Shown here piece by piece: positions 1 through 64,000 of a stretch of DNA of 64,000 bases (position 1 is the first letter of the stretch; each line of letters begins with the position of its first letter). A program made the position numbers and the translations under genes. The notes beneath the pieces are model-generated. The model was given only the letters and a program-made list of their open reading frames with translations, made no database searches and was not told the DNA's origin. This stretch comes from Pseudisothecium myosuroides (lineage: Eukaryota > Streptophyta > Bryopsida > Hypnales > Lembophyllaceae). The stretch lies in assembly GCA_951799445.1 (NCBI GenBank), contig OX637293.1:15996001-16060000 (forward strand). Direction: 5' to 3'.

Positions 1-1916
1 AAAACATATTATTTTATGTCCTCCACATGAGTACAAACAACATTTTTTGAACATTGAAGATGGTTCTAAGATCATGCTTTTGGGAAAATCTCATCATCAT
101 TAACTCTTCCCAAATGGAAATTTTCAATTTTTTTTTAAATAATTTTTTTATTTTTTACAAATTAAATATATATTTCACATTTTTTTTAATTTATAATTTT
201 AAAGTACTACCCAAAAAATGAGTACTATTCAAAACGCTACAAAAATTGAATACCCTTTTCTGCAACGACTTAAGAAAAGAAATTTCCAATTTAGACTCTA
301 AACAACCAAAATAGAGTCCATTAGAAGTAATCTAAAAGGAATAAATTTTAATGTGCCATGGCAAGTAAAGCTTGAGAAAAAAAAATCATGCAAATAGGAA
401 GATGAATTTTCAAAATCCAAATCCAAATTTTCTTATCTTTCTTATATATGGTTTTTAATGCGCATCCAATGATAGCAATTTCAAGTCCTAATTCCACTCC
501 AATCAAAAGATAGTAATATAATTTCTTTTGTGTTTCACTGTGATGGATTGGTGATGCCCTTCACAATTGAGTATTCTTCATCATTTATTTCTGTCAGCCT
601 TCTCCTTGTACAAAGTCTCAAGAATGAATATGAAGTATTTATTGTCAAATTGTCCTTCATGTATTTATAATTTATATCTTCAACATGAGGTTTTTCTTCC
701 TCAAGTTGCAAAACCTACAATTTATGTACATGAAAAGTTTGAGGTATAACACTTCACATCCAAGATGGATAGGAATATCCTTGCTTTTAAAAATCAGTTG
801 CATAGATCTTGCAATTAGTGGGTTTTACACTTCAAAATTTTTAGAGGGTATATTCCAACAATTTAACTAAGAGATTCTAACATTGAATTTACTAACAAAT
901 AAGAGGCAAAAAAAATAGACCATTGGTTTAGAAATGGTAATTTAAGAACAAGATTTTGCTTGAAAGAACCCAAGAATTAGGGGAAGAACAACATTGCCTA
1001 TGTGTGCCTCATCTAGTGGTTGCAATTGATGTCCTTTGACCCCATCCAATTCTTGTCCTAGTCCTTCAAGAACAGATTGTGAGGAGGGGGTGGGATATCT
1101 TTAGAAACTCTGTTGGATGCCTACATGCCTAAAGTCATTTCAAGGTCAAACACAACATTTTATATGTAGGTCATTGCACAAAATACCTGCCATTTTTGGC
1201 TCAAAATGGCCTATTTTAGTGAATACTATGATTTTTGGAATAAATTTTTTAAATAAAATAAAATATGAATAATTTGTAAAGCATTGCAAGTAGTTAGTAG
1301 TGTATCTCCGACTGTATCTCTAAAAATTTAGATCTAGAAAAATTTATCTCTAAAAGTTATGCACAAAAAAAGGACTATGAAAAATGCCAAGATAATGGAC
1401 ACTTTGATGCTTGTTTTTTAGAAAATAGTCAAATAATCTAAAAAATTAAAAAAAATACCATTTTTTCTAACTTGAAGATGCCCCTTCTCAACCATTTTCA
1501 TTTTGGGGAAATAAAAATTGTGTTATCTACACTTGTAAAAAGGTAGTGCACTTTGAGCACATGTGAAAGGTGGACAATTTATTATTTAAAAAAAATCTCT
1601 TAGTAAGCTTGTATATCATTAGTAGAAGTCCTTGTATCCCAATTTTGAGCTTCAAATTTGCATTTTTGGGTCAAAAATAGTATCCCCTTCCCCAAAAAAT
1701 GGCCAAGGTAGACATCCAATTGGAGGATAATTAAAATAGTAAAATAATTTTCTATAAATGCAAAAAATTACTTGACATCTATAACTACTACATATACCTT
1801 TAATTCAAATTTTATAGAAAACAGACAAAAGATACATAAGTTATGAGCAGAAAACCACTTGTCTGAGGTTAAGGGGACAAAAAAAGGGCAAGTGTTTCTT
1901 GCAATCACCCATGCAC
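1..1916. other. AT-rich gene-free sequence
   Basis: This stretch is AT-rich with many A and T runs. I find no long reading frame with recognisable content and no RNA gene. The short open frames around 567-870 overlap one another and look like chance frames. Confidence 0.6.
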
Positions 1917-2844
1917 TAATCCCTAAAGTTCCATGACTATGTTTTCTCTAAAAACACTCAAAAACTGCCATTTTTAGTACAGATGCCAAATTTTTGAAAA
2001 AGACCTTTTTTGACACATGTAACCATAGGATTTTACAATGTGATGACTTGAAATCACGGGGTAAGAACTTCAGAAATTTCCACCGTGTGGATTGCAAGAT
2101 ATAAGCATTCAAATTTACTGAAGTAATTTTTTGAGCCCTGCAAAAACTAGGGCAGCTGCACTTTACAAGCTCACTTTTCTATGAAAAAATGTCCAAAATG
2201 GTTGTGCTTCTTTGGATTCCTTTTCCTAAACAAGTTGTCTACATGCTTAAAAAATTTCAAATCATTTGGAATTGTACAACATATACAAAAATAATAGTAA
2301 GTAGAAAGAAGTAGAGAACGATTTAAAACATTAAATTGTTAAGAATATAAATATGGAATTGAACAACATCAATCCCAATGGCTGTAATGTTGTAATAAAC
2401 AACCTACATTATATGATTTTATTTTTTTCAAAAAATATTAAAATTGAGTTAAATAAACGACTTCAAAGTTTATTTCAAAGTAGAAAATCCATAACTGCCC
2501 ACAAACTAAAATTCCTCTTAACTTTTGACTCATTGGTCAAAATGGAATGTTTCTAAGCTTTTGCATATAATTAACTCTAGAAAGCCAATTTCAAATTTTT
2601 ATTTTTGAATAAAGTGATTTTTTTGATCTGCACCGACTGCTCGGTTACAAAAAAAATAACTCATTTGGCCATAACTTTTGATTCCTATTTCCAAATGTCA
2701 TGAAATTTAGTGCATATGAAAGATATTCCTCGTCCCTACCTTCTATTAAAATTTCAGCCTAAAGTATGCAAATCTCCAATCACATGTACCTGCTCGAAAT
2801 TGCTATGTTGCCAAAAAAACGCATGCTGGTCCTTTAGGGGTTAA
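1917..2844. mobile_element. piggyBac-like non-autonomous element, copy A
   Basis: The right end reads CCTTTAGGGGTTAA (about 2831-2844) and the left end is a decayed inverted form, TAATCCCTAAAG. The interior matches, in reverse orientation, the element at 31938-32862: both share a run around the words for 'cccaatggctgtaatgttg' and its complement. TTAA next to a CCC-starting terminus is the hallmark of the piggyBac superfamily. There is no transposase inside, so this copy would need one supplied from elsewhere. The superfamily assignment is inferred from the ends only. Confidence 0.6.
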
Positions 2845-2879
2845 TTCTTGATTTTGATGTTTTTAAGCTCAACATTAAA

Positions 2880-2894
2880 TAGGTAGCTCCTTCA
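2880..2894. repeat. Target site duplication of the LINE, left copy
   Basis: TAGGTAGCTCCTTCA is repeated at 30191-30205, directly after the LINE poly(A). The match extends a few A residues to the left, which merge with the poly(A) on the right side. Confidence 0.85.
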
Positions 2895-5230
2895 GGAATC
2901 ATTGTCAATGATCAAAAAGAGATGAGCAAAGTATGCTCTGAGTTTTATAGTAACCTCTATTCTGCTGAACTTGAGTCCCTTGGACAAGCAGCAGCCATGG
3001 AGGAATTCCTTTGTCTACTTCCAGATAACATCACCGAGGACGCCAAAACAACGTTGTCAGTTGTCACGCCCTTTAAGTGAGCTAGAACTCAAGCTTGCTG
3101 TTGATGATATGGCGCCAAGCAAGTGTCCGGGTCCTGACGGAGTCATCACCGAATTCTATAAGAAATATTGGGAAATGATTGGTCCCGCGTTTACGGAGAT
3201 GATACATCAATCTATCCTTAGTGGCTCCCTCCCACGAGGTATGAACCGCGGGACTACTGCCTTACTTCACAAAGAGGGAGATAGAGAGGACCTAGGCAAT
3301 TGGAGGCCAATTAGTCTCCTAAATGTTGCTTATAAGGTCCTAGCAAAGGCACTACAGAAGCGACTGCAACCTATCTTAAGTGAGATTATAAGTTCTGATC
3401 AAACAACCTTCTTACCGACTCGCTATATCCTTGACAACATTCTTCTACTCCATGAGTCTATTGCCTGGGCAAAGGAGTCCAAACAAAGCTCAATCTTATT
3501 GAAGCTAGACTTCAAGAAGGCATATGATACAGTTAGTCTCCCATTCTTGTTCAAAGTGATGGAAACCACGGGCATTCCTTCGAGCTTTGTAAATCTGGTT
3601 AAGATTCTATTCACCAATGCGGAAACTTTGGTCTACATTAATGGGAACGATACCAAATCATTTCCAGTGCTTTGAGGAGTCCGCCAAGGGTGTCCACTAG
3701 CCCCCTTCCTCTTCCTTTTCGTGGGCGAAGCGCTCAATGTTGCAGCAAAGAATCTTATGCTCAATGGAGAATTAGCTGGTATTACACTACCCCTAGACTC
3801 AACTGAGCAACTTATTAGCCAATATGCGGATGATGTCAATTTCACACTAAAGGGTGAGGAGAGATTTTTCCGTCGATTAGCCCTTCTAATTGATAGATAT
3901 GGCTTGGCTTCGGGACTCCAGATAAATTGGCCTAAGAGCCTCGCATATTGGCTTTCTTCCAACCCAGCCCCCCACTGGCTAACTCAAATTGGATGCCCTT
4001 GGGCTGTAGAACACCAGCTTTCAAAATTGCTAGGCTCTCCTTTTGGTATCGATTTACATACTGCAAACGTGGATGACTTCCTAGCAGGCAAGGTGAAGAA
4101 GAAGCTTGCTTTTTGGACCAGCATCCACTCGTCTTTGGCAGGGAGAACGGTCATAGTCAACTCTATTCTGCTAAGCACACTATGGTATTTCATTGCCATA
4201 TGGGGAGGATCCTTAGAGGTTATTTGTAAACTTCGAGCCTCGATGAGAGATTTTTTTTTGTTAGGTTCTACTCACCGCAGTCGCGCAAGAGTCAGTTGGT
4301 CTGACTGTTGTGCATCTAAACATATTGGAGGTCTGAGCCTAGTTGACCCAGAGGAAGCCCTCCATGCTCTCATGGCTAAATGGATTTTAAAATCTATGCT
4401 CCCGGGTTCATCTAATCTTCAGTTCTTCCTTCGATACCGCCTTCTTCAGTTTCGGCCTCAATCCAAAGGAGTATGGCCAAAAATGCCTCAATGGACTCTT
4501 CTCCACAAGTTCCATGCAAGTAAGGGTTCTAGAGCTTGGTTTAGAATAGTGCGGGCCTGGCGTTTACTCAGTAAACATATCATAGCCTCTCCACCTAAAA
4601 ACTGTGATGAAGTTCTTACAACTTCCTTATGGTGGACTACCCACTTCATTGGAGGACACCACGGATTCAATGCCAACAGAGCTGCTACACTTATGCGGAA
4701 CGGCATGGAGCAAATCCAACACATGTGGGACCCGTCCTCTCAATCCTTTCTACTATGGGAAGAAGCAAAGGTCAGATTCCACCTCCTTGATATAGAAGCT
4801 CACTCTTATCGCAACTTGGTGTCTTCCATCCCTGGAAGATGGTTATTCCTGCTAACAGACTACCAACCTGCCACTTGGGATAAGGAATACCTTGGCTTGT
4901 TTGAGAATGCAGATGACCCTCTCCCGACATTAATACTCGCTACTAACCCTCGGTTCAAACCAAGACTTGCTCCTGGTTCTCTCTTATTGGAACTCTATCC
5001 AGGCACTCAATGTTATACGATTGTTCACTCATCAATGACTCTCAAGTCTTGGACCCCTCCTGCAACCCTGGGGAACCCGATCGTCTCAGGTTGGCTTAGA
5101 CGAGTTAGAATCATCCAGCCCAAGATTGGTACACTCTTATATGTAGGTATAGTGGCTGACTTATTCTTTGACCCTGGTAGATGGGAATGGGACTCTTCTG
5201 GGACTCTTCCTTGCCCCCTTCACTCTTATA
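2895..5230 (+). pseudogene. LINE ORF2 fragment: reverse transcriptase domain
   Basis: The reading begins inside ORF2 with text resembling the linker before the reverse transcriptase, then continues through the RT core. Recognisable blocks are the region around KCPGPDG (about 3121), the WRPISLLN block (about 3302), the LKLDFKKAYD block with the first catalytic Asp (about 3499), and YADD (about 3822), which holds the paired catalytic Asp. The copy is dead: a frameshift lies near 3060, and a TGA at 3673-3675 sits where related proteins have Arg before GVRQGCPLAP, consistent with CGA to TGA decay. The coding match stops at 5230, where the 13-kb transposon was inserted. Confidence 0.87.
5226..5230. 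repeat. TTATA target duplication, left copy
   Basis: TTATA occurs here and at 18354-18358. Joining the LINE through a single copy keeps its frame (His-Ser-Tyr then Thr-Thr-Lys-Met), which supports these as the true insertion borders. The exact length (4-6 bp) is uncertain by a base or so. Confidence 0.65.
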
Positions 5231-5258
5231 TCTCATATTTAACTAATTCTGGACAAAT
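5231..5258 (+). repeat. Left terminal inverted repeat of the 13.1-kb transposon
   Basis: The sequence CATATTTAACTAATTCTGG followed by ACAAAT matches the complement of the right end with one mismatch over about 25 bases. The outermost two to four bases do not match between the ends, so the exact tip is uncertain. Confidence 0.75.
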
Positions 5259-5700
5259 CCACAGTCCAGAAATCACTCGGCCGGCAGCCGAAACAACCGA
5301 ATCCCGAATTCTGACTTCCAATGTCATTGAACGTAACTGAACGAAGCAGACTTGAAGAAAACACGCCTAGCAAATGGAGTGACATGACCATAGCAAATGC
5401 ATGGTTCCAGAATTCCCTCAATGAAATAGTGTGACCAAAACATTATAATTGTAGAGAATCATTTCCGGGTGGAGGGAATATTCGCTAGGCAATCCGGTAT
5501 TTTTGTTCGTGCCAATTGAATGAAAGAAATCAGCTAAGTAGCCTATATAATAAGTATCAGCTGTCAGCCGATAACTGAACTGAACTCCATTAGCCCCTCG
5601 TTCGGAATTCCTATAATCCTGAAACGCGACGAGGTCAGTGCATGTTGAATTGAAGCAAGAGTAGATAACGACAGTGAATCATGTGAAGTGAGCATTGCTA

Positions 5701-5794
5701 TTGTGGTATCGGCTGACGGCCGACATCCTTCGAAATACGATTCCGATCCATTTCTACCCATTCGAAAGATGTCGGCCGTCAGCCGATACCACAG
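5701..5794. repeat. Hairpin formed by two inverted palindromes
   Basis: The copy at 5709-5723 and the one at 5772-5786 are exact reverse complements of each other. The match extends into the flanks to about 23 bp per arm (ggtatcggctgacggccgac and its complement), with a loop of about 35-40 bases. Confidence 0.8.
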
Positions 5795-6227
5795 ATGTTC
5801 TGTACCAGAACATCTCCATCCCCGTAGGTAATTTCCGCATACCTCCCCCCACCAAACAACTGCTACCATTTCTATGACATGTATGAGAATCCCGTGCGTC
5901 AACCATGGCCTTCCTACCTGCATTGACCCTTTTGAAGCCCCCCTGCGTGTCCCACTTGAAATCCCATTGCGACAATGAGTATTTTATACCCGTCAGATCC
6001 CACATGAGACCAGTAACGAGACGCCCCAATAATAGTTGACAGGATTGAAGAGCACACAAGGCATGCACATCTGATGTCGGCCGGCAGCCGACATGTTTGC
6101 GTGAACCGAAAATCAATCTGAACCCCAAGCAGCACTCCTTGACTCCAGACGTATGATATGAATAAAAAGTTGACATGTCCGTCCGTCTGACGCTATCGAC
6201 GCGTTCGAAAGCATCCTCCGCGAGTCC

Positions 6228-6470
6228 TCGTTTCGTACCGAATCCTGTAAGCAAGTTCCTTTGGCTGTTTGAGGCGCAGGCGGTGTACCTCCACCGAACA
6301 ATCTGTGCTATACACAGTGACCGGATTCCACCTGATTTCGAAAATATCCCGCGAAGTACATCCGTCTGCGGAACCCTTTCATTATGTATAGCACAAATTG
6401 TTGCGTGGAGATTCATCACCTGTGCCTGCATCCTCCCCGGGAACTCGCTCACAGTATCCGTGCCCGAACG
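6228..6470. repeat. Long imperfect foldback, copy 1
   Basis: The left arm (about 6228-6325) pairs with the right arm (about 6380-6470). The best-matching part is CAATCTGTGCTATACACAGT against the complement of the stretch near 6383-6400. The arms are about 85 bases with mismatches. It could be a MITE-like unit or a transcribed hairpin. Confidence 0.65.
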
Positions 6471-6734
6471 ATTCAACTTTAGAAGGAAGCATTCGAACGG
6501 TCCGAGCGCGCCTGACATCCATGTCTTGAATCCGGATGTGCGTCCTGAATTCCCTTTATTACAGTTGATTCTACATCAAAATGATGGTTACAAATGTCTC
6601 TGATAGAGAAAAGGTGTCCATCTATATATCCCTCCTAAATGCCTACATGTGCATCTATGTCGGCTGGCAGCCGACACCGTGCGCGCGTAGACGTTCCGTG
6701 CTCCACTGCCTCCTCCGAGTCTCCGTTGATTGCA

Positions 6735-6945
6735 CAACCCTGTAAGCACGTTCGTCCAATGTTTGGACGTAAGCGTTGTACCTCCACTGCACAACCTCTG
6801 TTACACGTAGTGACGTGATCCCGCGTAGGTTCGAGACCTGTCTGCGAGAGCGCTTCATTACGTGTAGCAGAGGCTGCGCAGTGGCGATTCAGCGCCTGCG
6901 CCTACAACATCCAGAGGAACTTGCTTATAGTGTCCGTGCCCGAAT
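6735..6945. repeat. Long imperfect foldback, copy 2
   Basis: This is the second copy of the foldback, in the downstream duplicate. CACAACCTCTGTTACACGTA pairs with the complement of the stretch near 6858-6880. The fold has been kept although the sequence differs from copy 1 at many places, which hints at compensatory change. Confidence 0.6.
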
Positions 6946-7218
6946 TCTCCATGTCAGTTGCCCGCCTATATACATAAATGGACTACAGTGTCGGCTGGCA
7001 GCCGACATATAGCGCGCCTGTATCCCGTTCATGAATTCGGATACGTGTCCTGTAATTTCTTAATTACAGGTGATTATTAATCCAAATAATGATTACAAAT
7101 GCTATACAAAAGAAATAAGTGTCCACCAACATCCAGAGCCTATATACAACAATCTACATCTATGTCGGCTGGCCGCCGATACATTTCGCGCCTCCTTGTG
7201 TGTCAGTACCAGTCGTCC

Positions 7219-10200
7219 TCAGCTGGTGCCTCCCAAGACGAGAGTTCCCACCTCTGTGTTCGGCCCCTCAAATCCCTTCTGGCACTCCGGTGTCACCTGG
7301 ACGTAGAGCTTGTGTAAGGGTGACCCCGGCATGCACCGCGGCAGCCCAATGCGAGCGTTTGCCCGACAAAATTCCGGGACCGATAGTCCCGAGGCCAGGA
7401 AGTTCTCGATGAACGGAATCATCGTGGACTGGAGAAAGGGTAATTTCGGAGGATTAGCATTTTTCTTGGGTTTCTCCGAATATAGGGTACAAGCGGGTGG
7501 ATGAACCGCATTGAATGGATCATTGAGTACGTTTCTGTATGGCACGTGATCCACGATCAATGAGTTTGTAAGGGAGGCTCCATTCTGCCTAAGATCCGGC
7601 ACGGACGATATGATCCGTGCGAGACGTTTTAGGTAGATGGGTTTCCCAGGAGTGGCTGGATCCCTATACGCACTCTCGTCACACATTTGCTGTCCGAAGG
7701 CAATGTAATTTTCTGGGATCTCCGGCACCGCCCACCTCATATTATGCATCCGCGCATTGAGTTGAGCCAAGGGCAAATACGACCAGTAGACAATGACAAT
7801 GTCCTGCCTCATACAAAACTGCAAGAATTCCCTAATTCCTGGCCTCTCTCTAACGGTCGACCTCTGCTGCATAGTGGCCGCCTTGAGAATGAGCGGCTCA
7901 TAATACATCAGTGTTCCCTGGACCTCTAGGAACAAGAACAACTTGTGAGACGCCACCGCTGGCGTGTCCACGACCTTTGCCTTTTCTCTCGTATCGAGAT
8001 CCGGCTGGTTACATTCGTCCCCGCCTTCGGACACTTTGTCCTCAGAGGGCTCAGAATGATGAGTGTGATAATCTGCAATGCAAGATGAAATCCACATACC
8101 ATGAGATGCACTTCCAGAGCAACATGAGAGTAGCATTAGAATGTATCGGCTGGCAGCCGACATGCTACCCACATCCTAGTCTGCATCGATAGAGGCTACG
8201 ATAGACGAGTTAGGAGCAACAAGTCCGTGCCATGCAGAACTAACATTACAAGACCTAGTGTAGTGATACCCCCCCTTGGCCCCAGCATGTCTATCGCCTA
8301 CGAACCTCTAACTCGCGTCCGCTTAGATGCTGGACTGGGCGACATCTGTTCGTTCGGGAAGTCCATCTCCTGCCCGACATTTGATTCGGCTCCCCCTTCT
8401 GCGTCTCCAGTATCCCTTACCCGTTTTTCCTTGGAGGGTCCCGAGAGCCGCGAGTCCACTGCCTTTGAAGTTTTTCCACCTCCAGTTGCTTTGCTCCTTC
8501 CGCGTCGCGGCTCACCCTGTGAGTTGGTTCCCTGTATCGTCTGGCCGCCGATAGCGACATCCTGCGCTGTGGCAGGCCTCCCCATCGCGATGAGCATTTC
8601 CCCGGATTGCGGTGTTCGGTCCGCCGCGAGAACGTCCACAGGTGCTGTTCCGCCCCTGACAATTTCCTCGGACTGGGGGATGGCATGCAAATCCACCACC
8701 ATTGCGTCCGCTGCGGTTGATGGTCCGCCATGAGGATCTGTTGCCAACCTGTTAGCTGCAGTTGGAGTCCGAGGGGATGAGGTTCCATAATGAACCGCGG
8801 AATCCGGTGTCCCCTTCATTCTCCTTTGCGGCAGTTGCGTCTCCGGCTGTCGTTCCGTCGACGTCGTCCGATTTGCCCTGGAAGTTGAGGGACGTCCTTC
8901 CGGTGGATTGGGTACCACAACTTCGACGTCTGACTCTCCACCTTCCTCGGTGTCGCGTATCATGAGCGGCCGTGTGGGGGGTACCACATATGCGGCAGAG
9001 ACCAGGTTCATTCCCTTGACTCGCTCGTTCGCTTTTGCCAGTCCTTCCTCCTCTAGAACGAACTCCAGCACAGAGCGGCCATTCCTCTACGTGAACAATG
9101 ACTTGGAGTTAGTAACTTGATGTATCGGCTGGCAGCCGACAGAGTGAGAGTCAAAGAAAATGGAGTTCCAGAAATCTTACCAGAGCGATCTCTGTAACGT
9201 TTCCACCTCCCCAGACGTTGATGACGATAGCGTCCTTGGACTTGAGCGTGGGCTTCATCAAGCGTTCTAGGAGTCCATGTCCCACTCCACACATTCCTCC
9301 GTTCCAGTCGACCTCCCCGTCCACATCCACTTGATACCAGTCGAGCTGCTTGTTGATCCCGGTGATCCTCTTAAAGACTCCAAATAGCTCCGCTCCGTCA
9401 TCTGGCTTGGGGAAGGTGAGAGAGAGTGTGACGAGTGGCTTGGGCTCGATCTCTTCTCTCCTGAAGCCTCCCCGCGGAGATGGCTGGTAATAGACCATAT
9501 GAAAGTACCACGATGACGATGACGATAACGACGCCAATGCAACCGAATCTCGGAAGCGTGATCCCCCAATGAAGAGCATGGGGAGGGGAATATATCCATC
9601 GCGTGCTGGGTTGTTCGGGCCTTCCTCCTCCCCGGGAATTTCGACGTATCTGGCGATGGCCTGGAAATCGCTCTTATTAATCCCCAACAGAATCCCGTCG
9701 TTTGCATACCCGAAGAGCACAAAGAACTTCTTGTCCGTAGGTTGCAGCCCGTCTGTCTCCGCGCTTTCCCGAAGCGAATCCAGGACGTCGTCGATGTTCT
9801 GTCCCAGGCGACATTCATACTTGAGGTTTGAACTACTCCCTGCGACGGTCTCCTGTGGAACCGCAACCGTGGAGTACTTCGTCAATGTCGTGTAGAATAC
9901 CCCCGGCGCCTTTCCGTCCGTGGACTTATCCGTGGTCGGGTTCATGGGGTTGACGCGTCCGTTCAGCCATGTGTTCCCCTCCGTGACCTTCTTGACATCC
10001 TTCCAGACGTTTCTGACGACACCCGGAGAGTACCCCTCCTTGTCCGCGAGTTTTTGCCATGCCTCGTCTGAGTAGGGCACCCAGGTCGCATCCTTACAGG
10101 GGAGGGGAAACTTCTCGCGGAGCCACATGATCTCGTTCATGACCACCCTGTCCAGCTTTTTGTCCTTGCACCAGTCGTACAGGGTGATCACTCCCGAGCC

Positions 10201-12154
10201 CCTTGCCTTGGCTGTGTTCTTGATGCTGACGCGAAGGGCCACAATCTCGTCCGCCAGTTCGCAGAGGTCTGAATCACGCAGCCCCAGAGTCGGCGTGAGA
10301 TCCGTCTTTGTGATGTGCGTGAGCGGCTTCCGATTAACGAGTTGTATCGGAAGAGTCCCGTCATCTCCAATGAGCTCTCCATTCTCCCACGCGTCGAACA
10401 CCTCCGTCCACAGTTCCCAGGTGTTCTTCTTGATGAAGATGAGGGGCAGCTTCGATGACACTTTCTCCTCCACGAAGTGCGCCATCACCTTCAGCTTCGC
10501 TGCCTGCGGAAGTGCAAGTCCTCAACATTCAGAACCTCGGGCTGATCTATCGGCTGGCAGCCGAGAGACAGAGACGACTCACAACTCACAACATGAAATT
10601 GTAAGAGAATCTGTATCGGCTGGCAGCCGACTCAGAAGCAGGTCTTGAACTAGTGCACACATCACGTATACGATGATCAGAATGAACGCTGAGCGGAAGT
10701 GCCTACCTCAAACGCAGTTGACGGTTTTCCACCCCCGTGATGTGGCTCCGGACATCCCGCCTTCACCCATGCCGGTCTCCCCATTTCCGCACAAGATCGG
10801 AACGTCTCCTTGGCCACCTTCTCCGCGATGTTCAAGTTCAAGGCGTTTGAAACCCTGACGAGAGTGTCCGCGTCTTCCGCCCAAACCGGAATGACTTCAA
10901 ATTCCAGAAGATCCTTCTTTGCGTCCGAGCCATCGGGGAAGTTCTTGGCGAGTTCGAGGCATGCTGTAACGGTATGCTGACCACCAATGATGTACCAATG
11001 CACATCAGGAGCTTTCCACCAGGGCACTGGAACACCGTTCACCGTTGTGGTGTCTCCCACAAGGGGACACTTGTCCATGACAGCATCCATTCCTTTGTCG
11101 GTTTCCAAGGGCTTCCGCTTCAATGGAATTCCATGGATTTCCGGCTTCTTTCGAATGGACCCATATCCCTTATACATCGTTGTCACCTACAATGACGATT
11201 TCCTGGACAATTAGAAACCCTACATCAAAGTGTCGGCTGGCAGCCGATAGAATAAAAAGTAGAGTATTATATATAAGGCAGTTCAAATGAAGAGATCTTG
11301 AGCTACAATACCTGTTTCAGGCGGTCCTTTGCGATCTTCCTGTACTTGAGATCATCTGGTGCAATGTGGAGTCTGTCAGCTTGGATGACCCCCGGAAGAC
11401 GTTGCTTCTTGTAGGGGAAGGCATGCCCCAGCCCCTTGTCCAGCGCCTCGTAGATGGCATTCACCTCGCTGTCCTTTGTCTTCGTGGTGAGGTGATTCCC
11501 ACGACGTAGGGCCTCGTCCAGTGTGATCTTGAAGGCCTTCTTGGGATCTTTCCCCTTCCTCTTGGGTTTGCTCGGTGACCCCGCCTCCACGACAGCAGTT
11601 TCCGCCTCCACAGTCGGTGTGCTGGACGGCTTCTTTCTTGCGGAGGGCACCTTCTTCTTTCCTTTCTCCAGGTCCCGAATGGCAAGCGCATTACGGTCAT
11701 CCCTTTCTGCTTTGAGAATATACCATCCCTGCACCAGGTCCTCAGCATCCACGGGATGGTTCTTCTCGAATGTCATGCCCATCGCCATCGCCATATTTCC
11801 ACAGACCTCCTCCGTGCATTTGTCGAAGGGCAACTCCACCGCGATGTAGTCCGCTTCCCCTTCCGGATTCGCAAGTGGGACCAGACAGATGAGGACATGA
11901 ACAGCGTCACCGACCGCCATAACGGACATGACCTTCCCCTTGCCCGGGACCATGTTTCCCTTCATCTTGTACGAGCACGCAATCTCGACTATCCCGTCAG
12001 TCAACTCCCTCCAGCAAAGGCCCCACTCTTCAATTGCTGGACTTGCTTTCCAAGTTGCGCGTGGTGAAATCCCGTCGGAACATATCCCGGAATTCGGAAT
12101 CTGTTCACCGAGGAGTCTTAAGAGCAGGGTAGGTTTCCTGCACACAGAAGACAT
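7219..12154 (-). CDS. Transposon accessory protein with ParB/sulfiredoxin-like and inactive FCP1/HAD-like regions
   Basis: I infer five exons: 12154-11312, 11186-10707, 10503-9181, 9086-8306 and 8072-7219. All junctions use GT-AG and the phases match (0, 0, 0, 1), giving about 1,426 residues. ATG 12154 is the first in-frame Met, but an acceptor at 12138 could instead join an upstream exon. Residues about 270-440 contain a DRLHIAPDDL lead-in and IIGGQHTVTA (about 347-356), resembling the GGHHR-type loop of ParB/sulfiredoxin folds. Residues 442-880 are unrecognised. A polar linker follows (880-1140) with basic patches such as SKRTRVR. The C-terminus resembles FCP1/HAD phosphatases: RPGIREFL, a Lys-containing KRLARI block and LIVDHVPYRN. 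The first motif, normally DxDGT, reads EVQGT (about 1191-1195), so the nucleophile Asp is absent and phosphatase activity is unlikely. The gene diverges from the DUF7869 gene. Function is unknown; a DNA-binding or transposition-assisting role is inference. Confidence 0.68.
8146..11247 (-). repeat. Palindrome copies inside the leftward gene
   Basis: Intron copies are at 8146-8160 (intron 4), 9125-9139 (intron 3), 10550-10564 and 10616-10630 (intron 2), and 11233-11247 (intron 1). All have centre G on the + strand, so C in the pre-mRNA. A degenerate copy at 8537-8551 lies in exon 4. The introns are 233, 94, 203 and 125 bases long, so the palindrome occupies a noticeable part of each. Confidence 0.85.
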
Positions 12155-12333
12155 GAGTTCAGCGTGCTACATAATAGTGTCGGCTGGCAGCCGATACGGT
12201 AAGGGGGTACAATGTATCGGCTGCCAGCCGATACAAGTTCCGGTAATTCATGACAACAAAATGAACTATATTGAATGCCTGCCGATAATGTATTCAGACT
12301 ACAAAAAGTGGAGGCGCTGATGCTGTCGGCTGG

Positions 12334-12494
12334 CAGCCGACACAGAATTCGTGCAATGAACGAACGTATACAAACATGGAAAACATGGAAGGGGAAACTG
12401 TATTGGCTGCCAGCCGACACAGAATTCGTGCAATGAACAAGCGTATACAAACATGGAAAACATGGAAGGGGAAACTGTATCGGCTGCCAGCCGA
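12334..12494 (+). repeat. 77-bp tandem duplication ending in palindromes
   Basis: A unit running from GCCGACACAGAATTCGTGCA to the next GTATYGGCTGCCA is present twice in tandem, with only a few differences. Each copy begins in one palindrome and ends in the next. This points to unequal exchange or replication slippage between palindromes as the way copies are added. Confidence 0.8.
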
Positions 12495-12774
12495 TACAGG
12501 GATTGAATGGTACCTTTCACTGACTGCATCGGCAGTTGCCATCTTGTGGATCAGGGAAGTCGTGTCGGCTGCTCTGCGTCTCCTGTCGGCTGGTGAGGTC
12601 GTCTGCTCACTACTGCCTCCAATTGTATCGGCTGCCCTGGATCTGATATCGGCTGACCTAATCTGCGGAGCGGCTGACCTAAAAAATGCGGCGGCGGGGG
12701 AGCGGATACTATATGACCCGAGGAGTGTCGGCTGCAAGCCGTGGGACCAGAAAACAGGGAGACTGTGGGAGAGA

Positions 12775-12832
12775 CAACGAGAGAGAGCGAGAGCATGAGT
12801 GAGAGAGCGCGAGAGAGAGAGAGAGACTGATC
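12775..12832. repeat. GA-rich microsatellite
   Basis: An imperfect (GA)n run lies about 430 bp upstream of the start codon at 13262. It could be part of a 5' leader or promoter; nothing further can be said. Confidence 0.7.
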
Positions 12833-13261
12833 TTGAGCGTGGAGAGTTAGAAATGAGCTGAAATGAAAGTGATCAGGGGAGTATACCCCCCTCCCTACTG
12901 AAGTGACGGCTGCCAGCCGGGAGGCGCAATCATTACGATTTCATCCACTTTTTTCATCCGTCCATGGTTTCTCATCCAGTCTGAGACGCGTCATCGTCAT
13001 TTGCAGCGCTCATATTGTCCGCTATAGTGGTCCTCAGCTGTTTCGATTTAGGTCCTTCTCATATCCATGCAGTCCAAGGTGTCGGCTGCCAGCCGACACA
13101 ATCTCAAGGTCAGTCTCATGTTCAGAAAATAGGTGATCCTCATCAATGAGGTCGTCTACTGTGATGGATATTGTTGTATCGGCTGCCAGCCGACAAGGGG
13201 AAGCGCGATTGAACTGAACAAGAGATTCGACATCGCTGGTTTTAATTTTAGATTGTGTACC

Positions 13262-16200
13262 ATGACATCATCTGATGAGCCGGGGCTGGATACCACTGTA
13301 ATTGAAGCATTCACAAGAAATGGAGGCTCTGGGAGGTTGAAGATTCGGAAGGGAGCAGTCGTCGCGCTGACACTGGAAGGACTATATTACGCAGGTAGGG
13401 CGGTCGTAGAGAAGGTGGTGCAGCAGGATCCATGCCTCGTTTGCGTTCGGGTGATAGATGTTCCATCGAACCTCGACATGCCCATTCCGTTTCCGGAGGC
13501 AGACTTGCACTTCCTCCGGCAATGCGCAGGAAGGTCGATTGTATGGGAGGCAAAAAATATTTATCCTTATGCGGAGTCGGAAGGGTCATCTTCCGTTGGT
13601 GTCGGCTGCCAGCCGACACATGGAAACACGGACGGGAAACCCATACAGCAATTCCTGTCACTCTCTGTCAATATGGAGGTTGTACTTCTGATGATGGTCG
13701 GTAATGACCTGCAGTATGCTGGTGTGGGATCCATTGTAGAATGCTCACCGAAGGGATATTGGAATGGCTTCCGCGTACCACACAGCTTCTTCGTCGTCGT
13801 CAAGCTTCTGCATGTCCTCGAGGAGTTCGAGGATCAAAATGCCTACTGCGAGATTCCAGAATTCATGACACTGAACCGCTGTGTGGGATTTAGAATTCTA
13901 TGGAGTGGATACAAGGTGAGGCCGGTCGTGGCACCTAGTTCATCGACCGTGAATGTCGGCTGCCAGCCGACAGATATTACAGGAGACTATCTCATCCACT
14001 CACAGCTAGATAGGAGCCCGGAGAGTGGAGGTAGCTCAAACGATGTAGTCGTGGAATTCGGGGACTCGATCGATGAACAGATTCCTGCCACTGCATCGGA
14101 TGAAGACGATCGAGAGGATAGGCTCTACTCATCGGACGGGCAATGCTGCGGATCTGCTCATGGAATTCACAATGGTCATGGTTATAGTACCTCTGTAGAT
14201 GGCAGCTATCCGAGCAGCGGCAATGACTGCTCTGTTCAGGCGGTCGACTTTAGGGGTCATGGAGGTAGTGGAGAATCCAACGCAAACTCGGACGGCGTGC
14301 AGTCGGGGCTACCCATCATGGACAGACCTCTTTGGAGGAATAAATACTGCCAACTTCTCAATGACGATTTCTCAGTCTTCGGAAGAGCAATGATACAAGT
14401 CTGCCTACCGGAGGAAGCCTGCGACGATCGCGTTCTCAGTGATTCAGAGGTAGGGGTCATGTTGGTCTCGGAAAATGAGGAACTGCAAATGACATCCATG
14501 CGGTGGAAGATAACACACGCTAGATTAGAGGGGGGAAGGCTACTCTCGGAGATGGTCACGCTCTGCTCAGAGGCTGCTCTGCTGGAGGAGCCGGATGACA
14601 ACGGATGTCAGGGGGTGCCCAGAAATCCCTACCGGTCGGTGCGCAGGAAAGTCACTCACAAGGATCGCGGTGGAAAATCCAAATTGCAGCTCAAGATCTC
14701 GGAGTTGGAGATACGTGCGGTCAGCTCGCAAAAGTGCTGCAATCTCAGATGCTGCCAGACGTTTCCTTGGGAGGAAACAAAAAATATACGAAGGAAGTTC
14801 TTCGCAGCCACATTCGAGACAAGGAGGGAAATGGCATATGCGGTGCACACTCAAATACATCCGGGGATCGTTCCAGGTAAAAAAGTCATTACTCTTGCAA
14901 ATAGAGACGTATGCGAAAACGCTTGGTGTATCATTCACGGGGTCTCAAGGTCGGCATACCATGTTTACAAGGCGGCGGCCGCAGGAGGATCGGTCAGCGG
15001 ATCGCATGGGAATGCGAGGTCCACAAGACCACGTCCGAAAACTATTCAAGCCCAAGCAACTCTCATGACAATCATCAATGAGAATGCAGATCAGATGCCA
15101 AACGAATTCAGGCTAGTTGGGAATAAGCGCGTAGACAGTCTCAAGGTCGTGCCCTCGGCAATGACGTGGGATCACATGCGCGAACAAGTAAACTCAGTAA
15201 GTTCATCATCTTCTTCTATTTAGACATTACATACTACTGTTTGTCGGCTGCCAGCCGATACCATGTACTTATGGAATGGAAGCACGTTGGCAGGCGCTTT
15301 AGGCATACTTCTCTGCTTTCCTCAGTCAGGGTTCTGCATCTCTGTCGGCTGCCGGCCGATACAAATGCTCAACCTTATTGCGCAACCTCATTTGCCAAAT
15401 GATGTCCTTCAGGTCAATAGGGTATGCAATTTGGAGCCAGTCTCGCAGTCCGCGATCAGCCGCCTTCGGAAGACACATTTCAAAAATGTAGAGGTCAAGG
15501 CGGTGGGAAGCAATTTCTCAAAATGCACAGAATGTGACTTCCTCGTAGAGTGTATTGCAAAGTATCCCAGGGGCTGTGATGAGTGGCAGGCGCTAGTCGA
15601 CGACAGAGAGAGACATCTCAACTACCAAAGGGCATGTAGAAATGTCTATGGAGGATGGACCGCGCAGTCAGTCAGAAATCCATCAGAGTTCCTGTGCATC
15701 ATTCATGATAAAATGGACACCAAGAAGACAGCGATTCCAAGGATGATGCGCGTCACAAAGGCCACCGCGGGGCTAGGGCAATTGCCAATATCTTGCACGG
15801 GCATGCTCACACATGGCCATGGAGATGGCGCATATGCGCATTATTCAACCTCGCTCTGGCCGGGGGACTCAAATTTCACAATTTCGTCGCTCTGTAGGGT
15901 ACTTAGGGCGCTAGAAGCACCACCTGTGCGGGAGTCGAAGGTGCTCTTCAAATCACCACCGCAGAATAGCTTCTTTGAGGCTCTGATGCATGGAAAATCC
16001 AGGTGCAACTCATCCATTCCGCAGGCACAAGAGAAGGTTAATAACATTCAAACATCAGGGCGGCCTCATATTCCACTGCCGAGGAAGCTCTTCTTGCAAC
16101 TGGACAACTCAGCAAAGGACAACAAAAATAGGTTCCTCATGGCTTTCTGCTCATTACTCACCGCGAGGCGCATATTTAAGGAAGTTACAGTCGGATTTCT

Positions 16201-17428
16201 AATTGTCGGGCATACGCACGAAGACATTGACGCGCACTTCAGTTATCTATCGAAACTCATCAAAAAGAAGAACACGTATGTACTAGCAGATCTCATGAAG
16301 GCGTTCATGGACTCGCAGAAGACGGTGGCATTCGTCCCGGAGGTCGTACAAGAGGTCGCAGACTTCAAGGAATACCTCAGAGGATTCCATCATGAGGGCG
16401 TAAACAAGATCATCGGACTCGGAGATAAACACATATTCAAATTCTATGTAGTCGAAGATGGAGATGATCGGGGATGGCCGGTCATGAGGTACAAGAAAAG
16501 GGCAACGGATTCGGCGTGGCTGCCTCCGGGGCCTCCAGTCAAAATGTGGACAGCGGACGAAAATGGGAGACCAAAAATACCGCAGGGGGATCCTAGACCA
16601 GTGCCCTACAAGGCACTCTGGGGGAACGTGGAGATTAATACAGAAAGGCGGAATGCAGAGAAAGAAGTCGCAAGGGCGAGCGAATGCAGGGAGAAACAAA
16701 CATTCATCAAAAATGGAATCGCAAAGTACATTGAATTCTGGAAATTGGGAATGGCCAGAAACAAGCGATATGCACAGGAAATGGCGGGGTGTGTGGCTTA
16801 CTGGGAAAAAATTTACAAGGAAATCAATTCAGTCATGCCACAAAATCAAGCAGAGCTTCGAGAAGGATTGTGGCCGCTCTCAGACTGGACAAGAGATCAC
16901 GGAGACGCTTTTACGGGGGAGGGGACAGAAGAATATCATTCACTGGACACCACTCCGGAGGACGAACCAGAGAATACTCTATACTGCGGACCAGCCAAAG
17001 ACAGACCCAGACTGACATTCAATCCATTCAGGGATGTTTTGCTAGGAGACTTTGTGCTCTGTAGACCATGTCAAAACAATTACCTGCCGGTTTGGTTGGG
17101 ACGGGTACTGGAATGTGTCAACAGGACTCCAGGGACATCGTATGGGAACTTCACAATAGAGTGGTGGACTCCAATGAAGGCGAAGAGGGAAGGAAAGGCG
17201 CTGGTGGCAAGGGAATGCTGGACAAGGAGATGGCACAAGGAACTCACTCTTCCACAGATAGTACATGTCAGCATGGTCTTGTACTCGCACAGAATGCCCT
17301 CGCATGCAAAGAATGGACCTCCCAACTCTCATGTCATCCCGGAGGCATCCGTGGCTGCTGCACTTGCAAATCTAGAGGCCGCGGGAGCAACATTGGACAC
17401 AGATGCAGACGAACAAAGACATGATTAG
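13262..17428 (+). CDS. DUF7869-family transposase-like protein
   Basis: Two exons, 13262-15196 and 15413-17428, join at TCA|GTAAGT and CTTCAG|GTC in phase 0, giving about 1,316 residues. ATG 13262 is the first one free of palindrome sequence, with a good context (accATGa). The N-terminal 480 residues are unrecognised. A Cys-rich block follows (CCNLRCC, about 488-494), then VCENAWCIIHGVS (about 560), as in plant DUF7869 proteins. Exon 2 has CTEC, then HDKMD (about 745), QLDNSAKDNKNR (about 873-884) and GHTHEDIDAHF (about 911-921). These acidic and His residues are the conserved core, and the likely catalytic Asp/Glu set of an RNase H-like transposase (inference). Two palindromes lie within exon 1 and are read as VGCQPT in frame; the one at 13602 could instead be part of a 54-base intron (13595-13648). 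The intron carries two more. The gene is open throughout and may be functional. Confidence 0.75.
13602..15359 (+). repeat. Palindrome copies inside the rightward gene
   Basis: Copies with centre C on the + strand lie at 13602-13616 and 13956-13970 (in exon 1, both in the frame that reads VGCQPT) and at 15244-15258 and 15345-15359 (in the intron). Confidence 0.85.
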
Positions 17429-18353
17429 CGCTGCTACGGTATCGGATCGGTCGGCTGCCAGCCGATAGTCGGAATTCGGATTACGGAGGATTTACAAGGA
17501 CATTCCGCTCAGGGATTCTCGTACGCGGATGCAGGTGTCGGCTGCCAGCCGATACAACACTCTTTGCTGCTGCCGAAGCGCACTGTTCTATCCACAAGAT
17601 GATTTCAATCAATGGTAAAGCCAGGAACGTCCACATTTTGTATTCTCGTTTGGGGTCAGGAAGGGAGTAACTATATGTCTGAAGTTAGTTCAGGCTGGGC
17701 GTTTAATGGTTACCATATGTATCGGCTGTCGGCCGACACATGGAATGTAGGTCTGTACAGCAATCTCTAAAACGTTTTTGGTACTCCTGCTTGGTGGATG
17801 ACACATCATTTCGTAATGGAATGGCGACGAACTTGTGGAATTCTATTATCAGTTTATATGAAGTTCAGCTAAGGACAGTTTTACAAATAATGCTCTTTAG
17901 TGCGCTACTCAACCGGATTGCTCAGCTCTCACTCATGTTCTCCGCTCTGTTTTATTCTCGCTAGGCACATTAGTCTACTCATTTGTTGGCTGCCGGCCGA
18001 TACATTTCACCAGGCTGAGACTACATGTTGTTTGAGGCTGACATGGATTTGGATTATGGGAATTGTACTGGGAGTTTTCTTCATTTCAGGGGCGCGGTTA
18101 TAGGCATACCTTCTGACCACACACGAAAACCACTGCAAATAAGCAACTCCACTACTTCCTTTTCCATTTGGAAAACAAAGTTTCCTTCATGGCAACATTT
18201 TATGACTTACCAAATGTACATTTTCACAATGTGTGGGAGGGCAGCCGATACTTTTCCATCATTTCAAGCATGTTTTTCTACTCTGCAGTGGAGGCTAAGT
18301 GAAAAAATTGTCCATAATTCGCGCATTTGTCCATAATTAGTTAAATATGGGTT
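17429..18353. other. Right flank of the transposon with palindromes, no gene
   Basis: There is no convincing coding region here. Palindromes lie at 17451-17465, 17538-17552, 17722-17736 (centre T) and 17986-18000, plus a degraded copy near 18234-18248. Near the tip, TGTCCATAATT occurs twice (about 18310 and 18330), overlapping the right terminal inverted repeat. Confidence 0.7.
18325..18353 (-). repeat. Right terminal inverted repeat of the 13.1-kb transposon
   Basis: ATTTGTCCATAATTAGTTAA followed by ATATG is the inverted match to the left end. It is followed by the TTATA duplication at 18354-18358 and then by LINE coding sequence. Confidence 0.75.
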
Positions 18354-18717
18354 TTATACCACAAAAATGGGATGCTCTCTACTGACCAAACGGACGGAGT
18401 TGGCCAAATCTATCCATGAGAAGTGGCATGGCGATTTAGTAGTGGGCTACCAGCCTAAGTAGAATGATGTGTGGCAAAAAACTCGGCCTCAAAAGGAGGC
18501 GGGTTTTCTCTGGTCTGTGTACCATTGCATAGTGGCAGTTCACAGTTGGCGTAAGATAGCCAATCCCAACATTTCTACCATGTGTAATAGTTGTCCCACA
18601 GGTCTTGATGAAACTATTCTGCATCAATTCCACAACTGCGAAAAGACTCGTCATGCGTGGAACTATGTCCTCTCAGTATTGTACACCGCCCTTCAGATTC
18701 CTCTGATGGTGGGAAGC
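18354..18717 (+). pseudogene. LINE ORF2 fragment: zinc-binding region after the RT
   Basis: The LINE frame resumes with YTTKMG and runs through a zf-RVT-like region: WQKTRPQK, a Cys pair CNSCPTG, and HQFHNCEKTRHAW, which give a Cys/His zinc-binding pattern. An in-frame TAG stands near 18460. The match stops at the Mutator-like element, and the next residues (GSWPSLTWQQC) follow at 29578. Confidence 0.82.
18707..18717. repeat. Target duplication of the Mutator-like element, left copy
   Basis: TGGTGGGAAGC is repeated at 29574-29584. A 9-11-bp duplication is typical of the Mutator superfamily. Joining through one copy restores the LINE frame as PLMVGSWPS. Confidence 0.82.
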
Positions 18718-18723
18718 GGACGA

Positions 18724-18790
18724 TGCTATTTTGTGTGCGTAGAGCGGTGAGCGTAGGGTCGCGAGCGTAGAATGCAAAAAATTTGATAAT
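18724..18790 (+). repeat. Left terminal inverted repeat of the MULE
   Basis: It reads TGCTATTTTGTGTGCGTAGA and onward, matching the complement of about 29495-29568. The right arm has one extra copy of a short GGTGAGC unit. Confidence 0.82.
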
Positions 18791-19736
18791 TTATTGAAAC
18801 GAGCAATAAAGAGAAAGTTTAGGATTTTTTTTGAAGGAAGAATTTTTAAATTAGTATTAATGATGGACCTATGACCGTAGAATATTTTGCAGAATTTTTC
18901 TGCATAAAAAGTGTAGGGTGGCCAAATATGTATTTTAAGGTCGAGGAAAGATGCAAGTTTCGAGATGAAGAGTCTATAACCGTGGAGTCTAGGGATACGA
19001 ATGATTAAAAGATATAATTTTTGTGGTCGTGAATGTAAGCGCCATGGAAACAAGAAATGGTGGATATTGTAAGGGACGAAAGAGATTTCTTTGCAAGAGA
19101 GGTGTTCGAGAGAGTTCTAGAGAGGGAAAGAGGGAGTAAGAGAGTTCAAGAGAGGGACAATTAGTATGGAGGATTTACATAATTTGAGAGATGGGGGCCC
19201 AAGGTTAGATTAAAGAGGGTCAAGGCATTAGATAGGGAAAGCAAAGGAAATAAGCGAGGGTTATGTAGACGTTTTCTTTAGAGACAGAGATTGGAAGTGG
19301 AGAAGTTAAGGGTTAATTGGAGGAACAATTAAGGAGTGGGTTTAGAGTGGGAGAAAGAGACGGATAATGAGGCCAGAAAATGGATGTTGTTTAGTTTAAG
19401 AAAAATTCTGCAAACGATAAGAGGGGTTGGTATGAGGTTTTCAAATCTATTGGAGGGAGACGTACTTGGGTTTAGGTTTAAGGTAGAGAATAGGAAGGAG
19501 GCGGGGACAAAGGATTGGAGTGAGTTAGTGGCAGTTGAACAAAAATTGAGCCATGCAAACAAAAATTGGGCAAATGATTTAGGCACCAACATGACCATGT
19601 ACAAGCTTCGATGGTGGCCCTTTTAGTCTCACCATCGTTTTTGTATTAGTGGAAAATAATGTCTTAATAGTACGGACAATAATTACGCTCCATAGTGCTT
19701 TAGGAGCAGAATCTGAAGAACTCTTTTAATCTCATT

Positions 19737-22700
19737 CTAGCTGAAACTAGGAGCGTGAATGAAGATATCAACCTCCAGATCTAGGCTACAGACTACGTTG
19801 AAGATGAAGTAGATGTGCTTACAATACGTCCATGCACCGCGCTTGCCAAGTGACTTGTCAGACATATCCTTGAAAGATTGGCACTCACAGTTCGGGAACT
19901 GGCCAATCGTCAACAAGTACTTAGAAACCTTAGATATGCTTCTAGACTCAAAAGTCACAATGCAACCCAAAGCTGGAGAAGGTACCATAAGAATTGAGTA
20001 GATCTTTCCAACAACTGATAGAGTAGAGGCGCAGCTATTATGATGTTTGGTAGTTGGAATAGAAGAATTTCTCCTAATATTCTTACCATATCTCTTTGTG
20101 GGGTGATCCACAAGGTTAGAGGGTGGAGGATAATCGTCCAGATTCACGGATATTCCGTCATTGAAGAGTTGTCGTGGAGACAATTGGACGCGCTCGGCAA
20201 GAAAGAACCCGGCATTTTCTAGAGAGAGGATCTCTTTCCTACTTAAGTTTGTGCCCATAATAACAGGCCAGACATCCGGGATAGGCGGTTTGGAAACCAC
20301 CCATTTTTGACTAGTGCCCTCTACACAGCGATGGATGTCATCATTGCAGAAGAAAAACTGCATTCTCTCCAATCTAGTCTTCTTATAATTGTTCATGAGA
20401 CCAGTATAAGTAGGGGCAGCTGTACTGCGATTGTCTTGCACAATCCTGGCCACGCACTTCTTCTTCGTCTTGACTTGCAGCGCAAAACAAGCTTTAGCAA
20501 ATGTCTTTGGCAGCCTTGCAATATGCCACTGGTGTTCATCGCAAACAGTTTCCTGAACAAATTTGACATGGTGCACCCTAGCGGAAGTTGTAGGTGTCTT
20601 GGGAGGAAAATCATCCAATTCTTCTGGCACATGATCGGGTTCAGATGGCGAATCTTCTGCAGTGAGGTCAACTATCTTTGGATCAATTTCTGAACTTGGT
20701 AGAAGATCTGATTTCTGACATGTGGGCGAGATATGCTTATCTTGTCTGGACGGTGCGAATCAAATTCTGAACCTGGTGGAAGATCTGATTTTCGTTTGGT
20801 GGAAACAAATACTTCTTCACCCTCGAGGTGAGGTTGGCGTGTGCAGAAGTCGTCAGCACCTGGCATGTCGACGAGGGCGGCGTGAAGGACCTTAGCATTT
20901 CCAGAGCGTTGAGCGGTGCGATGTGCAATACGAAGTCGGAGTTCTTCCTTGCCAGGACCTGTCCCCGCTTTCTCACCTTTGAGGAATTGGTAGTAGGCTA
21001 CAACCTGCATAAACGCCCGAACCATGTCATCTACAGTGGCAACATACAAGTCATTCCCCTTTTTGCCAGATTGCTGCAGCCACTTGTTGTGAACAGACTC
21101 CGCCAAATTACAAGATGGCATCTCAGCCAATTCAACTTCCAAAAGATCCTGCGAGGCAACATTTAAAGTTAGATGTTTGAATGAATAGCCAAAGAAAAAG
21201 GATTAAAGTAGGTCTCAAATAGCTACCTCAACAGGCATCCACGGAGGAGAGACCACCAATGTCGATTCTCTCCCATCATTAGCTTCAGGTAGGGTTACGG
21301 TGTTAAGGAGAGGTGCCGCTGATATTGGCTGCGCATCAGGAGCAAGGCCAATATCGGCACCGTACTACTGGGCAGGCGAAATCAAGAATTTTGAACAAAC
21401 AATAAGCACTGTCAATATTGGTTGTGGTTTAGAAAATAGAACTTCTAATTGTTGTAATGTGATTATAAAACTTACCAGCTCCATAAATCCGCCCCATTGA
21501 TGGTATCTAAAGTGCCAAAAAGCTAGCCATAGGTCCAATCTCGATAGCGCCTTTTCAGTGGCTGCTCCAGAAGATAACCACGACACCCGAATTGCTAAGT
21601 ATTTGCTTTGCGCCTCTTCTAAGGAGGTGGAATTATTGTATTGTTTGCAGAGTCGCCGATGTTGCTCTTGAAGTTCCGCCCTGATATCCGCCTTGGTGTG
21701 TTTCTCTAAGGATTGCAACCAGTGAAATAGGCAAGTTCGCTCCTGATTTACCATAGGCAGAGATGGATCGCCACTCCCATGGACGATACGCACTGCATTC
21801 CAATTTGCTTGGACACTGTCGGCCATAAATCCTTTAAAATTTGGATTGGAAATATCATGCCTGCTGGAAATTGCATTCAAATTTTTCCAGAACACTTGTT
21901 GTGCTACTACATTCTCGGATTGCATATCACAAACAACGATAGTCATGACTTGGCAGTAAGTAAAATCATACACGTGGCAGGCCATAGTGGTCCAAGACTT
22001 GACCCGTTTGACATGGTCAAACATCATCCAAGCGTCCTCCAAGTCTCCACCTGGTTGCATGCGCTTAACCAAGTCTACCCCGCTCCCGGGTCCCAGCTCC
22101 GCCATCTTGAAAATGAAGACTTTGTCAGACTCAGCACCTTGTCCAGGAAAACGGTTTTCTTGGACAAAGGCCCATGTACTGGAGCCCCGCAGCCTAGTAA
22201 TGCTGTCCATTACCCCAAAACGACGCAGATATCGAAATGTGGTAACCTCATTACGAATACTGGGTGATGACATTTGCTTGAACTTGTCCAAAACGGGGAC
22301 AAGTTCGTCCACTGCCAACATCTTATGGAAATTATCTTCTGCGCATAAAAGGAATTCGCCGAGGTACTCCTTACTGGCCACAAGGACAATGGCAGAATTA
22401 GTCGCCAACGGAGTCCGTTCTACCTGCTTGCCAATAAGAGATCGAAGTTTTGCGGAGGAGTCTCTATAATTTCCCTTCTTCATTGGATGGCTATGGATTC
22501 CGAGATGCACGCAAGCTCAGGTCATCAAATTGGAGCCATGTACGTAGTAGATCCTAGTGGGGCAACTTCCAATGCATGTCGGCGAAACTTGACAGATTGA
22601 ACATGCAACTGTAGAATGCAATGGAGGATCAGAGTCTGGAACAAAGGAGGGACGAGGCGGCACCATTCCACTCAGTCTCATTCAACGGTGACAGTCGGTG

Positions 22701-23588
22701 CCGTCGGTCTAAATATTCACATGAATTGTTTGTGCATCAGAGGTGCCCCAAACAAGCCGAAGTTCGAAAAGTAAGGTGAGAGTCAGACTGGATGTGCGTC
22801 GTTACTGTTCGGGTCCATGCATGTCCGTCATCTTTTTTATCCATTCCATGCAACCGCCCAGCCTTGTTTGATGATGGGTACTTTCCCATAGGTGGAAGTT
22901 CAAATATGACATCCTCATCAAACTCCGGAGGCAGAAAATCTACCTTCTTTATTGGAATGGAAGTGTAATCTAATTTATTGAGTACTGACTTTGCACCTCG
23001 GCAGGAGCTCAGATTGCGGAGGCATTGCACAATACTATCAACGGGGGAGAGTGGGGGTTTCACATGCACCGATTCTGCACAATGTAAAATCAGGGCGTTA
23101 TGAACAACATGTGCAGGTTCTAAATTGGGGCGACAACTAGCAGGTTTCGATAGAATGCACTCACTATCCGAATCGTCACTAAGAACTAGAACAAGGATCT
23201 CCGGGGGCTCTAGTTTGACCTTCAAGAGCAGAGAGGTGACATCAGTAGCTGTGGTAGAACGACCAGGAGTTAAAGTGTTAAAACCAATAACTGGTGGAAC
23301 GTCCATCAGTCCATACACTCGATAATTTGCAGGCGTTAACAACCAGACCTGACCACCAGCACGAGTACTTGACAACTGAGCAACAGTATGTGATACCACA
23401 TTAGAGATTGGATCAACAACATCCATGTCCACATGCAAACTCCCCTCAAAAATATTGAACCGTGAAGCTAAACGGCTACCACTAACTATTGAGTAACCCT
23501 CTTCCCCCACAATGAAAGAAATCGAGATAGTTTGTCCCTCTCCCCTGATGAAAACAGTGACTGAGCCGCCATCATGCAAGGCAGCCAT
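19737..23588 (-). pseudogene. MULE transposase with SWIM zinc finger, broken by one stop
   Basis: Several minus-strand exons can be followed. 23588-22737 is a probable N-terminal exon of unknown fold. The block just before 22510 has a Cys cluster (CSIC, then CIGSC), IYYVHGSNLMT, a TGA at 22517-22519, and ACVHLGIHSHPM; the stop probably replaced Arg (CGA to TGA). The exon at 22510-21476 holds the core, with acidic residues in IVVCDMQSE and GFMADSVQANW, then CLFHWLQSLEKH. A small exon 21358-21230 joins in phase 0. The exon from 21163 carries NLAESVHNKWLQQ. The last exon, to 19737, holds the SWIM finger, CECQSF with GAWTYCKHIYF (C-x-C, then C-x-H). Family resemblance is clear, but the exact exon chain is approximate. 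The single stop suggests recent loss, and a complete relative elsewhere could still mobilise this copy. Confidence 0.68.
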
Positions 23589-24188
23589 CGAACTAGTTGA
23601 GAAGATAGATAAAGCGATTTCAAGGCTAAAGAGGAAGTGGGCAGGAGTGGAGAGGCACTTAGAACTTCAGAAACTCATTGCTATTTAAGATGTTGTAATT
23701 GATTGAAACATGGTACAACATGTAGTAAGTTAATAGGGTGGATTGTGATCTGGTATAGGAGTTGAGTTTAAAGGAGCTGAGCAGCCGTAATTTGTAATAA
23801 ATTAGTAACCACTTTGACAGATTATAATTAGGTGCTAGTCTCTAGAGTAGAGTGGAGGCTGATGAGTTAGCCATCGTTTGTTCAAAATTATTCTTTTTAT
23901 ATTAGAATACTAGCGGTTGGTGCTTGCTATGCTACGCATTCATTATTAAAATTTTAATATATTAGATAAAATGCAGAACAAAAATTTCAATAAATCTTCA
24001 AATAAAAATTACTAAAATCTTTGTATAATTTTGTTTATAAGTAAGCATATATTGAAATGAACAATAGAAATTTATTGAATGATGAATGAAATATATGCAA
24101 TGGTGAATATTGTAAAAGATACACATTTATTGTAATGCATTCAATAAATGACTCAAATTTTGGATAAGAACAAGATTTAGGGTGGTTT
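23589..24188. other. MULE interior between the two genes
   Basis: This divergent intergenic region is AT-rich, especially 23880-24160, and has no coding content. It should contain the promoters of the transposase gene and perhaps of the second gene. Confidence 0.5.
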
Positions 24189-24237
24189 CCGGTCTCCCAA
24201 AAGCAACGCCGACGTCGGCGTTGCTTTTGGAGACCGG
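24189..24237. repeat. Near-perfect palindrome
   Basis: CCGGTCTCC then AAAAGCAACGCCGACG reads the same on both strands, apart from one extra C in the left arm. The dyad is about 48 bases with essentially no loop and would extrude as a cruciform or make a hairpin RNA. Confidence 0.88.
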
Positions 24238-24239
24238 AA

Positions 24240-24371
24240 AACATCTCACATAACTTTTGGAGAAATTGTCCAAATCGGGCATGTGAGATGTTTTTCAGCA
24301 TCTAGAGAAACTGTAGATGCCGAAAAACATCTCACATGCCCGATTTGGATAATTTCTCTAAAAGTTATTGG
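24240..24371. repeat. Inverted duplication of a second-gene segment (hairpin)
   Basis: The arm at about 24247-24307 is the reverse complement, with a few mismatches, of 24310-24371 (from CTGTAGATGCCGAAAAACAT to AAAGTTATTGG), with a loop of only a few bases. The right arm and what follows to about 24470 repeat 26081-26240, which lies in the second gene. A transcript across it would fold into a long double-stranded RNA matching that gene. Confidence 0.8.
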
Positions 24372-24599
24372 CCTCTAAAGTTTGCAGCCATCCAATGCAG
24401 AATCGTCCGATTCGTCCGTGAACAGTAAGATTATGTCCAATATGAAAACCCTGATCAACGTGATGTTTTATATAACAAAAATTGAGGCCGATATCGGCTT
24501 CGCTTTCTAGGGTGCACGAACCATAGCCTCCCTTATTAAAGACTTCTCTTTTGGGTGCTGCTGTTTGAACTTCTACGTTGTTGTTTTGTGCCAAACGCT

Positions 24600-26839
24600 T
24601 ACTTTTTCCAAATGTTCATTTTGTTTCCAACAAGAGTTAGGTGAAGCCGTTGCACATGCAACGAGGTGGTTCAAAGAAAGATACCCAGAGAAGTCAATTG
24701 AGTGGACTACGGGGAAGTTGCACGAGGCAATTGGAAAGGCGGTGGATAAGGTAAAGAAGGAGACTCAATCTGAACTGAAGAAACAACTCCCGATTGCAGA
24801 TCCCAAATTAACCCCCCAGTTTCTTGAAGAAGTTAAAAAACATTACGAATGTCGGGAAAATGATCCTGAGATGTCTTAGGAAAAGCTTTGGTATCTTGCG
24901 ACATCCTCCATGGATAATTCTATGAAGGTGAAGTGGCTTGAGCGTTGGAACAAGCCGGCATCTCTACGGGAGGCTGTGAAGTTCCCAAAGTCCAAGTTTG
25001 CTGACCATGCATGCGTTTCCAAAGTGGCTGCATAAAGCCACTTGGTGGGGTCAGGTGGGTTTTGTTCAGCCAGCACATTCATGATTTCAAAGTAATTCTC
25101 ATTGTGTCAATTTTCTTATTTTCTTGTTTTCTTACAAATCGCGAGTGAAGTGCAGTTGCTTTTTGATGCAACGTTATCCGATATCGATGTCACAATTGAC
25201 TATAACCCGCCAGGTGAAATTTCCATCAAATCAATTTCGGACTACATGGAGGAAATGCGAATTCAGCTATGGGATTTGGCGTTTGAGGACGAATTCAAGG
25301 ACAAAAAGGTTCACAAAAATCACCCACCTGAGCTCCAAGTGGGACTGTCAAAGGTTGTTTCACGTGTATTGTATAGGTATTTTATGTACATATTGTACAC
25401 GAGGAAGGCACTATCTAAGGTACCTGCATTCTTTACTAGCTAAATAGACATGAAAGCTGATAATTGCATGATCACTGATGCCATTGATGCAAAGTGGAAG
25501 AGAGAGCACTGGGAAAAATGTGGTTGGTACATTGATTGCCCGGTGACCAGGCCACTATCATTTGACATCGACCTCCGAAATAGTATCCAACCTGATTTAG
25601 CCGGCACGGATGTTGTCATCCTCCCTGTGGCCACGACGGCTCCTGCTAAGAAAACTCATGGTTCAAAGAGGAAGGCTCAAGAGGAGAAAGCTGCCAAAAA
25701 GAAGGTTGCGATGGAAGCTGAGACCGCGGCAAAAGTTCAGGCAGCTATTGTTGTCGCTGAGGCCAACATGAAGCGACTCACAGAGGCGGCTATGGCAAAT
25801 GCTAATGCCAGATTAGCAGCAGCCACTTTGTCGTTTGCCGTAGCTGGGTTGGATGAGGGCTTGGAGGTCCTCAACGATGCCCCCCATCCTACAGCAAATC
25901 GACGTGTACTCCGTGCTCAAAGAACCCCTTCTGCAGTTGAAGATGAAGGATTTAGTCCTTTGTCCTTTGCAACACAGAAATTGAAGTGGAAGGTGCTTTC
26001 AGGGAAATCAGCATCATCATCACCGGCGCCACCGCAATCTTCTATCTTCGTTGCAAACACTTCCCTCATGAAGATGATGGCTGTAGATGCCGAAAAACAT
26101 CTCACATGCCCGATTTGGACAATTTCTCCAAAAGTTATTGGCCTCCAAAGTTTGCAGCCAGTCAATGCAGATTCGTTCGATTCGTCCGTGAACAATAAGA
26201 TTATGTCTGATATGAAAACCCTGATTCAAGTAATACTTTGCAAGCATGCAAGGCAATTGGCCGCCACATTCGATAATTTCACTTTTGTCGAAATGGAGCT
26301 TTTAACTTACTCAATTTCTTGTTGAATTCAGGTAATTCTATGCAAGCATGCAAGGCAATTGGCCGCCACATTGTTGCCCTCGAGGAAGACACCAAAGTCT
26401 TTGATGTGAAGTTGAAGCCGTATCTGACTCTGCCTCCTCGGCCGATTTTGGCTACATCTGCGTCTGTGTCGCCTGCAATTGATATTGACCCTCCAATCCG
26501 CTTTGTGAAGAAGAAGAACCGATTGAGTAAGTGAGTTAACTTTGGATTTTTTTCATTTTGCCAATTGAACTCTGCTTGTCAATACTTACATAATCATACT
26601 AATTGTATTTCTGATTTTTCAGATTGAGGGCAATGATTGTCTCACCGATGAAAGACTATGTGATGGTTCCATGGGACGCTGAAGTTGCAGATCTTCAAGC
26701 GGCCGCGTCCTCCCCAAGTTCGGCATCAACAAGGCGGCAAATTGATCCCCAAGTTCGTAGATTCATTGACGACGAGGCTGTTGTTGAGATGCATTATCTC
26801 TCATCATCGTCTAACAGTTCTAGTGATTGGAGGATATGA
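24600..26839 (+). CDS. Second MULE gene, function unknown
   Basis: Several exon-like blocks follow each other on the plus strand. 24630-24878 has a helical, Lys-rich sequence (ATRWFKERYPEKS). 25140-25420 contains SDIDVTIDYNPPGEISIK. 25450-26325 begins MKADNCMITDAIDAKWKREH and holds a long Ala/Lys-rich predicted coiled coil (about 25670-25830: KRKAQEEKAAKKKV). Two final blocks lie at 26330-26530 (TLPPRPILATSA, then VKKKNRLSK) and 26624-26839 (a Ser-rich C-terminus). I recognise no family. The exon limits are approximate and the gene may be broken. The basic coiled coil would fit a nuclear accessory protein, but that is a guess. Confidence 0.45.
26081..26240 (+). repeat. Direct duplicate of 24310-24470
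   Basis: It begins CTGTAGATGCCGAAAAACAT and includes GTTTGCAGCCA and TTCGTCCGTGAACA, the same landmarks in the same order as at 24310-24430. A further short duplication, GCAAGCATGCAAGGCAATTG, is found at about 26240 and 26342. Confidence 0.8.
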
Positions 26840-26954
26840 ATTTTGAGATTTCTTATATGTTTGTGAATTTTGGATAATTACATCAGTGAATCTAATGGTA
26901 ATCTTCAATGGTTTTTTTCTTCCTTCCACTCTTTCATTCTATTCTTTGTATTAA

Positions 26955-28846
26955 CCCCTTAACCCTCCATCGCCTAAAAGGACAAAAAGTGTCCTCACAC
27001 ACTGTAACAATCCAATTTGAAGTGCTCTAACTTTTGCATCTGATGTCCAAATTTAATAAAATTTATTGTAAAAGTTGCGCATACTGGTCTAGTTTGTGTG
27101 GTAAAATTTTCAAATCAATCCAAGACGAATTGAGTTTGTGAAAGCCATTCGAAGTTCACAGGTTCAATTTGAGTTCAGCACACTGCATTGTCATGGCTGC
27201 AACTTTAGGGGCTTGTATCTTTTTCATCAAATGTTCATTTTCAATCAAATTTGTTGGGTTTTGTTCCCCTTAAGGTCTAGTTATTGAGGTAAAATTTTCA
27301 TGTCAATTCAAGCTATTTTGAACGTTTGAGAGCAATTCGAAGTTCAAAATCCAGACATTTTTGTATTATAGTGAACTTTGGCGGCTCATAACTCCTTCAT
27401 ACATGGTCCATTTTCAATAATTTTTGTTGTAAAAGTTGCGCATACTAGTCTAGTTTTTGTGGTTAAAATTCATATTGATCCAAGAATTTATGAGTGACTG
27501 AGAAGCATTTTAGTAGAAGGAGGTTCAGCTATAGATGTGATTTTTTGCTACTTTTTTCACTGTTTTCTAGCATTTCAAATCCATTTTGCAAACATAATGA
27601 GTCATTTGAATGATATTTTTTTTCACCAAAGAGTTTACATTCTATTTTTGAATCACTTGGCAATTTGATGTTTTTTCATTTGAATAGGTTTAGAAATTGA
27701 ATTTCACCTCCAAATGTGTTTTTAAGAAAATTTCAGCACCTTTTTCCAACACTAAAACATTATAATCTTTCAATCTATACGGTCAAATGACCCCAAATTT
27801 GTTCCACGCCATCTACAACATGCACACAACAAGATTGTACGGTTGAGATTTTCATACCTTACTGAAATTTAGATTTTTAACACTTGCAAAGGCAGGATGC
27901 TTTTAAGCATGTTTGGACCTTAGGCGATGGAGGGTTAAGCCCCGAGGCCTTTTCTCCATGAAAACACACTCAAAACTGCCACTTCTATTGCAAAGAGCAA
28001 AAAACTATAAAAATTGTTTTTTTTTGCATATATAACCGTGGAATCTTAACTAGACTAGTATGAGAATGTATGCAAGAAATTTCAGAAACTTTGACCAAAT
28101 AGATTGCAAGATATTTGCATTCAAAGTGAAGAAAACAAGTTTTTTCGCACCTTGCTTGACTAGATTTTTGGGCTTTAAACTTATTTAACTTAAATTTTTT
28201 GTATTGTATCTTCAATGGTTTTCTAAGTTTATATGTTGAATACTTCAGTTGAGAATTTAGGAAAAAAAATTCAAGAAAAAAACACTAAATTTTTACTCAT
28301 TAAAAAATTATTAAGTAGAAGTAGGTTCAAGATTGAAGGAATAACTAAATTGATAATAGCTCTAAGACAAAATTGAAATACCATAATTCCAATAGTGAGA
28401 TTGTTCTAGAAAGCAAATTCAACCTTGTCTAATAATTTTTTTCTGAAAATTTTAAAATTTGCATTCAAAAATGAATCCTAAAAGTTATTTTTTCAAGAAG
28501 ATGCTTAGATTGCCCGAAAAACTAAGATTGTCCATAACTTTTTCATTATTAGTCCAAATAGAATGAATCAAAGCTTCAAATGTAGACAAAAAGACATAGA
28601 TTTGGGAAAAATTATTTACAAAATTTATTTTGACTTTTTGTGACTTTTGTATGCTGCCTGCCGAACTCTATTTTTGGCATAACTTTTTCTCCCAGGCACC
28701 AATTGAAATAAAAATTATATATCCACAAAGCTCTCGCAGAACCGCACAACCTCAAAAAATCCCAAAAAAATTCTCTACAAATTGAGGTCACAGGAACCTA
28801 CACGGACCCAAATTGTCCCCCAACGGGACAAACGGGCCTTTAGGGG
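26955..28846. mobile_element. piggyBac-like element, copy C (outer)
   Basis: It is flanked by TTAA at 26951-26954 and 28847-28850. The termini start CCCC, with GGCCTTTAGGGG on the right. The interior, from 27939, resembles copies A, B and J (runs such as AAAACACACTCAAAACTGCC and a region about 120 bases from the right end). An internal TTAA a few bases from its left tip was used as the target of the inner element. Confidence 0.68.
26963..27934. mobile_element. piggyBac-like element, copy F (inner, nested)
   Basis: TTAA at 26959-26962 and 27935-27938 flanks exact inverted termini, CCCTCCATCGCCTAA. The element is 972 bp, non-coding, and has internal direct repeats around GTTGCGCATACTGGTCTAGT (about 27075 and 27435). 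It sits in the terminal region of copy C, so it inserted later. Confidence 0.78.
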
Positions 28847-28850
28847 TTAA

Positions 28851-29573
28851 CCTTAGCTCTGTTTATTCTGATCTCATTATTTTACCTGGGTCCTTTAGCC
28901 CTTGGTCACTATCATCACATTTGTGCATATTCCCTCATGCACCCATACTCCCCACATGGACATGAAGATCAATATTCCCAAAATGTTAATAATTCAAATT
29001 TCACAAAAGATAATCTTTACAAGTTGCAAAGACTTAAACATATTTAAAAAATTGGAAGTTGAAATACCATATAGTTAGAAGCGACTCAACTAAGTCCGCA
29101 TTCATGAACACATACACCCTACCATGAAATTCTATTTCGCAGCAGCACTTTATTACTCGGACAGTTGAGGAACATAATATTTTCACTTTTACAAGAATGA
29201 TGATAAAATGATCTATACTTGTATTGTGATCTTATCCATACGTAAATTTTTTTGCTTTAATAAGCCTTTACGACCCACGGCCATAGGGTACATAATAATC
29301 TACCCAAATTGATGACTACTCTATTTACAATTTAAACACCTCTTGCAACATCAATAGGTTACTATAGTTTCCATTATCACAGCAATTTCCACGGTTATAG
29401 GGCCCTAACACTACACTATTATTCTTATTTTTACATTTACTTTTACTTTTACTTTTATCTTTTGTCTCTACTTAACTTTAACTTTTAGCAGAAAAAAGTA
29501 CAACTTTTTGCGCTCTACGCTCACGACCCTACGCTCACCGCTCACCGCTCTGCGCACGCAAAATAGCAATCCC
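28851..29573. other. Right subterminal region of the MULE
   Basis: AT-rich and non-coding, it runs into the right terminal inverted repeat (29495-29568). CACGGCCATAGGGTACATAA around 29277-29295 is loosely inverted to the stretch near 18868-18885, suggesting that the terminal repeats were once longer. Confidence 0.55.
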
Positions 29574-29574
29574 T

Positions 29575-30190
29575 GGTGGGAAGCTGGCCATCACTCACCT
29601 GGCAACAGTGCATCCTTGGATCCAAATTACCTCGGCGGTTGAGACCTGGAACCACAATGTGGTCCCTTTTCAGAGGATCCGTGATTTGGACAGCTTGGAT
29701 TGATCGCAACGCTATTTGCTTCAACAATGACCGGTGGCCAGACCAAAAACTTGAACAGGTTCTATGGGAAGCCATCGTTGACCATGCTTGGGTGGCCTGG
29801 TTCAAAACTACCCAGCTATGCAGCCTTTATCCTGACAAGGAGGGCACTTTCTTACGACGTTTTGACAACATCTGGCTCCAATCAGACTTCTTTGGCAAGA
29901 GATCCCATCTTTTGATGAGCTGGAAGTTAGCTCAACCCAAGATGGGGGTGTTTAACAAATATGGCATTGGTTAATCCCTTGGGTCTCGAGCTTCTAATAG
30001 CAGGCTTCACCTGCTATTGTGGTTGTCTCTTTGGCCTTTGTCTCTCGTCTCTTAGGTTGCTTTCTAAAAGTGGTACTTTGATTATGTTGTAGAAAATGAA
30101 AATATTTCCACCAAGGACGTGGTCCTTAGGTTCTTTGTACTTTTTCCTCTATCAATGGAATTGGTCCATGTGTTTCAAGAAAAAAAAAAA
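29575..30190 (+). pseudogene. LINE ORF2 C-terminus, 3' UTR and poly(A)
   Basis: The LINE frame resumes with GSWPSLTWQQCILG and continues through SVIWTAWIDRNAICFNN to a stop at 29972-29974. A 3' UTR of about 200 bases ends in a run of A (about 30179-30190) beside the LINE target duplication. Confidence 0.85.
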
Positions 30191-30205
30191 TAGGTAGCTC
30201 CTTCA
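30191..30205. repeat. Target site duplication of the LINE, right copy
   Basis: TAGGTAGCTCCTTCA, identical to 2880-2894. Confidence 0.85.
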
Positions 30206-30649
30206 ATCTATTTTCTTTTATTGCATGAATTCTTATTTTTTGCAAAATCATATAAATTGCCATTGTTGTAGCCATTGAAGGCAACGGTTTTGAAGCATAA
30301 TATATACTACATTTGAATATATTTTTATCAACTTTTTTCAAATAAATTTAAAAAATACATCAATAATTCCGAAAAGTTTGTTGCTCTTATTTCTTTTTTT
30401 CAAAAAGACAATGACAATATTTCAAATTCATTTGCAATTTCTACAATTATATAAAGGTACTAGTAAATAATAATTGACATCATACCAATTCTATTTTGGA
30501 TGAAAGCACAAAATACTTGTACTATTTTGTCATCTCAAATGCAAACATAACTTCTGGGACATGGAATCTATGTATTTGAAATTAATACTAGAATCTTGTT
30601 ATAGAATTTCCAATGTATTCTATATTTTTAAAATTGAAAAAAAATCATA

Positions 30650-31212
30650 TACTCCCTTTGTTCCAAAATGATCTTCCTATTAGCCTTAATTTTCTATAGA
30701 TTCCAAAATGATCTCCCTATTGCTCTTTGTGACATTGCGAATTGGTCAGATTTGGCTTTAGATTGCTATCTAGGACCAATAAAAATCTTCAAGCAGTAGT
30801 CCCCCCTCCATCCATGCAATCATCAATTGAAAGATACATGAAATGATTGAAGGGATCAATCAACACTGTTCATTCTTATTTTTTGCATCTCTTTGAGTAT
30901 TGTTCAATTGAAGGAGATGAAGCTTTAGGAGGCAAAATAGAGATCTACACATGGTCTTGGGCCCATACTAATTGCCCACAAAATGATAATCTCACACTCA
31001 AAAATTAAATGCCCATCGATGCTCCTTGAAAATGCCCAAAAAATTCCACTTTTCAATACTCAAAAACTACACTTAATTTGAAAAGGGCTCCAAAATTTAA
31101 AGTTTCTAGGACTCTAGGAGTGCACTAAACTCTTCTTATAGTATAAAATGGATTATTTTTAGCTTTAATATGGAACATTTTGTCCAACATGAAGATCATT
31201 TTGGAATGGTGG
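30650..31212. mobile_element. Stowaway/mariner-like MITE
   Basis: The left end CTCCCTTTGTTCCAAAATGA and the inverted right end (complement of ATCATTTTGGAATGGTGG) share TTCCAAAATGATCTTC. CTCCCTnnGTTCC is the start common to plant Stowaway elements. A second direct copy of TTCCAAAATGATCTCCCTAT sits about 48 bases inside. There is no coding content. Confidence 0.55.
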
Positions 31213-31937
31213 CCAGAAATACTATTTAAATTATAATTCTCTTATTTCATAAAATTGGTGGTATGGATGTTTTTTAGTACTATAGATTGAGTATTCAAAA
31301 CAATGAATCTTACTTGGAAATTTGGAAAATAGGTTCTTTCCCTAGGATTACATCTATTTGTTGAGGGGTTTATACAAAAAGTAATTTCTTTGTCCTTTGT
31401 GAAGGTGCAAAGAAAGCTCTCTTGCGCATACATTTCTAAACACTCAAAAATATGTTTCTATAATTCAATACTTGAACCTCATTTGCATAAAGTTTTTAGA
31501 AATGGCCTATTTTATTTTATTTTATTTTTTGAACGTTTTTACTACTTTCTAGCAATTTAAACATCAAAGCATCTTTTGGGGCGAAATTCTCCATTAACTT
31601 GTTTTGTGTATAACTTTTGGAAATTAATTTTTTAATGTCTAAAATTTTAGAAATAATATACTTATAGTATTTATTACATAGTATTTATTACATAATCCCT
31701 ATTTTGTTTTATTTTAAAATATTTTTTCTACAAGCTCATAGTACTCCCAAAATTACCTTCCAAAATGTCTTAATGCAACTAAGTGAGCAAGTGTTTCGTG
31801 CTTTCACCCTTTTATGTCTTTGATTATAAAAAATTAAACACAAAATTTCAAATAAAACATCAAACTTATTACCATAAAAATGATTGTTGTTCATCATTGC
31901 AAAGATAAAATATTTAAATTAATTTGGATGAAAACCT

Positions 31938-32862
31938 TTAACCCCTAAAGGACCAACCTAATATTTTTAGCAACATAGCAATTTTGGGTAGGTACTTGTG
32001 ACTAGAAATTTGCATATTTTAGACCCCAAATTTTATTAGAAGTTGTAGACAAGGAATATATTTCATCTGAACAAAATTTTATGACATTTGGAAATATGAG
32101 TCAAAAGTTATGGCCTACGGAGTAATGTGTTACTTTTTTTCTCAGCTGGGCAATTTGGGTAGATTAGAAAAATCACTTTTTTCATAAACAAAAATTTGAA
32201 ATTGGTTTTCTAGAGTTATATATACGTGGGAAGCTTTGAATGATTTAATTTTGATCAATGAATCAAAAGTTATGAGGACATTTAATTTGCGGGCAATTAT
32301 AGAATCTCTACTCTACAATAAACTTTTAAGTCCTTTATTTAACTCAATTTTCAATATTTTTGGAAAAAAAAAATTGTAGGATGTAGATTGTTTATTACAA
32401 CATTACAACCATTGGGATTGGCATTTTTCAATTCTTAACAATTTAGTGTTTTGAATCATTCTCTACTTCTATCAACTTAATATTTTTTCTATATGCTGTA
32501 CAATTTCAATTGATCTGAAATTTTTCAAGCATGTTCTAAACTTGCCTTGAAGAATGAATCCAAAATTAACCACCATTTTGGATATTTTTTCATACAAATG
32601 TGACCTTGTGAAGTGCAGTTGCCTTCATTTTTGCAGGGCCAAAAAAAAGATTTTTGTCAATTCAAAAATGCTAATATCTTGCAATCCACATGGTGGAAAA
32701 TTCTGAAATTTTTCGACATCATTCTTCTCAAACCAACGTACTACAAGATCTTATGGTTACATGTGTCCAAGAATGTTTTTTTTTCAAAATTTGGTACTTG
32801 TGCTCAAAATGGCAATTTTCGAGCGGTTTTCGAGAGATAGTCAAGGAACTTAAGGGGGGTAA
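31938..32862. mobile_element. piggyBac-like element, copy B
   Basis: The left end is TTAACCCCTAAAGGACCAAC (TTAA at 31938-31941). The right end is a decayed form near GGAACTTAAGGGGGGTAA. The interior is the reverse complement of copy A (1917-2844), with clear matches around 32385-32440. It has no transposase. Confidence 0.65.
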
Positions 32863-34100
32863 CCAAGCTTATTGAAGAATATATAAGAATTTCAAACACA
32901 ATTGAAATATGCATTAATCCATGAATACAGGGTGCTACATATGAGTAGCATTCATTTTGCTCAAATCCAATTCCCATCTCATAAGAAGCTGCTAGGAAGG
33001 TGGTAAAAACAGTCGACATTGTGGCCAAAAGCTACTTCTTTTATAATCAATATAATAGTTTTTACATGGATGTGTTTCATACATTGATTAAAATACAAAA
33101 TTCAACCCAAAAGGTTTAGTTTTCTTCTTTGTTAAAGCATTGAGTGCACATAGAAAGTTATAATACTTTAAATAGAGATGATAAAAACAACAATGTTAAT
33201 ATTTGCCACACTAATAATCTCATAGATTTAGCCAATTAAATTCAAAATCATAGGATAAAGATTAGAAAGTGCAGTTTTAAATGTATTTTTCAAGCTAAGC
33301 TCTTTTAAGTTGATTGCTCAAAGATCTATATAAGAAAATTCAAACTTTACTATGTAGATCATTTCTAAAATTTATTTTCAGCATCATCATTCTTACATTA
33401 AACTTCAAAAAGATTATGAAAGTCATATATCATAGTAAATCTGAATTTTTTTCAAACCTTGTAGAGATTGAAGGGATAAATATTAGAAAATTCATATAAT
33501 AATGATTTAAAAAAGTGTCATGGCAATGCATTTAGTTTCTTGTATAGACATCAGAGTTTTTTGTTTTTTTTTAAATTTGGTTATGATATTCTAAGATTTC
33601 ATATATATTTTTTGAATCTTCTTACTGACAAACAAGGGTCGCTACAGAGGTAAGTATAAATAATATCAAATATTTATTTAAATGTAGCAAATAGTTAAGT
33701 TGATTCATTGAAGTTATGAATTTTTGAGTTTTTTTAGTATACTAACATGCCATTTCGTACGTGCTGTGCATGTTGAAACTTTACAGTAGTCTTCTTGGAG
33801 AGTGAATGGGGTTCTTTGAAGGAAGTTGGAGTCTCACAAATTTGAAATTGTTGGGACCAGAGCCAAAGCAGTCGTCACACTTTGAAGAGAACAACCGAGA
33901 ACTGAAAAATTTCAAACAGATGTCAACAACGAGGGACAACGAAGGAAAGCAGGAGTTGACATTATTCTAATGCTCTAATAAGGTACGGGCAGCTGAAGGT
34001 GCGACCTGCTGTTCGCTACGCTGACCTCCTTTATCCATTTTTTCCTGGTGGACCAATTCCTTGCCGTTTTCTCCACAGAACTCGTCACCAAGACTTCCCA
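32863..34100. other. AT-rich sequence upstream of the polyketide synthase gene
   Basis: No gene is recognised. The AT content falls toward the promoter at about 33,980. Confidence 0.5.
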
Positions 34101-34124
34101 CCAGCATTCCACGCTCTTCCGATC

Positions 34125-34200
34125 CTCAACACGTGACGACGCAGACTCTCACTCCGCGTTGCTCTCCCCACGCACACGCACATGCACTATAAAGAGCCTG
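34125..34200 (+). promoter_or_regulatory. Core promoter of the chalcone synthase-family gene
   Basis: A G-box, CACGTG, at 34130-34135 is followed by a TATA box, CTATAAAG, at 34187-34194. The spacing of about 55 bases and the 5' leader of roughly 240-250 bases are ordinary. G-boxes (ACGT elements) are established light- and stress-response sites in chalcone synthase promoters; their use here is inference. Confidence 0.7.
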
Positions 34201-34472
34201 AAACACTGCATCCAATTCTCACAACAGCAAACATCAATCTCCGGCATTCCAGAAACTTACTGGAGATCACACTGGACCAAACGTTTCGTAGAATTCTCTA
34301 GGACACCCTAGTGACAGACAGACAGAGGCCTTGGATTCGATCGATTCCAAGTTACAAAGCTCTCATTCGGATCGATTGCATCTAGTGAATCACAGAAAAT
34401 TCGACTTCCAGACGTAAGGGAGACGAGTAGCACGCACTTCCCATTTCGGTTCGTAGGAGCGAACTCGTCGCT

Positions 34473-35930
34473 ATGGCTTCCCAGACGGCGGTGAGCGCTG
34501 CGCTCCCCAGGGGACAGCCTCGTGCGGATGGGCCGGCGTGCGTGTTGGGCATCGGCACTGCCGTGCCTCCCACGGAGTTTCTGCAATCGGAGTACCCGGA
34601 TTTCTTCTTCAACATCACCAACTGCGGCGAGAAGGAGGCGCTCAAGGCCAAGTTCAAGCGCATCTGTAAGTGACCATCTCGAGCCACACATTAATGAATT
34701 AATTCACTTCAGATGTCTGAATACTCATTCCGGCCCACCTGACTTAATTGCTTGCCGATGAATCCCATGATGAAGTAGTTCAATGTGGATGAAAGATTGG
34801 AGGGAGTTTGAGTTCTGATGCAAGCTGCGTTTCGTAGTCTATCCAATTTGATTTGAGTCGAAGAAAGTTATATATGCTGTACTTGTGGTGCTTTGAAGTA
34901 AATTGACGTGATATGTGTGTGATCCCATTCCACAGGCGACAAGTCGGGCATCCGGAAGCGACACCTGTTCTTGACGGAGGAGGTGCTGAAGGCCAACCCC
35001 GGCATCTGCACGTACATGGAGCCCTCCCTGAACGCACGCCACGACATCGTGGTGGTGCAGGTGCCCAAGCTCGCAGCCGAGGCCGCGCTTAAGGCCATCA
35101 AGGAGTGGGGTGGCCGCAAGTCCGACATCACGCACATCGTCTTCGCCACCACCAGTGGCGTGAACATGCCCGGCGCCGACCACGCGCTGGCCAAGCTGCT
35201 GGGCCTCAAGCCCACCGTGAAGCGCGTCATGATGTACCAAACCGGCTGCTTCGGCGGCGGCTCGGTGTTGCGCGTGGCCAAGGACTTGGCCGAGAACAAC
35301 AAGAACGCGCGCGTGCTGGCCGTGTGCAGCGAGGTGACGGCCGTGACCTACCGGGCCCCGAGCGAGAACCACTTGGACGGGCTGGTGGGCTCGGCGCTCT
35401 TCGGGGATGGCGCGGGAGTGTACGTGGTCGGGTCGGACCCCAAGCCGCAAGTGGAGAAGGCTTTGTTCGAGGTCCACTGGGCCGGAGAAACCATCTTGCC
35501 CGAAAGTGATGGCGCCATTGACGGCCATCTCACGGAAGCAGGGCTCATCTTCCATTTGATGAAGGACGTGCCCGGGCTGATCTCGAAGAACATCGAGAAG
35601 ATTCTGACGGAGGCGCGCAAGTGCGTGGGCTCCCCTGCGTGGAACGAGATGTTCTGGGCCGTGCACCCAGGAGGCCCCGCTATTCTGAACCAGGTGGAGG
35701 CCAAGCTGCAGCTCTCCAAGGACAAGATGCAGGGCAGCCGCGACGTGCTGCTGGAGTACGGCAACATGTCGAGCTCGTCGGTGTTGTTCGTGTTGGACCA
35801 GATTCGGCAGAGGTCGTTGAAGATGGGTTCTTCCACGCTCGGGGAGGGCAGCGACTTCGGATTCTTCATCGGCTTCGGACCGGGCCTCACGCTCGAGGTG
35901 CTGGTGCTCCGGGCTGCAGCCAATCAATAG
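34473..35930 (+). CDS. CHS: Chalcone synthase-family type III polyketide synthase
   Basis: This enzyme class condenses a CoA starter (p-coumaroyl-CoA for chalcone synthase) with malonyl-CoA units, the entry step to flavonoids, in the cytosol. Two exons, 34473-34665 and 34936-35930, give 395 residues, the usual length. The intron splits a Cys codon (T|GC, residue 65), the conserved intron position of plant chalcone synthases. The catalytic Cys169, His308 and Asn341 are present (alfalfa 164, 303, 336), as are gatekeepers Phe220 and Phe270 and the GFGPGL signature near the end. The active-site loop reads TGCFGGGS rather than the common QGCFAGGT. The start follows the TATA box without an earlier ATG in frame. 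Other members of the family (stilbene or anther-specific synthases) differ subtly, so the chalcone product is likely but not certain. Coding GC is far higher than in its surroundings. Confidence 0.9.
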
Positions 35931-37783
35931 GCGAGGTCACGACGGGTTACTTCAAATTTTGGTGAATTGTTCATGCGAATTCTTCATTTTGTTTGCTGAT
36001 TATATCAGTGTACGACAGGTTTACAAAGGTCCAAATTGGATCAATAGTCTTCATAGTTAGGTAGGTCCATTCATGAGTTGCATTGGTTGCAACCTGATTA
36101 ATTCATGTGCAGCTGTGCATTGTGATTTCCAATTGAAATCCGCAGCCAGCAGAAGGAATTGATACAAACAGATCATTCAATGAGTTTCCCCAATGCTACA
36201 GTTTACCCTTTGCATCGAGGTCATGAATTGCATTATTTAAAGGCTGTTGATTGCTTTGCAATTGAATCATGCCATGGAGTCTTACAATCCAGTCGGTTGT
36301 AGAGGGCGAGCACAAGAGCGGAATGCCAAGCAACGTTATTTACAGTTCGAACATTGCAGGCAATTCTGATCAGTTCCCACTGTCGTTTCTACTGAATTTC
36401 AGAATTGCTTTTAGGTTTTCAGAGCTTGTGTACGAGTGAAGTGAGTGTTTCAGACGTTGGAATTGTTGGATGGCGAGCATCCCCAAAAGGTATTTGAGTG
36501 TCAGTCCATGGGGAGTATATAGATCACCGATAATGAAACACTCATCATTGTTCAATTCATCTAACTTACATATCCTAAACAAACTCAAATAACAAACCAG
36601 ATAACTTTCAATAGACCTCAAAAAACCAGAAGCAAATAGTTCAAAGTTCAAATTATTACATCCAGAACAAGCCTTCTCTCAAATTGCAAATGTATATATA
36701 TATGGTCAATCAGATTAGGTTGTTGAAGAGGCGCTGCAGATTGATGATCAACAATAAAAGCCTTCAATCTTCTTGTTCCTTCTTTTGTACCATGCCAATG
36801 TCAAGGAAACAATAGAGAAAAGTTTGCGATTTTCCTATTATTGCTTATCGCAAATGGGTCATTCACTCATGGCTTGTAGCCTCACACATTCTCTCAGATC
36901 CTCCCAAACATTGTCCAATGCTAGTGCTCTTACAATGAAAATATCACCATTTCCAAAAATAACATAAAAAACAATCCTTCAACTGAGCTGAGGGATATCT
37001 TGCGGTCATCACTGAAGAATGGTTTTGAATTCATTCAAGAGCTGTAGTTATAACCATCTCGGATGGAACCAAAAGTAAATCCAATACCTCATAATTACAA
37101 ACCTAGAAGCAAAATCATTGCAACCCATATGATGAAGTATGGTGCTAAAGAGAAGAAAACCGACACTAATTATGTAAGATTCCCTCCTCAAATATATGGG
37201 AAAATGGATAAAATCTAAAATAAAATAAGTTCTACTCAAATGCTTGGAAAAATGGAGCACATGTGTGGATATATTTCACTTTCACACGATGAGAGAAGTA
37301 TTTGGGCAGAGCACAAAGCAATTCAAGTACAAGACTTCTAAAGCTGCCAATATTAACTTATATATTTATTTCAGGCTACCAATTGGCACCAATAGTGCAA
37401 GTGTTTGAAGCCATTGTGCAACGGCTTGGAAGAATTTTCAAAACCAAATCAACAAAAATAAGAGATTCAAATCGAAATGACATCGCACTCATTTCTTCAA
37501 CATACTCAGAACCAATCAGCCGGACAAGCTACTCTGTTCATTTCAACATAACTAATATAAATTATATGAAAAGCATCATTCCGACAAAATGCCAATGCAG
37601 CTAACACAAAATCAATGGAATCCAAAGATGAGCTTTGCATGCACGTTCAGTACAAGAGCTAACGAACTTGTGCACAATCTCCACAACTGAACCCAAAACC
37701 CTGAATCTATTGAGACTACCTTCACTCTCACTTGCCATCCACATTCACATGCAACGAAATTAGCCGGCATGGCGACTCTTCCT
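35931..37783. other. Intergenic region
   Basis: It contains the 3' UTR of the polyketide synthase and AT-rich DNA. I see no further gene; the short frames near 36370-37600 have no recognisable features. Confidence 0.5.
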
Positions 37784-38291
37784 TCACGGAGTACGGAACT
37801 CTGCACAGCCAACCACAACCCAAAACTCTCAGAAATGAAATTAACCAACATTCAAGCTTGAGATCAGCCGTTGCTGGACTCGGCGAATTCAAAGAGCTAG
37901 TGGAAATCAGGGAATGGTGCTTCGATTCGAAAGTGTAAGCCAAGGAAGGATTGCACTGCACTGCACTGCACTTACCTCCGCACTGTTTGTTGCGGAGGTT
38001 CTGATCGTTGCAATTCATGGGCACGTTCAAGGCGTTCTTGATGATGGCTCCATTCACATTCTTGGTCTGGGCCAACAGGATGTCGCAGAAGCATTGGAAG
38101 TCGGTGATGCCGCGAACTTCCCCACAGCACTCGGGCGTGGGGGGGGACCCTTTATAGACGGCGGCGTAGCACTGCTGCACCTGCACGAGGCTGCACGCCG
38201 CCGCGGCGTTCACGTCCGACGCCATGAAAGTGAGCAGCAGCAATGTGCACACGCCGGCCATAGCCAAGGCCTTCTGCTGGGAGACCGCCAT
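37784..38291 (-). CDS. Secreted lipid-transfer-like protein (eight-cysteine motif)
   Basis: Exon 1 (38291-37976) encodes a signal peptide (about residues 1-29: Lys then TLLLLTFMA, cleavage near DVNA) and a compact domain with the full eight-Cys pattern C...C...CC...CFC...C...C, including QQC, PECCG, QCFC, PMNC and KQC. The donor CGGAG|GTAAG and acceptor GTGCAG|AG match in phase 1. They give a 17-base last exon (37800-37784) adding only EFRTP before TGA, so the mature protein ends just after the last Cys, as in DIR1-type proteins. The total is about 110 residues. Family knowledge: four disulfides enclose a lipid-binding cavity, with apoplastic roles in cuticle or defence signalling. The exact lipid and role cannot be seen. 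Confidence 0.82.
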
Positions 38292-38494
38292 CGAGCTCGA
38301 TCGAACAAACCTGGGCCTGCAAACAGACAGACACAGACAGACAATGCCTCCAGGGGTGCTGGAAATCGGAGAGTCTCACGCAGAGTCCGTCTGAGGAAAG
38401 ATACCAACGATCAAACAACGGGAACAGCGGGAATGTATGGAAGCTGCAGCTGGACCGATATCTGTTGTGACTGGAAACTCAATGAGGTAGACGG

Positions 38495-38506
38495 AGGATT
38501 TATAAC
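38495..38506 (-). promoter_or_regulatory. TATA box of the lipid-transfer gene
   Basis: TTATAAATCC on the minus strand lies about 210 bases upstream of the start codon, which leaves a leader of about 175 bases. Confidence 0.6.
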
Positions 38507-38599
38507 TGCAGGTACGTTTTGTTGAGAGAGAGGACTGACAAGAGATCGGAGGTGTTAAGTTATGGCAGGTGAGAGATGCATGTGCCATTGCTGAACGCA

Positions 38600-40262
38600 C
38601 CGTCCACAGAACTCTCGCTCCTCAAAAAATCAGAAAAAGGTGAGTGATTGCACTCTCGACTGTCACCAGGGATTAGGGTCAGTCAGTGGCTCAGTGCAGC
38701 CTTTTTGTGATTTTTTGTTGTTTTCATTTTTGGTGTTTCGGCAGGGGTGGGTCAAAAGATTTGGTTGAGGGTACCAATTCTGTCAAAAAAAATTACAGAA
38801 TAGATTTGTCGTTTTCGGGTTGATACGATATAACTTCTGGGGATTACAACAAATTGAGCATCAGAATAATTATAGAAATGAGATATGAATATGAAGGTTG
38901 AAAGATGAAAGCATTTGTAACACTCCAACTTGCACTATTTGAGTACCCTTGAAGTTTCTTTTTCAGTTTAACCACTTGAAGCATTGAAAATTTCTTTCTT
39001 ATCTTGCACAGAAATTTAAATGAATTTGACCAACAGAAAACTACATTTTGAGCACCCAGAAAAGGACTGCTAATGACAGTGAGACTGAGCTGACACACAT
39101 AACTGAAGCACACTAACTGAAGAGGACATTCCCAGGCCACATTCAGCAGTATGACAAAATTCTGGTGAGGACTTCTCAGTTCTCACACTTTGCAATGAAT
39201 GCAAGAGTCAGAAGGGGCATGACAAGACGACAACACCCAGATAGCATTAGGAGAGGAACTAACTGAATTCTAACTTAAGTTAAGTTAGCTGTCACAGATC
39301 CAAAGCCATTTGTGCATCACCAATTCAGTCACTGCTAATGAAAGGTACCGTATTTATTTACGGACTTGACAACTTCCATGAAGAATGTGATATGCTAACA
39401 CCAATCCTCTGCAAGGACACTCTGTAACTTAAATGTACAGTACTGTACATTTCCATGAGGGTCTGTGCACCTTGAATCACCACTTGTTGGAATCCATCTG
39501 AAACTGATTGGAATCCGGATGCAGTCTGGAACTCAATCGATGCCATACCAAAGTCAAATTTGAGCTCTTTGATTGAAAAAACAGAGAGACATTATTCCGT
39601 TTCATTTGTGTAAAAAAAGAAGAAGACAGACATTGAATTCCAAAGTTCATCTCAAGATAGCACAAATTATAGGGTCAGTCACCCATTGATATCACGCTCT
39701 AACACATTTTGAAAAAAAAAAATACTACTGTATGAACACACAATATGGTGGTGGATTCATGAGATTACATACAATCAATGACATCACATTTCAACAGTTT
39801 TTCATGTCTTCCTTCACCATTCATGCTCCTGTTATATTAGGTGTTGATATTTAGCCAGTATCAATAATGGCCTGTACTTAAAAACACTGTAATTGTTATA
39901 CCTTATGTCAAGCTGTGTACCCATGTGAGAGTGCATACATTTGTCCCCACGACGTCCATTTTGTCCCCTCACGAAGCCACGGGTCACGGCATGCCAATGT
40001 CATTAGAAAGGGTTGAGTGTAGTAAGTACTAACGTACTGTTGTGAGCATTCATTTGAGTTCCCAACTACTGAGGTATCCTCCATCATGTGCAGAGGATGC
40101 CTGGCGCCACTGCACATGGGAGGAACGGTTTCGAGCAGCTCTGAATCTCAGAAAGTTTGAACCTGCAGCTGGTTCATGCATGGCATGCTAAGGCCAGGAG
40201 GGAAACAGCTCAGAGGGTAAAGTGGCCTGGTACACCGAAAAACCGCCGCTCTTTGCTACTCT
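38600..40262. other. Gene-free intergenic sequence
   Basis: I find no coding region, RNA gene or terminal repeat that I can support. Confidence 0.45.
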
Positions 40263-40577
40263 AAGGTAGGAGGCTCATAAACCAACCGGGCTGTAAAACC
40301 GATCATGGCCCAGAGGTACATTTTGCTTTCTTCAATGTACCAGCTATGCACATTTCAGGAGGTGGTCGCTTTTGATGACCACAAATGACCACTTTTTTCC
40401 AACTTCAAAAATTTGTAACTAATTCCATAAATGTCCAAAAAATATGAAACGACTTGGGTTAGATGTCAATTCCACTTGTCTTTCATAGAAAATTTACTGA
40501 AAAATATTTCAAGATGTTTTGCCTCCCAAAAATTCAGTTTCAGCACTTAGATGGACGCTTTATGGACCTCCTACCTT
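40263..40577. mobile_element. MITE with AAGGTAGGAGG termini
   Basis: AAGGTAGGAGGCTCATAAA on the left matches the complement of CTTTATGGACCTCCTACCTT on the right. It is about 315 bp and non-coding. Relatives with similar ends lie at 45810-46116 and 49788-50208. Confidence 0.72.
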
Positions 40578-40601
40578 ACCTACACACAATAGTGAGATTA
40601 A

Positions 40602-40934
40602 GGTAACAGGTTCAGAAATCGCCCACCTAAGAGCTGAAACTGAATTTTGGGGAGGTGAAACGTCTCGAAATATTTTTCAATAAATTTTCCTTGAAAGACA
40701 AGAGGAATTGACATCTAACCCAAGTTGTTTCATATCTTTTGGAGCTTTCTGGAATTAGTTATGAAATTTTGAAGTTGAAGTGGCATAGGGCTCTAAAATC
40801 GCCCCCCCCCCTAAAATGTACATTGTTTGAACATCGCTGAAGGCTATGAAATAGTTACATGTACAAGCAATGTACACATTTGAATAGGGTGGGCGATTTT
40901 AGAGTCTGTGCGATTTCAGAGCCTGTTATCTTAG
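40602..40934. mobile_element. Second MITE, interior inverted relative to the first
   Basis: The termini pair AAGGTAACAGGTTCAGAAAT with the complement of GATTTCAGAGCCTGTTATCTT. The interior (for example GAATTGACATCTAACCCAAG) is the reverse complement of 40360-40560. The two neighbours together form an inverted repeat of several hundred bases. Confidence 0.68.
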
Positions 40935-43184
40935 GTTGCCTCAACAATTAGGTTGCCTTACTTCAAGAAAGTTACTTTACAAGCCATCAAAGTCAACAAA
41001 TATTTCTGCATAACATTTATGTTTGTACACATGGAGGTCCATGAGTCCCAATTACAACAATACTTAATTCAAAAGTAGTGCATTCTTGTAGAGAAATAGT
41101 AAATATTTATATAGTGTAGAATGTTGAGAAATTAATGAGGAGAAACCTAATTTCACTATTTTGTGTAAGGTAGAAGCATCCAAAACTAAAACAATTAATG
41201 TACCTAATTGCGTCACTTTCTTCAGACGGTAGTCATTTTAGAACTAAAATTTAGGTAGATCATAGATAGCTTATTGTTTGTTGGCCAAAATGATAAGCTA
41301 CTTACGGTCTACTTAGATTTATGTTCTAAACTATGACTTAGAAAGTGATGCAATTGGATACATTGTTGGTTTTGGGTGCTTTTACCTAAGCTTTTATTAT
41401 TAGATTCATCAAATTTTCATTGATTTTATTGTTGGTAAGTGAAAAGAGGTTCCAACGCTTAAAAAAAATGCAACATTTGGATATTGTATGCAAAAGTTAG
41501 GAAGGATCAAAGTTATTTTTGGATAGAGGTTCTAAAATTGTGTTCTTCCATTGAGGTACATATTGGTTTTTGAGATGTAGATAGAGTGATGATGGTGGTT
41601 TTAGGCAAGGTGTAATTTTGGATGTACCCGCCTTATATGCATTACCTTGTAAGCTTGGAAAGTGCTGGGAAACTGGAGACATAGCAACCATGTCATCATA
41701 ACATTACTAACCAATGCCATAGAGACATTTGGGAATGAAGTTTGAATAATAGATACCATATTCAGATAGCAGGTTTGGCTCTTTGGCGTCAAATATTTAA
41801 TTTTAGGTGAAAACACCCATTCCCGTCCTTGTACCCAATTCCGGCATGATGTACCAATGATACACATTTTCTTAGAAAGAATGTACCTTGTTGCTACATG
41901 ATGACAAATTTAGATATGAGGATGGGAATGGGTATTTTCACCTTAAGTCCACAACAAATTTTGGTACTTTAAAATGTCATTTAAAAAAAAATTACCGGTA
42001 GCATTAAAATTTAAAAAAAACACTAAATGAGACAATCCCCTCACATAGATTCAAGAGCCTTTTATTGTGAGTGAATTAAGGTGAGAAGACAAACTTTTTA
42101 TACAAGTAGGATTGTAGATGGTAAAACAAACCATGTGGGATATGTAAATTAGGATTAGCAACCACTCATAGTTAAGTCAAAAGTAAGAATTGTATTCAAT
42201 ATAGAATTTTAGACCTCATTTGAAGATAGTAGAATAACTTTTCCCATAAAATTTTGAACTATAAAAATTTGGGAAATCAAGCTAAATTTTATCTTTAAAA
42301 AACCGTTTGAGATTTCAACCCTCCAATCAAAAGTTATTGGATAAAATTCAAAGAGGGATTGGAACATTTTTTTGACATTTTCATATATTGTCTCTGAATT
42401 TTGTCTAATACATTTTTTTGGAGGCTCAAAATCACAAATTCTTATGCCAGAATGAGGTTTGAAGTTCTACATTGAATACAATTCTTGTGTTTTGACGATG
42501 AGCGGTCAAGCTCTCATCTCCAAATTGTTCCATACCCTTTGAGGATTCATGACGGACAATGGAATTCATTATAAAAATAGCCTCTCCATCCATCATTCTC
42601 TTTAAATAAAACAATTCCTACATTTAGCCATTAAAATTTTCTTTGATGGTAGATGGTCAAATGATAGTTGGTATGATTTGGCTCTTTGGTGCCAGAGTTA
42701 GCAGAAAAATTCAACACTTTTAAAATAAAAAAATTTAAGCCAAACATACTATCCAAGTATAGTAGTTTGGACTTATCCATCAAGGAAAATAATTATTTGG
42801 ATCGCATCTCAATTTTAATCTTTGAAGGTCAATTGTCTATTGAATAAACAATTGAAAATTTGTGAAGAAACCTACAAAGTCAATTTTGGTCAGATGTTCA
42901 CAAAATTTTGATACAAAGTGTAAACATGTATACGCTTAGTGGAAATGTAATTTTTCCCAATGGGGTGCCCAAATCAAAAGCTACTGTGCTGCCCTTAATT
43001 TTTTGGTAGCCCGAGCAATTTGGACATCTTTTGCAAAATACTTCATTAATTTTTATATATGTAACTAATAAAATATGGCATACAATTGTCTAAAGCAAAT
43101 TTAGTTCCCAAATCACATTCTAAGAGGAGTCAAACTTTATTAGTTATGTTGGGGCGGTTTTAAGAGAAAAAAAATTCTTCAGTA
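40935..43184. other. AT-rich repeats without genes
   Basis: No gene is seen. The part at 42770-43060 is an inverted relative of 58030-58290, so it is a decayed dispersed repeat. Another paired signal is ATACATTTTCTTAGAAAGAATG near 41860-41880. Confidence 0.45.
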
Positions 43185-43186
43185 TC

Positions 43187-43735
43187 TTTTTTTTTTCTTT
43201 TGAACAAATGGAACGGGCCATTGCATTAGAAAACAAAAACAAACACAAAATAGCCAAGCCACAAAGGCTGGACAATGAAGAGATAAGAGCAAAGAGAGAA
43301 CCGCTAAACTCCTAGTTGAAAAGACAAGAAGGAGGGCCCTTCTTGTTCCAAATGATAGTGTTGCCAATCCTAGAAGCCATAATGGGAGAAGAAATCCAAA
43401 TGTGATCAAACTTAGTCCAAATTGAGATCCTATCTTGAGGTCAAGTGCGAGTCTAGATTTGAGCTTGTAGCTGAGCTGCTCTACCAGAATCATGAAATGC
43501 ATTCCAAAGCACACTTTGGGAGTGCTCTAGAGGCCATGGATCCTGAGCAAAGACCTTATTGTTACCTGAGATCCAGATAATCCATAGAGCAGAGCCACGT
43601 ATAAGCGTCCAAAGAGTCTTGAATTCTTGAAACCTTCTTGGTGTTGATGAGCCAAAGATACATTGGGAGAAGTCCAATCTATCATAGGGGCCAGGGATCT
43701 ATTGCACACCTCAAATGTGGTAGATAATGGACAAA
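43187..43735 (-). pseudogene. Second 5'-truncated LINE copy (C-terminus plus poly(A))
   Basis: Read on the minus strand it encodes SALWIIWISGNNKVF and related text, homologous to SVIWTAWIDRNAICF of the larger LINE at 29.7 kb. It ends in a poly(A), seen as a T run at 43187-43200. An AAAATTCTTC direct repeat at about 43168 and 43735 is a likely target duplication. Frameshifts break the coding region. Confidence 0.72.
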
Positions 43736-44227
43736 ATTCTTCTATCTTCAAGCTCTATTATCTTGCAATATGTGGGGTCAAAGTTTTTAAAATTTCTTCC
43801 AAATATTCCAAATGTTTGCCTCTAACTTTTCATTGTTTGGATTTCAAATAAAAATTTTCCTCAATGCACAAAAAATCATCAAAAAATGACTAGTGTATTG
43901 CCAATTTGCATAATCTCTTTGCATTGCAGGGTGATTCAGACTATATATTTCAAATTCAAATTATTTTGTATCTATTTTAACCAACTATCTCCATATCATT
44001 CTCAACCATCATCCCCATATGTTTTTCAAGTGAATATCTTCTAGTATTTGTTACATGTCATTTCATTTTGAACATATTTCTATCAATATTTTACATGTTT
44101 TTAAAAAGAGGCCACTTGAGATGATGTTTTACCTTAGAAGGATGCAACTCTATTACTAAGGTATTCTGGTACTGATTTTCATATTCTTGGATGAATTGTT
44201 ATATCTTCACTTTTGTAGTTTTCTTAA

Positions 44228-44803
44228 CCCTTTAAGGACCGTGGTCGATTTTGGGGGTGGACGTAGTTTTTGCATACATTTATGAAAAAGTGTTGTTTCA
44301 TGCCCTCTTCAAAGATGTAATTTTAGATCAGATTGTATAAATTGGTTCTATGGATTAGATCCTTGAAGCAAACAAAAAATGAAAGTAATCCAATGGTTCA
44401 CATCCTTGTAATTACTCTTTAAAGATTGATGTGTCGTAAACACCCTTTGGCACTAGTTCTAATTAGGGTTTGCTACAATTGGACGTAAATTTGAGTATAT
44501 GGTTTGAAAATCGACCAAAAACCTTTTGGCTAATTCCTTCGCACATATATATAGTTGTCTTTTACATGAAATATGTGTTTTTCTTTGAAAACTCCAATAT
44601 GAAAGGTTAGGCCATTTCAAGTTTAAACAAGCACAACTCACTCAATTTTGCATGCATTCTCTTGAAATTGGCTCTGTTAGGAGTGTATGAAGACACTCTA
44701 ATTGCTTTCTTCTTTGAGTTTTTTGAAATCAGATGTTCTATGAATAGTAGGAGACAAAAAGTCGTGAAATCAACCAAAAGGTGGTCGACCGGTCCTTAAA
44801 GGG
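44228..44803. mobile_element. piggyBac-like element, copy G
   Basis: TTAA at 44224-44227 and 44804-44807 flanks inverted termini CCCTTTAAGGACCG. It is 576 bp and non-coding, the cleanest example of this group in the window. Confidence 0.78.
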
Positions 44804-45809
44804 TTAAAAGTCATCCATTGGACAATTTTAGTCCTTGACGTCTTTACTCTATTAACATATCAAGTGGCTATGGCTAGATGCATTCATTGATAAATTTTAA
44901 GTGATTTTAGAAAGAGTCAAAAACTAAGTTTCTGTACATCAGAATTTATAAACAACTTACTGTGTGATTTTGATCAATTTCCTTTTTATGAGCATTCTTA
45001 TTTGAAATCAATCTTGTTAATTTAGTGATGGACTCAATTTTTTAAGTTACAATAGTAGGTTAGTATTTTCTACTTAAATTGATGTTTTTTTCAAAAAAAT
45101 GAAACATTCTAGTTGTATATTTTTGCACTTTTGGCTTTTTGCACTTAAAAACTTAATTTTTTGACTTATGGAATGATTTGTTTGGTTCTTGAGAGGATCT
45201 AGTAATATGAAACGTTTTAGTTTTAGTTTCTACTTTGCTTGAAAGCTACAAAAAAATTCCTAAAATTATAGTTGAAAGTTGAAAGCCTACAACTATAGTT
45301 TTAAGTATTATATGACACAAAAATTTGGTTTACACTACTTTTGTTCTAGTAGATTCTCTACATTCATTTGCCAAATTAAATAAATTTTGCTAATATACCA
45401 ATAGAAAAATGCCAATTTTATGAATATTTGTAAATTTATTTTTGCTACACAATTGTTTTATTTTTTAAGAGAATCCTAAAATTTCAATTCTTTTTAAAGT
45501 CAAATGTGCTACATTACAGTGATATGATGTTCCAAACTTCTAATAATGTACAGCTCTGGTAGAACTTACAAATCTCTTAAATATATTTTGTATTTGACTT
45601 AAATTTTTTGCAATTATTCTTGAAATGTTCATATTAATTTCAAATCTTTACTATTTTTTTATACAAGATGAGTGAGATCATCTTTGAAAAATAAAAATAA
45701 AATATAGCATTTATATATAGTGTTAAAATGGATATTCAGTGTAAAGAATCTTGAAGTTTGCCTACATGGAGAAGGCTCCATCCTTTGATCTCTATACTTT
45801 CTGACATCT

Positions 45810-46116
45810 AAAGTAGTATGTTTCAAAAGCGCCCATGTTCTAAAAGCGATCATGATACATGGATACATTTTTCTTTCTTCAATGTATCAATAGTGTACAT
45901 TTCAAGAGGTGGTCGCTTTTAGTGACCTCTACATTTCAACTTCAAAAATTTGTAACTAATTTTACAAAGGTTCAAAAAATATGAAACAACTAGGATTAGA
46001 TGACAATACATTTTTCTTCCTATAAAAACTTACTGAAAATTATTTCAGAGAGTTTAGATTCCCCCCAAAGGCAATCAATTCTAAAATGGTTGCTTTAAAG
46101 GCAGACTACTACCTTA
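45810..46116. mobile_element. MITE related to 40263-40577
   Basis: AAAGTAGTATGTTTCAAAAG and the inverted right end near CAGACTACTACCTTA mark it. The interior has TTTCTTTCTTCAATGTATCA and GAGGTGGTCGCTTTT, as in the 40.3-kb copy. Confidence 0.6.
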
Positions 46117-46200
46117 TATATCAAAGATACCAACTCGAGTGCTTCATGCTAATGTTTTGTCCAAATACCTTCTCATTCAATCAAAGTAATTCTTGAATCT

Positions 46201-46943
46201 ATAACCCCTAAAATTCTACGACTGTATTTTTTCCAAAATCACTCCAAAATTGCCATTTCAAATGCAAAGTGTAAGATTGACATTTTTTGACTATTGTTGC
46301 ATATGCAACTGTAGGATCTTGCATTAGATGAGATAGGCATGTGTGGAAGAATTTTCGAAAACTTTGACTACATAGATTGTTAGATTTTAGTATTTAAAGT
46401 GAAAATAAGACCTTTTTCTCTTCACCTTTTCATATAAGACTATTAGACTTTGAATCCTCTTAACTTAAATACTTTGCACTACAAATTTTGATTTTTAATA
46501 TTTTTATATTGGCAAATTCAATTGAAGACTTAGGAATTGCAACTTGTCAATTTTAACCCCTAAATGCCCAAGGCCTTTTTTGAGCCTCTTGAAATTTTCT
46601 CTAAATTGAACAAAAAGCTAACAATTTGATAAGTTTTATCAATTTTTTAAAATTGTAACCATACAAATTCAAACTAGCAATCTATTCCATATTGATAAAA
46701 ATATATTCTACTAAAAGAATATTTAGTTTTTTTTTCTAGGTTATCTCAAGTTTTTGTGAATTTTTGGCTACTGAGCATAGCTAGTTCTACTTTAGGTGGC
46801 AAAAGTTTTGGCCCCAAGCACCAATTGAGGTACAAATTGTAATTTTACAAAACGAATTTGTTCTCCTATCTTGAAAAAAAAATTCAAAAAAATTTCAAAA
46901 CTATCATTTGTCCGTAAGGGGACAATGGTCCTTGAAAGGTTAA
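46201..46943. mobile_element. Decayed piggyBac-like sequence(s), copy H
   Basis: CCCCTAAA termini occur at about 46203 and after TTAA at 46553-46556, with a right end CCTTGAAAGGTTAA near 46930-46943. It is probably two overlapping or partly deleted copies; the limits are approximate. Confidence 0.45.
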
Positions 46944-47499
46944 AAAGATACCATTTCTTTACAATCTATTTGATGAAATTAAGGTAAATATTTTATTAGT
47001 ACAAAGACCTAAATAAAATTGTGCAAAAAATCCAATAAAGATTCAGGCATTAAAGAGTTAACCCCTAAAGGACCAGACAACATTTTTTGGCAACATGACA
47101 TTTTTGGGCAGGTCATTGAGAGCGGAAATAGTCACTATATTTTCCGAAACTTTTTTTTGGATGTGGGAGGTGAGGAGTACCTTGCCGTTGTGCCAATTTT
47201 TTTTCCATTTGAATTTATCCATGAGAAGTTATAGGAGACAATGTCCTTTTCAATGGATGGGGGGCAGCACGGGCAAGGCTAATTACACTAGAGCAAAAAA
47301 TTGCAATGCATGCCCCCAAAAGCTTGGGCAGGGATGTAGGTAGGCTTTCAGCCCAAGTTCAAGCTGGGTACTTTATTGACATTTTCTGGGACCCATACAT
47401 TCCAGTCAATGTCCAAGGATGTGGAATATTGGATTAGGAGGGGGCCTTTATAGTTGGAGTGCTCCAGAATATGTACAAACCTTACGGGATTATATAAGA

Positions 47500-47925
47500 G
47501 CAATTACTAAGATGACCTTGTAGTCCATCAATTGTCAAGGCAGCAGTCTATGCAAAAACTGTGACCAACAAAGCAGAGACCAGCACACTACAAATTAAAA
47601 AATAAAATAAAGTTTTTAAATTTTAAAAAAATAAAAAAATAAAAAAATTGCAGCCCAACTTGGATAACAATGGTATAGAGTAGGTTGGACTTCATTTTTG
47701 AAAAAAAAATTCATTTTTATTTTTTTATTTTTAAAATTCTTTTACTGTGACCAACAGAGTAGAGACTAGCAGATTAGAGACATTGCTGAATTAAAAAACA
47801 AAAACAAAAAAACAAAAAAACAAAAAACAAAAAATTGCAGCCCAGCTAGGGGTAGATTGGACTGCGTTTTTGGAAAATAAAAATATTTTTTTATTTTTTT
47901 ATTTTTTTATTCAACAATTTCTTCA
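47500..47925. repeat. A/T low-complexity blocks, duplicated
   Basis: Two similar blocks each have ACTGTGACCAACA, then AAAAA-rich sequence, then TTGCAGCCCA, then T-rich sequence (about 47555-47725 and 47745-47920). Confidence 0.65.
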
Positions 47926-48019
47926 CTACAAGTTCAACCCTCTTCAAGGGTCATTCATCTTTTCATGCAAACTTCATGTATACTAGTGTAGCCCTGTGCC
48001 GTTGCCACAACCAAAACAA

Positions 48020-48650
48020 AAGTAAAAGTCATTTTTAAAACCAAAAATAATTCAAAAACCCAGATTTTTCCCACCGTAGCTCCAAAATCCAAATGCCACG
48101 AAACAAAGCCCATGCACCCCTTTTTGTTGAGGGCTTTCCAATGGTACCAAGAACATGACAAATTGACACACGATTCAAAAGATTCATAATTTAGCATAAT
48201 TTATTAATTTTTAAGAACCAAAAATAACTCAAAAATCCATAACTTTCCCTTTGTAGGTCCAAACGCCATGAAACAAAGCCCGTGCAACCCTCCTCGCCTA
48301 GGGCTTTCCAATCGTACCAAAAACGTGACAAATTGACACAAGGTTCAAAAGACACATGATTTAGTAATTTTTAAGATCCAAAAATAACTCAAAAATCCAT
48401 AACTTTTGCAATGCAGGTCCAAACACCATGAAACCAAGCCCGTGCACCTCTCCTCGCCAAGAACTTTCCAACGGTACCAAGAACGCGAAAAATCAAAGTA
48501 AAAATAATTTCCTAATTTTTTAAATCCTTAAATACTTCGAAATTCAATAACTTCCGCACCGTAACTTCAATTTCAACAAAACCAAGCCCGTGAACCCCTC
48601 CTTGCCAAGGGCTTTCCGACGGTACCAAGCACGCCACCAGGCGACGCAAA
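48020..48650. repeat. Tandem repeat, about four units of 150-180 bp
   Basis: Each unit contains CCAAAAATAA, TCAAAAA, CATAACTTT or a variant, GGTCCAAA, CATGAAAC, AAGCCCGTGCA, GGCTTTCCAA and GGTACCAA. Units start near 48020, 48205, 48365 and 48510. Confidence 0.75.
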
Positions 48651-49787
48651 GTCCAAGAGATCTTGACGTAACAAACAAAACAAATAGCCGAACTTAAGGT
48701 ATGGATCCATGGACTAATTACTATGTCCTTTAATGGAGTAGTATGTAGTTTTCCAAGGCAGTGGTCTCCATCAAGTCAAGCATAGCAACTTTTGACCCAA
48801 CCTCCTCCCATGGCCTAAACCCAATATTCCCAACTGCCATGTAGTTCAGCACCTTTATTTCAAAACATAAATTCATCAAGCTTGCCAAAGTTACATACTT
48901 TGGGCGATTTGCAAGGTTTTTTTCCAAGCTTGTAGACCTAGCTAAAATCTAGAACTGCATTGTTTACATTTAAAAAAAAATAATGTATGTACAAGCTATA
49001 ATTTGTTGAAAAAAAGGCTTTGTATGAGAGTTTTCTTCAAGCTAGTTGCCTAGTGGATTTTTTTGGTATATGTTCCCCAATTTGAAATGTTATAAATTTT
49101 TTTGAACATGTAGACAACTCTATCACAAAAAGCAAGCAAAAAAAGTTCAAGCAAAAAAGTGAAATTAAATTGTGCAAAACCTCCCCGAATTAGAGCTACC
49201 CGGAATTTGAATGCCTCCTAAAAACATTTTTTTCACCTTCAAACACTATAATCTTGCAGAATGTACGGTCAAAACCTCCCATTTTTTTACTACAACATAG
49301 TGAAATAGTCTACTACTAGAGCTTATAGTAAGATGCAACAAAATTTCATTCTTCATTTTTTTAAAGGCCTTTACCATCAAAATGGCCCATTTTGAGTGTT
49401 TTTGGGTGAAACATAGTCAAAGAACTTTAGGGGTTAAGAGATAATAATAATAACCATGCTCTAATACCAAAGCCTTGCATCTCCCAGACTGTAGAAAGGA
49501 AATTCAATTATTGAGAATTTGAGAATTTGCACAACTATTGGTGGACGTCAATAATTCAGCACACAACCATTTTTAGGCAGGTCATGGACACAAGGTATTG
49601 AATTAAAGCAAGAGATCCTGTTTCTTTCAAATCACCAAATTGACGATCAACGAGATAGTAGAGAACTACCTGTTCGAGTTATTAATAAATGAAGACCAAA
49701 TGAAATGACGCTGGGTATGGAATTTCATACTTTGGAACCGAGAAATGGTGACAGGCTCTCCACTTACCTGACAAGCTGAAAAGAGAA

Positions 49788-50208
49788 TGTAAGGTAGAAG
49801 GCTCATAAACCGACCATTTAAGGGCTGGTCCGCCTTTTTCATGTATTTCCTTGGATGGGAATATTTTTAGCTCATTTTTCAGACATGGAGAAGTTGATGA
49901 GGAATTTAACCCAAGTCGTTTCGTATTTTTCCGAGCATTTTTGAATTACTTATGAATTTTCAAACAAGTTGGGTCATACGTCCCTATTTGTGACCCTAGG
50001 TCTTTCATAAATGGTTCACTTGCAATTCTAAATAAAAATGGGGAAAGCAAAGAGAGTGATTGGCTCTTGCAATTAATAAGTCTTTTTTCCTTGGTTCATT
50101 CAATGACTACAGTAGTCCATTTCAGAACCAACTCATGTCCATTTCACAGCCATTTGTAGGGGCCATTCTTAATGCCCGAACTGTTCTTGAACCTTCTACC
50201 TTACATCT
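49788..50208. mobile_element. MITE with ATGTAAGGTAGAAGG termini
   Basis: The left ATGTAAGGTAGAAGG and the right complement CCTTCTACCTTACAT form 15-base inverted termini. It is the third member of the group seen at 40.3 and 45.8 kb. Confidence 0.68.
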
Positions 50209-51028
50209 CACAAAACCTTGTAGAATGGGAAAATTCCTTCTTACAGCAATGAAGCGGAAATTAAACTGCCCGGATCAGATATTCCTGCTAAAAGGCTGAA
50301 CGACTTTACACCCACAAAGAAAATATTAAATTGCAGCGTCGATTTAAGCCTATCAAACAGTGACGCTGCAGAATGAAAATATGATGACATGAACTTGTGT
50401 CCTCAGCTCAAACTAGCTCTAAGAACTGCTTAGGAATCAAACAGTGGAATATCTGGCCAAGCACTGTATTTGCCCAGTAAGTCTAAGGACTGTAAGAAAC
50501 TACTCTACTCCAAACCAGGATTGACCGCCAGTCCTTGTTATTACCTTGCATGTAATGTCTATGCTTTGAAGGGCTAATAAACTTGGAAAGAATCCCTATT
50601 TCATAATGTATCTTCGACCTTGATATCCTTGCCCACTTGATTGCCAGATCTTGAAAAATCTCCCATGTAGTTCTTTAGGCCCTGCAAAGCCACAGAAAGC
50701 ATATCAACGACTTAAAACCTATATGAGAGCTGGATAATAAGACAAAGTTCACTTGAAAATAAGCGTTCCAACACTGAGTACATGGTCTCTACAAAATATG
50801 AGATGAACGAAATCCATGAACTATGAATCGAGCCCCGTAGGTATTTAAAACCTGAATTCCTACTGGACAATAACAAGTGCCCAGTTGTCCTCGCCTAGAC
50901 GCAGTCAATGATGACTTTGCAATATTTGATGTTATGCATAAAACCGCTTGTCAAGCGATGGTCTATCATGGTGGATCTTAGTTAGAGATAGAACTTGTAT
51001 TGAAAGCTGACCCTAGCCAGAACATGAT
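50209..51028. other. Sequence downstream of the serine/proline-rich gene
   Basis: No gene is recognised. The part next to 51028 is presumably the 3' UTR of the minus-strand gene. Confidence 0.5.
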
Positions 51029-53090
51029 TTAACTGAAAGATAAGCCTGAGTCTCTAAAGAATTTGCTGTCCAAACCAAGATGCATGCGTACCCCCGACTG
51101 CAGTAGCATTGTAAGGTGCCGTATTTGTTGTTCTCTTTCCTCCGCAAGGCGTTCTTTCTCCAATTGTTTTCTTTCTGCCTCCTTCAACGCCACTGATAGC
51201 TGCTCACATTGAGAGACGAGAGACTCGCATCTTGAACAGCAACCTGTACGACATTCGGTGCGCAAATTATAATCACAAATAATCACCAGGCATACTGGCT
51301 GCGGTAAACCTCATACATTGTAAAAATAACAAGGTGCCTTAAATAAGGTGAGAAGAAGCTAAAAATGAAATCTACAGAGCAAAATTCAGATATCATTTCC
51401 AGATGCAGGGAATTATAGTTCTCCTACCAGGATCTCTGTCCCAATGTTCAACCGGACGGTTCGTCTCCTCGGGCACCACACTTGCTCCCGCAGCTTTTGG
51501 TTCCGGAGGCACATCGATGCTACACTTACGAGCGTGGTCACCTGCATGCGGAGAGTTCACCCTCAAAGAATTCGCTCTACTCTCTTCAGTCGAATGTTCC
51601 GGGTCAGAAGATAAATGGGAGGAAGCTTCAGATACCCTTGAAAGTGAGGTATCCAATGGCGCCCAACCGATTGTCCCTGGTCTGTTTCCGTCTGTTCCTT
51701 CCAGCAAACTAAATGCATATTCCCGTAAATTCTCTTCACTGTGATCCCATTCCTTCAAAGCATCAGACCCAGTCTTGCTTCCTCCTTGACTCCCTGCCTT
51801 ACTCCCCGCCTTACTCCCTGCCTTACTCCCTGCCTTACTTCCTGCCTTGCTCCCTGCCTTACTTCCTGCCTTACTTCCTGCCTTACTTCCTGCCTTACTC
51901 CCTACATTGCTCCCTGCATTGCTCCCTGCCTTGCTCCCAACCTTGCTCTGAAATCTGCTACTGCCACTCGGTGATCGTGAGGGCCTGGAATCGCACTGAG
52001 ATACCTCAGTGCCCGACAGCATCGGAAGCTCAAGCAAATCATCCTCCCGAATATCGTCCTCCACCTCTTCTCTTGAATCCAAATCCGTGTCATGTGATTG
52101 CTTGTCCTGCGGTAATTTTGTAAACCTATTCCGGCCCTCCATAACCTCATTGAGGCCACTTAAACTTCCACTGTACCGTTCATTTCCATATGAGTTTGAG
52201 TTTGAATCAAATCCATCACGTTCATGTAACATGGATCCCATGAACCGTGCGTTACCGTCGAAGCTTCCATTTCTCTCCCTATAACTATCACTCAAAGGCT
52301 CTCCTGGGCCGCATTGGGAATCTAAAACACTCCTTTGGTGAAGACCCTCAGCAACCTGATGCTCAAGGTTTGGGAGTATACTTACCACGGCTGGAAGGAC
52401 GGTCAGCGGAGTGGGATTATCACTCTCTGCATGGGGTGTTGTAGTGCCAGTGGTGCCTCCTCCACCGAAAGGTGTTGACGCACCTGTTGTGCCGGCAGGA
52501 GAAATCATACGACCCAGTGGACTTCCCGGATACAACTGATATGCAGCCTGCAAGTCATCTTGCTGATTTTGATCATGCTGATAGTAATCCGGGGAGGCGA
52601 ACGGAGAAGCAGAATACGGGGGCTCCGGCTCTCGCTTCCCAGATCTTTGCTCCGTGAACGACGACCCTAGCAGCTTTGCAAATGGAACATCAGGGGAAGA
52701 AGGCCTGGTGAATTGAGCAGCGAGCTCTGGCGGAGGTGTGAAAGGAGCTGTCGAGGGGGCCGTCGTGAACGTGGAAAAAACTGGAGGAGAGACAAGTGCC
52801 GTTTCATGTGCATAAGGACCCACAGTGAACATGTTGGATTGTGTTTCTAATGGAATTCTCGAGCCGCCACCCTGAGGAACAGGACATGTTGGACGGTAGT
52901 GGGGTGACTGAGCAGAGGATGGCACCATAGAATTCTGGTGAGAGGCTGGAGATGAAGGGGGCGCAAGTAGAAAGGCAAATTGGCCCTGGGGATCATTAGC
53001 CTGAGAAATCTGTATAGCCGGAGCTATTCGCTTTTTATTCTTGCGAGATAGCGAACCAAGACCACTCCAACAGCAACCACCTCGTGCCAT
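51029..53090 (-). CDS. Plant serine/proline-rich protein (hydroxyproline-rich-like family) with coiled-coil tail
   Basis: Two coding exons, 53090-51428 and 51243-51029, join at CCTG|GTAGG and TACAG|GT in phase 1, giving about 625 residues. The N-terminus (GGCCWSGLGS, then KNKKRIAPA) and blocks such as APFTPPPELAAQF, RPSSPDVPFAKLL and YPGSPLGR with ISPAGTTGASTPF match a plant family annotated as hydroxyproline-rich glycoprotein, although no signal peptide is visible, so a cytosolic or nuclear place is more likely. A Gly-Ser-Lys-Ala tetrapeptide repeat runs over about residues 375-435. The last exon encodes a Cys-rich turn (CCSRCESLVSQC) and a charged coiled coil (about 30 residues). ATG 53090 abuts an acceptor (ATGCAG|ATG), so an upstream exon is non-coding or adds a few residues. 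No biochemical role is known to me. Confidence 0.72.
51778..51955 (-). repeat. 12-bp coding minisatellite
   Basis: About 14 units of a 12-base repeat (TCCCTGCCTTAC and variants on the + strand) encode Gly-Ser-Lys-Ala/Asn/Val on the minus strand. Because the unit is a multiple of three, copy-number change keeps the frame. Confidence 0.9.
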
Positions 53091-54560
53091 CTGCATCATT
53101 AATAATCCGTATTAGACAAATCCATATCGCTTCTGGATCGGGGCAAAAAGTAAACCAGTAACCCTGTAAGCAGCAGTACACCATGCCAGCTCTACCACGA
53201 TTGACAGCTCTAATTGATGGAACTGCCAAGAGAACGAACGTCTGTGTCACATCTTTCAAAGACTATAAGAAGATCGTAATGCAGACGGGTCACAAGGAAA
53301 CATATTACGGTCTTTGGAACCGGGTAATAGCAGTACGCAATTATGATTTCGGAAAATTACATGGGCCAAGATCAATCATCTCAATTATGACCAAACAATA
53401 CTTCAAGTGATGAGATACGAGCCACACTGTAATTCTGATACACATGAAAAGCAGCCTAAGACTAAGGAACAGTAGTATAAAATGACTTGTTGCATCCCTC
53501 GTGTGCTCAAAATTATTACAACGCATTCGTTGACATCTAGCCAGAACAAGTGCATAAGAAAATGGTAAGAAGTCTCAACCTCAGAACAGGTCGGAAGACG
53601 CCAATGTCTCCTCCTTCAGAAGAGCTTTTCATCAATGGCACATCGCCCAAGTTCCAATATCCAAATCTTCTTCATCATCAGTTATCGATTGCAGATAAAG
53701 ATCTCCGTCCCTAATCTGCCAAAATTCACCAGAAATCCCCAATTCACTCCATGATCACATTTCAGGGACACACGGAAGCAGGTACCGTACTTGATTCTCC
53801 AAATCAGCTGGTAAGCTCCATGGCTAAACCTATCACAGCGGAGTTTTTTCGGTGTCTCTTCTTCTATAACAAAGACTTCAAAAAGGCAGGAGAGCGAGGT
53901 CAAGCCATAAGCATCTCAAACAAGAAGAGCCCACCTCATCAAATTCCGAATAGGTTCAAGACTTCCCACAAATTTTACCGACTCCATGCGAGCACCAAAC
54001 GATTACCCCCACGGAGAACTCCTAAAGCTACAACCTCCCATTCATAAACTGCAGGCATACAAACATAGAGAACAAAACTAAGCACAGTACCCAACTAAGA
54101 AACTGCACAATGCTGCTCCCAAGCCAATCGCATATACAGTGCCCTTAACACACACCTGTGCTTCCTTCTCCGTCTGGCGCTGCACCTCTTCCCTTCCTCC
54201 CCTGGCGCCCCTCATGAGCTGAACTTCCCACTTCACCACTGTTGCCCTTCAGCTAGGGCAAACGAGAGCAATTAATTGTCCTCCACTCCGAACAACTGCA
54301 CTGATCATTCAGCATTCGATACCATCACCTACCGCATCAGACTCCACAAAGGTTTGCCCCTACGGCCCCGCCGCCGTTACCATTCGAGCTCAAACTCCAT
54401 CGCCACCAACCGCAGCACCACGACGAGATGCCGATGACCGAAAACACGCACTGAGCTCGACGACGACAACAACAACACTACTCAAACAATCCAGCGCACG
54501 AACAGGATAACCTAGGGATTGATTGCCCTGGGGCTTCGGGAGGAAGGGTGGAGGGCCTTT
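53091..54560 (-). promoter_or_regulatory. 5' region of the serine/proline-rich gene
   Basis: The stretch at 54150-54560 is GC-rich compared with its neighbours and probably holds the promoter and a 5' untranslated exon. The stretch at 53091-54150 would then be an intron in the leader. The boundary is not determined. Confidence 0.4.
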
Positions 54561-56225
54561 CACCGCCCGGTGCCCAATTCCGTCAGATAGGACGGACCCC
54601 TATTGCCGCTGCGGATGATAAAGGTGGGGAGACGGCTCGATGAGGTTTGGAATTGGATGAATATGTCAGCGGGGTAAGTAAGGAACGGCAGGAAGTGATC
54701 AATGGCAGGAACTTTAAAATGGTGGTTCAAGGTAACTACACCTAAAAGCGACCCTTTCCTAAAATCGTCCTCTGGATATTCTTGCCTAAAATGTACTTCC
54801 ACCATTCATGAGAGTCTAGGGTCGATTTTAGAACAACCTATTTTCTGCACTTCGAAAATTTGTAGTTTATTCACACGGTGTCCAAAAAATGCATTCTAAG
54901 AGAATCTAGAATCCCCTTGCAACTATCAGGAAGACCCCACAAAAAGTTTTTCAATATAATATTGGAAACCATGCTAAATTGCTTAACTATGCGATTTTGG
55001 GTGTAATTACCTTAGTTGTAAAGTGATTAGTTGTTGAATGAATACATAGTGGGGCCTAAATGAATACTAATTGGCAATTAAATCTATAATATAGATTAGA
55101 TTTTGGAAAATTAAGGTGTGGTAATTGGTTGCCACTAAGGGCATCCTCAATAGTCTAGTATAGTTGCAACACCAAATATAACTCTGACTTGCACTTCATT
55201 TGGAGTGAAATGTGTTTTGATAACGAAAAACCATGTATAAGCTCAAAGTCATGTACAATGTTTAGGTGAGAGAGTGTCTGAATCAAACTTTCGTAACTTT
55301 GAGGTAGATCATTAAGCATGATTTAAATCAAGGTTTTGTTGGGAATAACTTCTCCCATACTAGCAAGTCGGTTCTTCAACTTTCTTATTTTCTTCAAATA
55401 ATCATCTTCGACAAAGCCTCCTTCTAATAGTTCTTGAGATTGCAATTGGCTTGTAAGTCTCAATATTTGCGGTTGATCTCCTTAGTGGTAAGTTACCTTC
55501 AATGCTGCAGAGGCAAAAGGCTGGATTTGAGTGGATGGCAATGGTATCAATAATTATATTGTTGTTGATAGACAATATTATAGCAGACACTATGTTTGCT
55601 TTCATCGATTCCAACTGAGCAGCTAATATTTGCGTTCCGCCAATGTCAGTAGGAAAGATTCTTAGATCGACTCTCTCTTCAGTAATGAGCCACCAATTCT
55701 TCTATTGGAACATAGTCCTCATCTTTAAACTCCATACATAGTAATTTCCTAGTTTGGTGAGCTTTGTTTACCTCATCAACAGATACGTTTTTGTTATTTT
55801 CCATCTCAATCATTTCTCTCTTCTCTCACTATTACTTTGTTAGAAGTATTTCTTTCACTAACAATAAACTAATCTGAAGTTTGCAAGTATTTTAACTTCT
55901 ATCTATTTGCAATCTAATTTATCAATTCTATGATCTGCTCTAATAATATCATTAGGAAAAATTTCAGGCCAGTAAAAGGTCATTTGACTACAAGCAGCAG
56001 TGTAATAACAGGAAAAAAAATCTTAATTTTTTTTTGAACCCATGTGATTTGCGGCATTTGCCAATAGTGCTACGTCTGAATGGCAATTTAAAATAAATAA
56101 AAATAAATAAACTATATATACAATTTTCCTATATTTGCACTGTGGCCAAAAGTCAAATGACCCTTTGCAGAGTTCAGATTCTTTGTAATGGATGACAAAC
56201 TCTAGAAAATACTCAAAGGTAGCTC
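54561..56225. other. Gene-free sequence
   Basis: A short relative of the 40-kb MITE group lies at about 54725-54835 (CTAAAAGCGACCCT and its inverted partner AGGGTCGATTTTAG). Otherwise I see nothing in it. Confidence 0.5.
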
Positions 56226-56229
56226 TTAA

Positions 56230-57152
56230 CCCCTAAAGGCCCAAAGTCCCCTTGGGGGACACTTGGGATTTCGGGCAGGCTTGTGCGACCTGAAATTTCG
56301 ACTTGATTTATTTAAACTTTTTTTGAAGATAGGAAATCACATTAGCTTTCTAAAAATATAATTTTTTCTTAAATCGGTGCCCGGGAGCAAAAGTTATGCC
56401 ACCCAAAGTCAAAAAAGCAGTTCGCCGGGCAGAAAAAAAAACACAAAAAAATGAATTTTTTTAATTTTTAATTTTTTTCCTCAAAGATTATGTTTTTGTC
56501 TACATTTGAAGCTTTGATTCATTCTATTTGGACGAAAAAGGAGAAAGTTATGGACAATCTTGTTTTTCGGGCAATCTAAGTGTCTTCTTCAAAAAACAAC
56601 CTATAAAATTCATTTTTGAATGCAATTTTCAAAAAAATTCAATTTTCTTTTTTTATAAAATTTAAGTCTGTTTGCAAGAACAATATCACCGTTGGGATTA
56701 TGGTTTTTTAATTCCATCTAAGAGCTATTGAAGATTTAGTGTTTTGTTCAATTTTGAACCTACTTCTACTTAATAATTTTTTTACATGTGAAAATCAAGT
56801 TTTGACATTCTAAATTTTTTTCCCTGACTCTCAACTCAAATGTTCAACACAAAATATTTTAACTTTATGGTATGCAGTGCAAAAAAAATTCACAAATGGA
56901 CGTCAAAGTCATCTGAAATTGCAATCCAGAGTTCAAAAAAACTTCTTTTTTCAACTTCAAATGCTAATATCTTCCAATTCGTACAGTCAAACTTCATGAA
57001 ATTCTTACCACATGATCTGAGACAAGTGAAGTACAAGATCCTACGGTTAGATTCTAAAAAAAAAGTTTTTTTTTGTTTAGGGAGTGATCGCAGCAGAAAT
57101 GGCAGTTTTCAATGGTTTTGGAGCCAGAAAATGCCTTGGGCCTTTAGCCGGG
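56230..57152. mobile_element. piggyBac-like element, copy J
   Basis: TTAA at 56226-56229 is followed by CCCCTAAAGGCCCAAAG. The right end, CCTTGGGCCTTTAGCCGGGTTGA, is a decayed inverted copy. The interior is related to copy C. The 116-residue open frame at 56840-57190 lies inside it and is not a gene. Confidence 0.62.
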
Positions 57153-57299
57153 TTGAAAGAGCAATTGTATTAAAACAAGTTGGATTATAAGTCCCCCAAG
57201 GAAAATTTATGTACATGACTAACATGCTTCATTAAACATAAAGAGTTAATGAACAAACTACAAAGATAAGATGAGTCACGTCAGATGAAAATCTTGGGT

Positions 57300-57977
57300 T
57301 AGCTTAAACTCTAAAGACTGAAGGGTGTTTTGGAACAGGAAAAGGCTAAAATTGCCAATTTTTGATGTGTTGTCCAAAGTAAAAAATAAAACTTTAAAAA
57401 AAATTCAATGTACAAAAGTGTATTAAACAAGTAAGGCAATGTGTAGAACACATTTTAAACCATTTGACCACATGGATTGAAAGATTACAATGTTTTTATC
57501 ATATTAGTGAGAAGAATTTTTTTTTCATTCTTGCAAAACATAGTCATTAAACTTCAAGCCCTCTTGGAATAAAAAAAATTTCTACATAAAAATGAGGATT
57601 TTGACCATTCATAAGTATATGATGTTAGATTCACCCAAGAAATATTTCAAAAGTAAATATGGAGTCCAACTTACTTTAAATCACCCTACAATGCAAGGAG
57701 ATTACGTGAATGGCAATACATTGGTCTTTTCTAATGATTTTTTGTGCAATGAAGAAATTTTTTATTTGAAATCCAAACTCTAAAAAGTTAGAGACAAACG
57801 TTTGGAATATGTGGGAAAATTTTTAAGTACTTTGATTTCACAAATTGCAAGAAAATAGGGCTTGAAGTTAGAAGAAAATGTTTGTTCTTGAAACCGCATC
57901 GACATAGCTAACGTAGTCTAATTTTTCTTAGAATGTGATTTGAGGATTACTCAAATTTGTTTTTCTTGGACAATTAT

Positions 57978-58032
<55 letters not shown>

Positions 58033-58300
58033 GTGTGTGTGTGTGTGTGTGTGCCAAATTTAAAAAATTGATGAGCATTTTTGTAAAAGATACCCAAATT
58101 GCATGGGTTGCCAAAAAAATTTAGGGCAATTTAAATTTTGATTTAGGCACCTAATTGGAAAAACAAATTATATTTCCACTAATGGATTTATATTTACACA
58201 TTGTGTCAAAATTTTGTGAACATGTAACCAAAGTTGACTTCATAGGGACCTACTTGGATTTTCAATTGTTCATTCACTGGACAATTGGCCTCTAGGGGTA
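57300..58300. repeat. Dispersed repeat with a piggyBac-like right end
   Basis: It ends GGCCTCTAGGGGTAAAG at about 58287-58303. The part at 58030-58290 is an inverted relative of 42770-43060. The left limit is uncertain. Confidence 0.4.
57983..58053. repeat. Microsatellite (AT)n(GT)n
   Basis: About 23 AT units are followed after two bases by about 12 GT units. Confidence 0.95.
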
Positions 58301-58303
58301 AAG

Positions 58304-59800
58304 TGACATTGTGATGCATAGTGTGATGACTAGAAGTGGGCGTTATCTACCAATATCAACGCTGAAGACTATAATTGTGGGGCACACAAACATAAGCCAC
58401 TAGTAAATGGAGGCAAAGCGCCAACAAATGGACATTGTTGGGCAAGCCTTTTAGAGTTGTCGTGCACAAACACATTGCGCTAATATGTGACAAAGTGTGA
58501 GAACTAACAATAATGACGCAACGGTGAGTCTGCAAGTATCCAAGTACCCTCATTGATACATCCAAATATATACATGACATGCAATTCACCTCTAATCCCC
58601 ACTAACGTGATAAGATGTATGTACATTGTGCATGAAACTCCACTAAGGTTGTAAGGCAATGCACAAACCCCAATGTTACACAAAGCCTATCATTTATAGC
58701 AACAATACCAACCTATGCCAAAACATAATAGCTCTGGACTCATAGTAGATACCATGAGTCAATGGCATTAAGCCAAGTGGCTTGTGACACATGTCACAAC
58801 TACCAAGTAACTTTAAAAGCAATAACACAAATGCAAAAAAATCCTATATCACTACAAACTAATACTTGACACTAACAACATCCATAGCAACAAAAAAAAT
58901 AAATGCTTACATAGAATGCCCACAGATGTATATATAATAAACAATTTAGTAATATTCCTTTACTACATGGTGGCAATTCTAAACACCTAAAAATCCACCC
59001 ATGCTCTAATAATGAACTAATTTATTCTATTAGGGCATCTAATATTAATTTACCCTATTTTAAATTAAAATAAGTTGAAATCAGTTTCATTTTATACCAA
59101 ATGCTAAATTAAAATAAATCATAGGAACACTTATATGCAAGAGGTCTACTTTAATATTGTGCCCTCACTCTAATAAATCAATGATATGACAAGAAAATGA
59201 GTTCTTGGTCAAAAGAAAGAAAGAGATTTCACCATTTGACTTTTTTCACTTGAAAGAATGATTACAAAAATATCCTTTTGGTATACTTCACTCAAAGTTT
59301 AATTTTGGTTTTCTTATTCATTATGTGACTTGCACCTTGAATTGCTAGAAGGTCATAACCACCATTCATTTCTTGAACATCCATCCACCATATGCATACT
59401 TTCATTCACTATATCATCTAACATTGCTAAACCTCTTCCAAAATTTGGCACATCTTGTATTTCTTGAAGACATTTTTAGCACTTTCATATAGATTTTCAC
59501 CATTTTTTTTAGTGCACTACCGGTAGTAGCCACTACCAAAGTGAGGTATGAGGTAAGCTTTTGGTGAAAATTTGCCAGAAATTTAAACACTGGGTCCACC
59601 AAGTCTGCAGAACCAGACGTCTCTATTAAGATTCTGATAGCATTTCTACCGACATCGAGCAAAATGGTAGCTTTGCCGACATCTATTCATAAGATGCCTC
59701 GTGTGCCGACTAGAATAAAATAAAGAAAGACGCCTTCAGTACCATTAAATGATTTCTTAATGGTCGTTCTTTTTAATCTGCGAGGAGTTGTGCACAGTGT
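58304..59800. other. Gene-free sequence upstream of the RBR gene
   Basis: AT-rich, with no recognised gene or repeat border. A promoter for the RBR gene should lie at its right end. Confidence 0.45.
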
Positions 59801-59933
59801 CGGTCGAGAGGTAGTTCTCTTGTATATCCGTCAGTGTCATTGTATCACAATTTTCAGCTTTTCGGGTGTGGGTTGCAGCCTCGATCGAGGGTTTCCAGCA
59901 TGGAGATCAGTTATTTAGCTCTGAGGAAAATCG
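59800..59933 (+). other. Probable first exon of the RBR ligase gene
   Basis: An ATG at 59900 opens MEISYLALRKI, and AAAATCG|GTAAGT is a strong donor at 59934. If translated it could join an acceptor at about 60529 (GTTAG|CA) in phase 1, adding about 14 residues. Otherwise it is a 5' untranslated exon. Confidence 0.4.
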
Positions 59934-60535
59934 GTAAGTACTCTGCTTGCTTGCTTGCTTCTATCGATGACAGATGTGGTGATTTTCACTTGAAATTGGG
60001 AAGTTTGCAAAGTTTTGTACAGTTGTGCAGACCTTAAATCCAGACTTGTGATGCTACTTAGATATCAAAGGAAAAGCATCTCTATTTTTGCTATTGGAGA
60101 ATTGCCAATTTCATGAAAATTGTGTTCATAGCTTCTGTCAACTTGACGATCTCTTGATTGTCATGTTGATTTTCAACCAGTAATGTCTACAGAGTTAGTA
60201 GAACCACCCCACGCAATTTTTAAGTTTGAAAGAGAGATCATTTTGGGTTCTAGAATATATCAAACTCTCGAGTCAAATTGTTATCACTCTATGCATGATG
60301 AGTTTTTATGTATTCAGTCAAAGCGGGAGGTTGTAGACGACTATTTGAAGGATCATTAGCTAGACAACCCCATTTCCATTCAATGATCAGTGGCTACGGA
60401 AATTTAGCCCAACCGTGTTTACACCACTAGCTTGCTAAATGAAGGCCAACCACGTCTATGCTGTCAAATTTTCTAAGTTAGTGTAAGTGAATTCTTTGGA
60501 TACTAACCGGGATTTTGGCAAGGTTAGCAAGGAGG

Positions 60536-63500
60536 ATGAGGAAACCCCCGGGGTCGAGCGGCAGCCAGGACGAAGATCCCTCTTACCAGCTGGATTTCCA
60601 AGACTTGACACTCAATTCCAACTTACTCCAAGCTTCGTTACCGACAAAGAGCACCGAGGCACGATTCCCAGGTTTGTTACCGACTTTCACAGCAAAGTTT
60701 TGCACCGACAATCAATCATTGGAAAGATTTGTACCGACAATCACAAGAAAAGTTTTCTGTTGGAGGTAACATGAGACAGAAGAGTGCATAATTGCATTGG
60801 GCAATTAATGAAGCGAGGTTGACTTAACAATTGCGGGAAGTGAAAGAGCCTCCCCGTGAATTGAGTCTTTGGTTTGCTTTTTTTTTTCCCGTCCTTAGGG
60901 TGGATTATCTGAAAAACGGGACACGGGATCTCAAACTGCTTCAGTACCAAACTAGCATCTCATGGAACAGCTTCGGTTTCTAATTGAGATCCATTTACTG
61001 CAACGACATAGCACTACAGTCTAGGACATTTATGGATTTGAGATTTGTGATGAGTTGAATGAATCTGACCATGCGGATTCTTGTTGTGGCAGGAACCAAA
61101 TTTGTGGTCGTGACCGAAGCGCAGGAGATGACCTTGCATTCGCTCGGCATCAACCTGAGACCACGCAGCTTCACGAAAGACTGCGACATATGCACGGATA
61201 CCTTCCCCCTGTCCGCATTCATGAGCACAAAAGGTGAGTTCATGACCACATTGTTCTTCATTGGCGTAATCTCACTAGAATTGGTGTATTCAGAAAAAGG
61301 AATTCTCAACTTGGAATCGGAGGAGTTCAGATCGACGCTTGTCCAACTGAACCTGGAGTGGTTGGAGACATTAGCTCATCTGAAAGTCTTCTTTAAATCT
61401 ATATCTGCCCTAGAGATTAGAACCATAAAGTTTCGAATTAGAGCAACCGGAGCAGTTTGAGATGCTCATCAGAAATGGGAGCAGTTTTTGAGATTCATTC
61501 GAACTCTCCTATCTGCACCCATCATAGATTTTAGAGCTTTGAGGATTCTGTCACGCAACTCAAACCAAACCAGGCATTTGAATGTTCTAAGTTTCACCAC
61601 TTGATCACCAGATTTTGGCACACCGAATTTCGCAAAGATAATGAATGTAGCTTGTTCTAAAACATGACACACCGCCACGTAACATTGTTCTGTGAAACAT
61701 CGCTTCGTCGGGATGCACATGCTTCGCTCGCAGGACCTGCAATGCCGTTTCTAAACCCTAAACATACGTATGATGGTTGAATTCCTTAAATAAATTGGAG
61801 AATATCATGCAGCCAGAATAGCGACTTTCAAATGCTCAGAGTTCTAAAAACCAGGATTGTCGAGACTCCAGATGTGCTCCTCAGGAGTTGGTAGGGTTAC
61901 GATTAGGGATTGCTTCATTCAGAAATTTCGCCATTCTATTGACCTAATTCGACAAGTTTACCGTGTTCGTTCCGCAGGCGGTCCAGTATTTGCAATGATG
62001 TTCATAAATTGAAAACACACATACTATCGTTGAACCCCTTAAAAAAATTGGAGAGTATCGTGGAATCAGAATTGTGGCATTCAAAACGCTCTGATGTCTA
62101 AAAACCAAGATTGCTGAGGTTCCATAAGGTCTGCTTTAAGTTTTTAGGGTTACGATTAGGGTTTGGCCCATTCTGAAATTTCGCTAACAAATTCGACCTG
62201 ATTTGCCCTATTTGTTCCGCAGGCTGCCCCCACGAGTACTGCCTCAACTGTTGCAAGCGCCACTCCGAAGCCAAGCTCACGGGCGGAAGCTTACAACTGG
62301 AATGCCCGGACCCTTCCTGCGTCCACTCCTTCACCATGGACCAGTGCCGCACGCTCCTATCCAAGTCCCATTTCACAACTCTCAACATCCGTTTAACAGA
62401 AACCGCCATTTCGTCTTCCCTCCGAGTGTACTGCCCGTTCAAGGACTGTTCCGTGTTCATGGAGAAGTCGGAGAGCAACGGGACGTTCGCGGAGTGCTAC
62501 TTCTGTCACCGCGAGTTTTGCCAGGCGTGCAACGTCCCCTGGCACAACAACCAGACGTGCGGGGAGTATCGTGCGAATGAAATGAACTCGAGATTGTCCG
62601 GCGACCAGAAGTTCAGGGAGCTCGCCAAGCAGCAGAAGTGGCAGACGTGCCCCGATTGCAAGAGATTCGTGGAGAGGACGGAGGGTTGCAAGCACATGAC
62701 TTGTGTGTAAGTCCCTCCGTAACCCTTGGCTCTCTGTGCTGCAACTTAACCCCTAACCCTAAAAACCTTAAGATAACCCTTAACCCTAAAACCTTAAGAC
62801 AGTGAACCTTAACCCCTAAAACTCCTCAATCCTTTTTTGAAAATTTGCACATTTTTGCTTATATCTTTGTACAGAAACATCATTTACTGGAATTTCAAGA
62901 ATTTTAGTCACTAAGGAAGATTGTCTATTCTAGATTCAAGTTTTACATTGGATGAATGAAAAGTTAGTTGGACTAAACAGTGCCTTGATGCCCTCTCTTC
63001 ATCCAGAATATGGACGTCGAAGAGCTTTAGGGGTAAGATTATGAAATTAAGTTTGGAAAATTATAATGAATACTTGAAACTCCTCCAACATATCTATAGT
63101 ATTGATTCACTATGTAGAGCATTCTTTCTTCTTTCCAGTGATATATCACATGATTTTTCTTGAAACTTCTTCAATAAATACTAATTGCTTGAAATGAAGT
63201 TTTCACAACATTCATTGTCCACCCAATGGGTGGTTAAGGTCAAAGACTTTGTTTGTGCCACTATGTATCACCAGTGTACATTTGCAAAATATATTGAACT
63301 ACGTAATATTTTTGTGCAAGGCCTATTAACCACTTAGAGTCCTTGGTAGATAAAAGAATGTAGTGCGGAGCTTTTTATGCAAAATAAATTATGGTTTGAA
63401 AAGAACCTAGACATAGGATCTTTACTTTTGCAAGTTTTTTCTTTTCTTCCGTCCCTACATGAATTGATTCAAAACCTTGCACAAAAATTCTTAAAGCATC

Positions 63501-63802
63501 GAGTGACCATGTTAATCACATTGGTAAAAAATAGACAAAAATCTCTTTTTTTTTAGCATATTTGTATATCAAGAACATTCAAATCTGTGTACCAACTTTT
63601 TTGTTCAAATCTATTTAGGATGCCACAATACTACAAGAGTTTCAATTTGTCTTGAAATCCAAACTCAGCATTTAAATATCATGTTGGCCTTCAATCTTTT
63701 GACCTCTCTCCATTCACTTGTTGGTTTTGCAGATGCAAGATTGAGTTTTGCTATTTATGTGGAAAGAAGTATGTCAACGATTCTGCAGGTTGTAAGTGCT
63801 AA
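60536..63802 (+). CDS. RBR-type E3 ubiquitin ligase (RING1-IBR-RING2)
   Basis: Four exons, 60536-60671, 61093-61233, 62223-62706 and 63733-63802, have GT-AG borders and matching phases (1, 1, 2). They give 276 residues from ATG 60536. Family mechanism: RING1 binds a ubiquitin-loaded E2, ubiquitin passes to a Cys in RING2, then to the substrate. RING1 is CDIC...CPHEYCLNC...CPDPSC, split by an intron after STKG. IBR is CPFKDCSVF...CYFCHREFCQAC...HNNQTC. RING2 is CPDCKRF, TEGCKHMTC (the Cys before KHM is the expected catalytic one), CKIEFCYLCG, and a final AGCKC before TAA. The N-terminus (about 45 residues, Ser/Gln/Asp-rich) has no named domain. At 276 residues it is on the short side for plant RBR proteins and lacks an Ariadne domain. 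The first exon and the 60671 donor (GTTTGT) are the least certain parts. Confidence 0.82.
62813..63034. mobile_element. Small piggyBac-like MITE in an intron of the RBR gene, copy K
   Basis: TTAA at 62809-62812 is followed by CCCCTAAAACTCCTC, with the complement GAAGAGCTTTAGGGG at the right end. It is 222 bp. Just before it, 62745-62800 has several TTAACCCTAAA-like runs. Confidence 0.6.
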
Positions 63803-64000
63803 TGAACCGATTATAAATCCGCGATGCTTTCTTCAGCTCTGTTCTGCAACAAGACTCAGAGTCAGATTGTTTTCAAGTTTCACACAATGCAGATTGAATG
63901 ATTTCCCATCTGATTTTTGTCTAGAGTTTTGTTGATGGCCACATTGTCATAATAAATTCAAGTCATTTAGACGACTTCTAGATTTTACATGAGGTTTTGA

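Follow-up and report, generated by a model that had tools for sequence, protein, structure and literature searches.

Dispersed palindromes in a moss DUF7869 transposon as probable DNA sites of an element-encoded protein

In the moss Pseudisothecium myosuroides, the near-palindrome TCGGCTG-N-CAGCCGA recurs along a 13.1-kb transposon, raising the question whether the motif works as DNA or as RNA and which factor reads it. A first-pass annotation of the window (the whole stretch of 64,000 nucleotides analyzed here) had claimed about 32 copies throughout the transposon and none elsewhere in the window, with a central base that follows the direction of transcription, and had suggested from this polarity that the motif is read as RNA, that it is an oriented protein site, or that copies spread by a strand-aware process.

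The whole transposon, referred to as element A, occupies positions 5230..18353 (13,124 bp) and is inserted in a LINE, as indicated by an RVT_1 match in the left flank (2971-3672); when the flanks are joined with a single TTAT, the left reading frame remains open for 34 residues beyond the junction. The element has imperfect terminal inverted repeats (5230..5258, plus strand, and 18325..18353, minus strand), its ends read AACCC/ATCTC, and it is flanked by the target site duplication TTAT (5226..5229 on the left, 18354-18357 on the right). Such 4-bp AT-rich duplications (TTAT, ATGA, and ATAT) were found in all three elements of which both ends were examined. The left end is supported by three copies, while the right end agrees up to the duplication in 30 of 30 loci, two of which differ at one base within the final nine. 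Thirty of 62 genome matches to the whole or most of the DUF7869 exon show 99-100% identity, a copy count that is a lower bound, as 61 of 1076 candidates were scored. Because this exon is so alike in at least 30 copies, the family has probably been active recently. Additionally, an identical DUF7869 protein is encoded at C7:15972522-15974723 and at 15224-17425 of the window, about 38 kb apart and in opposite orientation, which suggests a very recent local transposition.

More distant DUF7869 copies in the same genome are about 80% (B), about 69-78% (C and others), or 48-49% (four copies) identical. As relatives we sampled B1, B2, one C, one D, and 5.5 kb of C10, the latter two elements coming from the 48-49% group. 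The best-scoring named protein relatives are from the mosses Ceratodon and Physcomitrium. A viral origin was considered and rejected: matches to the 15-mer in viral contigs are scattered, with two copies in one of the 80 stretches listed (of at least 120), and an alignment search of viral contigs for DUF7869 retrieved no relative.

Element A carries two divergent genes. The plus-strand, transposase-like gene (13263..17428) matches PF25273 (DUF7869) with an E value of 1e-42 and consists of two exons (13263-15196, with an inferred start codon, and 15413-17428) separated by an intron at 15197-15412 (GTAAGT..TTCAG). The minus-strand gene (7222..12154) has five exons (12154-11312, 11186-10707, 10503-9181, 9086 to about 8306, and about 8072-7222), all of which have counterparts in the relatives; its splice sites were called by eye. 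The donor site of intron 4 is doubtful, and this intron is the least certain of the gene, as B alignments continue through the site at 8146. By alignment and by the predicted fold of the D homologue, exons 1 and 2 encode a ParB/sulfiredoxin-like domain with the motif GGQHTVTA. For an N4/N6 DNA methyltransferase domain, the CcrM model alone was reported, far under its cut-off (E 0.0052 in C and 0.043 in A); no such domain was found in the Pfam search or among PDB sequences at E ≤ 1, and no [DNS]PP[YFW] motif was found in the exons of A. Compared with PDB sequences, a profile of the ParB region retrieved histones only (E 2 or more) and a profile of m3 retrieved antibodies (E 0.025 or more); the structure model of m3 is of poor quality (pLDDT 42.8). 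The last exon of the minus-strand gene (7222-8172) shows a weak match, below cut-off, to NLI-interacting-factor-like phosphatases (E 0.013).

Allowing up to three mismatches and a free centre, 32 copies of TCGGCTG-N-CAGCCGA were identified within 5236-18350, of which 18 are exact, nine have one mismatch, four have two, and one has three. In dinucleotide-Markov simulations of the element (n = 30), the mean numbers of sites at 0, 1, 2, and 3 mismatches were 0, 0, 0, and 0.7, respectively. The remaining 50.9 kb of the window contain no copy at two or fewer mismatches and four copies at three, so that the annotated number and confinement of the repeat are both borne out. We also searched the 388-Mb genome (222 contigs), in which the 15-mer has 711 exact matches and the pattern read backwards has none; among the matches listed (50 of 711), all belong to four clusters on C1 that each include a DUF7869 copy. 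The version of the element A palindrome with a given centre base is TCGGCTGSCAGCCGA.

The sites are mostly noncoding: 29 of 32 lie outside coding sequence, which, with slightly generous exon limits, makes up 63% of the element. Eight palindromes are located 3' of the minus-strand gene (5277..7179; 5277, 5557, 5709, 5772, 6077, 6660, 6991, and 7165), and five in or probably in its introns, namely at 11233 (intron 1), 10616 and 10550 (intron 2), 9125 (intron 3), and 8146 (probably intron 4). On the plus-strand side, palindromes are found upstream of the inferred start (13082 and 13179), in the intron (15244 and 15345), and 3' of the gene up to 18248 (17451, 17538, 17722, 17986, and 18234), so that each of the five introns read contains one or two sites. 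The three coding copies are at 8537 in the minus-strand gene and at 13602 and 13956 in the plus-strand gene. Seven further palindromes (12180, 12217, 12326, 12403, 12480, 12728, and 12906) occupy the divergent intergenic region (12180..12920). Here, a 77-bp tandem repeat (12326..12499) carries one palindrome per unit, with centres G, C, and C, followed by half-sites TCGGCTG in one orientation at 12565, 12586, 12628, 12649, and 12670 (plus strand), in steps of 21 or 42 bp; two half-sites with one mismatch (12529 and 12599) are out of step with this array. Intergenic tandem units carrying the palindrome recur in B (56-57 bp) and C (30/60 bp), and so do adjacent half-site arrays in one orientation, with steps of 21 or 42 bp in B1 and B2, as in A, and of 18-23, 41, and 43 bp in C. 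Across element A half-sites are not in excess (33 vs a control mean of 31.0), the stepped array being the sole feature that stands out.

Polarity of the centre base was annotated as G on the left, C on the right, and hence C on every sense strand. Recounting gives 12 G (11 had been annotated), two T, one A, and no C left of 12.2 kb, and 13 C (12 had been annotated) and one T right of 12.4 kb, where the degraded copy at 18234 has G. With the sense strand assigned to sites by gene zone, the transcribed sites of A show C in 20 cases, G in none, and A or T in four (18234 dropped). The polarity of A is thus confirmed, but the switch is not clean, as the centres at 12217 (C) and 12326 (G) come in reversed order. 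In the relatives, sense C to G counts are 15:6 (B1), 15:4 (B2), and 19:8 (C), adding up to 49:18, and the total over A, B1, B2, and C is 69:19 with 18234 kept. The bias is therefore shared but is not a rule; polarity is a bias that holds true in the A subfamily. Intergenic centres are mixed, G and C numbering two and five in A, three and five in both B1 and B2, and five and five in C, which has four A or T centres besides. In all four copies tabulated, polarity also extends to the bases immediately flanking the arms, which read G..T 54 times and A..C 18 times on the sense strand. GC or TA skew was rejected as the cause of the centre polarity, C/(C+G) being 0.46-0.48 in noncoding sense DNA (approximate segments), and accounts for the flank polarity only in part; polarity of the flanks exceeds composition in C (p = 0.002 and 0.004) and is not significant in A or B2.

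To compare sites between elements, 18 of the 32 A sites were paired with orthologues in B2, by hand, using exon/intron position and after the centres had been seen. Their arms are identical at 231 of 252 positions (92%), compared with 334 of 802 fourfold, neutral sites (41.6%). The centres comprise 13 C-C, four C-G, and one T-C pair, with no change from C to A or T. Flips from C to G thus affect 4 of 17 centres vs 85 of 280 neutral sites (30%; Fisher p = 0.79), while loss of G/C affects none of 17 C centres vs 172 of 452 fourfold sites (p = 5e-4), these p values being optimistic because sites are non-independent through tandem duplications and related copies. Judged from this comparison, the arms are under strong constraint, and, because flips match the neutral rate and losses do not, the centre is restricted to G or C while its orientation changes with roughly the freedom of a neutral site.

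Polarity is probably inherited and without function, and strand-aware copying, one of the origins suggested at first, may have produced it. A different explanation, which we regard as unlikely though worth keeping in mind, is that weak transcription-linked selection, for example avoidance of one orientation, maintains the polarity on top of a role in DNA binding. The bias indeed points the same way in A, B, and C, the flank polarity of C goes beyond composition, and sense G occurs at 8 of 27 sites in C, lower than, but not significantly different from, the 42% expected from neutral flips (p = 0.24); against this, the A-B2 flips (4 of 17) resemble the neutral rate, and the sites are non-independent, some stemming from tandem duplication.

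Other palindromes are found in the more distant lineages. Element D has a layout similar to that of A and carries an even palindrome, TCGTGGGATCCCACGA, which has no centre base to orient. There are 28 sites at up to four mismatches, six of them exact. In the minus-strand gene they lie in the stretch separating the m3-like from the m2-like exons; others precede the two genes, fall in the region of the tp intron, or are found on the 3' side, and a single site (11449) lies within the tp exon frame. This palindrome has no site in A, B1, B2, or C at up to three mismatches. In the 5.5-kb piece of C10, a further, related palindrome occurs seven times when two mismatches are allowed, once directly beyond the first tp exon. 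In other genomes, the A motif was detected as a read-through peptide in two of 141 homologous proteins, most of which probably lack intron coverage: P0123, with centres C, G, and C, and P0001, with C and, by a looser pattern, another C, all as deduced from the residues. A single loose match in P0066 is probably due to chance. Each lineage of these elements most likely has a private palindrome.

Hosts silence transposons, and the motif contains a CpG, so it could be a host signal, that is, a binding site for a repressor or silencing factor, or a by-product of mutation. Yet the 50 genomic places listed of 711 are all within DUF7869 elements, the motif differs among element lineages of one and the same host genome, and its arms are conserved, making this explanation highly improbable.

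If the copies acted as RNA, those in introns and UTRs would fold into a six-base stem closed by a GCC loop, to which a protein might bind or which might influence splicing or export. Such a hairpin agrees with the 20:0 sense centres of A, with the G..T sense flanks (54 vs 18), with the arm mismatches of A alone (8 G-U vs 1 A-C on the sense strand), and with hairpin stability at 24 A sites, where the sense hairpin is more stable than the antisense one in 14, less stable in six, and tied in four. Over A, B1, B2, and C, however, arm mismatches on the sense strand amount to 39 G-U vs 35 A-C (p = 0.73). Moreover, centres flip at a neutral-like rate, intergenic palindromes are of mixed centre, the stepped array consists of unpaired half-sites, the D palindrome is symmetrical, and Rfam gave no match at the gathering threshold. 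A regulatory RNA hairpin is disfavoured, as sense-strand pairing is not kept overall, even though A alone leans towards it, and we consider RNA action very unlikely. Because the centres flip as neutral sites do and the arms lack an overall G-U preference, we take the copies to behave as palindromes in DNA and not as hairpins in RNA. The deduction that polarity calls for RNA or an oriented site is not supported, given the neutral-like flips, the mixed intergenic centres, the 39:35 ratio, and the even D palindrome.

The palindromes are probably DNA sites of a protein encoded by the element itself. That a protein docks at them is suggested by the constrained arms, the mostly noncoding location, the intergenic tandem and half-site array, and the presence of other palindromes in other lineages. 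As to which protein, the ParB-fold product is a candidate binder with, in our estimate, evenly balanced chances. Alternatively, the sites could serve the DUF7869 transposase, through its N-terminal cysteine-rich part, in element recognition and synapsis. Transposase and motif diverge together across lineages, as does the ParB-fold protein, and copies are located near both ends (5277 and 18234); nevertheless, the sites are not concentrated at the ends, the central intergenic array being among the densest places, and the right-end copies are degenerate (three mismatches at 18234 and two at 17986), so that we think a transposase site doubtful.

Overall, we lean towards palindromic sites for a dimeric element-encoded protein, the likeliest being the ParB-fold protein encoded on the minus strand. 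Docking of this putative dimer at the intergenic array would control both divergent genes, and docking at the dispersed sites would coat the element or mark it as self, as ParB does at parS or KorB at its operators. The centre would have to be G or C, with both orientations serving, and the sense-strand bias would reflect inherited history, for example direct duplications that arose locally within either side of the element, rather than a working part. More tentatively, and with less confidence than we place in the sites themselves, the transposon may possess a parS-like system, in which the ParB-fold protein, together with a functional methylase or without one, would load at some 30 palindromes specific to the family and cover the element, providing self-recognition, regulation of the two genes, and separation from families using other palindromes.

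Known systems offer partial parallels. ParB-parS is a CTP-dependent clamp, in which the ParB nucleotide motif is GxxRxxA (GERR) and a helix-turn-helix reads the palindrome. As in ParB-parS systems, the minus-gene product has the ParB N-terminal fold, and palindromes of 13-16 bp, here candidate sites, lie on the same replicon; in contrast, the arginine-rich nucleotide motif is absent, GGQHTVTA or GGQHTVEA being aligned in its place. En/Spm (CACTA) elements have CACTA ends, a 3-bp duplication, and many short subterminal TnpA sites in one element, which serve its recognition and synapsis. Many short repeated motifs per element are thus a common trait, but membership of this group was rejected given the AACCC/ATCTC ends, the 4-bp duplication, and sites throughout the moss element, including its centre. 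KorB of plasmid RK2 is described as acting from operators at promoters and 45 to over 1,000 bp away (PMC11790492). The likeness to this account, and to ParB-parS, lies in a ParB-fold protein with near and far operators on a mobile replicon (PMC11790492), whereas here the sites are predicted, number 32 in 13 kb, and lie in a eukaryotic transposon with introns. In the account of Sola1-1_Ec32, a Sola-1 element of Ectocarpus, a gene with a ParB-like domain is located on the strand opposite the transposase, similar elements are reported from green and red algae, and ParB-methylase proteins of algal transposons are suggested to attach to, and to mark, the element that encodes them (PMC12477816). Like Sola1-1_Ec32, the moss element is a sizeable DNA transposon whose second gene, on the opposite strand, encodes a ParB-like domain; it differs in that a methyltransferase part is barely visible and in that moss elements have family-specific palindromes, while the main text on Sola1-1_Ec32 contains no word beginning with 'palindrom' (PMC12477816). 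Sola2 elements are reported to have 4-bp target site duplications, with which those of the moss element agree (PMC3627910).

The dispersed lineage-specific palindromes are candidate, directly testable targets for a transposon ParB-fold protein. If this proposal is true, a bacterial-type DNA-marking protein would have been rebuilt as a self-recognition system within mobile DNA of eukaryotes, and pairs of site and protein would constitute orthogonal DNA tags.

Several other repeats were observed in these elements. At 5702-5793 of the window, the palindromes at 5709 and 5772 lie within a 33-bp inverted repeat (97% complementary, 26 nt apart), one copy being oppositely oriented to its twin, and the left noncoding part also contains two degenerate inverted repeats, one of 102 nt at 6228-6471 and one of 76 nt at 6855-6930. 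In B1 (L125), CAGCCAA repeats spaced 28-29 bp apart are found at 8535-8649, inside an insertion of about 5 kb that interrupts exon 3. Finally, the C10 element (L167) carries, at 843-1443 in reversed coordinates, units of about 55 bp with 11 inverted repeats AGTTTGGAG-GGAT-CTCCAAACT, unlike the other motifs.
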